Shown in pieces: positions 1 through 43,900 of a stretch of DNA of 43,900 nucleotides. Numbering within the stretch: position 1 is the stretch's first letter; each line of letters starts with the position of its first letter. This DNA is from Opitutaceae bacterium. Its GTDB lineage: Bacteria > Verrucomicrobiota > Verrucomicrobiia > Opitutales > Opitutaceae. The stretch spans positions 1 through 43,900 of the forward strand of contig JAHCLN010000011.1 in the NCBI GenBank assembly GCA_026125215.1. The letters are read 5' to 3'. The position numbers and the translations under genes are program-made. Below the pieces are notes generated by a model. That model had not been told where the DNA came from. It did no database searches and was given only the letters and a program-made list of their open reading frames with translations.

Positions 1-1
1 C

Positions 2-1222
2 GGGTTTCTCCAACAGGCGGGGGTGAATTTCGAGGCCGTCGCCGGCAGCAGCCTGGCCTACGACGGGTCGGCGATCATCGTGACGCAAAGCGCGCGCAAC
101 CTCGAACGCATCCGCAACATCCTGAACCGCTACAACGACATCCGGCAGGTGGAGATCGAGGCGAAGTTCATGGAGGTGCAGGAAGGCGCGCTGGAGGAAT
201 TGGGCATCAGCTGGAGCGCCGCGACCAGGGCCTCCCAGCAGAACGCCGGCGCCCTTGCGACCTACCAGACGAGCAACCGTTCGCTCGCCGCGGCCTTCAC
301 CAACACGGTGTCCAGCCAGCAGGGCCGCATCGTGCGGCCGGAAAACATCTCGGTGAATGCCGACGGCGAGGTGGTGGTCACGCCGGAGCTGAACATCCCG
401 ATCATCAACAACGCCCCGCAGATGCCGGGCTCGACCTACCTCGGGGTCGGCACGAATGCACTGGCGAACATCATGGGGGTGATCGGTGAGTTCGACGTGA
501 ACGCGATCGTCCGGGCTCTGGCGCAAAAGCAGGGCACGGACCTGTTGAGCGCGCCCAAGGTCACGGTGCTCTCGGGCAACCCGGCCACGATGACGGTGGC
601 GCAGGAACTGCGTTATCCGCAGAGTTTCGGACAAACCCAGAGCCAGGTGGGGACCGGCAGCGCCAGTGGCGGCGGTTCGGCCGGCGTGACGATCACGGCC
701 GGGACGCCGCAGGAATTCACCACCCGGAACGTCGGCGTGGAACTGAAGGTGACGCCCACCGTGGAGGAGGACGACTACAGCATCAGCCTGGACCTCAACC
801 CGCGTGTGACGGAGTTCGACGGCTTTGTCGAATACGGCGGCCCAAGCGTCGCCGTCTCGGGCAGCACGACGGTGACCGTGCCGTCGGGCTTTTATCAGCC
901 CATCTTTTCGGTGCGGGACATTTCGACCAAGGTGACAATCTGGGACGGGGCCACGCTCATCATGGGCGGCCTGACGCGCGAGGAGGTGAAGAAGGTGAAC
1001 GACAAGGTGCCGGTGCTCGGCGATCTGCCGATGCTCGGCCGCATGTTCCGTTCCAAGGGTGAAAGCGCGCAAAAGCGCAACCTGCTGATTTTTGTGACCG
1101 CCAATCTCATGAGCCCCGGGGGATCGCCCAAGAAGCAGTCGCTGCAAAACCTGTCGCCCAGCGCACTGTTTCAAAACCCCGTCATCGTGACCCCGGCGGG
1201 CCTGGAACCCCGCCAGCCGTGA
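2..1222 (+). CDS. secretin of a type II secretion / type IV pilus system (3' part)
   Basis: The reading frame is open at the left edge of the window, so only the C-terminal ~407 residues are present. The fragment starts in the last periplasmic N-domain (QSARNLERIRNILNRYN, then QVEIEAKFMEV) and runs through the outer-membrane beta-barrel gate. The family's C-terminal signature is clear: VPVLGDLPMLGRMF, then RNLLIFVTANLM. A Gly/Ser-rich stretch near residues 215-235 fits the gate region. Secretins form a large outer-membrane ring that passes folded exoproteins or pili. In Verrucomicrobiota such proteins are known from a type IV pilus locus (the Amuc_1098 type); assignment to that subtype rather than a classical GspD is an inference. 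No other secretion gene follows downstream, so it is probably the last gene of its operon. Confidence 0.88.
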   Translation, partial: GFLQQAGVNFEAVAGSSLAYDGSAIIVTQSARNLERIRNILNRYNDIRQVEIEAKFMEVQEGALEELGISWSAATRASQQNAGALATYQTSNRSLAAAFTNTVSSQQGRIVRPENISVNADGEVVVTPELNIPIINNAPQMPGSTYLGVGTNALANIMGVIGEFDVNAIVRALAQKQGTDLLSAPKVTVLSGNPATMTVAQELRYPQSFGQTQSQVGTGSASGGGSAGVTITAGTPQEFTTRNVGVELKVTPTVEEDDYSISLDLNPRVTEFDGFVEYGGPSVAVSGSTTVTVPSGFYQPIFSVRDISTKVTIWDGATLIMGGLTREEVKKVNDKVPVLGDLPMLGRMFRSKGESAQKRNLLIFVTANLMSPGGSPKKQSLQNLSPSALFQNPVIVTPAGLEPRQP

Positions 1223-1279
1223 GCGACGGCGGGATTTAGGGTTTGCGGCGGAGGCCGGCGGCGATTCGCTCGGCAGCCA

Positions 1280-2161
1280 ATGGCAAAATGGCTTCTCGTT
1301 GACGGTTTCAATCTCGCCTACCGCTGCTTCTACGCGTTGCCGGAGCTCACGCGCAGTGACGGTTTTCCCACCGGCGCCCTGCACGGCTGGGTGAAATCGC
1401 TGTGGAAGCTGTCCGACCAGGAAAAGCCCGAGGCCACGCTGGTCTTCTTCGATCTCGGCGGCTCGCAGGACCGGCTGGCGCTGCATCCGGAATACAAGGC
1501 GCAGCGGGCCGAGATGCCGGAGGCGCTGGAAAAACAGATTGAGCCGCTGAAGGAGCTCACGCGTGCCATGGGCCTGGTCGGGATCGAGCAGGACGGGGTC
1601 GAAAGCGACGACCTGCTCGCGGCGCAGGCCGTCGCGCTGGCCCGTGCCGGACACGAGGCGATCATCGTGAGCAGCGACAAGGATTTTGCGCAGATCGTGG
1701 GCGAGCGGATCAAGATCATGCTGCCGCCGCCCTCCGCCAACCCGAAGCTTGGCTGGCGGTTGCTGGATGCGGCGGGCGTCGTGGAAAAATACGGGGTGCC
1801 GCCCGTGCAGATCGCCGACTACCTCGCGCTGGTGGGCGACACGTCCGACAACATTCCGGGCATCGACGGCGTGGGTCCCAAGACCGCGGCCAAGTGGCTG
1901 GCGGAGTGGGGCAGCCTGGAGGGTGTGCTCTCGCATGCGATGGAATTGAAGCCCGACCGTTTCCGCGAAGTCGTGTCCGCGGCGGCCGACCGTATCCGGC
2001 TCAACCTGAAACTCACGACGCTTAATCTGAATTTGCCGACGGTGGCGGCGGAGAAAACACCCCCGCAGGTGGGCGAACTGCTGCGCCTGTTGGAATCCTT
2101 CGAGATGAAGGGGACTCTCGCCGAGGCCCGCACGCGCTACGTGCAGCCGGAGCTGTTCTGA
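1280..2161 (+). CDS. stand-alone 5'-3' exonuclease (flap-nuclease family)
   Basis: A 293-residue protein equivalent to the N-terminal 5' nuclease domain of DNA polymerase I, without any polymerase domain. Metal-binding acidic motifs are visible in order: LLVDGFNLAYR at the N-terminus, ESDDLLA near residue 110, SSDKDF near 135, and GDTSDNIPG followed by VGPKTA (helix-hairpin-helix DNA binding) near 190-205. The family removes RNA primers and 5' flaps during lagging-strand synthesis and repair. It lies 57 nt after the secretin gene and converges on the response regulator with only 6 nt between stops. Family assignment is firm; whether it supplements or replaces a Pol I nuclease domain cannot be told from here. 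Confidence 0.92.
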   Translation: MAKWLLVDGFNLAYRCFYALPELTRSDGFPTGALHGWVKSLWKLSDQEKPEATLVFFDLGGSQDRLALHPEYKAQRAEMPEALEKQIEPLKELTRAMGLVGIEQDGVESDDLLAAQAVALARAGHEAIIVSSDKDFAQIVGERIKIMLPPPSANPKLGWRLLDAAGVVEKYGVPPVQIADYLALVGDTSDNIPGIDGVGPKTAAKWLAEWGSLEGVLSHAMELKPDRFREVVSAAADRIRLNLKLTTLNLNLPTVAAEKTPPQVGELLRLLESFEMKGTLAEARTRYVQPELF

Positions 2162-2167
2162 GCGGGC

Positions 2168-2920
2168 TTATTCCCGGCCCTCGGCGGAAACGCCCCTGGG
2201 GTCGAAGATGTAGCCGATGCCGTGCACGGTGCGGAAAGCATCGAGGCTGAGGCCGTGGCTCTTGTAGAGCTCGCGCACCTTCACGATGTATTGGTCGAGC
2301 GAGCGGCTGCGCACATCGGCGTGTATGCCCCACACGGCATGAATGAGCGCCTTGCGGGTGATGACGACGCCCTGGTTTTCGTTCAGGTAGGAGAGAATCC
2401 CCAGCTCCTTGCGTCCGATGGCGGCGACGACGCCCTGCGCAAAAGTGATCTCGAGCCGGACGGGATTGATGTGTGCCCCGCAAAACTCGAAGGGGGTGTC
2501 GGAAACCCGGACGTTTTTCGTGAGATTGAGATCGGCGGAGGATTCGGCCCGGCGCAGCACCGCGCGAATGCGGGCGATGAGCTCGGGGAAGCTGAAGGGT
2601 TTGGTGATGTAGTCGTCGCCGCCCATCTCCAATGCCCGCACCTTGCTGGCCTCGGCGTCGTTGCCCGTCAGGAAAATCGTGGGCACAACGACGTCGTCGG
2701 CCTTCAGCTCCTCCAGCAGGGCGAACCCGGATTGGTCGGGCAGGCTGATGTCGAGCAGCATCAGGTTGGCGAAATTCTTGCGGAGAAATTTTGCGGCGTG
2801 GCCGGCACGGTGGTAAACCTGTGTCTGCATGCCGGCCTCCTCAAGGTGCCGGGCGATGAGCTTGGCGAGTTCATCCTCATCCTCGACAACCAGAATCAAT
2901 GGCTTGGGTTCGGCGCGCAT
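2168..2920 (-). CDS. OmpR-family two-component response regulator
   Basis: Receiver plus winged-helix DNA-binding protein of about 250 residues. In the receiver the acidic pair E13/D14 (ILVVEDEDE), phospho-acceptor D57 (LMLLDISLPD), T85 (FLTG) and K107 (TKPFSF) are all present, so it should be phosphorylatable. The C-terminal effector domain has the usual layout, ending with the wing (FRTVHGIGYIFD). I chose the ATG at 2920 because it puts the first beta-strand about seven residues in; an in-frame TTG at 2965 would add 15 residues. No histidine kinase gene is adjacent, so it is an orphan within this window. It is divergent from hisG, with about 150 nt between the two starts. Confidence 0.88.
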   Translation of the reverse strand: MRAEPKPLILVVEDEDELAKLIARHLEEAGMQTQVYHRAGHAAKFLRKNFANLMLLDISLPDQSGFALLEELKADDVVVPTIFLTGNDAEASKVRALEMGGDDYITKPFSFPELIARIRAVLRRAESSADLNLTKNVRVSDTPFEFCGAHINPVRLEITFAQGVVAAIGRKELGILSYLNENQGVVITRKALIHAVWGIHADVRSRSLDQYIVKVRELYKSHGLSLDAFRTVHGIGYIFDPRGVSAEGRE

Positions 2921-3069
2921 GGGCTGTTGGGGTCCATTCCCTAGGTCCGGGGTCGCACTTGTCAAAGCCTAGTTCGGTTGATGCCGCGGAAGGAAGCGCG
3001 TCTGCGGCCGGCGATGGCCGGGCCTGCGGCACGCAGTCCGAGAATTTACTTGAAGCAGGATAGGGGGGC

Positions 3070-3969
3070 GTGTCCCTTGGCCGCGTGTCGGACCGCAAGC
3101 CCATATTGATGCTCGGGCTGCCGAAGGGCAGCCTGGAGGAATCCACCAAGTCCTTGTTTGCCAAGGCCGGGTGGAAAATCACCACCAGTTCGCGCTCATA
3201 CAAGCCGGCCATTGACGACCCCGAGCTCGACGGACGCTTCGTGCGCGCCCAGGAGGTCAGCCGCTATGTGGAGCACGGCTTCTTTGACTGCGGCCTCACC
3301 GGCCATGACTGGATTCAGGAAAACGAATCCGACGTCGTCGAGGTTTGCGACCTGATCTACAGCCGGGCCTCGGTGCAAAAATCCCGCTGGGTGCTGTGTG
3401 TGCCCGAGGATTCGGGCATTACCCGGCCCGAACAGCTGGCCGGCAAGCGGGTGGCCACCGAGCTGGTGGACACCGTCCGCCGCTATTTCAAGCGCAAGCG
3501 CATCAAGGCCGAGGTGGAGTTCTCCTGGGGTGCGACCGAGGTGAAGGTGCCGGATCTCGTGGATGCGATCGTGGACATCACGGAAACGGGCAATTCCATC
3601 CGGGCCAACAAACTGCGCATCATCGACACCCTGTTGGAAACGAACACCAAGTTCATCGCCAACAAGGCCAGCTGGAAAAACCCGGCCAAGCGCCGCAAGA
3701 TCGAGACCATCGCGCTGCTCCTGCAGGGGGCGCTGGAAGCGGAAAGCAAGGTCGGCCTGAAGATGAATCTCCGCAAATCCGCGCTGGAGCGGGTGTCCCG
3801 GGCGCTGCCGGCGCTGCGCAACCCCACGATTTCCCAGCTCAGCAGCCCGGAGTGGATCGCGCTGGAGACCGTGATCGACGAAAAGGTCGTGCGGGAAATC
3901 ATCCCCCGGCTCAAGGAGCTCGGCGCCGAGGGCATCGTGGAATATCCGCTTAACAAGGTCGTGTTCTAA
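3070..3969 (+). CDS. hisG: ATP phosphoribosyltransferase, long form
   Basis: Catalyses the first step of histidine synthesis, ATP plus PRPP to phosphoribosyl-ATP. At 299 residues it is the long HisG form, with a C-terminal regulatory domain (about residues 220-299, starting KVGLKMNL and ending EGIVEYPLNKVVF) that in this family binds histidine, so no HisZ partner should be needed. The N-terminus LGLPKGSLEEST and the PRPP-site-like segment VDIVETG-type (here IVDITETGNSIRAN) are present. The start is GTG at 3070; a second GTG at 3085 is also possible. No other his gene is nearby. It is followed after 15 nt by aguB on the same strand, so cotranscription is plausible. Confidence 0.93.
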   Translation: MSLGRVSDRKPILMLGLPKGSLEESTKSLFAKAGWKITTSSRSYKPAIDDPELDGRFVRAQEVSRYVEHGFFDCGLTGHDWIQENESDVVEVCDLIYSRASVQKSRWVLCVPEDSGITRPEQLAGKRVATELVDTVRRYFKRKRIKAEVEFSWGATEVKVPDLVDAIVDITETGNSIRANKLRIIDTLLETNTKFIANKASWKNPAKRRKIETIALLLQGALEAESKVGLKMNLRKSALERVSRALPALRNPTISQLSSPEWIALETVIDEKVVREIIPRLKELGAEGIVEYPLNKVVF

Positions 3970-3984
3970 CCCATCCTTCCGATC

Positions 3985-4863
3985 ATGCGCACCGTCACTC
4001 TCGGACTCCTGCAGCACGCCTGTTCCGCCAATCCTGCGGCCAATCTCAAGAAAACGCTCGCGCTCGCCGAGCAGGCCGCGAAGCGCGGCGCCAGGATCAT
4101 CTGCACCCAGGAGCTCTTCCGCTCGCAATATTTCTGCCAGGCGGAGAAGCACGAGTATTTCCAGCTGGCCGAACCCATTCCCGGTCCGAGCACCGTGGCT
4201 TTTCAGAAGCTCGCGAAGAAGCACAAGGTCGTGATCATCGCCTCGCTTTTCGAGAAGCGGGCCTCCGGCCTTTACCACAACACCGCGGTGATCATCGATG
4301 CGGACGGCGCGCTCCTCGGCATCTACCGGAAGATGCACATCCCGGACGATCCGCTCTACTACGAGAAATTCTATTTCACCCCCGGTGACACCGGCTTCCG
4401 CGCGTGGGACACGAAATACGGCCGGATCGGTGTGCTGATCTGCTGGGACCAATGGTATCCCGAGGGCGCACGGCTGACCGCGTTGCAGGGCGCCGAGATT
4501 CTTTTTTACCCGACGGCGATCGGCTGGCATCCGTCCGAGAAGGCCGAGTTTGGCGCCAACCAGCACGGCGCCTGGGAGACCATCCAGCGTTCGCATGCCG
4601 TGGCCAACGGCTGCTATGTGGCGGCGGTCAACCGGATCGGCCGTGAGACGCCCGAAGGCGGCGACGGCATCGAATTCTGGGGCCAGAGCTTCGTGGCCGG
4701 CACCAGCGGCCAGATCATCGCCAAGGCTAGCGCCGACCGTGAAGAGATCATGCTCGTGCCGGTCGAGCTCGGCCAGGTGGACACCACCCGCACGCACTGG
4801 CCCTTCCTGCGCGACCGACGGATCGACGCCTACGGCGATCTGACCAAGCGTTTTCGCGATTGA
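3985..4863 (+). CDS. aguB: N-carbamoylputrescine amidohydrolase
   Basis: Nitrilase-superfamily enzyme that hydrolyses N-carbamoylputrescine to putrescine, CO2 and ammonia, the last step of the agmatine route to polyamines. The Glu-Lys-Cys triad can be read directly: E43 (CTQELF), K116 (YRKMHIPDD) and C153 (LICWDQWYPE). Length (292 aa) is normal for the family. The immediate neighbour downstream is agmatine deiminase, which makes its substrate, so the specific assignment is well supported by both motif and context. Confidence 0.94.
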   Translation: MRTVTLGLLQHACSANPAANLKKTLALAEQAAKRGARIICTQELFRSQYFCQAEKHEYFQLAEPIPGPSTVAFQKLAKKHKVVIIASLFEKRASGLYHNTAVIIDADGALLGIYRKMHIPDDPLYYEKFYFTPGDTGFRAWDTKYGRIGVLICWDQWYPEGARLTALQGAEILFYPTAIGWHPSEKAEFGANQHGAWETIQRSHAVANGCYVAAVNRIGRETPEGGDGIEFWGQSFVAGTSGQIIAKASADREEIMLVPVELGQVDTTRTHWPFLRDRRIDAYGDLTKRFRD

Positions 4864-4930
4864 AGGCAGCGACGGACCGCCAGGTTGCCGGCAACTACGA
4901 ACGGCGCGCCCAGCAGTCGCGCTCCAGCTC

Positions 4931-6013
4931 ATGAGCCAATCGAGAATCGAGAATCCAAAATCCAAAATCCAAACCCCGGCGAAGCTGGGGTTTCGGATGC
5001 CGGCCGAGTGGGAGCCGCAGGAGGCCATTTGGCTCTCGTGGCCGCACAACCGCGCCTCCTGGCCCGGTCAGTTTCGGCCCGTGCCGTATGTCTTTGCGGA
5101 GATTGTCACGCAGATCAGCCGTTTTCAGGAAGTGCGGATCAACGCCGCCGCGCGCTTGCACGCCCGGGCGCAGCGCCTTTGCGCCAAGGCCTGCGCCGAC
5201 ATGACGCGGGTGACGTTCTACAATCATCCCACCAACGACGCCTGGTGCCGTGACCACGGTCCGATTTTTGTCCGCAACGACCGCACCGGCGAGGTGGCGG
5301 TGACGGACTGGGCTTACAACGCCTGGGGCGACAAGTATCCGCCCTACAATCTCGACAACAAAATCCCGCCGAGCATCGCGAAGAAGCTTAAGATGCGCCG
5401 CTTTGAGAACGACATGATCCTCGAAGGCGGCTCGATCGACGTGAACGGCGAGGGCCTGTTGCTCACGAGCGAGCAGTGCCTCCTGAACAAGAACCGCAAC
5501 CCGCACCTGACTCGTGCGCAGATCGAGCGGAACCTGAAGGACTTTCTCGGCATAAAGACCGTTCTCTGGGTCGGCGACGGCATCATCGGCGACGACACGG
5601 ACGGACACATCGACGACATCACGCGCTTTTTCCGGCCCGACGGTTTCATCACGTGCGTGGAGCCGAACCGCCGTGACCCCAACCACAAAATCCTCGCCGA
5701 GAACCTGGAGCGTCTGCGCGGCTTCCGGACGCCCGGCGGCCGGAAATTCGACATCGTTGAACTGCCGATGCCCAAGCCCTTCGGTTTCAAGGGCCAGCAG
5801 GTGCCGGCGAGCTACGCCAATTTTCTCATTATCAACGGCGCGGTGCTGGTGCCGCAGTTCCGGCAAAAGAAGCGTGATGCCGAGGCGCTGGAAATCGTGG
5901 GCGGCTGCTTCCCGGGGCGCGAGGCCATCGGCATCGATTGCTACCATCTCATCTGGGGTCTGGGCACTCTGCACTGCATCTCGCAGCAGCAGCCCGCCGC
6001 GGGCAAAGTCTGA
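4931..6013 (+). CDS. aguA: agmatine deiminase
   Basis: Guanidino-modifying (peptidylarginine-deiminase-type) enzyme converting agmatine to N-carbamoylputrescine and ammonia. Core motifs are GFRMPAEWEPQEA at the N-terminus, WCRDHGPIFV (~residue 98), EGGSIDVNGEG, DDTDGHIDD and the C-terminal catalytic cysteine C349 in GLGTLHCISQQQPA. With aguB 67 nt upstream it completes the agmatine-to-putrescine pathway. The chosen ATG at 4931 makes residues ~3-14 the translation of a 7-bp tandem repeat; the ATG at 4997 (MPAEWEP) would skip the repeat but cuts unusually close to the conserved core, so 4931 is preferred. The lipoprotein gene follows after 2 nt. Confidence 0.94.
   Translation: MSQSRIENPKSKIQTPAKLGFRMPAEWEPQEAIWLSWPHNRASWPGQFRPVPYVFAEIVTQISRFQEVRINAAARLHARAQRLCAKACADMTRVTFYNHPTNDAWCRDHGPIFVRNDRTGEVAVTDWAYNAWGDKYPPYNLDNKIPPSIAKKLKMRRFENDMILEGGSIDVNGEGLLLTSEQCLLNKNRNPHLTRAQIERNLKDFLGIKTVLWVGDGIIGDDTDGHIDDITRFFRPDGFITCVEPNRRDPNHKILAENLERLRGFRTPGGRKFDIVELPMPKPFGFKGQQVPASYANFLIINGAVLVPQFRQKKRDAEALEIVGGCFPGREAIGIDCYHLIWGLGTLHCISQQQPAAGKV
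4938..4972 (+). repeat. five-copy 7-bp tandem repeat inside the start of aguA
   Basis: Five consecutive heptamers starting at 4938: AATCGAG twice, then AATCCAA three times. The array begins 7 nt after the aguA ATG and is translated as a short charged tail (RIENPKSKIQ). Its AT-rich composition stands out against the flanks. I recall similar heptad arrays in intergenic DNA of planctomycetes and verrucomicrobia, but did not search for them. Confidence 0.85.
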
Positions 6014-6015
6014 GC

Positions 6016-6498
6016 ATGGCCTTGATCCGCAATGGGCGCGGGATCGTTCGGCTGTTCGCCGGATTCGTGGTGCTCGTGGTCGTCGCCGGCTGCGAGACCG
6101 TGGGTGAGCGGATGCGGTCCAAGTTTGGCCCGGTGCCTTCCCAGTCCGCCTCCTATGCAGCGGAGCCCGAGCGCGTTTATGAGGCAGCCCGAACGGTCGT
6201 GACGCAAATGGGCTTCCGCATCCTGCGCGGCAATGCGAACCGGGGGCGGCTGGAGGCTGTCAGTTCCGTGCGCACGGATGACCATTTCCGCGGCTCGCGG
6301 CAGCTCGAATTGAAGCTTGCCATCGAGCCTGCCGACGGGGGCGGAAGTTCTGTGCAAGTCATTCTGATGGAGCTTATTGAGGATGATTCCACCAAGACAA
6401 CAGGCATGGGCATGGCCTCTCCGCTGCGCGATACGGGCATCCATCAGGCGTTGCTGCGCGAGCTGCGGCAGGCGTTGGGCGAGGCGGAAAAGAGCTGA
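6016..6498 (+). CDS. small predicted lipoprotein of unknown function
   Basis: A 160-residue protein with an N-terminal signal (about residues 9-25, hydrophobic run LFAGFVVLVVVAGC) and a lipobox ending in C26, so it should be lipidated by the Lgt enzyme encoded at 16.1 kb. The remainder is a small soluble domain with no motif I recognise; it has a predicted strand-rich centre (RQLELKLAIEP, SVQVILMELIE). The ATG lies 2 nt after the aguA stop, implying translation from the same mRNA. Nothing links it functionally to polyamine synthesis. Confidence 0.75.
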   Translation: MALIRNGRGIVRLFAGFVVLVVVAGCETVGERMRSKFGPVPSQSASYAAEPERVYEAARTVVTQMGFRILRGNANRGRLEAVSSVRTDDHFRGSRQLELKLAIEPADGGGSSVQVILMELIEDDSTKTTGMGMASPLRDTGIHQALLRELRQALGEAEKS

Positions 6499-6697
6499 AT
6501 TTCCGCTTGCGCGCCCCGCTTGGCTGCGGCGATTCTGACCGTTCGCGGCACTGATATCGGTTCAGCCGGCGTCGCCGCGACGCTCCCGCCGGCTTGTCAG
6601 TCAGTCCAACCATCAACCCAACGGCCCCGGTTTTTCCGGGGTCATCCCGGTGGATCGGGGTCTGCGGAGCGGGGCTTCTGTCCGTCGGTTTCCGCAT
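6499..6697 (+). other. untranslated leader / promoter region of rpsA
   Basis: About 200 nt without a gene. The only clear element is a short hairpin at 6625-6641 (CCCCGG, loop TTTTT, CCGGGG) 57 nt before the rpsA ATG. No purine-rich Shine-Dalgarno sequence precedes the ATG; in other bacteria rpsA is known to be translated from a structured leader that S1 itself controls, so autoregulation here is possible but not shown. Confidence 0.35.
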
Positions 6698-8371
6698 ATG
6701 AGTTCAGTAATGCAAGATCTGCTCGCGCAGTCGTCCTTCGACAAGCTCAAGGCCGGCGCCATCGTCCCGGGCACCATCACCGAAATCCGCCAGAACGAAG
6801 TCGTGGTCGACATCGGCGGCAAATCCGAGGCCCTCGTTCCGGCCTCCGAGTTCATCGACATCGGCGAGCTGCAAATCGGCTCCACGATCGAGGTGCTCGT
6901 TGAGAAGCTCGAGGACAAGAACGGTTCGCCGGTCGTTTCCTACGACAAGGCCGAGCAGAAGAAGAACTGGGACAACATCCTGACGAAGTTCCCCGAGGGT
7001 TCCGTGGCCGCCGGCCGCGTGAAGGCCAAGGTCAAGGGCGGTCTCATCATCTCCATCGGCGTGGACGCGTTCATGCCGGCCTCGCACATCGACGTGCAGC
7101 CGCCCAAGAACCTCGACCAATACGTCGGGCAGACCTACGATTTCAAGGTCCTCAAGATCAACGTCGAGCGCCAGAACGTGGTGCTCTCCCGCCGCGAGCT
7201 CATCGAGGAGCAGCGCGCCAACAAGCGCCGCACCCTGCTCGAGTCCATCCAGCCCGGCCAGGTCCGCAAGGGCGTGGTCAAGAACATCACCGACTTCGGT
7301 GCGTTCATCGATCTCGACGGCATGGACGGCCTCCTCCACATCACCGACATGAGCTGGGGCCGCATCTCGCACCCCTCCGAAATGCTCAAGCAGGGTGAAG
7401 AGGTTCAGGTCATGATCATCGAGGTCAACCGGGAGAAGGAGCGCGTTTCCCTCGGTCTCAAGCAGACCACCAAGAATCCGTGGGACGAGATCGACCGGAA
7501 GTTCCCGGTCGGCGCGAAAGTCCACGGCAAGGTCGTCAATCTCGTGCCCTACGGCGCGTTCATCGAGATCGAGCCCGGCGTCGAAGGCCTCGTCCACATC
7601 ACCGAGATGTCCTGGACCAAGCGCATCACCAAGCCCTCCGAGCTGCTCAAGGTCGGCCAGGAGCTCGATGCGGTCGTCCTCGGCGTCCAGAAGGACGAGC
7701 AGAAGATCTCGCTCGGTCTCCGCCAGCTGGAGCCCAACCCGTGGGACATGGTCCGCCACAACTATCCGATCGGCGCCCGCGTCCGCGGCAAGGTGCGCAA
7801 CATGACCACCTACGGCGCCTTCATCGAACTCGAAGAGGGCATCGACGGCATGGTGCACGTCTCCGACATGAGCTGGACCCGCAAGGTCAACCATCCCTCC
7901 GAAGTCCTCAAGAAGGGCGACGAAGTGGATGCCATCGTCCTCGACGTCGATCCGAACCAGCAGCGCATCAGCCTCGGCATGAAGCAGCTGGGCGAGGATC
8001 CGTGGTCCGACATCGACAGCCACTTCAAGATCGGCGACGTCGTCACCGGCACCGTCACCAAGATCACCTCCTTCGGCGCCTTCGTGGAGCTCAAGGACGG
8101 CATCGACGGCCTCGTGCACATCTCGCAGATCAGCGAGGAGCGCATCGAGAAGATCAAGGACGTGCTCAAGCCCGGCCAGCAGGTCACGGCGCGCGTGATC
8201 AAGATCGACCGCGACGAGCGTCGTCTCGGTCTCTCGATCAAGGCGGCCAACTACTCGTCCGAGCAGCTCGCGGCGGAAACCTCCGCCTACGAGGCCATCG
8301 GCCGCACGCCGGGCACGGACATGATGAACCTGGGCGACATCCTCGATGCCGCCTCGGACAAGAAGGACTGA
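6698..8371 (+). CDS. rpsA: 30S ribosomal protein S1, six S1 domains
   Basis: A 557-residue protein made of six consecutive S1 (OB-fold) RNA-binding repeats beginning near residues 19, 99, 185, 271, 358 and 445. Repeats 3-6 are typical, each with a (Y/F)GAF(I/V)(D/E)(L/I) strand and a (L/V)H(I/V)(T/S) motif; repeats 1 and 2 are divergent, as in the family, where they dock to the ribosome. The protein brings mRNA to the 30S subunit. The reading frame extends upstream to 6650, but the ATG at 6698 (MSSVMQDLLAQ) fits the usual N-terminus. A strong terminator follows 28 nt after the stop, so it is probably a single-gene unit. Confidence 0.96.
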   Translation: MSSVMQDLLAQSSFDKLKAGAIVPGTITEIRQNEVVVDIGGKSEALVPASEFIDIGELQIGSTIEVLVEKLEDKNGSPVVSYDKAEQKKNWDNILTKFPEGSVAAGRVKAKVKGGLIISIGVDAFMPASHIDVQPPKNLDQYVGQTYDFKVLKINVERQNVVLSRRELIEEQRANKRRTLLESIQPGQVRKGVVKNITDFGAFIDLDGMDGLLHITDMSWGRISHPSEMLKQGEEVQVMIIEVNREKERVSLGLKQTTKNPWDEIDRKFPVGAKVHGKVVNLVPYGAFIEIEPGVEGLVHITEMSWTKRITKPSELLKVGQELDAVVLGVQKDEQKISLGLRQLEPNPWDMVRHNYPIGARVRGKVRNMTTYGAFIELEEGIDGMVHVSDMSWTRKVNHPSEVLKKGDEVDAIVLDVDPNQQRISLGMKQLGEDPWSDIDSHFKIGDVVTGTVTKITSFGAFVELKDGIDGLVHISQISEERIEKIKDVLKPGQQVTARVIKIDRDERRLGLSIKAANYSSEQLAAETSAYEAIGRTPGTDMMNLGDILDAASDKKD

Positions 8372-8399
8372 GCGCTCCCGACATCGTAACCATTGCAAA

Positions 8400-8427
8400 G
8401 CCGTCCGGGTTTCCCGGACGGCTTTTT
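8400..8427 (+). terminator. rho-independent terminator of rpsA
   Basis: Perfect 10-bp stem GCCGTCCGGG / CCCGGACGGC with a TTT loop (8410-8412), followed by TTTTT at 8423-8427. It lies 28 nt after the rpsA stop codon. Confidence 0.92.
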
Positions 8428-8470
8428 CATGCCCTTGGAGCGGTTCAAGCAATATCCTGCCGCGGAAGGG

Positions 8471-8520
8471 TAGGGGCAGACCGGTCGGGCGCGGTCCGCT
8501 CGGAGAGCGGACCCTACCGA
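8471..8520 (-). repeat. REP-like dispersed hairpin repeat, copy 1
   Basis: Read on the minus strand this begins CGGTAGGGTCCGCTCTCCG and continues AGCGGACCGCGCC; it contains the hairpin GGTCCGCT-CTCCG-AGCGGACC. A near-identical copy in the opposite orientation lies at 40029-40067. Both copies are intergenic, which fits an extragenic palindromic element. The rest of 8428-8698 shows no gene. Confidence 0.75.
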
Positions 8521-8698
8521 CATAACTTGCGACGAGTTGCCACCGAACTTTGGCTTTTGCCGGACTGCACACGACCTCGAAAAGCCCAGGTTTGAAAATC
8601 CAGTGTTGATCTTAAAGCACTTACGCGGCCTTTTGCTTCCATGCCTCCCTTTCAACTTAGGCTTTACGCTGAGGCTGAATAGCACTGTTCGGCAGAAA

Positions 8699-9088
8699 AT
8701 GAAATCTCAGCGCATAGTTGCCGGAATTCTTGCGCTAAATGGCGCCATCTATGCCCTCCTCGCATGGATGATGCCTCCGTTTTGGCCGGGCTATCTTGTG
8801 TGGATCGGCTGGATTTTGATCGCGTGCGGTTTGAAGAAGATCAGTAAGAGGTGGTTTTGGATTACGAGTGCGGTTTGGAATGCGGCTCTTCTATCTCTAT
8901 TTCTGAGTGATACCGACTGGAGCGGTCACGATAAGGCCCTGATCTACTGGCACGGGAGATTTCATCTTCTCGTCGCGACACTAGCTTCTGCGTTTTTATG
9001 CCTGCCTTCTTTTTGGAGATCCCAGAAGAAAGAGCCGAACCAACAGCCCGAGCCAATGCGGGCCATAGGCCCGCATGGCTCATCTTGA
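8699..9088 (+). CDS. small three-TM membrane protein, unknown
   Basis: Unrecognised 129-residue protein with about three hydrophobic segments (roughly residues 5-22, 27-42 and 85-100) and a basic, Gln/Pro-rich tail. The ATG at 8699 is chosen because the hydrophobic protein begins there; upstream codons to 8537 look random. The last ~13 codons (PEPMRAIGPHGSS) are the translation of a palindrome (9050-9081), so the natural C-terminus may have been replaced when that element or the neighbouring IS110 sequence arrived. Base composition is distinctly more AT-rich than the flanks, suggesting acquisition. Confidence 0.5.
   Translation: MKSQRIVAGILALNGAIYALLAWMMPPFWPGYLVWIGWILIACGLKKISKRWFWITSAVWNAALLSLFLSDTDWSGHDKALIYWHGRFHLLVATLASAFLCLPSFWRSQKKEPNQQPEPMRAIGPHGSS
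9050..9081. repeat. imperfect palindrome at the IS110 remnant
   Basis: Arms GAGCCAATGCGGGCC (9050-9064) and GGCCCGCATGGCTC (9068-9081) around an ATA loop; one unpaired A in the left arm. It overlaps the 3' end of the 8699-9088 gene and ends about 7 nt from the recognisable IS110 coding remnant. Confidence 0.8.
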
Positions 9089-9162
9089 ACGCCCTCGGCC
9101 ACCGCGATCGTGATCGTATCTTTATGGACATCCAGGCCCACATATCTTTGCTTCGGCTTCAT
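9089..9162 (-). mobile_element. remnant of an IS110-family transposase gene (N-terminus only)
   Basis: From an ATG at 9162 the minus strand reads MKPKQRYVGLDVHKDTITIA and continues VAEG. The YVGLDVHKDTI motif is the start of the DEDD catalytic domain of IS110-family transposases, with its first catalytic Asp. Identity is lost after ~24 residues at the palindrome 9050-9081. About 100 nt beyond 9162 may be the element's left flank. The remaining ~300 residues of a transposase are absent, so this is a dead fragment. Confidence 0.72.
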
Positions 9163-9264
9163 GTGCTTGTCCTTGGTTTTGGTTGTTTCGGTTACACGCC
9201 ACACCACTGCGGATAGGCTCTCCTCGAGAGTTAACCCGCGTTCCCCAAGGACAAGCACCCCTCT

Positions 9265-9294
9265 TTCGCTCTGCTGCTTCATCGCAGCTATAAT
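9265..9294 (+). promoter_or_regulatory. candidate promoter of the 9313 gene
   Basis: A perfect -10 hexamer TATAAT at 9289-9294, 18 nt before the ATG at 9313. The -35 region (TTCGCT at 9265-9270, spacer 18) is a poor match. It could also derive from the IS110 flank. Confidence 0.35.
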
Positions 9295-9312
9295 GCCTGG
9301 GCAAAAGCAGCC

Positions 9313-9881
9313 ATGTTCGACACCCTAACTAAATACGTAGAAAAAAAGCCGCGCTCGATTGTGATATGCGCGCTGACTTTTATAGCGACGCTCAGCGGTG
9401 TGTCGGACGCATGTTTCTACGTGCTTTCCCAAATCGTCGAAAACGAGAGAAGCTGGGCGCGACAAGAAGTTATTCTCGCAAAGGCGAGATACGAAAATGA
9501 AGCGAAGAATCTCCAAGCGCGTGCGAGGCTGAATACAGAGAACATCAGTCGTTCCCTAGATTCCTTCATTCCCGTGCTGAAGGAACAGGTTGAGAGCATT
9601 CGAACACTGAAGATCGAACTCGGTTCCCGAGCGAAGGAAGATGATGCGGTTTTTCCCTCTATCTCAAAGTTGCCGAACTTGAGTTTCGCACAGGTGAGTT
9701 GCTGCGGAAGCTCGAGTCAGAACGTGTCATTCTAGGTCCGCCATCAGTTTTGACCGGCGTTACTCCAACATGGGGCCACATGCAGTATGTCATGCCACGC
9801 TTGGCATTGTGGTCGGGGATCGCGTTCCTTGTTTCCGCTGCGTTCATCGTGTTCGTTCTTCGAAAGAAAAATGCCGCCTAA
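9313..9881 (+). pseudogene. frameshifted membrane/coiled-coil protein gene, unknown
   Basis: The first frame (9313-9735) gives an N-terminal hydrophobic segment (IVICALTFIATLSGV) followed by a long charged helix with coiled-coil character. Near 9650 the helix pattern is lost and the frame ends in a short meaningless tail. In the -1 frame the helix resumes (LYLKVAELEFRTGELLRKL) and ends in a second TM segment (LWSGIAFLVSAAFIVFVL) and the stop at 9879-9881. A missing T in the T-run at 9650-9654 would join both into one ~189-residue protein with two TMs and a coiled coil. I recognise no family. It may be a real mutation or a sequencing slip in the homopolymer. Confidence 0.6.
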
Positions 9882-9907
9882 CAAGGCGCCAGCGGCGGTC
9901 GTTGGCT
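9876..9907 (+). other. attC-like motif at the end of the frameshifted gene
   Basis: GCCTAAC at 9876-9882 fits the integron R'' core RYYYAAC and, as often in gene cassettes, contains the stop codon TAA. GTTGGCT at 9901-9907 matches the R' core GTTRRRY at six of seven positions. The intervening 18 nt are far shorter than a normal attC arm pair, so at most this is a degenerate site. Confidence 0.2.
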
Positions 9908-10009
9908 CATCTTTAACGATCGGCGGAAGATATTCGGGTATAATTTGATTTAACTGCATGGCAGTGGCATTGAGTCCGGCTCAGACCGGCATGGGCGGCA
10001 CGCGGACGC

Positions 10010-10038
10010 AAAAAAGGCCGGCAATCAGGCCGGCCTTT
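10010..10038 (-). terminator. rho-independent terminator of the sigma factor gene
   Basis: Read on the minus strand: AAAGGCCGGC, loop CTGATT, GCCGGCCTTT, with the T-run completed to six (10015-10010). It lies 19 nt after the sigma-factor stop. Confidence 0.9.
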
Positions 10039-10056
10039 GCTGGGGCTGTGGAGAGC

Positions 10057-11121
10057 TTAGTTGCGCCCGGCTTTGGCGGCCTTGGCGGACTTGCTTTCCA
10101 TGAATTCGCGGATGACGGCCATGCGCTGGCGCTGGCGCTCTTCTTCCTCGATTTCCTCGGTCGTGCGGATCGATTCGTGCTTGGCGATCGCCTTCCGCAT
10201 TTTGGTGATGGCGAGGTATTCGAGCTGGCGGATGCGCTCGCGGGTGACGCGGAACTTCTGGCCGACTTCCTCGAGGGTGAGCTCCTCCCGGCCATCGAGG
10301 CCGAAGCGCAGGCGGATGATCTCGGCCTCACGGGCGTCGAGCGAGTCCACCATCGCGCGAAGATCGGCGTTCAGGTTGCGCTCCCGCAGGCTTTCAAAAG
10401 GGCTCACGGCGTTTTCATCGCCGACGATTTCGCCGAAGGTCGAGGAATCGCTCTCTTCGCCGACCGGGGCGTCGAGCGAAGCCGGGCGGACGCTCACGGA
10501 CTTGAGGTGGGCGACCTTGCTGGTGGGAATCTGCAGCTCGCGCGCCAATTCCTCGTCGGTCGGCTCGCGGCCGAGTTCCTCGGTGAGCTTCATCGCGGTG
10601 CGGCGCATCTTGGCAATCTTGTCCACCAGATGAACCGGCAGGCGGATGGTCTTGGACTGGTTGGCGAGGGCGCGCTTGATGGACTGCTTGATCCACCACG
10701 CGGCGTAGGTCGAGAGCTTGCCGCCCTTGCGGGGGTCGAAGCGCTCCACGGCCTTAATGAGGCCGATATTGCCTTCGCTGATCAGGTCGAGCAGCGGGAG
10801 ACCAAAGTCCTTGTAATCCATGGCGATCTTCACGACCAGGCGCAGGTTGGCCTGGATCATGTGGTCGCGGGCGGCCTTGTCGCCCCGGCGGATGCGTTTT
10901 GCGAGGGTGACTTCCTCCTCGATGGTCAGGAGAGGGGTCTTGCCGATTTCCTGCAGGTATAGCTGAAGATTGCTGCGCTCGCCGTGCGGGATGGGCGCTT
11001 CGGCGGCCGGTTCGGGCTTTTCGAGAAAGGAGGGGGGCGTGTCGAGGAGGACGCTGGCGGCCTCCGTGGCGGGGCTGTCGGTTTCAACAGCCAGACGGTT
11101 GGTCTTCAATTTCAGGGCCAT
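10057..11121 (-). CDS. sigma-70 family RNA polymerase sigma factor (RpoD/group 2 type)
   Basis: A 354-residue sigma factor with region 1.2 (NLQLYLQEIGKTPLLT, ~residues 50-80), region 2 (LRLVVKIAMDY, DLISEGNIGLIKAVERFD, STYAAWWIKQSI; core binding and -10 recognition), region 3 (~170-235) and region 4 helix-turn-helix (LTLEEVGQKFRVTRERIRQ, ~285-305) for -35 contacts. The long region 1.1 and the non-conserved insert of Gram-negative primary sigma factors are missing, so it is either a short primary sigma factor or an RpoS-like group 2 factor; sequence alone does not decide. The Arg/Glu-rich C-terminal tail after region 4 is unusual. A leader of 219 nt separates it from trpE, and I see no confident promoter there. 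Confidence 0.9.
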   Translation of the reverse strand: MALKLKTNRLAVETDSPATEAASVLLDTPPSFLEKPEPAAEAPIPHGERSNLQLYLQEIGKTPLLTIEEEVTLAKRIRRGDKAARDHMIQANLRLVVKIAMDYKDFGLPLLDLISEGNIGLIKAVERFDPRKGGKLSTYAAWWIKQSIKRALANQSKTIRLPVHLVDKIAKMRRTAMKLTEELGREPTDEELARELQIPTSKVAHLKSVSVRPASLDAPVGEESDSSTFGEIVGDENAVSPFESLRERNLNADLRAMVDSLDAREAEIIRLRFGLDGREELTLEEVGQKFRVTRERIRQLEYLAITKMRKAIAKHESIRTTEEIEEEERQRQRMAVIREFMESKSAKAAKAGRN

Positions 11122-11340
11122 GGTAAAAATCGTTGAGGGTTAGTCTCTGTGGGAGGAGCAATGTTCCGACGGGATTGTTCCGACTGACCTAGCCTAAATC
11201 GTTCCAACCTTGCTACGGCCGTCCTGCTGGGACGGATGCAAAAAATCGAACGCGGCAGCGCCATCGCGTCCCAGCGGAAGCCGGCCCGAAGGGCCAAATG
11301 GCACACGGGCCCGGTGCGACCGCAGCGGATGAAACCGCCC

Positions 11341-12828
11341 TCAGGTCGGAAACTGCTCGGCCATGGCGACGGCCTTGAAGAGGGCGGAGGCTTTGTTGAT
11401 GGTCTCCTGATATTCCTCGGAGGGCACGGAGTCGGCCACCCAGCCGCCGCCGGCCTGGATGTAAACGCGGCCGTCCTTGAGCAACGCGGTGCGCAGCATG
11501 ATGCAGGTGTCCATGTTGCCATCGTAGCCAAAATAGCCGAGGGCCCCGGCATAGAAGCCGCGCTGCGTCTGCTCGATCTGCGTGATGATCTGCATGGCCC
11601 GGACCTTGGGCGCGCCGCTCACGGTGCCGGCAGGGAAGGTGGCGCGCAGGAGATCGTAGGCGTCCTTGTCCGGCGCAATGCGGCCCTCGACCTGCGAGAC
11701 GATGTGCATGACGTGCGAGTAGCGCTCGACCGTCATGAAATCCGGCACCGTGACGGAACCGAAGGCGCACACGCGGCCGATGTCGTTGCGGGCGAGGTCC
11801 ACCAGCATGAGGTGCTCGGCCTTTTCCTTTTCGTCGGCGAGAAGTTCCCGCTCAAGGGCGGCGTCCTCCGCCGGGGTCGCGCCCCGGCGCCGGGTGCCGG
11901 CGATGGGGCGGATCTCCACGCGGCCGTCGGTCAGCCGCACGTGGACTTCGGGCGAAGCGCCGACGATGGCGAAGTCGCCCGTCTCGAGGATGAACATGTA
12001 GGGCGAAGGATTGACCGTGCGCAACGCCCGATAGAGGTCGAGCAGCGTCCGGGCAAAAGGCTTGGTAAAGCGCTGGGCGCCGACCACCTGGATGATGTCG
12101 CCGGCCCGGATGAATTCCTTGGCGTCCTGCACGGCCTGCTCGAAGCGGGCGCGGGTGAAATTGCCCGGCGGCACCTGGACCGGACCGGGATCGATCAGCG
12201 GGGCCGGGGCCAGTTCCCGGGGCTGTCGGAGCAGGGCGTGCAAGGCTGCCAGCTCGGCCACGGCGGCATCATAGGCGGCCCCGGCATCGGAACCGATGTG
12301 GGCGTTGACGCAAAGCCGGAGGGTTTGCTTGGCGCGGTCGAAAATCAGCAGCGAGTCCGACAGCATGAAATAGAGCAGGGGCGTGCCGAGTTCGTCTTTC
12401 GGGGCGACGGGAACGGTGGGCTCCACGCGCATGACGTATTCGTAGCCCACAAAGCCCACGGCGCCGCCGGTAAAGCGCGGCAGGCCCGGCAGGCTGACCG
12501 GCCGGTAGCGCCCCATCTCTTCCTTGAGCAGATCCAGCGGGTCCGGCGGGGTGGGAATGCGTTCGACGGGCCGCCCGGGCACGCGGATTTCGGTGGTGGC
12601 CGGCCCGCAGACGAGGACCTTGCGCGGCCGGCAGCCGATGAAGCTGTAGCGGGAGAGGTGCTCTCCGCCCTCGACGGATTCGAGAAGATAGGCCGGGCCG
12701 GCTTCCCTCAGCTTGGCGTATGCCGACACGGGGGTTTCGAAATCGGCCATGAGGTCGGTGCAGACGGGCACGACGTTGCCCTGTTGGCTGAGAGCAAGAA
12801 AGGCGTCGCGGGTGGGGAAAATGGTCAT
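11341..12828 (-). CDS. trpE: anthranilate synthase component I
   Basis: Converts chorismate and ammonia (from the TrpG glutaminase) to anthranilate, the first step of tryptophan synthesis. The N-terminal feedback-binding motif LLESVEGGEHLSRYSFIG is present (~residue 50), and the catalytic C-terminal half shows PIAGTRRRG, LLADEKEKAEHLMLVDLARND and FPAGTVSGAPKVRAMQ. Length (495 aa) is typical of the TrpE branch rather than PabB, and the Leu-Leu-Glu-Ser motif supports tryptophan feedback. No trpG or leader peptide is adjacent. Confidence 0.93.
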   Translation of the reverse strand: MTIFPTRDAFLALSQQGNVVPVCTDLMADFETPVSAYAKLREAGPAYLLESVEGGEHLSRYSFIGCRPRKVLVCGPATTEIRVPGRPVERIPTPPDPLDLLKEEMGRYRPVSLPGLPRFTGGAVGFVGYEYVMRVEPTVPVAPKDELGTPLLYFMLSDSLLIFDRAKQTLRLCVNAHIGSDAGAAYDAAVAELAALHALLRQPRELAPAPLIDPGPVQVPPGNFTRARFEQAVQDAKEFIRAGDIIQVVGAQRFTKPFARTLLDLYRALRTVNPSPYMFILETGDFAIVGASPEVHVRLTDGRVEIRPIAGTRRRGATPAEDAALERELLADEKEKAEHLMLVDLARNDIGRVCAFGSVTVPDFMTVERYSHVMHIVSQVEGRIAPDKDAYDLLRATFPAGTVSGAPKVRAMQIITQIEQTQRGFYAGALGYFGYDGNMDTCIMLRTALLKDGRVYIQAGGGWVADSVPSEEYQETINKASALFKAVAMAEQFPT

Positions 12829-12905
12829 GGCAGGCCGATAATTGCGGGGGATGGTCCGCGGCTAGCGAGGAGAAAAAACGCCGGCGCGGACACGCGGACG
12901 GCGGG

Positions 12906-14756
<1,851 letters not shown>

Positions 14757-14777
14757 AGTTTGATAAATTTACTGGCG

Positions 14778-14807
14778 ATATTAGCGGCGCGCGCAAAAGT
14801 GGCGCAA
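14778..14807 (-). promoter_or_regulatory. candidate glmS promoter
   Basis: On the minus strand TTGCGC (14807-14802) and TAATAT (14783-14778) are spaced by 18 nt; the -10 ends 21 nt before the glmS ATG. It lies in the glmS/glgC divergent gap. Confidence 0.45.
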
Positions 14808-14825
14808 GGCTTATAGGCGGACCAT

Positions 14826-16115
14826 ATGACTACTCAAAAACGCGCATTGGCGGTGATCATGGGCGGCGGCCGGGGCACCCGGCTGCAACCGCTGACGACG
14901 GAACGCTGCAAGCCGGCGGTGCCGCTCGCGGGCAAATACCGCCTCGTCGATATTCCGATCAGCAACTGCATCAACTCGGACATCAACCGGATCTTCATCC
15001 TCACGCAGTTCCAGACCGCATCGCTGCACCGGCACGTGCAGAGCACCTATCACTTCGATCCCTTCGGCGGCGGCTTTGTGGACATCCTTTCCGCCGAGCA
15101 AACCGAAAAAGGTTCGGACTGGTATCAGGGCACGGCCGATGCCGTGCGGCGCAACCTGATCCACTTCCGCTCCTTTCCGCACGATCTCGTGCTCATCCTG
15201 TCGGGCGACCAGCTCTACCGGATGGATTACCGGAAGATCATTGACCAGCATCTGGCTTCCGGTGCGGACGTGACGATCGCCGCGATTCCGTTTCCTGTCT
15301 CGAAGGTGGCCGGCCTCGGCCTCATGCAGGTCAACGACGATCTTTCCATCGGGCGCTTTGTGGAGAAGCCAAAGGATCCGGCGATCATCGACAGTCTCAC
15401 GCTCAGTCCGGCGGTCGAGGCGCGGCTGACTGCCAAGACCGGGGAGAAGCACTGCCTCGCCTCGATGGGTATCTACATCTTCAACCGGCGGGCCTTGGCC
15501 GATGCGCTGGACAACACAATGACTGACTTCGGCAAGGAGATCATCCCCGGGCTCCTCGGCAAGAAGAAGCTTTTTGCACACATCTTTGAAGGCTATTGGG
15601 AGGACATCGGCACGGTGCGCGCTTTCTTCGAAGCCAACCTGGCGCTCGCGCAACCCCTGCCGCCCTTCAATTTCTTTGATCCGGCGGCGCCGATCTACAC
15701 CCAGGACCGCTACCTGCCGGCCTCGAAGCTCAACCGCTGCCAGATCGACCATGCCGTGATCGGCGACGGCTGCATCATCGCGGATTCAACCATCAGGCGG
15801 TGCGTGTTCGGCATCCGCTCCTTTGTCGAGGAGGGCTGTATCCTGGAGGACGTGATTGTGATGGGTTCGGATTATTACGAAACCACCGAACAGCAGGACG
15901 AAAACCTGGCCCAAGGCCGGCCGCACCTCGGGGTGGGCAAAGGCTGCCGGATCAGCGGGGCCATCATCGACAAGAACGCCCGTATCGGCGCCGGTTGCAT
16001 GCTGCAGGCCGCGGGCAAGGAAGACGGCAGCTATGCCGGCGGCGCGGTCATCATCCGCGACGGCGTGCTCGTCGTGCCAAAGGGCGTCACTTTGCCGGCC
16101 GGCACGGTGGTCTGA
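14826..16115 (+). CDS. glgC: glucose-1-phosphate adenylyltransferase
   Basis: Makes ADP-glucose, the glycogen precursor, from glucose-1-phosphate and ATP. The nucleotidyltransferase domain shows GGGRGTRLQPLT, KPAVPLAGKYRLVDIPISNC, YQGTADAVRRN, SGDQLYRMDY, FVEKPKD and FEGYWEDIGT. The C-terminal third (from ~residue 300) is a left-handed beta-helix with hexapeptide-like repeats, involved in allosteric control in this family. Full length, 429 aa. It is convergent with lgt, with a 9-nt gap, and divergent from glmS, so sugar-phosphate metabolism genes meet here. Confidence 0.95.
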   Translation: MTTQKRALAVIMGGGRGTRLQPLTTERCKPAVPLAGKYRLVDIPISNCINSDINRIFILTQFQTASLHRHVQSTYHFDPFGGGFVDILSAEQTEKGSDWYQGTADAVRRNLIHFRSFPHDLVLILSGDQLYRMDYRKIIDQHLASGADVTIAAIPFPVSKVAGLGLMQVNDDLSIGRFVEKPKDPAIIDSLTLSPAVEARLTAKTGEKHCLASMGIYIFNRRALADALDNTMTDFGKEIIPGLLGKKKLFAHIFEGYWEDIGTVRAFFEANLALAQPLPPFNFFDPAAPIYTQDRYLPASKLNRCQIDHAVIGDGCIIADSTIRRCVFGIRSFVEEGCILEDVIVMGSDYYETTEQQDENLAQGRPHLGVGKGCRISGAIIDKNARIGAGCMLQAAGKEDGSYAGGAVIIRDGVLVVPKGVTLPAGTVV

Positions 16116-16124
16116 GCCGGTGCG

Positions 16125-16943
16125 TCACCGGTGAACGGGCGACGGCCGCGGCGGTGACCTGCGGGCGATCAGCCACAGACCTGCGGCGACGAGAAACACC
16201 GAGTAAAACGTGCCCCGGCTGAGGCCGAGGATGAGCGCGGCATCCGGTTCCCGGAACATCTCGCCCACGGCGCGAAGACCGGCGTAGGCCACCATGAATT
16301 CACCAGCCAACCGGCCGGGACGTTCCGCCACGATCCGGCTGGACCAAAACCGCCACTGGATGAAGGCGAGCAGCAGGGCGCCTTCCAAGCCGGCCTGGTA
16401 GAGCTGCGAAGGGTGGCGCGGGTCGGGCCCGCCGCCGGTGTTGGAAAAAATCACCGCCCAGGCCACCGTGGAGGGTTTGCCCCAAAGTTCACCGTTGATG
16501 AAATTGGCGAGCCGGCCGAGCAGGAGACCGGCGGCGGCCACCGAGGCGATCAAGTCCCCGAGGTGCAAAAAGGGCAGGCGCCGGCTGCGGGCGAACCACC
16601 ACAGGGCGGCGGCCACGCCGACAAAGCCGCCGTGACTGGCCATGCCGCCTTCCCACACGCGCAGCAGCGCCAGCGGGTCCTCCCGCACCAGCCCGGGCTG
16701 GTAGAAGAGAAAAAAGCCGAGGCGACCGCCGAGCAGCACGCCGATGACGATGGCCACCATGAGGTCGGTGATCTGCGCGGGCTGAAGCAGTGAGCGTCCG
16801 GCCCGGGCATAGCGGTGCAGCAGCCAGTAAGCCGCGCCAAATCCGAGCAGGTAGGCCAGCCCGTAGTAGCGGATGCCGAAATTGTCGCCGAAGCGGACCA
16901 AAAACGGGCTCAGGTCATGAACCCAGTGGGCGAGAAAATGCAT
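16125..16943 (-). CDS. lgt: prolipoprotein diacylglyceryl transferase
   Basis: Inner-membrane enzyme that moves diacylglycerol from phosphatidylglycerol to the lipobox Cys of prelipoproteins. It has about seven hydrophobic segments, an N-terminal GIRYYGLAYLLGF motif, the Lgt signature GRLANFINGELWGKPS (~residues 140-155) and RHPSQLYQ. Length 272 aa is normal. It is 6 nt downstream of the CNNM gene and in the same direction, so probably cotranscribed. Its substrates in this window include the lipoproteins at 6.0 and 19.7 kb. Confidence 0.94.
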   Translation of the reverse strand: MHFLAHWVHDLSPFLVRFGDNFGIRYYGLAYLLGFGAAYWLLHRYARAGRSLLQPAQITDLMVAIVIGVLLGGRLGFFLFYQPGLVREDPLALLRVWEGGMASHGGFVGVAAALWWFARSRRLPFLHLGDLIASVAAAGLLLGRLANFINGELWGKPSTVAWAVIFSNTGGGPDPRHPSQLYQAGLEGALLLAFIQWRFWSSRIVAERPGRLAGEFMVAYAGLRAVGEMFREPDAALILGLSRGTFYSVFLVAAGLWLIARRSPPRPSPVHR

Positions 16944-16949
16944 GAAGCG

Positions 16950-18026
16950 TCAGGCGGGCGGATTCGGGGGGAAGGGGGTCACGTTCGCCGCCGGCCGGCC
17001 GGGCCGGGCTTTCTCCTTGAGCCGGGTGCGGGCCAGTTCGCGCATGTCGATGGCCGGGTCGTCCTTCTCGAAAATCTCGCGGCCGAGCAGGTGCTCGATG
17101 ACGTCCTCCATTGTCACCACGCCGGCGGTGGAGCCGAATTCGTCCACCACCACGAGCAGCTTCTGGTGTTTCTTGAGGAAGGTCTGCAGGGCGTTGCCGA
17201 CGGTGACGGTTTCGGGAATGAAATGAATTTCCTGCATCAAAGTCTCCACCAGTGCGGTGTGCTGGTCGTTGGCCTTGGCGTTGAGCAGGTCGCGGCGCCG
17301 GGCGAGGCCGACGATGTCGTCGATGTTGCGGCCGTAAACCGGCATGCGTCCGAAAGGCAGGTGGGGGAATTCCTTGAACACTTCGCTGATGGTCGCGCTG
17401 CGCCGCAGGGCCGTGACCACGGTCCGGGGGGTCATGATTTCGCTGACGCGGACATCGTCGAGCGAGAGGGCGTTGGTGATGATGCTTGATTCGCTGCGGC
17501 TCAGGGTGCCCTGCCGGGCGCCGCGCTCGGCAAGCAGGATGATCTCCTCGTCGGAGCTGGTGTCGGCATGCCGGGCGGGCACCAGCCAGCGCACGAGCAG
17601 GTTGCACAGGTAGGTAACGGGGGACAGGGCCCGCCGGATCCACCACAGCGGATAAACCACATGGGGCTGCAGTTCGCGCCGGTAGATCACGCCGATGTTC
17701 TTGGGCAGGACCTCGGAAAAGATGAGAATGGCAAGGGTGAGGGCGGCCGAGAGGACGCCCAGCACGGCATCGCCGAAAAGTTTGGTGGCCAGGCCGCCCA
17801 CGATCACGGAACCCAGCGTATTGGCGACGGTGTTGAGGGTCAGGATGGCCGAGATCGTCTGGTCGAGGCTGCGCTTGAGTTCCTCCAGCAACTGGCCGCG
17901 GCGGGCACGTTTCTGCTTGAGCGATTCGATGTCGGCGACGGTGGTGCTCAGGATCATTGCCTCCAGCAGCGAGCAGATGAAGGAAACACCCAGGGTGAAC
18001 GAGATGGCGGCGATCAACCAATGCAT
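16950..18026 (-). CDS. CNNM/DUF21 transmembrane protein with CBS domains
   Basis: A 358-residue membrane protein: DUF21/CNNM transmembrane region (about residues 1-185, hydrophobic runs near 1-20, 60-80, 90-110) followed by a CBS pair (EIMTPRTVVTALRRS ... VVVDEFGSTAGVVTMEDVIE). Related proteins act in Mg2+/Co2+ handling or are annotated as hemolysin-like, the latter name being historical. The C-terminal CorC/HlyC transporter-associated domain is missing, so it is a shorter variant of ~450-residue homologues. Precise substrate unknown. Confidence 0.88.
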   Translation of the reverse strand: MHWLIAAISFTLGVSFICSLLEAMILSTTVADIESLKQKRARRGQLLEELKRSLDQTISAILTLNTVANTLGSVIVGGLATKLFGDAVLGVLSAALTLAILIFSEVLPKNIGVIYRRELQPHVVYPLWWIRRALSPVTYLCNLLVRWLVPARHADTSSDEEIILLAERGARQGTLSRSESSIITNALSLDDVRVSEIMTPRTVVTALRRSATISEVFKEFPHLPFGRMPVYGRNIDDIVGLARRRDLLNAKANDQHTALVETLMQEIHFIPETVTVGNALQTFLKKHQKLLVVVDEFGSTAGVVTMEDVIEHLLGREIFEKDDPAIDMRELARTRLKEKARPGRPAANVTPFPPNPPA

Positions 18027-18132
18027 GCGGCCAGTTTATGGACCCGGGCGGATTTACGAATACAAACGGCGGGCGGCCCCGGCCGGCCAAAAGAGCCTTG
18101 CGACCGCCGCCCGGCCGGAGGGTAATCCCCGC

Positions 18133-19236
18133 ATGAGCGAACTCAAACGCACCCCCTTGCGTGATTTTCATGCCGCCCATGGCGGACGTCTCGTGGACTT
18201 CGCTGGCTGGGAGATGCCGGTGCAATACCGCAGTATCCTCGAGGAACACAAGGCGGTGCGGTCGGCCGCCGGCCTTTTTGATGTGAGCCACATGGGCGAG
18301 GTGGATGTGCGCGGGCCGGAGGCCGGCGCGTTTCTCAACCGGCTTTTGACCAATGATGTGGCCAAGCTTTTTCCGGGCCGCGTGCTTTACAGCCCGATGT
18401 GCCTGCCCTCGGGCGGGGTGGTGGACGACCTCCTCGTCTACATGCGCGGACCGGAGGATTATTTTCTCTGCATCAACGCGGGCAACATCGACAAAGACCT
18501 TGCGTGGATCCGCGGGCAGGCCGCCGGGTTGGCGGTGACGATCACCGACCGCTCGGCCGACTATGCGCTGCTCGCCGTGCAGGGGCCGAAGGCCGCCGCC
18601 ATCGTGCAGTCGCTGACCGGCGCCAAGCTGGAGACGGTGAAATATTATCATTTTGTCGAAGGCACGGTCGCCGGCTTCCACTGCCTGATCAGCCGCACCG
18701 GCTATACGGGCGAAGACGGGTTCGAACTCTACCATGCGGCGGGTGATGCCGCCGCGCTGGCGGCGGCGTTGCTGGCCGCCGGGGCGCCGTATGGGCTGCA
18801 GCTGGCGGGCTTGGGCGCCCGGGACAGTCTCCGCTTGGAGGCCGGCTATCCGCTGTATGGCCACGAGATCACCGCGGAGATTTCCCCGCTCGCCGCAGGG
18901 CTGGGCTGGACCGTGAAGCTCGAGAAGGGCGTGGATTTTGTCGGCCGGGCCGCGCTGGTGGCGGAGAAGCAGGCAGGGACGAAGCAACGCATCGTTTTCT
19001 TCCGGACCGGTGACCGCCGCATCGTGCGGGCCGACACCCCGGTTCTGGGCGCGGGCGACGCCGTCGTCGGCAAGGTGGTCTCGGGCACGCTTTCGCCGGT
19101 GCTCAACGAGGCCATCGGGTCGGCCTTGGTCGAATCCTCCGCGGCCGCGCAACCCCTGCAGGTGGACATCCGGGGGACCCGGTTCAATTTGCATCTCGTC
19201 AAACCGCCGTTTGTGGAGCTAAAAAAATCCCCATGA
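18133..19236 (+). CDS. gcvT: glycine cleavage system T protein (aminomethyltransferase)
   Basis: Transfers the aminomethyl carbon from the H-protein lipoyl arm to tetrahydrofolate, releasing ammonia. Motifs: FAGWEMPVQY, FDVSHMGEV, LPSGGVVDDLLVY, RTGYTGEDGFEL, LGARDSLRLEAGYPLYG. The frame extends upstream to 17695 but that part is the antisense of the CNNM gene; the ATG at 18133 has a purine-rich GGAGGG about 11 nt upstream and gives the family's normal N-terminus (367 aa). It overlaps gcvH by 4 nt. No gcvP is in the window, so glycine decarboxylase must be elsewhere. Confidence 0.95.
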   Translation: MSELKRTPLRDFHAAHGGRLVDFAGWEMPVQYRSILEEHKAVRSAAGLFDVSHMGEVDVRGPEAGAFLNRLLTNDVAKLFPGRVLYSPMCLPSGGVVDDLLVYMRGPEDYFLCINAGNIDKDLAWIRGQAAGLAVTITDRSADYALLAVQGPKAAAIVQSLTGAKLETVKYYHFVEGTVAGFHCLISRTGYTGEDGFELYHAAGDAAALAAALLAAGAPYGLQLAGLGARDSLRLEAGYPLYGHEITAEISPLAAGLGWTVKLEKGVDFVGRAALVAEKQAGTKQRIVFFRTGDRRIVRADTPVLGAGDAVVGKVVSGTLSPVLNEAIGSALVESSAAAQPLQVDIRGTRFNLHLVKPPFVELKKSP

Positions 19237-19616
19237 GCAACGTTCCCGCCGATCTCCGTTACGCCAAGTCGCACGAGTGGGTGAAGCTGGCCGATGATGG
19301 CACCGCCACCGTGGGCATCACCGACTACGCCCAGAATTCCCTCGGCGACATCACCTTTGTGCAGCTGCCCAAGGTCGGCGCCGTGCTCGCCGCCGGTTCG
19401 CCCTTCGGGGTGGTCGAGTCGGTCAAGGCGGCTTCCGATCTGTATGCGCCGGTGTCCGGCACGGTGATCGAGGTGAATGCGGCGCTCGACGCCGCGCCCG
19501 AGACGGTCAACCAGGACTCCTACGGCGCCGGTTGGATGCTGAAGCTCAGGCTGACCCAGCCCGCCGAGGCCGCGGCTTTGCATGACGCGGCAGCTTACGC
19601 CGGACTGATTGCCTGA
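19233..19616 (+). CDS. gcvH: glycine cleavage system H protein
   Basis: Small lipoyl carrier that shuttles the aminomethyl group between P, T and L proteins. The lipoylation lysine is K65 in VVESVKAASDLYAPVSG; the N-terminal SHEWVKL and the GITDYAQNSLGDI motif are typical. Full length, 127 aa. The ATG overlaps the gcvT stop (ATGA), indicating translational coupling. Confidence 0.96.
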   Translation: MSNVPADLRYAKSHEWVKLADDGTATVGITDYAQNSLGDITFVQLPKVGAVLAAGSPFGVVESVKAASDLYAPVSGTVIEVNAALDAAPETVNQDSYGAGWMLKLRLTQPAEAAALHDAAAYAGLIA

Positions 19617-19631
19617 GCCGGCGCTTTTTTT
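19598..19631 (+). terminator. possible terminator overlapping the gcvH stop
   Basis: CGCCGG (19598-19603) and CCGGCG (19618-19623) pair around a 14-nt loop, then seven T residues (19625-19631). The stem is short, but the T-run and position at the end of gcvTH fit. Confidence 0.5.
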
Positions 19632-19679
19632 GAAAATTGTCATCCGGCGGGTTGCGCTTTCGCCGGGTTCCGGCCAGTG

Positions 19680-20816
19680 ATGTCCAACTTCATCGCTATG
19701 AACCGATTTACCTTCTTCACGACCGCGGCGGCCGTCACCCTTTTGACGCTCGGCGGTTGCAGCAAGCAGGATGCCGCGGCCGGCGGCGCCCAACAACGCC
19801 CCGGAGGCGTGCAGAAGCAGGTGGTCGAGGTGACCACCATCGAGCGTCGCGACATGCTGGAGACCCTGACCGTCGTCGGTTCGCTCGAAGCCAATGAATC
19901 GGTGCAAATCCGGCCCGAAGTGCCGGGTTTGGTGCGGGCCATTCATTTCGAAGAGGGCCAGAAGGTGAAGGCCGGCGATTTGCTGGTCAAAATCGACGAC
20001 GCCGAGCTGCTGGCCCAGCTGGCGCAGGTCGAGGCACGTTTCCGGCTGGCGGAGCTGAATGTCGCGCGCAGCGAAAATCTCAGCGAGACGCGCACCATTC
20101 CGCAGTCCGAATTCGACCGCGCGCGGTCCGAGTATGCCGCCGTGCAGGCGGAGCGCGCGGTGCTGAAGTTGCGCCTGGAAAAGACCGAGATTCGGGCTCC
20201 GTTCGACGGCGTGATCGGCTCCCGCACGATTTCGCCCGGCGATGTCGTCACCACGGCCACCGTCATCACCAATCTCGACGATCTCAGCCGCCTCAAGATT
20301 TCCTTTCCCGTGCCGGAACGCTTCCTCGCCAAGGTGCACAACGGCACCATCGTCAAGGCCACCACGCGCCGGGCCGGGCGGATCGAGGACAACCTGACCG
20401 GCGAGGGCGAAGTCTATTTTGTCAGCGCCACGATTGACCGCGCCACCCGTTCTTCCGAGGTGAAGGCGGTGCTCAACAATCCTTCGCCGGACCTGCGCCC
20501 CGGCATGTTTGCCAACGTCGAAATCCTGTTGGACACCCGCAACCAGGTGCTGACGGTTCCGGAAGGGGCCATCCTCACCGATTCGCGCGGCACCCAGATC
20601 ATCATCGTCGGCAACAAGGACGGACAGCCGGTGGCACAATACGTGCCCGTGACCACCGGGCTGCGCACCCGCGGCCTGGTCGAGATCCAGCCCCGCGCCG
20701 GCGAAATCGCTCCGGGCACGCAGGTGGTGGCCTCGGGAGTGGGCGCGCTCATCCTCTTCCCCGGCTCACCGCTTGACCCCAAGCCGCTGCGCGCCCGGTT
20801 TGCCGCCGGTAACTGA
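19680..20816 (+). CDS. RND efflux periplasmic adaptor, lipoprotein
   Basis: Membrane-fusion protein that bridges an RND pump to an outer-membrane channel. N-terminal signal with lipobox (LTLGGC; Cys27 from this start), then lipoyl/barrel-sandwich half (SLEANESVQIRPEVPGLV), a short coiled-coil hairpin (~residues 110-165), the second lipoyl half (KTEIRAPFDGVIGSRTISPGD) and a beta-barrel domain. Possible starts are GTG 19677, ATG 19680 and ATG 19698; the last gives the shortest signal peptide. Its partner pump follows 20 nt downstream. No TolC-like gene is adjacent. Confidence 0.92.
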   Translation: MSNFIAMNRFTFFTTAAAVTLLTLGGCSKQDAAAGGAQQRPGGVQKQVVEVTTIERRDMLETLTVVGSLEANESVQIRPEVPGLVRAIHFEEGQKVKAGDLLVKIDDAELLAQLAQVEARFRLAELNVARSENLSETRTIPQSEFDRARSEYAAVQAERAVLKLRLEKTEIRAPFDGVIGSRTISPGDVVTTATVITNLDDLSRLKISFPVPERFLAKVHNGTIVKATTRRAGRIEDNLTGEGEVYFVSATIDRATRSSEVKAVLNNPSPDLRPGMFANVEILLDTRNQVLTVPEGAILTDSRGTQIIIVGNKDGQPVAQYVPVTTGLRTRGLVEIQPRAGEIAPGTQVVASGVGALILFPGSPLDPKPLRARFAAGN

Positions 20817-20836
20817 GGCCCCCAACCAGCTCCGCC

Positions 20837-23800
20837 ATGATCCTCTCCGACGTCTCCATCAAGCGCCCGGTCGTCTGCATCGTGGTGGCCCTGCTGATCG
20901 TCATCGTTGGCACGCTGTCGTTCCAGCGGCTTTCCGTGCGCGAGTATCCCGACATTGAGACCCCGGTGGTGTCGGTGTCGGCCAGCTATCCCGGTGCCGC
21001 GGCCGAGGTGGTAGAGACCCAGGTCACCGACCCGATCGAGGAACAGCTCTCCACGATCGACGGCGTCCGGCAGATGCGGTCCAATTCGGCGGCCGGTCGC
21101 ACCAATATTTCGCTCGAATTCGATTTGCGCCGGAATCTGGACGAGGCGGCGAACGATGTCCGCGACAAGGTCGGCCGGGTGGTGAACAGTTTGCCGCAGG
21201 AGGTTCTCGCCCCCGAAGTGGAGAAAGCGGACTCGGATTCCGACCCGATCCTGACGATCTCGATGAACTCGGATCGTTTCACGCGGCTCGAGTTGGCCGA
21301 GATGGCCCGCCGGGTGGTCATCCAGCGGCTGCAGACCGTGCCCGGTGTGTCCAGCGTGGGCCTGCGCGGCCCGCAGTTTGCCATGCGCCTGTGGATCGAT
21401 CCCGACCGGCTGGCCTCCTATGGTCTGACGGTGGCGGAAGTGGAGCGGGCGTTGCGGCAGCAAAACATCGACGTCCCCAGCGGCCGCATCGAGTCGCTTT
21501 CCCGCGAGTTCGGCATGCGGCTGGAAGGCCGGCTCAACCAGGCGTCGGACTTTGAAAATCTCGTGCTCGCGACCCGCGGCAACAGCCAGGTCAAATTTTC
21601 CGACATTGGCCGGGTAGAGCTGGGGGCCAGCGAATACCGGACGCAGGCCTTTTACAACGGCCGCACCACCATTGGCATCTTTGTGCTGAAGCAGACCCAG
21701 TCGAACCTCCTGGCAGTGGCCGACGAGATCAAGGCGCTGCTGCCCGAGATCCGGCGCAGCCTGCCCGACGGCGTGAACATGGAAGTGGCCTACGACACGA
21801 GCACGTTTGTGCAGCGGTCGGTGGACGAGGTCTACGAATCGCTGCTCATCGCCGGCATCCTCGTGGTGCTGACCATCTTTGTATTTCTGCGCGACTGGCG
21901 GGCGACGACGATTCCGCTGGTGGCGATTCCGGTGTCCGTGATCGGCGCCTTCGCGGTGATGTATTGGATGAACTTCAGCATCAACCTGCTCACGCTGCTG
22001 GCGCTGGTGCTGGCGGTGGGACTCGTGGTGGACGACGCGATCGTGATGCTGGAAAACATTTACCGGCGGATGGAGGAGGGCGAGTCGCCGGTGCACGCGG
22101 CGATTTTCGGCGCCCGGCAGATGGCCTTCGCGGTCATTGCCACCACCCTGACCCTCGTGGCGGTGTTCCTGCCGGTGGCCTTCCAGTCGGGCCGCACCGG
22201 CCGCCTGTTTTACGAATTCGGCATCACGCTGGCGATCGCGGTCGGCGTCTCGAGTTTCATCGCGCTCACCCTGACCCCGATGCTCTGCTCGCGCATCCTG
22301 CGGACCAAGCGGGCGACGGACGGGCATCTGGAACACGGCTGGCTCTACCGCGTGACGGAGCCCGCCTTTGTGCGGATCAACGCGGTTTACAACCGCAGCC
22401 TGGCCTTTGCCATGCGGCACAAGATCACCGTGCTCGCGGTCTGCGCGGCTTTCGCGCTGGTCGGCCCCTGGCTCTACACCAAACTGCAGCGCGAGCTGAC
22501 GCCGCTGGAAGATCGCGGCATATTCCGCGTGATTCTCAATTTTCCCCTCGGCTCGACACCGGAGTATTCGGCTGACTACGCGGCCGACGCGGAAAGGGTG
22601 CTGCTCGAGACGCCCGAGGTGGAGCGCATGTTCCGGATCACCGGCATGGGCGGCACCGCCTCGCGCGGATTCATGTTCGTGACGCTGAAGCCGTGGGAAG
22701 AGCGCACGCGCAGCACGCAGGACGTGCTGGCCTCCCTCCGGCAGCCGTTTCGGGACAATCCGGGCGGGCTTGTGCTGGCCGCGCCGGTGCGCCCCCTGGG
22801 CGGTCGCCGGGCCGGCGCGGGCGGCGTGCAGATGATTTTGCAGGGGCCAGAGTTTCCCGAACTGCAGCGCATCGGGGCGGAATTTGTCACGGCGCTCCGC
22901 GATAACCCGGTGCTCGGGCAGGCGCGGGTCGAACCCCAGCCCAACAATCCCCAGCTCCGCGTCGAGGTGGACCGGGCGCGGGCCGCCGATCTCGGGGTTC
23001 CGCTGCTCGACATCGCCACGACGCTGGAATCGCTGTTCGGCAGCCGGCGGGTGACCAAGTTCCGCCGCGGCGCGGAGGAATACGACGTGCTGGTGCAAGT
23101 TGAGGACGCGGACCGGGCGACGCCCTCCGATCTGGGGAAAATCTACGTGCGCGCGACTTCCGGCGCCCTCGTGCAGCTGAGCAATCTGGTGACCTACACG
23201 GAGGAGACCGTGCCGGAGGCCTACCCGCACATCGACCGCCAGCGTTCCATCACCCTCACCGCCCAGCTGGCCGAGGGCCGCACCCAGGGCGATGGCGTGG
23301 ACGAACTGGAGCGGCTGGCCCGGGAGATTCTCCCGGAAAATTACGGCTACACCTGGGAGGGCGAGACGCGGGAGTTCGTCGAAAGTTCGGCCGATGCGCT
23401 CATGCTTTTTGGCCTCGCGCTGCTTTTCACCTTCCTGATTCTCGCGGCGCAGTTTGAGTCCTGGATTCATCCGGTCACCATTTTCACGGGTGTCGTGCTC
23501 GCCCTTTCGGGCGGTGTCACCGTGCTTTACTGCTCGCGTTACTGGGGCGTGCCGCTGACCGACAATCTGTTCTCTCGCTTCGGGCTGATCATGCTTATCG
23601 GCCTCGTGGCTAAGAACGGCATTCTGATCGTGGAGTTTGCCAACCAGCTGCGCGTGGCGGGCCGGGATGCGGCGGCGGCCGCTTTCGAGGCGGCCACCTT
23701 GCGTTTCCGGCCGATTCTGATGACGGCGATTTCCACCATTTTTGGCGCGCTGCCGCTCATGCTGGCCAGCGGCCCGGGTGCGGAAACGCGCAATCCGATG

Positions 23801-23983
23801 GGTCTCGTGATCGTGGGCGGCCTGTCCATCGCCACCTTCCTGACGCTGTTTGTGATCCCGATCGTTTACGTCCTGCTGGACCGGGTCACCGTCAAGGTGA
23901 CCGGCAAGTCCACCGCGCACGGGCTCATGCGGGCGGACGAAATCGACCGGGAAACGAAGGAAATCGTGGCCGCGGGGAAATGA
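20837..23983 (+). CDS. RND (HAE1-type) efflux pump
   Basis: Proton-driven inner-membrane exporter of 1048 residues, the usual size for AcrB/MexB relatives. It starts LSDVSIKRPVVCIVVALL (TM1), has two large periplasmic loops and twelve TM segments, and shows the TM4 proton-relay motif GLVVDDAIVMLENI (two adjacent Asp) and the family's C-terminal block (GLVAKNGILIVEFAN). Drug range cannot be predicted. No TetR or other local regulator is adjacent. Confidence 0.95.
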   Translation: MILSDVSIKRPVVCIVVALLIVIVGTLSFQRLSVREYPDIETPVVSVSASYPGAAAEVVETQVTDPIEEQLSTIDGVRQMRSNSAAGRTNISLEFDLRRNLDEAANDVRDKVGRVVNSLPQEVLAPEVEKADSDSDPILTISMNSDRFTRLELAEMARRVVIQRLQTVPGVSSVGLRGPQFAMRLWIDPDRLASYGLTVAEVERALRQQNIDVPSGRIESLSREFGMRLEGRLNQASDFENLVLATRGNSQVKFSDIGRVELGASEYRTQAFYNGRTTIGIFVLKQTQSNLLAVADEIKALLPEIRRSLPDGVNMEVAYDTSTFVQRSVDEVYESLLIAGILVVLTIFVFLRDWRATTIPLVAIPVSVIGAFAVMYWMNFSINLLTLLALVLAVGLVVDDAIVMLENIYRRMEEGESPVHAAIFGARQMAFAVIATTLTLVAVFLPVAFQSGRTGRLFYEFGITLAIAVGVSSFIALTLTPMLCSRILRTKRATDGHLEHGWLYRVTEPAFVRINAVYNRSLAFAMRHKITVLAVCAAFALVGPWLYTKLQRELTPLEDRGIFRVILNFPLGSTPEYSADYAADAERVLLETPEVERMFRITGMGGTASRGFMFVTLKPWEERTRSTQDVLASLRQPFRDNPGGLVLAAPVRPLGGRRAGAGGVQMILQGPEFPELQRIGAEFVTALRDNPVLGQARVEPQPNNPQLRVEVDRARAADLGVPLLDIATTLESLFGSRRVTKFRRGAEEYDVLVQVEDADRATPSDLGKIYVRATSGALVQLSNLVTYTEETVPEAYPHIDRQRSITLTAQLAEGRTQGDGVDELERLAREILPENYGYTWEGETREFVESSADALMLFGLALLFTFLILAAQFESWIHPVTIFTGVVLALSGGVTVLYCSRYWGVPLTDNLFSRFGLIMLIGLVAKNGILIVEFANQLRVAGRDAAAAAFEAATLRFRPILMTAISTIFGALPLMLASGPGAETRNPMGLVIVGGLSIATFLTLFVIPIVYVLLDRVTVKVTGKSTAHGLMRADEIDRETKEIVAAGK

Positions 23984-24001
23984 CCCGGCGGCGGACGGGG
24001 C

Positions 24002-25825
<1,824 letters not shown>

Positions 25826-25955
25826 GGCGCGGAGGCGTGCTGGCGTTTGAAAAAAGGTTGAAGGTGCAAATCGGTCGCGGGGAATGCAAGGCCTAAGGCG
25901 GGGCGGCCCGAAACGAGGGCTTGCAGCGTCGGCGAGGGCCGGCCTCGCTGGGTGC

Positions 25956-26768
25956 ATGCCAGCCCCTGCAGGTGAAGCAGATGTCTCTTCGGGCCGGGTC
26001 GTTACGCCGGCCGCGCTGTCGGTGGCACCCGGGGTGGTCGGCCGGCCGCTGGCCGAGCCCTGGCGCCGGTTGGCGGCCATGGCGGTGGACATCGGCGTGG
26101 TGGGACTGCTGTCGCTTTTGAGCACACCGCTGCTGGGTTTGGGCACGGGCCTGATGCTCTGTGTGCTTCTCGGCAATGCCGCCGGGGCGCCTTTGGCGCT
26201 GAAGCTCGCCCGCTGGGCCTGCCGGCTGCTGGGCGTCGGTATCATCGGGCTGTCCGCCCTGGCCTTGGGTCACACTTCGCTGCTGAAGTCCCGCGGGCTT
26301 GATTTGGAAGTCTTGGCGGGCCGGGCGGAGCATCCGGCGAGGGAGCAGACCGTTTACGTTCCTCCCGAGCCCACAACGACCGAGCTGCGGGTGGCGACCC
26401 GCCAACTGCAGCAGCAGGTGCAGGCCCTGAAGGAGGAACTGGACAACCGTGACCGGGCCGGCAGCTCCTGGATCTATCAGGTGCGGAGCTTCACCGGCGC
26501 GATGGGTGTGACCTTCGGGTGGTCCGGAATCTACTTCACGCTGATTGCGGGAATCTGGCGGGGAAGAACCGTGGGGAAGTTCATTTTCCGCACCCGCGCC
26601 ATCAATCTCGATGGCCGTGAGTTGACGTTCTTCGACGCCTTTGTGCGGCATGGTGGCTACGTGGCTGGTGTCGCCATGGGTCTCCTGGGTTTTTTCAGGC
26701 TGCTGTGGGAGCCGAACCGCCAGGCGGTGGAGGACCGCATCGCCGGCACCGTGGTGGTGAGGGACTGA
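25956..26768 (+). CDS. RDD-family membrane protein with coiled-coil insert
   Basis: RDD-type membrane protein of ~270 residues, function unknown. The RDD hallmarks are visible: WRRLAAMAVDIGVVGLL in the first TM and GKFIFRTRAINLDGRELTFFDAFVRHGG near the C-terminus, ending in EDRIAGTVVV. Between the two halves is an unusual ~110-residue insert with a second TM pair and a predicted coiled coil (LRVATRQLQQQVQALKEEL). An earlier ATG at 25884 would add 24 low-complexity residues. It is divergent from typA. Confidence 0.8.
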   Translation: MPAPAGEADVSSGRVVTPAALSVAPGVVGRPLAEPWRRLAAMAVDIGVVGLLSLLSTPLLGLGTGLMLCVLLGNAAGAPLALKLARWACRLLGVGIIGLSALALGHTSLLKSRGLDLEVLAGRAEHPAREQTVYVPPEPTTTELRVATRQLQQQVQALKEELDNRDRAGSSWIYQVRSFTGAMGVTFGWSGIYFTLIAGIWRGRTVGKFIFRTRAINLDGRELTFFDAFVRHGGYVAGVAMGLLGFFRLLWEPNRQAVEDRIAGTVVVRD

Positions 26769-26775
26769 AGGGCGG

Positions 26776-27369
26776 CTACACGCCCATGATTCCGAAGTAG
26801 GCGGCGTAGAACAAAAGCCAGAAGAGCAGGTGAACCTGCAGGAGCCGGGCTGTGGTCAGATACCGGCCCAACCACCGGCCGATCCACCAAGCCGCAAGCG
26901 TTGTTAGTCCGAACCGGAGCAGCCGTGCCGCCAGGGAGGCGAGCAGGAAGCTTTTGACGGACAGTGCCTGCGTTCCGGCATGCAGGGCGTAGAGTTTGTA
27001 GGGCGTGCCGCGCAGGGCCCCGCTGAACAACGCGCTCCAACCGTCGTGGGCCAGGGAGGTGCCCGCACCGGTGATCAGGGCCGGCGAGATTCCGGGCAGG
27101 AAGGTGAATGCGGCGGCCAGCTGCTCCGCCCTGCCGGAGCGGGCGATGGCATACACGAGCAACCCGCCGACCAAGGCACCGGCGAGAGCCCACAGGCACT
27201 GCCGCAGGGCGTGCGCAAGTCCCCTTTGCAGCGCGAAACGGGTCAGGAGCAGATCCGGCACGATGAAAAAGAAGGTCGCCTCGCCCAGACCCCAAGCCCA
27301 GGCACACCACGCATCAAGCCACCGCTGCTTTCCGGCCGGTGATTGAGCCGGCTGAATTGCTTCAGCCAT
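26776..27369 (-). CDS. DedA/YqaA-like membrane protein
   Basis: A 197-residue multi-pass protein (about five hydrophobic segments) resembling the VTT/SNARE-associated fold: GLGEATFFFIVPDLLL at the start, LVGGLLVYAIARSG, and FSGALRGTPYKLYALHAG followed by SFLLASLAARLLRFGL. DedA-type proteins are linked to lipid scramblase or flippase functions. It overlaps the CDP-alcohol transferase gene by 8 nt and is the last gene of the lipid operon, which fits a membrane-lipid role. The family call rests on pattern only. Confidence 0.55.
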   Translation of the reverse strand: MAEAIQPAQSPAGKQRWLDAWCAWAWGLGEATFFFIVPDLLLTRFALQRGLAHALRQCLWALAGALVGGLLVYAIARSGRAEQLAAAFTFLPGISPALITGAGTSLAHDGWSALFSGALRGTPYKLYALHAGTQALSVKSFLLASLAARLLRFGLTTLAAWWIGRWLGRYLTTARLLQVHLLFWLLFYAAYFGIMGV

Positions 27370-27985
27370 GGGCGCGTGCGGCTCTGACTTCCGCCAGTGC
27401 CTGGCGTCCGCGGTTCAGGATCGTCAATATCAGCAGCACCAAGGCCACGCCGAGGACCACGTTGCCCCAAGTTTGGAGAGTAACGCCGAGACCGGCCAGC
27501 AGCGCGAGCAATCCGAAGAGCAGGGCCCGGTCGCTCTTTCCCAGCGGACCGTCATAGCGGCGGGAAGCGCCGATTTGCACCGCAACAACGCCGGTCATCT
27601 CGCTCACGCCGGCGAGGATGACAATGCCCACGACCAGCGCGGGCGAAAGAGAGGGCAAAAGCGCAAAGGGAAGATACAGTGCCGCGTCGGCCACGACGTC
27701 GCCGATTTCGTTGAGCATCGCGCCCAGCGGGGACTTCATGGCGTGTTCGCGCGCGAGCATGCCGTCGATGGCGTTGAGTGCCATCCGCACAAACAGCGTT
27801 GCGGGTATCAGCAGCCAAAGGAGAACGGTGTCCGGCCGCCATGCCACGCCTGCGCCGACCAGGACCGACATCGCGGCGGCGAGCAGGGTGATTTGGTTGG
27901 CGGTGACTCCGGCCCCGGCGAGGCGGCGAACCAGCGGCCGGAGGAGGGCCTGAAACCGGGGTTTGATGTCGTAGAGCGTGGGCAT
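27362..27985 (-). CDS. CDP-alcohol phosphatidyltransferase, YnbA-like
   Basis: Integral membrane enzyme that joins a CDP-activated lipid to an alcohol, making a phospholipid headgroup. The signature is read as N-AI-DG-ML-AR-(8)-G-AML-N-EIG-D: the usual first and third Asp of the D-x2-DG-x2-AR-x8-G-x3-D-x3-D motif are Asn. From memory, E. coli YnbA has the same two Asn positions (LNALDGMLARE, LGAILNETGD), and the N-terminus LYDIKPRFQALLRP also matches YnbA, so this is likely a natural subfamily, not a dead enzyme. Downstream of cdsA by 4 nt in a tight operon. Headgroup unknown. Confidence 0.85.
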   Translation of the reverse strand: MPTLYDIKPRFQALLRPLVRRLAGAGVTANQITLLAAAMSVLVGAGVAWRPDTVLLWLLIPATLFVRMALNAIDGMLAREHAMKSPLGAMLNEIGDVVADAALYLPFALLPSLSPALVVGIVILAGVSEMTGVVAVQIGASRRYDGPLGKSDRALLFGLLALLAGLGVTLQTWGNVVLGVALVLLILTILNRGRQALAEVRAARAHG

Positions 27986-27989
27986 GGGG

Positions 27990-28928
27990 TCAGGTGAAGA
28001 AATAGCGCACGAGATGGAAAAAGACGGGCGCCGCGAAGCACAGCGAATCCATCCGGTCCAGCATGCCGCCGTGGCCCTCGATCATGCTGCCAAAGTCCTT
28101 TACACCACGGTCGCGCTTGATGGCGGACATGACCAACCCGCCGAAGAAACCCATGAGCGTGATGATCAGCGCGAGCACGGCGGCCTGCCAGGGGTTGAAC
28201 GGCGTGGCCCACCAGAGGGCGGCGCCGACCGCCGTGGCGGAGGCCGCCCCGCCGACAAAGCCCTCCAGGGTTTTGTTCGGACTTAGCGTCGGGGCGATTT
28301 TGCGCCGGCCGAGGAGTTTGCCCCAGACGTATTGCAGCACGTCGCTGAGCTGCACGACCAGCACGAGGAAAATCAGCAGCCGGGCGTTTGCGCCTTCCGG
28401 ACCGGGAAGCGGCAGCATCAGCAAGGCGGGGGCGTGGCTGAGGAAATAGACGCAGACCATCAGGCCCCACTGGGTCTTGGCCGAACGCTCCAGAAACCGT
28501 TCGCAGTCTCCCGCGGCGGCGCTGCGGATGGGCAGCAGCACGTAGGCATAAACGGGGATCAGGATGGCAAACAGTCCATACCACTGCAGCCACACGATGA
28601 AGTAATGCAGCGGCACGAGCACGAAAAACGCCCAGAACAGGGTGCGGTGGTCGCCCGGCCGGGTCGGCGTCAGCGTGACAAATTCCCGCAGTGCGAGGAA
28701 GGAGATGAGGGCGAACAGAATGACGGAGCCGGTGCCGCCGGTAAGGAGGGCAAGGCTGAAGACCAGCACCATGACCCACCAGGCTTTCACGCGGGCGTCG
28801 AGGTTGAGGATTACGGGACCGGGAGCACCGCCCGCCCGCCGTTTCAGGATGAAGGTGACGAGGCTGGCGATCAGCAGCAGGCCGGCGATGCCGCCCAATA
28901 GCCACAGGGTTTTCTGGTCGGGTATCAT
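27990..28928 (-). CDS. phosphatidate cytidylyltransferase (CdsA/YnbB-like)
   Basis: Makes CDP-diacylglycerol from CTP and phosphatidic acid. About eight TM segments; the CdsA signature is complete at the C-terminus: SAIKRDRGVKDFGSMIEGHG followed by GMLDRMDS (last Asp-rich metal site). 312 aa. It overlaps plsC by 4 nt (ATGA) and precedes the CDP-alcohol transferase by 4 nt. It could be the main CdsA or, given the YnbA-like partner, a second dedicated copy (YnbB-like). Confidence 0.88.
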   Translation of the reverse strand: MIPDQKTLWLLGGIAGLLLIASLVTFILKRRAGGAPGPVILNLDARVKAWWVMVLVFSLALLTGGTGSVILFALISFLALREFVTLTPTRPGDHRTLFWAFFVLVPLHYFIVWLQWYGLFAILIPVYAYVLLPIRSAAAGDCERFLERSAKTQWGLMVCVYFLSHAPALLMLPLPGPEGANARLLIFLVLVVQLSDVLQYVWGKLLGRRKIAPTLSPNKTLEGFVGGAASATAVGAALWWATPFNPWQAAVLALIITLMGFFGGLVMSAIKRDRGVKDFGSMIEGHGGMLDRMDSLCFAAPVFFHLVRYFFT

Positions 28929-29536
28929 GGGAAATGGTTTTGGGCCGCTTCGAGCACGGCCTGCCGGGCACGGCCGAGAAAGAGTTCGCGGCTTTCGCCT
29001 TCGCCCAGCCGGATCGGCGGGCCGGCATGCACCCCGGCGAGCAGCGGCACGGGCAGGAAATCGCCTTTCGGCAGGATGCGGTTCAGATTGTCGAGGTAGA
29101 CGGGCACGAGGGGAATCGTCGGCCGGGCGCGGGCGAGATGATACAAGCCCGCCTTGAATGGTTGAAGGGTGCCGTCCCGGCTGCGGGTGCCTTCAGGAAA
29201 GACGATGAGGGCATCGCCGGCATCCAGGGCGGCGAGCATGGGCTCAAGCGGGTTGTTGGCGACGGTGACGCGTTGGCGCTCGATCAGCACCGCGTGGAAG
29301 ACGCGTCGGGCCAGCCAACGCCGGAGCGGGCCGGCTTCCCAGTAATCCCGGCCGGCCACCGGCCGCACCTTGGCGCGCCATGGTCCGGGCAGCGCGGCCC
29401 AGATGATCGCGAAGTCGAGGTGGCTGGAGTGATTCGCAAACCAGATCGCGGGTCCCGGCGGCAGCGCAGCGGCCGGAAGCAGACGTGCACCGCAGACGGC
29501 GCGGAGACAACCGGCGAGAAGATCGGCGGCGGACAT
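28925..29536 (-). CDS. 1-acyl-glycerol-3-phosphate acyltransferase (PlsC family)
   Basis: Acyltransferase that adds the second acyl chain to make phosphatidic acid. The catalytic HX4D motif is NHSSHLD (~residue 33-39) and the acceptor-binding block is IVFPEGTRSRDG (~residues 105-115). About 203 residues, N-terminal hydrophobic segment. I chose ATG 29536; a TTG at 29548 is possible. First gene of the plsC-cdsA-ynbA-like-DedA-like operon, so the operon runs from acylation to headgroup transfer. Confidence 0.88.
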   Translation of the reverse strand: MSAADLLAGCLRAVCGARLLPAAALPPGPAIWFANHSSHLDFAIIWAALPGPWRAKVRPVAGRDYWEAGPLRRWLARRVFHAVLIERQRVTVANNPLEPMLAALDAGDALIVFPEGTRSRDGTLQPFKAGLYHLARARPTIPLVPVYLDNLNRILPKGDFLPVPLLAGVHAGPPIRLGEGESRELFLGRARQAVLEAAQNHFP

Positions 29537-29590
29537 CAAACAAGGCAAGGCGCCGGCCGGGCCGGCCTCAAGGTCAAAGCCGGCCGCCTA

Positions 29591-29625
29591 AAAACAGAGA
29601 ACCCGGGACCTTGCGGTCCCGGGTT
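29591..29625 (-). terminator. strong terminator reading leftwards out of the gene desert
   Basis: Stem of 11 bp (AACCCGGGACC 29600-29610; GGTCCCGGGTT 29615-29625) with a four-base loop; on the minus strand it is followed by CTCTGTTTTT. It ends something transcribed leftwards from 29.63-30.5 kb, where no gene is found. Confidence 0.75.
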
Positions 29626-30523
29626 CAAAGTGGGGGTGGGCGTTCGCCACGCGCTCTTTCCCTTCGGCACACCATTTGGCACTCTCGCTTTCGCGGGTTG
29701 GGTGCTCCCCGACGCTACTCAACGCGGCATGCGCTGATCTCGGTCTCATAGCGGGACCGTCCCGACCGTTTCCGGCTGGGATCTGTTGAGTGAGGCCTCT
29801 TCGCCCGGTTCGGTCACCTCCTGCCGGAGGCGGCTCGCCGGACGGGGTGCAGACACGCCTGCAATCCGTCATATCTCGCGTCGGCACCGTGACCGCAAGG
29901 ACGGCGCCAGCTTGTGGCTGGCCGTTGGCCCTGCGTTACGGGTCTGACCTCTTAACTCTCAGGTTGCGTTCGCTTTGCAGTAGGGTGATGCGGTTTTTCG
30001 CACCGCCCCATTGAGAAGGTTGACGGGCTTTGCCAGGCCCGCTCACTCCCCGCCGCCACGCCTCCCTTGCGCGCCCCGCCTCTTGCGAAGCCGGGCCTTT
30101 TGGCGGGGTTGTCCCGCCGGGATGCGCGACCGCGTTCTGGTCTGCGCAGTAGCAACCATAACCCTCTGGGTAACTGCGTCGGTCCGCGGGTCGAAACTCC
30201 CCGGGGACCTGACTCGGCTCAACCGCGGTTTCTAATCGCGTCTCGCCGCTCAGCTCCTGATTCGTGCTGAACTGGACCGGTCACGACACCGGCCAGAGGA
30301 GCTGGTGATATCTGCCTGCACCACGCGTTGCCACGTGGGAGGGGAGGGCGACACCAGCTGTCGCCGACCTTTCCCCGGTCACCCGGGATTATCCCAGTCG
30401 CGCTCGCCGCGAGCCGTTTCAGGCCGCTGCACTACGACTGTTCTATCAAGGAACGACGCCCAACATGCAGGCCGCCGCACGATTTGGAAGCAGTTGTTCT
30501 GCACAACTTCTGCACCGCGCGGA

Positions 30524-30567
30524 CCGGTGAATAAGTTGGGGATAATTTCATTCACCGGTTATTCACC
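30524..30567. promoter_or_regulatory. cluster of three DnaA-box-like 9-mers with inverted repeat
   Basis: TTATTCACC (minus, 30534-30526), TTATCCCCA (minus, 30544-30536) and TTATTCACC (plus, 30559-30567) each match TTWTNCACA at eight of nine positions within 44 bp. GGTGAAT (30526-30532) is also inverted against two direct ATTCACC copies. It lies 46 nt before hrpB. Could equally be a regulator's operator. Confidence 0.35.
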
Positions 30568-30612
30568 TCCGGCCTTGCCACCCGGCGCGGGAGCCGGACG
30601 CTGGTTCGCTCC

Positions 30613-33156
30613 ATGTCTGCCCGCGATCTGCCCATCTATGAACTGGAGTCCGCCGTTGTCGGCGCCCTGCGCGCGCCGGGCCGGCTGATCGTGCAGGCGC
30701 CGACCGGTTCGGGTAAATCCACGCAGATTCCGCAGATGCTGCTGCGACACGGCTTCCTCGACGGCGGCGAAGTCGTCGTGCTGCAGCCGCGGCGGCTGGC
30801 GGCCCGCCTGCTGGCCAAGCGCGTGGCCGAAGAGGTCGGAACAAAACTGGGCGAGGTGGTGGGTTATCAGATCCGGCTGGAGGCGAAGGTCAGCGCGCGG
30901 ACGCGGATCCGGTTTGTGACCGAGGGCATCCTGCTCCGGCAGATGTCGTTCGACGCGACCCTGCGCGGGGTGAACGTGCTGGTGTTCGACGAATTTCATG
31001 AACGCCATCTCTACGGCGACATCTCCCTGGCCCGCGCGCTGCAGATCCAGCGGACCAGCCGGCCCGACCTGAAGATCGTCGTGATGTCGGCGACGCTCGA
31101 TACCGCCGTGCTGCGGGATTATCTGGCGCCCTGCGAAGTGCTGACCTCCCAGGGACGGACCTTTCCGGTGCGCATCGAATATCTTCCGAAGAGCGTCAAC
31201 TTTGAGGCCGACCCCGTGTGGAGCGTGGCGGCGCGCGAATGCGAGCGCATCGCGGCGGCAACCACGGGCGACCTGCTCGTGTTTATGCCCGGTGCCTATG
31301 AGATCAGCCGCACCGTGCAGGAAGTGCAGGGGTCGCACGCCCTGCGCGGGTTTGCGTGCTTCCCGCTGCACGGCGAACTGCCGCCCGATCAACAGGACCG
31401 GGCCGTGGCCCGCTACGACACGCGCAAGATCATCGTCTCGACCAATGTGGCCGAAACCTCGCTGACCATCGACGGCGTGACCGTCGTCGTGGACTGCGGG
31501 CTGGCGCGGGTCGCCCGTTTCGACCCGCACCGCGGCATCAACACGCTGCTGATCGAGAAGATTTCCGCGGCCAGCGCCGACCAGCGCGCCGGTCGGGCCG
31601 GTCGCACCGCACCGGGCGTCTGCGTGCGCCTCTGGACGGAGCGGGAGCACACCCAGCGCGCACTGCAGGAACTGCCCGAGGTGAAGCGGCTCGATCTGGC
31701 GGAAGTGGTGCTGACGCTCAAAGCCAGCGGCATCGACGACGTGGCAAACTTCCCCTGGCTGGAGAAACCGGATCCGCGCGGGTTGGAGCGGGCGGAGACG
31801 CTGCTGGCGGATTTGGGCGCCTTGGGTGGGCCGGCCAGGGCGATCACCGATCTCGGCCGGCGGATGCTCAAGTTTCCCGTGCACCCGCGCTATGCCCGCA
31901 TGTTCCTGGCCGCCCAGGAAAGCGGCTGCGTGCGCTCTGTCGCACTGATGGCCGCGCTTACCCAAGGCAGAAATTTTCTTCTGCGCGGCGTGGATCGGCG
32001 CACCGAAGAGGCGCGGACGGATTTGTTCGGCGAAGAACATGAGAGCGACTTCTTCCTGCTCATGCGGGCGTGGCGCTATGCGGACAAGGCGAACTATGCC
32101 ATGGACGCCTGCCGCCGGCTGGGGATTCACGCGCAGGGCGCCCGGCAGGTCGGGCCGCTCTTCGAGCAGTTTCTGGCGATCGCGGAAAAGGAAGGCCTCG
32201 ACATCGCGGAGCGCCGCGTGGACGGCGGGGCCGTGCGCAAGTGCGTGCTGGCCGGGTTTTCGGACCAACTGGCCCGGCGGCTGGATCGCGGCACGTTGCG
32301 CTGCGACCTCGTGCACGGACGGCGCGGCCTGCTGGCGCGGGAGAGCTGCATCCAGCAGGCGGGCTTGCTCGTCGCCGCCGAGATCAGCGAGATCGAGGGT
32401 CGCGGCGGCGAGGTGAACGTGCTGCTTTCCCTGGCCACCGCCGTCGAGGAAGCGTGGCTGAAGGAGATTTTCCCGGACGATTACCGCGAGACGCGCGGGG
32501 TGGTTTACGACGAGGCCATGAAGCGCGTCGTCTCCCGCCGCGAGCGCCGTTTCCGCGACCTCGTGCTGGAGGCCAAGGCGGGCAGCGACGAGGCGCCGCT
32601 CAACGAGGCGGCGGCGTTGCTGACGCGAGAGGTTCTGGCCGGCCGGATCAAGCTGGAGGCGTGGGACGACACGGTGGAGCAATGGATCATCCGGGTGAAC
32701 CGCCTGGCCGAGTGGTTTCCCGAACTGGAGGTCAATTCGCTGACCGAGGCGGACCGGGCGACGCTCATCGAGCAGATCTGCTACGGCGAAATGAGCGCGC
32801 GCGACGTGAAGGACAAACCGGTCATGCCCGTGCTGCGCGACTGGCTCACGGCCGAGCAACTGGCCGTGATGGACGATTATCTGCCGGAGCGCCTCACCAT
32901 GGCCAACGGCCGGAAAGCCAAGCTGCGCTATGCGAAAGAAGGCCCGCCGATCCTCAGCGCACGCATCCAGGAACTCTACGGCGTGAACTCGACCTTTTCG
33001 CTCGGCCACGGCCGCGTGCCGGTCCGGATCGAGGTGCTGGCCCCCAATCACCGACCGATCCAGGTCACGGATGATCTGTCGAATTTCTGGCGCGAGCAGT
33101 ATCCGAAGATCAAAACCGAGCTTTCCCGCCGCTACCCCCGGCACGAATGGCGGTAG
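30613..33156 (+). CDS. hrpB: ATP-dependent RNA helicase HrpB
   Basis: DEAH-box-type helicase of 847 residues. Walker A APTGSGKSTQIP (~residue 30-41), motif Ia LQPRRLAAR, motif II DEFHERH (~125), motif III SAT, motif IV/V STNVAETSLTIDGV and motif VI QRAGRAGR (~330) are intact. Motif II is DEFH, not the DEAH of most relatives, and HrpB proteins often carry such variants. The C-terminal ~130 residues resemble the HrpB-specific domain. Cellular role poorly known; unlike HrpA it is not implicated in mRNA processing. Confidence 0.92.
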   Translation: MSARDLPIYELESAVVGALRAPGRLIVQAPTGSGKSTQIPQMLLRHGFLDGGEVVVLQPRRLAARLLAKRVAEEVGTKLGEVVGYQIRLEAKVSARTRIRFVTEGILLRQMSFDATLRGVNVLVFDEFHERHLYGDISLARALQIQRTSRPDLKIVVMSATLDTAVLRDYLAPCEVLTSQGRTFPVRIEYLPKSVNFEADPVWSVAARECERIAAATTGDLLVFMPGAYEISRTVQEVQGSHALRGFACFPLHGELPPDQQDRAVARYDTRKIIVSTNVAETSLTIDGVTVVVDCGLARVARFDPHRGINTLLIEKISAASADQRAGRAGRTAPGVCVRLWTEREHTQRALQELPEVKRLDLAEVVLTLKASGIDDVANFPWLEKPDPRGLERAETLLADLGALGGPARAITDLGRRMLKFPVHPRYARMFLAAQESGCVRSVALMAALTQGRNFLLRGVDRRTEEARTDLFGEEHESDFFLLMRAWRYADKANYAMDACRRLGIHAQGARQVGPLFEQFLAIAEKEGLDIAERRVDGGAVRKCVLAGFSDQLARRLDRGTLRCDLVHGRRGLLARESCIQQAGLLVAAEISEIEGRGGEVNVLLSLATAVEEAWLKEIFPDDYRETRGVVYDEAMKRVVSRRERRFRDLVLEAKAGSDEAPLNEAAALLTREVLAGRIKLEAWDDTVEQWIIRVNRLAEWFPELEVNSLTEADRATLIEQICYGEMSARDVKDKPVMPVLRDWLTAEQLAVMDDYLPERLTMANGRKAKLRYAKEGPPILSARIQELYGVNSTFSLGHGRVPVRIEVLAPNHRPIQVTDDLSNFWREQYPKIKTELSRRYPRHEWR

Positions 33157-33274
33157 GCCTGCCGGAGTTTTTGACATTTGGCCCCGGGCATGGGAGACCA
33201 TGCGGGCAATCAGCCACACCGCCGCCCGCCGGTGGTGGGAATGGCAGGCAAAGCAACCCTCAAAACCGATTCCC

Positions 33275-33649
33275 ATGCCAAAATCCAAAGCAACCTACAC
33301 GGATGGTTTCGTCATCCCGGTCCCCACCAAGAAACTGGCCGCTTACCGTCGGATTGCGCGCGCAGCCTCCCGCATCTGGTGCGAATACGGGGCGATCGAC
33401 TACAAGGAATGCGTCGGCGACGACCTGCAGGCGAAGTTCGGCGTGCCCTTCAAAAAGCTCGCGGGCGCGAAGTCGGGCGAGACGGTCGTCTTTTCCTGGA
33501 TCACCTACAAGTCCCGCGCGCACCGCGACCGCGTGAACGCCAAGATCATGAAAGACCCGCGCATCGCCGCCATGTGCGGGCCGAAGGATGCGCCCTTTGA
33601 TCCGCAGCGGATGGCTTACGGCGGGTTCAAGATTTTGGTTTCTTCCTGA
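33275..33649 (+). CDS. DUF1428 family protein (YbaA-like)
   Basis: Small 124-residue cytoplasmic protein of the DUF1428 family, dimeric alpha/beta fold, function unknown. Recognised by YTDGFVIPVPTKKLAAYR, the central GAIDYKECVGDD and the C-terminal DPQRMAYGGFK. The ATG at 33275 is used; the frame runs open upstream into hrpB. Bracketed by hrpB and, convergently, by a transporter gene with a 13-nt gap. Confidence 0.85.
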   Translation: MPKSKATYTDGFVIPVPTKKLAAYRRIARAASRIWCEYGAIDYKECVGDDLQAKFGVPFKKLAGAKSGETVVFSWITYKSRAHRDRVNAKIMKDPRIAAMCGPKDAPFDPQRMAYGGFKILVSS

Positions 33650-33662
33650 GCCGCCCGGCAGC

Positions 33663-34532
33663 TCAGGCCGCCGGCTCCGCGCCGGGTCGTTTTAACCAGA
33701 CGGCGAAGGCCGCGGCGGTGAAGAACATGATCAGGCTGTAGGCCACGGCGGGAATGGAGATGACGGCGCTGCCGAGCACGTTGAGCGCGATGAAGATCGC
33801 CAGCGTCCCGTTGTGGATGCCGATTTCCATCGCGATGGCGATGGCCTGGCGCCGGGGCAGGGCGATCGCGCGCGGCAGCAGATACCCGGCCGCGAGGCTC
33901 AGCACGTTGAAGAGCAGGCAAACGAGACCGACCGTCGCGAAGTAACCCGGCAGACGCGACCACTCCTGCACTACGGCGGCGGCGATCACGCCGGCGAGCA
34001 CCAGCACGGAAAACGCGCGCACGGGCCGGTCCATCCGGGCGGCAAAGCCCGGCGACTTGCGCCGGACGGTCATGCCGATCAACACGGGCACGAGGATAAT
34101 CACGGCGACCTCGATGACCTTCACAAATGGCGGCGGCACGTAGTTGCCCTCGCCCATGAAATGCAGCAGCGACAGATTGAGGACGATCGGCAGCGTGACG
34201 AGGCAGAGAATGCTGTTGGTGGCCGTAAGTGTGATGTTCAGCGCGACGTCGCCCTTGGCGAGGTGGCTGTAAATGTTGGCGGTGGCGCCGCCGGGCGAGG
34301 CGGCGAGCAGCATCAGGCCGACCGCCAGCTCCGGCGGCAGGCCGAAGAGCTTGGCGAGCACGAAGGCCGCGCCGGGCAGCAGGATGACCTGCACGCCAAG
34401 TCCGATGAAGACCGGCCGGGGCATCGTGGCGATGCGTCGAAAATCTTCGGTGGTGAGTCCGAGCCCGAGGCCGAGCATGACAATGCCGAGCGCGAGGGGA
34501 AGGAGCAGGTTGGTGAGCAGCGAAGCTTCCAT
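33663..34532 (-). CDS. bile acid:sodium symporter family transporter
   Basis: Multi-pass (about nine to ten TM) transporter of the SBF/BASS family, 289 aa. It has the family's crossed broken-helix motifs: LMLLAASPGGATANIYSHLAKGD (SPGG, Na+ site) near residue 75 and EIGIHNGTLAIFIA near residue 215. Substrate is likely an organic anion, not known. ATG at 34532 (MEASLLTNLLLPLALG) chosen over an upstream ATG at 34592 because it starts directly before TM1. Single gene, divergent from the sulfurtransferase. Confidence 0.88.
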   Translation of the reverse strand: MEASLLTNLLLPLALGIVMLGLGLGLTTEDFRRIATMPRPVFIGLGVQVILLPGAAFVLAKLFGLPPELAVGLMLLAASPGGATANIYSHLAKGDVALNITLTATNSILCLVTLPIVLNLSLLHFMGEGNYVPPPFVKVIEVAVIILVPVLIGMTVRRKSPGFAARMDRPVRAFSVLVLAGVIAAAVVQEWSRLPGYFATVGLVCLLFNVLSLAAGYLLPRAIALPRRQAIAIAMEIGIHNGTLAIFIALNVLGSAVISIPAVAYSLIMFFTAAAFAVWLKRPGAEPAA

Positions 34533-34663
34533 GGGGTTGCCGGGTGTGGGCTGGGGTGCGGCGAGTGAGGCGCAGATCGGGCGGTGCCGCAATTCCGGAA
34601 ATCGGCTCCGCGCGGCGGAATTTGCCGTGACCGCGTTCCGGCCGTCTGACTAGCGTGACGGGC

Positions 34664-35494
34664 ATGCTCATCGCCACCGAGGTTCTGCAGCGGCACCTTT
34701 CGGAGCCGGATTGGATCGTGTTCGATTGCCGGCACGATCTCATGGACCACGCGCGCGGGGCTCGGCTTTATGCGGAGAGCCATATTCCCGGCGCGTTTTT
34801 TGCGCCGGTGGAAACGGCGCTGTCGGGTGCGAAGACGGGCACGAACGGCCGGCATCCGCTGCCGGCGCCGGCGGACTTTGCCGCGTTCCTCAACCGCCAT
34901 GGCGTGACGGCAACGACCCGGATCGTGGCCTACGATGATGTCGGCGGCCAGTATGCCGCGCGGCTCTGGTGGCTGGCGCGCTGGATCGGGCACCCGAATG
35001 CCGCGGTGCTCGACGGTGGACTGCCCAAGTGGCTGGCGGAGGGCCGCCCGGTCACGTCGGCGCCGCCGGCCGTCCGACCGGCGGGCAGCGTGTCGGCGCA
35101 GGCGGACATGGATCGCGTCCGCACGGTTGCCGAGGTGCAGGCCATGGCCGGCCGCGGGCTGATGGTGGATGCGCGGTCGCCGGAGCGCTATCGCGGCGAA
35201 GTCGAACCCATCGACAGGGTCGCCGGCCGCATCCCCGGCGCGGTGAACCGTTTCTTCAAGCTCAACCTCAACGCCGACCTCACGCTTCGTCCTGCGGAAG
35301 AGTTGCGCGCTGAGTTTGTCCGCCTGCTCGCCGGCCGCGATCCGGCTGAGGTCGTCCATCAGTGCGGCTCGGGCATCACCGCCTGCGCCAACCTGCTCGC
35401 GATGGAGCACGCGGGACTGGCCGGTTCGCGGCTTTATGCCGGTTCGTGGAGCGAATGGATCGCCGATCCCGCCCGGCCGATCGAGCGGGGCTGA
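34664..35494 (+). CDS. thiosulfate / 3-mercaptopyruvate sulfurtransferase
   Basis: Two-rhodanese-domain enzyme of 276 aa; the N-terminal domain is inactive (structural) and the C-terminal domain carries the active-site Cys234 in HQCGSGITACAN. The CGSG(I/V)TA loop is the 3-mercaptopyruvate type (SseA-like) rather than CRKGV-type rhodaneses. The N-terminal rhodanese motif VFDCRHDLMD and the middle VDARSPERYRGE are typical. GTG 34655 would add three residues; ATG 34664 chosen. Confidence 0.9.
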   Translation: MLIATEVLQRHLSEPDWIVFDCRHDLMDHARGARLYAESHIPGAFFAPVETALSGAKTGTNGRHPLPAPADFAAFLNRHGVTATTRIVAYDDVGGQYAARLWWLARWIGHPNAAVLDGGLPKWLAEGRPVTSAPPAVRPAGSVSAQADMDRVRTVAEVQAMAGRGLMVDARSPERYRGEVEPIDRVAGRIPGAVNRFFKLNLNADLTLRPAEELRAEFVRLLAGRDPAEVVHQCGSGITACANLLAMEHAGLAGSRLYAGSWSEWIADPARPIERG

Positions 35495-35497
35495 GGC

Positions 35498-36424
35498 TTA
35501 CTTGAACTGGGCGACGAAGAGCGTGTTGAGTTCTTTGCCGGCGGCAATGGCCGCGACGCGGTAGGCGTCCGCGTCAATCTCCATCAGGTAGCCGCTCTTC
35601 GCCATCGATCTAAAAGTGCTGAAGTCAAAGAGACTGGTGTCGGCGCTCTTGGATTCGCTCGTCTTGGTGATCGTGCCCACGGTGTCCGCGAGGAGGACCG
35701 GGTTGACGCCGTCGAGCATGTAACTGCCCCAAGCACCCTTGGCGCTGAGCAGTTGAAAGCCGGCCCAAGGAATCTGCATTGAAGGGGCGATGCCGGCGGA
35801 GGCGTAGCTTTTGTGCAGGCCGCTCCGGGCGCTGCCATGCAGAACCGGGGCCTGGAAGCGGTAGGTCGGCACGACAACGACGGCGTTTTTCTCCTTCGCC
35901 ACCCGGGCGTAGCGCATCGCAATCCCCGGATCCCAGACGGCGATCGTGGCATGTTGCTGCACGGGCACGCCGGTCGGGGTTGAGACGAGGAAATCAAGAT
36001 CGCCGAAGCCGACGTTGATGCTCGCGATGGGCAGCCGGTGCGTTTTGTGCGGAGCCCACGGCTTGAGCCCGGCCACCACGGGGTGCGTCTGCACATCGGC
36101 ATAGGTTAGCACTTCGCAACCGGCGGCCTGGAGTTTGGCGACAAGGTCGGCCTGGAGTTCGTCGGCGATGAGTCGGCCAAGGTCAGGCGTGATACCGGGG
36201 TTGGCCGCGGTCACCTTGGCATGGGCGCCGCCCTTGCTTGCCTTGTGGACGCCGGCGATGAGGTTCTGGGCATAGACCGTGGGGATGAGCACCCGCGTGC
36301 CGCGTTGCAGCATGCGGAGGCCGTCGCCCTTGAGTTGCTTGCCGGGGTTGGAGAACACTGCCGCGGCGGTCGCCGCCAGCGGGGACGCACACAGGACGCA
36401 GACAAGGAGTAAGCGCAAGAACAT
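35498..36424 (-). CDS. secreted/periplasmic protein, unknown
   Basis: Unrecognised 308-residue protein with an N-terminal signal peptide (MFLRLLLVCVLCASPLAATA, likely cut after AAA). No lipobox at the cleavage site, no transmembrane segment after it. The body is mixed alpha/beta with a helical segment (IADELQADLVAKLQAAGCEV) and no catalytic motif I can name. The ATG at 36424 is used; upstream codons to 36487 lack signal-peptide character. Convergent with the sulfurtransferase gene, 3 nt apart. No functional link to neighbours visible. Confidence 0.7.
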   Translation of the reverse strand: MFLRLLLVCVLCASPLAATAAAVFSNPGKQLKGDGLRMLQRGTRVLIPTVYAQNLIAGVHKASKGGAHAKVTAANPGITPDLGRLIADELQADLVAKLQAAGCEVLTYADVQTHPVVAGLKPWAPHKTHRLPIASINVGFGDLDFLVSTPTGVPVQQHATIAVWDPGIAMRYARVAKEKNAVVVVPTYRFQAPVLHGSARSGLHKSYASAGIAPSMQIPWAGFQLLSAKGAWGSYMLDGVNPVLLADTVGTITKTSESKSADTSLFDFSTFRSMAKSGYLMEIDADAYRVAAIAAGKELNTLFVAQFK

Positions 36425-36584
36425 GGGATAGGTGGGCCGGCCGACCACCACGGTCGCACGGCCCGGGCACTCACGAAGCCGCCCCACGGCGGCGGGTCAA
36501 TCCGTCATCTGCCGGTTACGTAACAATGCGTAGTCGCGGCTACTTTGCTGCTGCATTTCGCCGGGCCGGAGGCAGACTGCCCCC

Positions 36585-37292
36585 ATGACCCTCAAACAGG
36601 TGATGGCGACGTTGGAGCGGAAGGGCAGCGACTCGATCAAGCGGATCCTCATGAAGCACGGCGCGCGCGAGCCGTTTTTTGGCGTGCGGATCGGCGACAT
36701 GAAGCCGATCGCGAAGCAGCTCAAAGGCCGGCAGGACCTCGCGCTGGAGCTTTATGCCACCGGCAACGGCGACGCCCAATATCTCGCCGGCATGATCGCC
36801 GACGGCCGGCAGATGACCAAGGCGCAGCTCGACGCTTGGGCGAAGACGGCGTCGTGGGACATGATCTCCGGCACCACCGTCCCGTGGGTGGCCTCGGAAC
36901 ATCCCGACGGCGCCGCCCTGGCCTTGAAATGGATTGCCGCGAAAAGCGATCAGACCGCGCGCGCCGGATGGAGTGCGCTCGCCGCGCTGGCCGCGACCCG
37001 GCCGGATGCGGAGTTGCCATTGAAAGAATTTGCCCGGTTGCTCGACCGTATGCCGCGCGATCTGCCCAAGGCGACCGACGGCGTGCGCTACACGATGAAC
37101 AATTTCATCATCGCGGTCGGCACCTACCTCGCGCCGCTCGGTGCCAAGGCCATCGCCACGGCCCGCGCCATCGGCGAGGTCCGCGTGGACATGGGCGGGA
37201 CCGCTTGCAAGGTGCCCGACGCGGAAAGCTACATCGTGAAGGCCCGCCGTGGCGCGGCCGTCGCGCCCAAGCGGAAGACCGTGCGGTGCTGA
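36585..37292 (+). CDS. DNA alkylation repair protein (AlkD-like)
   Basis: All-helical HEAT-repeat-like protein of 235 aa resembling AlkD/AlkC DNA glycosylases, which excise N3- and N7-alkylpurines. Supporting features are VRIGDMKPIAKQL near residue 35, the central SWDMISGTTVPW and the C-terminal RYTMNNFIIAVGTY followed by DMGGTACKVPDAESYI. The last motif is shared by a small subfamily of alkylation-repair-like proteins whose activity is not always shown, so the exact lesion is uncertain. It may be transcribed with the phytanoyl-CoA dioxygenase-like gene 55 nt downstream. Confidence 0.82.
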   Translation: MTLKQVMATLERKGSDSIKRILMKHGAREPFFGVRIGDMKPIAKQLKGRQDLALELYATGNGDAQYLAGMIADGRQMTKAQLDAWAKTASWDMISGTTVPWVASEHPDGAALALKWIAAKSDQTARAGWSALAALAATRPDAELPLKEFARLLDRMPRDLPKATDGVRYTMNNFIIAVGTYLAPLGAKAIATARAIGEVRVDMGGTACKVPDAESYIVKARRGAAVAPKRKTVRC

Positions 37293-37347
37293 GGATGACG
37301 CGTTCCGGGCTTGGCACCACCATCGCCGGGCGCATACCCATACGACC

Positions 37348-38190
37348 ATGCCCCCAAGTGCGTTTGCCGAAGAGCGCGATCTGAGCTTTCAGCCGGTGGT
37401 CAATCCCGCCCCGCGCGCGCTGACCCCGGAGCAGGTCGCCTTCTACAACACCCATGGTTACGTGGCGCCGTTCCGGGCCTACACGCCGGCCGAGGCGGAG
37501 CGCAACCGCGCCTACTTCGACGACCTCCTCGCCAAGGTGCAGGCCGCGCGCAAGGACCTCGATGCGTATTCCATCAACGGCTACCATGTCTGCTGCGCCG
37601 GCCTGCACGACATCGTCACGCATCCGGCCATCCTCGACCACGTGCAGGACATCATCGGCCCGGACATCGTCTGCTGGGGTTCGCATTTCTTCTGCAAGGT
37701 CGCGCACGATCCGCGCAAGGTGGCTTGGCACCAGGATGCGTCCTACTGGCCGCTCACGCCGGCGCGCACGGTGACCGTCTGGCTGGCGATCGACGACGCC
37801 GATCGGGAAAACGCCGCGATGATGTTTCTGCCCGGCACGCACACCCGCGGCCATCTGAAGTGGCGGCAGGCCAGCGGCCCGGCGGTGCTGAACCAGGAAA
37901 TCGAGGACATCGCCCAGTTCGGTGAACCCGTCTTCGACGAGCTCAAGGCCGGGGAATTCTCCCTCCACGCCGATATGCTTGCCCATGGCTCGGAGCCCAA
38001 CCACTCCGACCGCCGCCGTTGCGGGCTGACGATCCGCTATTGTCCGCCTTCTGTGCGTGCGCTCGACCGGCGCTGGGCGAGGGGCGGAGTGCTGTGCCGC
38101 GGCAGCGATCCCGCCGGCAACTGGGCCCACAACCCCCGGCCGCCCGGCGAGGACGTCAACGTCATCATCCAAGCCATTGGTGCCAACTAA
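37348..38190 (+). CDS. phytanoyl-CoA dioxygenase family protein
   Basis: Fe(II)/2-oxoglutarate oxygenase of 280 aa. The iron facial triad can be read as H127 and D129 in WHQDASYWP and H~212 in LAHGSEPNHSDRRR; the Arg in the last motif should bind 2-oxoglutarate. Bacterial members hydroxylate small molecules (for example ectoine or secondary metabolites), so the substrate is open; no biosynthetic cluster surrounds it. ATG at 37348 is used; upstream frame to 37249 is the end of the AlkD-like gene. Confidence 0.88.
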   Translation: MPPSAFAEERDLSFQPVVNPAPRALTPEQVAFYNTHGYVAPFRAYTPAEAERNRAYFDDLLAKVQAARKDLDAYSINGYHVCCAGLHDIVTHPAILDHVQDIIGPDIVCWGSHFFCKVAHDPRKVAWHQDASYWPLTPARTVTVWLAIDDADRENAAMMFLPGTHTRGHLKWRQASGPAVLNQEIEDIAQFGEPVFDELKAGEFSLHADMLAHGSEPNHSDRRRCGLTIRYCPPSVRALDRRWARGGVLCRGSDPAGNWAHNPRPPGEDVNVIIQAIGAN

Positions 38191-38237
38191 GCTCTTTCGT
38201 GTAACAAGCTTCTGGGATTCAATTAGTTAAGTTTAAC

Positions 38238-38253
38238 ACGCCATAAATGGCGT
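38238..38253. promoter_or_regulatory. HipB operator candidate 1
   Basis: Palindrome A-CGCCA-TAAA-TGGCG-T. Same half-site pattern (CGYCA-N4-TGRCG) as operator 2, with the two centres 40 bp apart. Lies in an AT-rich leader where the hipBA promoter should be. Confidence 0.65.
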
Positions 38254-38276
38254 ATTTGCTTGATAAAGTTGAATAA

Positions 38277-38294
38277 AGCGTCATTAGTGACGCT
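38277..38294. promoter_or_regulatory. HipB operator candidate 2
   Basis: Perfect 7-bp arms AGCGTCA-TTAG-TGACGCT, abutting the hipB ATG at 38295. It leaves no room for a Shine-Dalgarno sequence, so bound HipB could also block translation initiation. Shares the CGYCA-N4-TGRCG core with operator 1. Confidence 0.7.
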
Positions 38295-38648
38295 ATGAAA
38301 ATTGACTCCAATCTGGTGGATGAGTCCGTCCTCACGGAGTTGGGACGCCGCGTGACCGCTATCCGGCTGGCGCAGAATCTCTCCCAGCGGCAGCTGGCGG
38401 AGCGGGCCGGGCTCGGGTTGCGCACGGTCCAGCGGCTGGAGCAGGGCGCAGCCGCCACGCAGTTGTCGGGCTTTGTGCGCGTATGCCGGGCCTTGGGGCT
38501 GATGGATCGTCTCGATCAAATCCTCGCCGAGCCGCCGCCGAGTCCGCTCGACCGGTTGCGGCTGCAGGAGCGCAAGCGCCGGCGCGCCACCGGCCGGCGT
38601 CAGGCCGTGGCTGAGCCCGGCAAGTGGACCTGGGGCAAATCGTCATGA
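38295..38648 (+). CDS. hipB: HipB-type antitoxin (XRE helix-turn-helix)
   Basis: A 117-residue DNA-binding antitoxin. The Cro/CI helix-turn-helix is read as LGRRVTAIRLAQNLSQRQLA followed by ERAGLGLRTVQRLEQG (~residues 16-52). The C-terminal ~35 residues are basic (RLRLQERKRRRATGRR) and end in WTWGKS, a likely toxin-contact tail; HipB tails in other systems reach the HipA active site. It overlaps hipA by 4 nt (ATGA). Expected to repress its own operon through the palindromes at 38238-38294. Confidence 0.9.
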   Translation: MKIDSNLVDESVLTELGRRVTAIRLAQNLSQRQLAERAGLGLRTVQRLEQGAAATQLSGFVRVCRALGLMDRLDQILAEPPPSPLDRLRLQERKRRRATGRRQAVAEPGKWTWGKSS

Positions 38649-39949
38649 TCGCGCGCGTCAGGCTTTGGGGACGGGACATCGGCGCCGTGTCGTTGGACGA
38701 CGGCGGCGAGGTGGCGGCGTTCCAATACACGCCGGACTTTGCGCGGAGCGGCATCCAGGTGTCGCCCATCGTGATGCCGCTCGGGCCGCAGGTCTGGCAG
38801 TTTCCCGCGCTGCCGCGCCGGACCTTTCACGGCCTGCCCGGGCTGCTGGCGGATTCGCTGCCCGACAAGTTTGGCAATGCGCTCATTGATGCGTGGCTGG
38901 CCCGGCAGGGCCGCACGCCGGCGGAGTTCAGCGCGGTGGACAGGCTGTGCTACACGGGCACGCGTGGCATGGGCGCGCTGGAGTTTGCCCCCACGCTCGG
39001 ACCGCGTCCGCAAAAGCCCTCGAAGATCGATCTCGATGCGCTCGTGAGCCTCGCCTCCGAGGTGCTGGCCAGCCGCGATGCGCTCTCGGGCAATTTTCAG
39101 CCGAAGTCGCGCGAGAAGGCGCTCAACGACATCCTGCGCGTCGGCACCTCCGCCGGTGGCGCGCGGGCCAAGGCCGTCATCGCGTGGAACCCCAAGACCG
39201 AGGAGGTCCGTTCCGGTCAGGTGCGGGCAGGGGAGGACTTCGAATACTGGCTGCTCAAATTCGACGGCGTGAAGGGCAACAAGGACAAGGAACTCGACGA
39301 TCCGAAGGGCTTCGGCGCCATCGAGTATGCCTATCACCTGATGGCCAAGGCCGCCGGCATCACGATGAGCGAGTGCCGGCTGCTGGAGGAAAACGGCCGC
39401 CGGCACTTCATGACGAAGCGCTTCGACCGGCTGCCCGACGGCGAGAAGCTGCACATGCAGTCGCTCGGTGCGCTCGCGCACTACGATTTCAACGCCGCGG
39501 GCGCACATTCCTACGAACAGGCGCTGCTCGTCATGCGGCAGCTTCACCTGCCGCCCGACCAGGTCGAGCAGCAGTTCCGCCGGATGGTGTTCAACGTCGT
39601 CGCGCGCGACCAGGACGACCACGTGAAGAACATCGCCTTCCTGATGGACCGCGCCGGCACCTGGTCGCTCTCGCCCGCCTTCGACGTGTGCTACAGCTAC
39701 AATCCCTCCGGCGAATGGACGGCCACGCACCAGATGACCATCAACGGCAAGCGGGACAAATTCACCCGCGACGACTTCGCCGCCTGCGCGGAGGTGGGTT
39801 TTCTCAAAAAGAGCCGGATCAACGCGATTACCGACGAAGTCATCGCCGCCGTCACCCGCTGGCCCGAGTTCGCCGCCGCCGCGAAGGTCGCCGACGAAAC
39901 CACCTCCGCCATCGGCCGTGCCCACCGGTTGGAGATTTCGGCGGCGTGA
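38645..39949 (+). CDS. hipA: HipA-type serine/threonine kinase toxin
   Basis: Phosphotransferase toxin of 434 aa. N-terminal HipA subdomain 1 (~residues 1-110) is followed by the kinase-like core: the P-loop-like GTSAGGARAKA (~residue 170), EYWLLKFDG (ATP-contacting Lys), the catalytic loop RDQDDHVKN (~320-328, general base Asp and Asn) and LSPAFDVCYSY (metal-binding Asp). All catalytic positions look intact, so the toxin should be active. E. coli HipA phosphorylates glutamyl-tRNA synthetase; other members target other synthetases, so the target here is unknown. The start overlaps the hipB stop, giving coupled expression. Confidence 0.93.
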   Translation: MIARVRLWGRDIGAVSLDDGGEVAAFQYTPDFARSGIQVSPIVMPLGPQVWQFPALPRRTFHGLPGLLADSLPDKFGNALIDAWLARQGRTPAEFSAVDRLCYTGTRGMGALEFAPTLGPRPQKPSKIDLDALVSLASEVLASRDALSGNFQPKSREKALNDILRVGTSAGGARAKAVIAWNPKTEEVRSGQVRAGEDFEYWLLKFDGVKGNKDKELDDPKGFGAIEYAYHLMAKAAGITMSECRLLEENGRRHFMTKRFDRLPDGEKLHMQSLGALAHYDFNAAGAHSYEQALLVMRQLHLPPDQVEQQFRRMVFNVVARDQDDHVKNIAFLMDRAGTWSLSPAFDVCYSYNPSGEWTATHQMTINGKRDKFTRDDFAACAEVGFLKKSRINAITDEVIAAVTRWPEFAAAAKVADETTSAIGRAHRLEISAA

Positions 39950-39957
39950 GTTGTAAC

Positions 39958-39979
39958 CGCCAATCTGCGCTCATTGGCG
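39958..39979 (+). other. hairpin after hipA
   Basis: CGCCAAT (39958-39964) pairs with ATTGGCG (39973-39979). No T-run follows, so it is at best a weak terminator or mRNA-stabilising stem. Confidence 0.3.
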
Positions 39980-40028
39980 CTGGAGCAGATTAAGCAAATG
40001 CGGCCGTTGCGCTGAGGCGCGGTAGCGC

Positions 40029-40067
40029 CGGTAGGGTCCGATCTCCGAGCGGACCGCGCCTGTCCGG
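40029..40067 (+). repeat. REP-like dispersed hairpin repeat, copy 2
   Basis: CGGTAGGGTCCGATCTCCGAG then CGGACCGCGCC, matching the reverse complement of 8471-8520 with few changes. The hairpin has one mismatch (GGTCCGAT/AGCGGACC). It sits in the 144-nt gap between hipA and the next gene. Confidence 0.75.
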
Positions 40068-40093
40068 ATGCACCGGAGGCGCACAAGGGCTCG

Positions 40094-40339
40094 TCAGACG
40101 CCTCTGGCTTTGAGCAGGGCGGCGAGTTCGACCGGGTCGGCCGTGCCTTTGACGGTGTTGAGGTGGCTGAGGACGGCCATGCGGTCATCGGGACCACAAC
40201 TGGAGATTTCGATCATCCAGTCCTCGGTCTTGTCGGCGACGGCAACAACCTCATCGGACCAAGCGATGACTTCGGAAGCCTCCACGAAGCCCTGTGTGAT
40301 GCCCTGGATAAAAAACTCCGCCTTTGTCCGATAATTCAT
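40094..40339 (-). CDS. small unknown protein
   Basis: Unrecognised acidic 81-residue protein (MNYRTKAEFFIQGITQGFVE start). No signal, TM or catalytic motif; predicted mostly helix with a central strand (WMIEISSCG). ATG 40339 chosen as the start; the frame continues upstream to 40447 over a region that is more likely the shared leader with the divergent OYE gene. A domain resembling C-terminal dimer segments (HLNTVKGTADPVELAALL) is present. Reality as a gene is moderately supported by its length and base use. Confidence 0.5.
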   Translation of the reverse strand: MNYRTKAEFFIQGITQGFVEASEVIAWSDEVVAVADKTEDWMIEISSCGPDDRMAVLSHLNTVKGTADPVELAALLKARGV

Positions 40340-40449
40340 GGCGCGACTCTTCGGGGAGCGTTCGACCCTGCCAAGCGCGAAAGCGGGCGTCCGCGTCCCA
40401 CTTGCTATTTCCGCCGTCAGACATTCTTTGCACGCTTTCCGTTTCATCC

Positions 40450-41532
40450 ATGCCGCACGAAGCCCTCTTCAACCCCGTCCAACTCGGCGCCATCGCGCTC
40501 CCGAACCGCATCGTCATGGCGCCCCTCACGCGCTGCCGTGCCGATGCCGACCATGTGCCGACCGACATCATGGCCGACTACTACGCGCAGCGCGCCGGGG
40601 CTGGGCTGATCATCGCCGAAGCCACGATGGCCATCGAGGGCAACTCCGCCTTTGGCGGACGCGAGCCGGGCCTGTATTCCGCCGCGCAGGTGGCCGGTTG
40701 GAAAAAGGTGACGGACGCGGTGCACGCCAAGGGCGGCCGGATCCTCGCGCAGATCTGGCATGGCGGGCGCGCCTGCCACTCCCTGCTCAACAACGGGGCC
40801 CAGCCCGTCGCGCCGAGCCCGCTGCGGATCGAGAACGACGAGACGCACACCCCGCAGGGCAAGAAGCCCTACGAGGTGCCGCGCGAGCTGCGCGATGACG
40901 AGCTGCCGGGCATCGTGGCCGGTTTCGCCCGCGCGGCGGAGAACGCGAAGGCCGCCGGGTTCGACGGGGTCGAGGTGCATGGCGCCAACGGCTACCTGCT
41001 CGACGAGTTCCTGCGCGACGGCAGCAACCGCCGCACCGGCCCCTATGGCGGGCCGATCGCCCACCGCGCGCGGCTGCTGCTCGAGGTGGTCGATGCCGTC
41101 ATCGGGGTCTGGGGCAAGGACCGCGTCGGCGTGCGCATCTCGCCGCTGAACAGCTACAATTTCATGCAGGACAGCGACCCGGTCGCGCTCACACGGCATG
41201 TCGCCGCGCAGCTGGACCGGCGCGGCATCGCCTTCCTCGACCTGATGCGCGGCGATTTCTTCGGCGTGCAGAAGGGCGACGTCGTCACGCCGGCGCGCGA
41301 AGCCTTCAAGGGGGCTTTGCTCGTGGGCATGGGCTTCACGCCCGCAGAAGCCGAGCAGGCCGTCCAAAGCGGCACGGCCGCCGCCATCGTCTTCGGCCAC
41401 CACTTCATCAGCAATCCCGACCTGCCCGCGCGCGTGCGCGCCGGGGTGCCGCTCGTGGAACCCGACAGCAAGACCTTCTACAGTCCCGGACCGCGCGGTT
41501 ACACCGATTACCCGCTGCTGGGCGCGGCTTGA
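40450..41532 (+). CDS. Old Yellow Enzyme family ene-reductase (NemA-like)
   Basis: FMN-dependent TIM-barrel oxidoreductase of 360 aa that reduces activated C=C bonds with NAD(P)H. FMN and active-site motifs: LPNRIVMAPLTRCRA, QIWHGGRACH, EVHGANGYLLDEF and LRDGSNRRTGPYGG. The classical OYE catalytic pair is His plus Asn/His after the WH motif; here WHGGRACHS keeps two His. Physiological substrate unknown (family members reduce glycerol trinitrate, N-ethylmaleimide and enones). ATG 40450 used; upstream frame is noise. Confidence 0.92.
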   Translation: MPHEALFNPVQLGAIALPNRIVMAPLTRCRADADHVPTDIMADYYAQRAGAGLIIAEATMAIEGNSAFGGREPGLYSAAQVAGWKKVTDAVHAKGGRILAQIWHGGRACHSLLNNGAQPVAPSPLRIENDETHTPQGKKPYEVPRELRDDELPGIVAGFARAAENAKAAGFDGVEVHGANGYLLDEFLRDGSNRRTGPYGGPIAHRARLLLEVVDAVIGVWGKDRVGVRISPLNSYNFMQDSDPVALTRHVAAQLDRRGIAFLDLMRGDFFGVQKGDVVTPAREAFKGALLVGMGFTPAEAEQAVQSGTAAAIVFGHHFISNPDLPARVRAGVPLVEPDSKTFYSPGPRGYTDYPLLGAA

Positions 41533-41570
41533 GGCAGGTCGCGCTTACTTCGACATAAGATCCGCAGCCT

Positions 41571-41586
41571 GACCCTTCTCAGGGTC
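41571..41586 (+). terminator. possible terminator of the OYE gene
   Basis: GACCCT (41571-41576), loop TCTC, AGGGTC (41581-41586), followed by CTTT. Short stem and weak T-run, 38 nt after the stop. Confidence 0.3.
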
Positions 41587-41643
41587 CTTTAGCGGACCTT
41601 ATTAATCTAACACCTAACGCCCCCGCCAATCCGCTTGCGAAGT

Positions 41644-42498
41644 CTACGCATTCCCCAGTTTTAGGTTTTCAACCGCCGCATCTACAGACTCGACAGCTTT
41701 TGCGATTGCTCCGGCAAACTGCAATTTTTCGATCGGAATGGTTGCAGTGAAATGAACGCTGTCCGCTTGAGACCGCTTCCCGGTAAAATTCCACCCGCCT
41801 GTCCGCATGATTCCATCAAGTCGCTCAGTCGCTGGGCCGAGGTATTTCTTAACATTTTCGAACTTTCTATCTCCGGTGTTCATCCAATCGCACTCGAATT
41901 TAACCTCCTTTGAAGATTCGTCGCCCTTGATTTCAATCTTAAAGCCCGTGCGCAGCTCAAAATAACCACAGAGGGTATCTACGTTCCAATGGTATGTTCT
42001 TCCTCCTTCTTTTGTCCGCGCTAAAATTTCCTCCGCAGCGAGTTCAGCTGAGGCATTTTTAGTGGGGTTTTTCAGTGCGCGATGCAATTGCTCAAGTTCA
42101 CCCAAAATTCGCACGATGTCCCAACGCTCCGACTGATTTGGCTTGGTAGTCCAGTAGATGAGTCGAGCCCAGCGCTGGTTTAGCGAGTGCCATTCTTTCG
42201 ATGGCTCACGCCCTATTTCCTTCTGAAGTTTTTCCACCCAATCTGCATGCTGGCTTTCCGTGAAGAGAGGAGCCCTTCCGCTCACGATAAAAAAAAGTGT
42301 CATCCCAATGCCGTATGAATCTACCAGCGCATTCCGGCTGCTAAATCTTGAGACGCCCGACAACTCGGGGGCTAGATAGCCGTTCACAGAGTGTGCCAGA
42401 GATACCGAGTGTCCAATTGCGTCACGATGCCATGACAAATCGAAATCCAGGACGACAACTTTGAACTCATCTTCATTCGACCACAGATCTGAAAGCAT
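41644..42498 (-). pseudogene. truncated protein-kinase C-lobe plus unknown C-terminal domain
   Basis: The 284 residues start inside a serine/threonine kinase domain: KAGNIMLSDL (end of the catalytic loop, readable to 42513 upstream of the ATG), VVVLDFDLSW (DFG position, here DFD), GYLAPEL (APE) and DSYGIGMTLFFIVSG (C-lobe helix). The glycine loop, the Lys-bearing strand and the HRD motif are missing, so it cannot be an active kinase. After ~residue 140 comes a domain of ~145 residues I do not recognise. An in-frame TGA at 42523-42525 blocks upward extension. Composition is AT-rich against the chromosome, suggesting horizontal origin. Confidence 0.75.
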
Positions 42499-42917
42499 GA
42501 TGTTGCCCGCTTTACCAGTCCATCAAGATTCAGAGTTACAAAACCTGCAATCGGCATTCGCCAAAGATCGCAATATTCCTCGGGAGGGATTGTGCGATCC
42601 GCATGTTCAAATTCTCGACGGATCTCGGCAGTATAAGTTGTATCACCGAGAACTTCCTTAATGTGCGCAAAAGCCCGCCAGTAGTCGCCCTCGCGCTCTG
42701 CCACATCAAGCAACGCTTGATCGCGCCTTAAATTTTCAGTTCTATACTCGACCTCTTTGCGCGCAGACTTAAGCAAGCCCGCTCGCAATTCTGACCACGT
42801 TGGCATTTTTGCAGGTCTGCTCAGTCCAGCACCACAGAAGACGACCACTTGGCGCGTGCGTTCTGCCATCACTTTCCGAAGTGCAAGATAGCTATTTTGT
42901 GTGGTGTCGAAGGGCAT
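42384..42917 (-). pseudogene. truncated SIR2-family N-terminal domain
   Basis: Starts MPFDTTQNSYLALRKVM and shows the SIR2 nucleotide-binding start VVVFCGAGLSRPAKMPTW (GAG-x-S, ~residue 25-42) and the later FVTLNLDGLVKRA (~residues 127-139). Natural SIR2 domains of this type continue for 100 or more residues; here, after ~139 residues, the frame runs into sequence that in another frame encodes a kinase C-lobe, so the last ~38 residues are meaningless. Bacterial SIR2 domains are NADases or NAD-binding effectors of several antiphage systems. The intact ancestor was probably SIR2 followed by a kinase. Confidence 0.75.
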
Positions 42918-43237
42918 GCTCGGCGCCTACAGAGAAGCTATAAATGCTGGGGAATCTCAGTCAACGTTTTGATCGGGCGAAGGCACCAACGCATCGCGCT
43001 GTCAGAATGACAGTTCGTCGACAAGCTCAGGATCTTCGATTGCCGCCTAGATTTGATCGGGAGCGCCGCCACCGACGGGTGAACTGGGATAGCGCGCGGC
43101 GAAGCCTTTCGCGTCGTGGGGTTGGTCGTCGCCGACGACGTCGGCAGGGTCGCCGTCACCATGGGGTGAAAGCAGGTTTTTGGGTGTTGCAGTTAGCTTT
43201 TATCCGAGTGGTTCTTCGCAAAATCACACGCGAAATA
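42918..43237. other. gene-free stretch with repeat-like debris
   Basis: About 320 nt with no supportable gene. It contains GTCGACAAGCTCAGGATCT near 43017-43036, resembling a short intergenic repeat that I recall from many GC-rich bacteria, and GC-rich sequence toward 43150. Nothing else recognisable. Confidence 0.4.
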
Positions 43238-43900
43238 TCACCGGTTGAACGACCGCTCGCTGATCCAGCGGAAGCCGCGGCTGTTGAGGCGGAAGCTTCG
43301 TTCGTCCACGCGGTGGAGGCGCAGTTCCAGGTCGTTTTCATCCAGTCGGGTCTGCAGGCGCATGACACCAACGTCAGGAAAGGTGATGGTTGCCGCAGCG
43401 GTTGCGGATCCGTCGGCGCGGGTGAGCGTGTAGCTGCCGGGATCGGTAGCGCGTTCTACCAGCCAGGCGCCGGCCGGGGCATTGGCGGTCGTGCGGACGG
43501 CCATCACGCGGTAGTCGCCAAAGATGACCGTGCCCCAGCGCGAGGAGTCGGTGAGCAGCGGTGGCACGGTCTCGCCATTGCGCACAAAGGATTCGACGTG
43601 CCAGATGCCGCGCAACTCGGCCGGCGTGGTGCCGTAGCTTTCGCGGTCGTCCGCACCCTAGCGAAACTGCGCGTAAACCGTGGAACCAATCACCCAGACA
43701 ACCACGATGGCCTTCAAGGCCGGAGCCAAGCGCCGCAGGTGGAGCGGCAGCCCAATGCAAGGAGAGTCGCCAGCGGGAGTGCTCCGGTAATGCCAGAAAA
43801 AATCCCGCAGCCGTCGCCAGTCGGGCACCACCAGCAGCACGGCCATCACCAGAAGGTGGCCGGAAAGCAGCTTCATCGGCACGTCGTAGCAGAGGTTGAG
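43238..43900 (-). pseudogene. partial membrane protein with in-frame TAG (DoxX-like C-terminal family)
   Basis: The frame is open at the right window edge and runs leftwards: a hydrophobic segment (LLSGHLLVMAVLLVVPDW), then a second one ending VYAQFR, then TAG at 43660-43658, then in the same frame YGTTPAELRGIWHVESFV, PPLLTDSSRW and a C-terminal end LNSRGFRWISERSFNR. Together they match a membrane-protein family (DoxX-like) with a lipocalin-like C-terminal domain whose members, from memory, end SRGFHWI-EYPFNR. The stop therefore interrupts one gene. It may be a nonsense mutation or a base-call error; the reading frame is otherwise intact on both sides. Confidence 0.65.

Follow-up and report, generated by a model that had tools for sequence, protein, structure and literature searches.

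A MISL RNA gene in an Opitutaceae genome, with a boxA-like leader and DnaA-box-like words upstream

What fills a gene-free gap of 1.06 kb in a stretch of bacterial chromosome? The gap (29549-30612) lies in 43,900 nucleotides from an Opitutaceae bacterium, hereafter the window, whose positions are used throughout. It is bounded on the minus strand by a plsC-like acyltransferase gene of 207 aa (28925-29548; PF01553) and on the plus strand by a divergent neighbor outside the RNA described here, the ATP-dependent helicase gene hrpB (30613-33156; TIGR01970, 619.6 bits). A first-pass annotation, made from the letters alone, had seen no coding sequence and no RNase P or tmRNA core in the gap, and had proposed a large non-coding RNA on the minus strand, either of a known class, as a divergent member, or of a new one, with an Rfam scan and a covariation analysis as checks. 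The absences were borne out: none of five ORFs tested inside or reaching into the gap had a Pfam match, ARAGORN found no tmRNA, and neither RNase P nor tmRNA had an Rfam match in the window. Fold energy set the gap apart from shuffled sequences on both strands (z = -5.4 minus, z = -4.9 plus); because the plus strand also folds well, fold energy alone cannot pick the strand, and the minus strand was chosen on the basis of the Rfam match.

That match was to MISL RNA (RF03079), which cmscan placed on the minus strand at 29639-30394, with RNA position 1 at 30394. The hit covered the full model (1-751 of 751, not truncated) and scored 525.4 bits against a gathering threshold of 274.6. RF03079 was the sole Rfam family reported in the whole window, no other family, including GOLLD, ROOL and OLE, was matched in the gap at E up to 1, and 159 of 174 consensus pairs were canonical in the window's RNA. 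Judged by these matches, the gap is almost certainly the gene of a MISL RNA. The RNA had seemed unidentified when read without tools, so a class of structured RNA of this size that no catalogue contains had to be considered, but a full-length match at about twice the gathering score leaves that reading practically no probability. Of the earlier proposal, then, the non-coding RNA, its strand and the known class stand and the new class falls; on this comparison, the window's RNA is an ordinary new member of a catalogued family and not particularly divergent.

The Rfam pairs, along with four pseudoknots detected in this analysis, were mapped onto 62 relatives that MAFFT had aligned from sequence alone. 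Among these the structure covaried strongly: 90.5% of cells were paired (81.5% shuffled), double changes occurred at 131 pairs (80.9 shuffled), and double-change cells numbered 1196 (364.2 shuffled). When partners were slid as a control, pairing fell to 37-42%. The comparisons show a core of ~750 nt with about 30 predicted helices, mostly covarying, and five pseudoknots. Two of the covarying helices (30343-30369 and 30277-30292) correspond to stems that the first-pass annotation had named. Complementary ends that it had also noted (TGGGCGT/ACGCCCA) are not conserved and are attributed to chance, since the upstream copy precedes the stretch where conservation begins, and L060, a congeneric locus with an RNA 98.8% identical to the window's, does not have it. 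A purpose-built all-pairs covariation scan with a tree-based null proved so strict that 8 of 169 known pairs reached significance, and little can be read into its silence on other pairs; it returned nine significant pairs, eight of them Rfam pairs and the ninth, the only one outside the Rfam structure, in the pseudoknot PK1.

The five pseudoknots all lie on the minus strand. PK1 joins GGUUGC (30157-30152) to GCAACC (29967-29962), with 99.7% of cells paired, and PK2 joins 30286-30282 to 30266-30262, paired in 80 of 80 sequences; three of its pairs had 11, 21, and 23 double changes. PK3 (CUGCAA, 29980-29975, with UUGCAG, 29864-29859) was paired in 97.6% of cells, and PK4 (CGCUAU, 29753-29748, with GUAGCG, 29718-29713) in 100%, with double changes at two pairs. 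Finally, PK5 brings the first hairpin loop (30357-30353) to a distant single strand (30141-30137), both in the family and at distant loci. Taken alone, the projected pseudoknots were 98.7% paired and had 88 double-change cells against 21.4 shuffled, with slid versions 26-47% paired; they were picked from largely the same sequences as those tested, which makes the distant loci important as an external check. In most of those loci PK1 showed compensatory changes (GAAGAC/GUCUUC, GAAUGC/GCAUUC, AUCGAU/AUCGAU, and AAUUGC/GCAAUU), and it failed, as aligned, in L114 and L115. PK3 was compensated as CUGUAAAG/CUUUACAG and CUGAGA/UCUCAG, and PK4 by a change of UA to GC, while PK5, nearly invariant in the family (CUGGU/ACCAG), became CGGAU/AUCCG and CUGAC/GUCAG. 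The consensus line of cmscan is nested and cannot display pseudoknots; the five covarying pseudoknots, together with the leader and terminator described below, are additions to that line, and the family's authors may have drawn them.

For the gene boundaries, 81 loci were read side by side, and conservation was found to run on beyond the Rfam 5′ end. Outside the model, a 6-bp helix, P0, pairs CAGUCG (30440-30435) with CGACUG (30400-30395) on the minus strand; across 72 relatives each pair was formed in 61 to 72, and four of the six pairs showed double changes, in up to 14 sequences. At the other end lies an intrinsic terminator on the minus strand (29590-29626), with a 12-bp stem, a 4-nt loop, and a U-rich tail. 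A hairpin and U-rich tail follow MISL at nearly all loci read, and the leftward terminator reported from the sequence alone was confirmed at 29626-29599 plus the U-run. A consensus promoter scan found none in the window; a weak candidate -10 element, CATGTT (30462-30467, minus strand), was placed with the help of relatives whose promoters are easier to recognize. From the conserved leader and the terminator that follows, we infer a transcript of ~865 nt, roughly from 30455 to 29590, in keeping with the up to ~850 nt first estimated. MISL very probably forms a separate transcription unit, read leftwards between these ends.

The leader opens with a boxA-like element, GTTCCTTGATAGAAC (30440-30454, minus strand; core GTTCCTTGATA, 30454-30444), of conserved position and putative role. 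It was in the same place in the family and at most loci phylum-wide, with the forms GTTCTTTGACAGAAC, GATCTTTGACAGAA, GTTCATTGAAAGAAC, or TTGCTCTTTGACAGAACAAG in other lineages. A strict regular expression recovered the element at the expected distance in 73 of 110 GTDB loci, and most of the remaining loci that were read had a variant, GTTCATTGAAAGAAC or GTTCTTTGATGGAAC, that it does not admit. Moreover, a 15-nt leader pattern was present as a single copy per genome in nine MISL-positive genomes, and three MISL-negative genomes had none. The boxA consensus of gammaproteobacteria is GYTCTTTAANA (PMC5725501), from which GTTCCTTGATA in Opitutaceae and GTTCATTGAAA in Verrucomicrobiales both deviate; relative to this consensus, the window has two changes (T5C and A8G) and several lineages one (A8G), T5 differing among lineages. 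The comparison was with published elements, the rRNA operons of these genomes being masked as N. The GTTC and GAAC arms of the element could instead pair as a short hairpin. A small-loop hairpin stands directly before the element in the GATC and GCTC groups, in L173 a hairpin is followed by TTGCTCTTTGACA, and in Escherichia coli rrn boxB precedes boxA (PMC6614801). We regard boxA-type antitermination on the MISL leader as reasonably likely.

We considered whether the RNA belongs to its neighbors. At most family loci MISL lies between a divergent hrpB, typically 180-350 nt away, and a downstream typA on the same strand, sometimes with genes intervening before typA, as in the window. From this arrangement one could imagine that MISL controls a neighbor in cis, as a leader or attenuator of the gene downstream (here plsC) or of hrpB: plsC is on the same strand, with 91 nt to the start of its homology, and hrpB is divergent at many loci. 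However, MISL is followed by its own terminator at nearly all loci, the downstream gene varies, and both second copies and other lineages adjoin unrelated genes, making a role in cis highly improbable. As functional partners, hrpB and typA were likewise rejected: hrpB was present in 150 of 150 family genomes and MISL in 52% of them; the two genes were adjacent without MISL at four loci with ~150-170 nt between them and at three with an unrelated insert of ~1.1 kb; and outside the family the neighbors differ, with lineages that have neither hrpB nor typA beside MISL. In two MISL-free genomes (L136 and L143), whose genus has MISL in another species, an alpha/beta-hydrolase-like gene, identified by eye, fills the hrpB-typA gap. 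No partner gene at displaced copies recurred beyond a few loci. Read across these genomes, the hrpB/typA adjacency is old Opitutaceae synteny and not a partnership with MISL.

MISL is single-copy in the window's genome. In the Opitutaceae sample it exceeded the threshold in 78 of 150 genomes (52%), usually once, with two full-length copies in five. The phylum-wide sample yielded matches at E up to 0.001 in 24 of 289 genomes, 16 of these from the same family. A core-pattern scan of named genomes found at least 119 stretches; among the matches listed all titles were from Verrucomicrobiota, including Opitutaceae, Verrucomicrobiales, Puniceicoccaceae, Pedosphaera, Akkermansia-labelled bins, and Haloferula rosea. 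As sampled here, MISL is scattered through Verrucomicrobiota.

Such patchiness, together with the five genomes that hold a second copy, would suit a mobile element, whether an intron, a retron, or a GOLLD- or ROOL-like phage RNA. Yet the hrpB-MISL-typA order is mostly fixed within the family, no conserved ORF is associated with the RNA, and the same core pattern had a single match among 2.9 million viral contigs, so that we give mobility very little credence. The lone viral match (L272) is an IMG/VR contig of 2347 nt that could be a mis-binned bacterial fragment. An Rfam search at E up to 1 found no degenerate MISL upstream of hrpB in 16 MISL-negative genomes. The second copies (L054, L087, L088, L106, and L122) lie away from hrpB-typA, keep the leader and terminator, lack the DnaA-box array described next, and mostly score below the primary copy of the same genome. 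Two of them, L054 and L088, from different genera, have in common a downstream DksA/TraR-like gene, identified by eye (L054:1375-2041 and L088:1304-2213, relative to the MISL start), which suggests one old duplication.

Upstream of the leader are four DnaA-box-like words, TTCTGCACA (30497-30505, plus), TTATTCACC (30526-30534, minus), TTATCCCCA (30537-30545, minus), and TTATTCACC again (30559-30567, plus), each one mismatch off TTATNCACA. This array (30497-30567) is the only cluster of at least three within 100 nt in the 43.9-kb window, and 400 kb of the relative G003 had none. Across 200 nt at each of 76 primary loci we counted 33 exact words and, with one mismatch allowed, 200. For 200 permuted control words the one-mismatch counts had a median of 6 and did not exceed 72, and no control word had more than 6 exact occurrences. 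Random flanks had 0.026 words per 200 nt, MISL-free hrpB upstream regions two words in 20 x 400 nt, and the five second copies none, though RNA and leader are kept there. The words also occur in other orders and classes, with few or none at some loci there. In distant lineages the exact TTATTCACA occurs, and the position of the array is fixed relative to the MISL start. TTATTCACA also lies ~60 nt ahead of dnaA in the majority of genomes with that stretch examined (before the dnaA start in L273, L275, L276, L278, L282, L283, L284, and L286), where it probably reflects dnaA autoregulation; this fits a DnaA site in the lineage.

Given these patterns, we lean slightly toward an influence of DnaA on the MISL promoter. 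The words might instead serve another regulator with a DnaA-like site, or hrpB, and the commonest word here, TTATTCACC, indeed differs from the E. coli consensus. Against another regulator are the exact TTATTCACA in distant lineages and the same word upstream of dnaA; ownership by hrpB sits poorly with its MISL-free upstream regions, which are almost devoid of words, and with the persistence of the words in lineages without hrpB nearby. We consider this possibility unlikely. Less probable still is that the array is a chromosome origin or a DnaA titration site with MISL merely beside it. The array is strong and conserved in position, and titration-type sites of the datA/DARS kind are present in E. 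coli, but most complete genomes have MISL a long way from dnaA, second copies occur without the array, and the array keeps its place relative to the MISL start. An origin was not supported in the complete genome G003, where GC skew has the same sign for ~90 kb on either side of MISL and changes sign elsewhere.

Taking up again the reading in which DnaA acts on MISL itself, transcription would start near 30455 and run leftwards for ~865 nt; NusB/S10 would bind at the boxA-like element and so hold polymerase on a long untranslated RNA, as for rRNA; and DnaA would modulate the promoter, tying MISL output to replication or growth. The product would act in trans as a folded molecule, for which the RNA's own terminator and the lack of both a conserved ORF and a conserved partner gene argue; we hold a trans-acting folded RNA to be very likely. 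A MISL gene whose RNA would act in trans, with a possibly DnaA-influenced promoter and putative Nus antitermination, is likely the best overall explanation of these sequence comparisons. The stronger proposal, a replication-linked, rRNA-like RNA with a DnaA-controlled promoter and Nus antitermination, used in trans throughout Verrucomicrobiota, is put forward tentatively, at somewhat less than even chances. As a working guess, the RNA may be structural or form an RNP, in amounts that track growth or replication.

MISL is already catalogued and has been named in the literature as an example of chemical mapping, and finding one more member is in itself ordinary. What makes it easier to test is the evidence gathered across the family on its leader, its promoter, and its tertiary pairing: gene boundaries, the set of five pseudoknots, and two candidate control signals offer handles on the transcript, the promoter, and the factors DnaA and NusB. 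If DnaA control holds, a large bacterial RNA would be connected to chromosome replication, and if the combined reading holds, MISL synthesis would follow growth or the cell cycle.

Among known systems, the window agrees with MISL RF03079 in full-length match, strand, structure, and phylum distribution, and nothing excludes membership. OLE has a conserved protein partner gene, whereas none was found for MISL. OLE, GOLLD and ROOL are large RNAs of bacteria that contain many pseudoknots and whose functions are poorly understood (PMC12286853). MISL is similarly large and rich in pseudoknots, but has no match to those families and is chromosomal, single-copy as a rule, and not phage-linked. In Legionella the boxA of the CRISPR leader is GTTCTTTAAAA (PMC7862264). 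Compared with the boxA of rRNA and CRISPR leaders, the MISL element has G for A8 and, in Opitutaceae, usually C for T5; as in those leaders, an 11-nt GTTCTTTGANA-type element opens a long untranslated RNA, and some MISL lineages have a hairpin-then-boxA order similar to the boxB-boxA order of E. coli rrn (PMC6614801).

Follow-up and report, generated by a model that had tools for sequence, protein, structure and literature searches.

The window analysed here is the whole of contig C13, a 43,900-bp stretch ending at position 43900, from a 3.46 Mb assembly of 224 contigs (90.8% complete). It contains two ORFs that overlap in different frames on the minus strand, of 177 and 284 aa, just as an earlier note on this DNA described them. 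The first (42384–42917, minus strand) encodes the N-terminal half of a SIR2 domain (42504–42917, minus strand, as delimited by the family HMM described below) and then runs on, out of homology, to 42384. The second (41644–42498, minus strand, open back to 42522) encodes a kinase C-lobe that extends from the catalytic-loop Asn (KAGNIM) through DFD to APE (42043–42513, minus strand; the end of the lobe is approximate), followed by a C-terminal domain common to its relatives (41647–42042, minus strand). Read directly from the sequence, the junction lies at 42500–42522 (minus strand), where LVKRA in the SIR2 frame meets GKAGN in the kinase frame. The earlier note was right that a SIR2 start is joined out of frame to a kinase C-lobe; the position it gave for the join, 42511–42540, is slightly upstream of the one found here.

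The SIR2 half retains the GAGLS and TLNLD motifs, and its best PADLOC model is LmuA (E 2.5e-9, positions 14–136 of 433); a Pfam scan of this fragment alone gave no SIR2 match. Pfam Pkinase matches the kinase half (E 2.2e-5) over profile positions 137–258 of 263, that is, the C-lobe only, and at 24.5 bits the fragment scores under the curated cut-off of 31.7. The final ∼138–140 residues have no Pfam or PHROGs match, and the earlier note had likewise been unable to assign them to a domain type.

Both ORFs lie inside a low-GC segment (41533–43000, approximate bounds) between an Oxidored_FMN gene (40324–41532) and a gene at 43238–43900 (minus strand). Their GC is 0.49 (SIR2 half) and 0.51 (kinase half), compared with 0.69 for the FMN gene, and their GC3 is 0.46 and 0.52, compared with 0.82–0.89 in all six other window genes measured. 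This composition marks the segment as foreign and little ameliorated. The ∼430 homologous codons contain no further stops. Both observations fit horizontal acquisition followed by recent decay, which is how the earlier note had read the AT-rich composition.

No tRNA was found in the window, no repeat of at least 12 bp in 41500–43300, and no integrase was noticed among the window ORFs by eye; nor was a PP2C-like gene seen downstream of the window copy. An inverted 9-mer flanking the two ORFs was rejected as chance (57 of 500 shuffles reach it). A 3′ flank that by eye resembled an integron attC site was also dropped; elsewhere in the genome this flank has only 14–20-bp matches. The gene at 43238–43900, which is cut by the contig end, carries one in-frame TAG, whereas its relatives (L030 and L031) have unbroken reading frames. 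The stop may mean that a second gene has decayed here, or it may be an error near the contig end. Of 99 further genomes in the family sample, two contain the downstream neighbour. In the short loci that carry its relatives, no Oxidored_FMN-like ORF was noticed and no empty insertion site was demonstrated. About 1.7 kb from the two ORFs, at 38295–39949 (plus strand), an HTH-like gene (117 aa, by eye) overlaps an intact HipA-type gene (Pfam HipA_C 8e-51, Couple_hipA 1e-18). By these matches, this is a putative HipBA-like toxin-antitoxin pair.

Comparison with intact relatives indicates that the two ORFs are parts of a single gene. We built a family HMM from four intact relatives only, without the window sequence, and searched the 715 stop-to-stop segments of the window (at least 30 aa). 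The model matches exactly two of these, the SIR2 half at model positions 2–143 (E 8.3e-37) and the kinase half at 505–764 (E 1.3e-68), so that both halves fall on one full-length profile, in order. Model positions 144–504 are absent from the window; they comprise the second half of SIR2 with the HG His, the linker, the kinase N-lobe and HRD, in agreement with the parts that the earlier note had listed as missing. A search of the organism's own genome with the same alignment returned the same two places, and the other matches listed were generic kinases (five of 16 candidates scored). Identity between the window and the four intact proteins is 28–38% in the SIR2 part and 29–36% in the kinase part.

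At the junction, SIR2 homology reaches 42504 or slightly further and kinase homology starts at 42513–42507; the two therefore overlap by ∼10 nt, read in different frames. The absent stretch corresponds to ∼360 residues in the intact protein L017, which implies the loss of ∼1.1 kb with a change of frame. We are nearly certain that the locus is a remnant of a gene of the SIR2-kinase-C-terminal family, which in the assembled sequence has an internal deletion. The deletion may have arisen between short direct repeats, which would be expected to leave an overlap such as these ∼10 nt. Without the SIR2 His, the kinase ATP site and HRD, the copy in the window should be dead, and neither NADase nor kinase activity is expected of its product.

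The family has five further members, four of them intact. The intact proteins come from genome G550 (L013/L017, 789 aa), genome G1121 (L034/L043, 789 aa) and two IMG/VR contigs (L044/L046, 789 aa; L045/L047, 794 aa). The fifth member, from genome G476 (L014/L018), is a C-terminal fragment near a contig edge with homology starting in the middle of the C-lobe. The region that holds it (L018 1–673) has a GC of 0.38 versus 0.60, and it is possibly a second, independent remnant. In all four intact proteins a SIR2_2 domain, a kinase and the C-terminal domain follow in this order in one polypeptide. The earlier note had foreseen an intact relative as either a single SIR2-kinase-C-terminal protein or a gene pair, and it is the single protein that exists; the outcome that would have spoken against its reading, with the 177-aa and 284-aa products as two complete separate families, was not seen.

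The four intact proteins share 33–38% pairwise identity over 676–792 aligned residues. All exceed the curated Pfam cut-off for Pkinase, and they score 56.1 (L017), 52.5 (L044), 44.7 (L045) and 44.9 bits (L043) against SIR2_2 (cut-off 24.5). Residues that are invariant in all four include GxG, the Asn of LN.D and the His of HG in the SIR2 domain, and VAxK, HRD, DFD and PE in the kinase, with DFD standing where DFG is usual. With the Asn and His conserved in every intact member, these proteins are candidate NADases. For the C-terminal domain, neither Pfam nor PHROGs gave a convincing match (best Pfam E 0.16 and 0.23). Structure prediction for the window fragment alone gave a pLDDT of 40 and was discarded. 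Prediction for L044 with a four-row alignment gave 54.9 overall, with residues 611–710 at 75–89 per block. The 50 PDB matches listed for this full-length model are all kinases, over ∼460–658, and the 50 BFVD matches listed are mostly kinases (TMq 0.08–0.15).

Three of the four intact genes are found in mobile-element settings, a count biased by the origin of two of them in a viral-contig collection. The gene encoding L017 lies on a 7.14-kb element (7793–14982) bounded by exact 47-bp repeats 7143 bp apart, one of which is at the 3′ end of a tRNA-Gly gene. The element has a GC of 0.548 compared with 0.66 outside and encodes a tyrosine recombinase, the SIR2-kinase, a PP2C-like protein and a serine recombinase; there is also a weak match of Rep type. 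At 7.1 kb this is a small integrative element, and it has recombinases of both the tyrosine and the serine kind. The PP2C-like gene lies downstream of the SIR2-kinase gene and overlaps its stop codon (ATGA); its assignment is based on NCBIfam Stp1 (E 9.7e-8, below the model cut-off) and a sub-threshold Pfam match. On the L045/L047 contig the family gene is surrounded by integrase, Phage_GPA, Ogr_Delta, GPD and GpU genes, a set of families that we read as a probable P2-like prophage, and it has the D gene (tail side) on one flank and the repressor/ogr side on the other. Directly upstream of it is an ORF of 160 residues (L047 8037–8519) with a signal-peptide-like start by eye and no PADLOC match. 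The L044/L046 contig encodes a TrwC relaxase, RecT, Gp157 and DUF4942. The gene encoding L043 is flanked by a methyltransferase gene and a 461-aa ORF without a PADLOC match; no tRNA was found there, and no mobile gene among the ORFs read (from L043:5149 on). A PP2C-like gene adjoins one of the four intact copies, that of L017; none was seen by eye in the ORFs around the other three or downstream of the L018 fragment.

The earlier note had suggested checking whether intact copies lie in defence islands; a PADLOC scan of nine chosen neighbour genes of intact copies showed no such island. The scan returned methyltransferase models including Mad2, SspD, helicase models and a marginal RmrA; four neighbours had no match. 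Mad2 matches L043 11928–12785 (1.8e-19), 0.6 kb from the SIR2-kinase gene, and L046 2761–4167 (2.1e-19), 5.8 kb from it, in both cases covering only the methyltransferase part of Mad2. The SspD (reductase) match (2.4e-16) is to a neighbour in L047, and the helicase models match the L046 relaxase. Among the L017 neighbours the PP2C-like gene alone matches, marginally (PDC-M21C, 0.0072). These hits are readable as generic domains. The proximity of Mad2-type methyltransferases to SIR2-kinase genes may be due to chance; a link with the Mad6-like kinase is also possible.

Homologs of the family are scarce. In the counts that follow generic kinases are left out, and the genome samples overlap. Among 288 genomes of the organism's own phylum, only its own contains a family member; besides it there are four weak matches (E 4e-4 to 8e-4). 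A search of 387 genomes with the SIR2 part found the own genome and four weak matches, one of which (L008) is a stand-alone 289-aa SIR2-like protein. Within the own class, the full-length profile identified one genome of 188 with a family member among the matches listed. Matches of any kind occur in 161 of these 188 genomes, with as a rule at most five candidates per genome scored, and every match listed outside the own genome falls within model positions 347–658, the kinase. In the phylum of G387, two of 398 genomes have a member (G550, intact, and G476, the C-terminal fragment), and two more matches are other kinases. The figures are one of 289 in the class of G550 (G550 itself), one of 48 in the class of G476 (G476, plus one weak kinase-region match) and one of 274 in the class of G387 (G1121, intact, plus seven genomes with weak kinase-region matches). 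The single locus retrieved from the genome contigs (L012) was rejected: the hit is read as an 8-mer shared by chance with a MoxR-like ATPase, and the whole genome of L012 gave no match.

Phage and plasmid collections gave a similar picture. None of 50,697 phage and 72,556 plasmid records covers 80% of a family protein. Query P0003 matched 221 plasmid records, none at 80% coverage, and the 40 matches listed lie within query positions 317–735 (kinase). Plasmids gave nothing with the window parts or with the SIR2-and-linker part of L044. Among phages, the L045 protein matched 15 records, none at 80% coverage and all within query positions 377–658; the SIR2 part matched three records at E 4–5, and query P0001 had no match. 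Searches of viral contigs gave no match with single sequences or with a three-row C-terminal alignment, and two matches with alignment A4, the same two being found with A5. The SIR2-kinase-C-terminal family is rare and apparently mobile.

Each half of the protein resembles components of known defence systems. LmuA, the best PADLOC model for the window SIR2 half, is also the best for the SIR2 halves of L017 (5.6e-20) and L044 (9.1e-19); at E 1e-10 PADLOC lists no LmuA match for either L043 or L045. For the kinase half the PADLOC matches are PD-T4-6 and Mad6 models (E down to 1.9e-34). No PADLOC v2 model among the matches listed (the best 25 for L017 and L044) spans both halves. Like Lamassu LmuA, Thoeris ThsA and Dsr1, the family has a SIR2-like domain in which GxG, Asn and His are conserved, but here that domain is paired with a protein kinase. 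Lamassu consists of an LmuA effector, in which SIR2 depletes NAD+, and an SMC-like LmuB gene. No SMC-like LmuB was found beside the intact genes in ORFs scanned partly by eye; the long ORFs there encode recombinases, PP2C-like protein, relaxase, phage tail proteins, methyltransferase and the 461-aa ORF. The NCBIfam Dsr1 equivalog scores far below its cut-off for L017 and the window.

KKP (PfkA/PfkB/PfpC) provides the closest parallel on the kinase side. KKP consists of two kinases (with CSD and FHA domains) and a PP2C, and is carried by prophages, including P2-like ones, and by other mobile elements (PMC11341870). Like KKP, the SIR2-kinase family has a Ser/Thr kinase on prophages or other mobile elements and, at one copy, a PP2C-like gene. 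Unlike KKP, it has one kinase rather than two, joined to SIR2; Pfam scans show neither CSD nor FHA, and no PP2C-like gene was seen beside three of the four intact copies. Likeness to PD-T4-6, Mad6 (MADS) and PglW (BREX) is limited to the kinase domain: L017 and L043, the two proteins scanned, score 81.7 and 62.5 bits against NCBIfam MADS6 (cut-off 460), and 30.7 and 51.3 bits against PglW (cut-off 990). By the sequence features tested, the family is distinct from Lamassu, KKP, MADS and BREX. We found no description of a SIR2-kinase fusion in the literature searched, most of it not examined in full text. This includes passages of PMC11084316, PMC9503650 and PMC7159879, the DefensePredictor paper (PMC13092281), in whose main text 'SIR2' occurs 0 times, and PMC12839542, from which all three terms sought are absent.

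Bacterial immunity is known to make use of kinases as well as SIR2 NADases. Published precedents bear on each half: in Thoeris and SPARSA, abortive infection is described as proceeding through NAD+ depletion by SIR2 (PMC11084316), and KKP is a prophage kinase/PP2C defence in which a phage protein inhibits the PP2C that restrains the kinases (PMC11341870). From their domain content and mobile-element settings, SIR2-kinase proteins are good candidates for phage defence. In the mechanism that we propose, the C-terminal domain or the kinase would sense infection, and autophosphorylation by the kinase would switch the protein on and release the SIR2 domain. The SIR2 domain would then hydrolyze NAD+, stopping phage and cell together. 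Where present, the PP2C phosphatase would keep the protein off or reset it. We put the chances at about even that the intact proteins act against phages in this way as a whole, by abortive infection or inter-element exclusion.

The main rival holds that the kinase is itself the toxin, as in KKP, arresting growth by phosphorylating host proteins, with PP2C as the antitoxin and the SIR2 domain as a sensor of NAD+ or ADP-ribose or a modifier of targets. The complete kinase motifs of all four intact proteins and the ATGA overlap with a PP2C-like gene in L017 are both in keeping with it, as is the toxicity of the KKP kinases when together and their neutralization by PfpC, reported in PMC11341870. 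However, the absence of a PP2C-like gene visible by eye in the listed ORFs around three of the four intact copies makes an obligate PP2C antitoxin unlikely, and a pure sensor need not keep the catalytic Asn and His that the SIR2 domain retains. We consider this account, with its altered role for SIR2, unlikely. A further view, to which we also give little weight, is that the protein serves its element in signalling or regulation, controlling lysogeny or exclusion, and is no anti-phage effector. Its carriers (one prophage, one integrative element and a contig that encodes a relaxase) suit such a role, and KKP also controls lysogeny (PMC11341870). Yet elements of unlike type carry the same protein, and no partner gene common to them was noticed, which argues for self-contained cargo.

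A different doubt concerns the window itself, where the deletion could be an artefact of assembly or binning in an organism that carries an intact gene. The assembly is fragmented, as its contig number and completeness indicate, the junction is 1.4 kb from a contig end, and the neighbouring gene also has an in-frame stop. The two sides of the junction share only ∼10 nt, however, which is short for the usual assembler join. Searching the assembly with the DNA and with the C-terminal protein (all five candidates scored) gave no second copy, and the matches listed for the own genome (five of 16 candidates scored) do not include the missing middle. We regard an artefact as quite improbable.

Tentatively, and with rather more doubt than conviction, we suggest that the intact family may represent a new SIR2 immune type: a single-polypeptide NADase gated by phosphorylation, which prophages and integrative elements spread and which a PP2C, as an optional extra, can turn off. 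In such a protein a Ser/Thr kinase would replace the usual nucleotide-binding, STAND or SMC sensor. The interest of the locus lies in this intact family, to which the dead window remnant led. If the intact protein defends, phosphorylation would be tied directly to NAD+ depletion, and the family would offer a one-gene system for testing kinase control of an immune effector.
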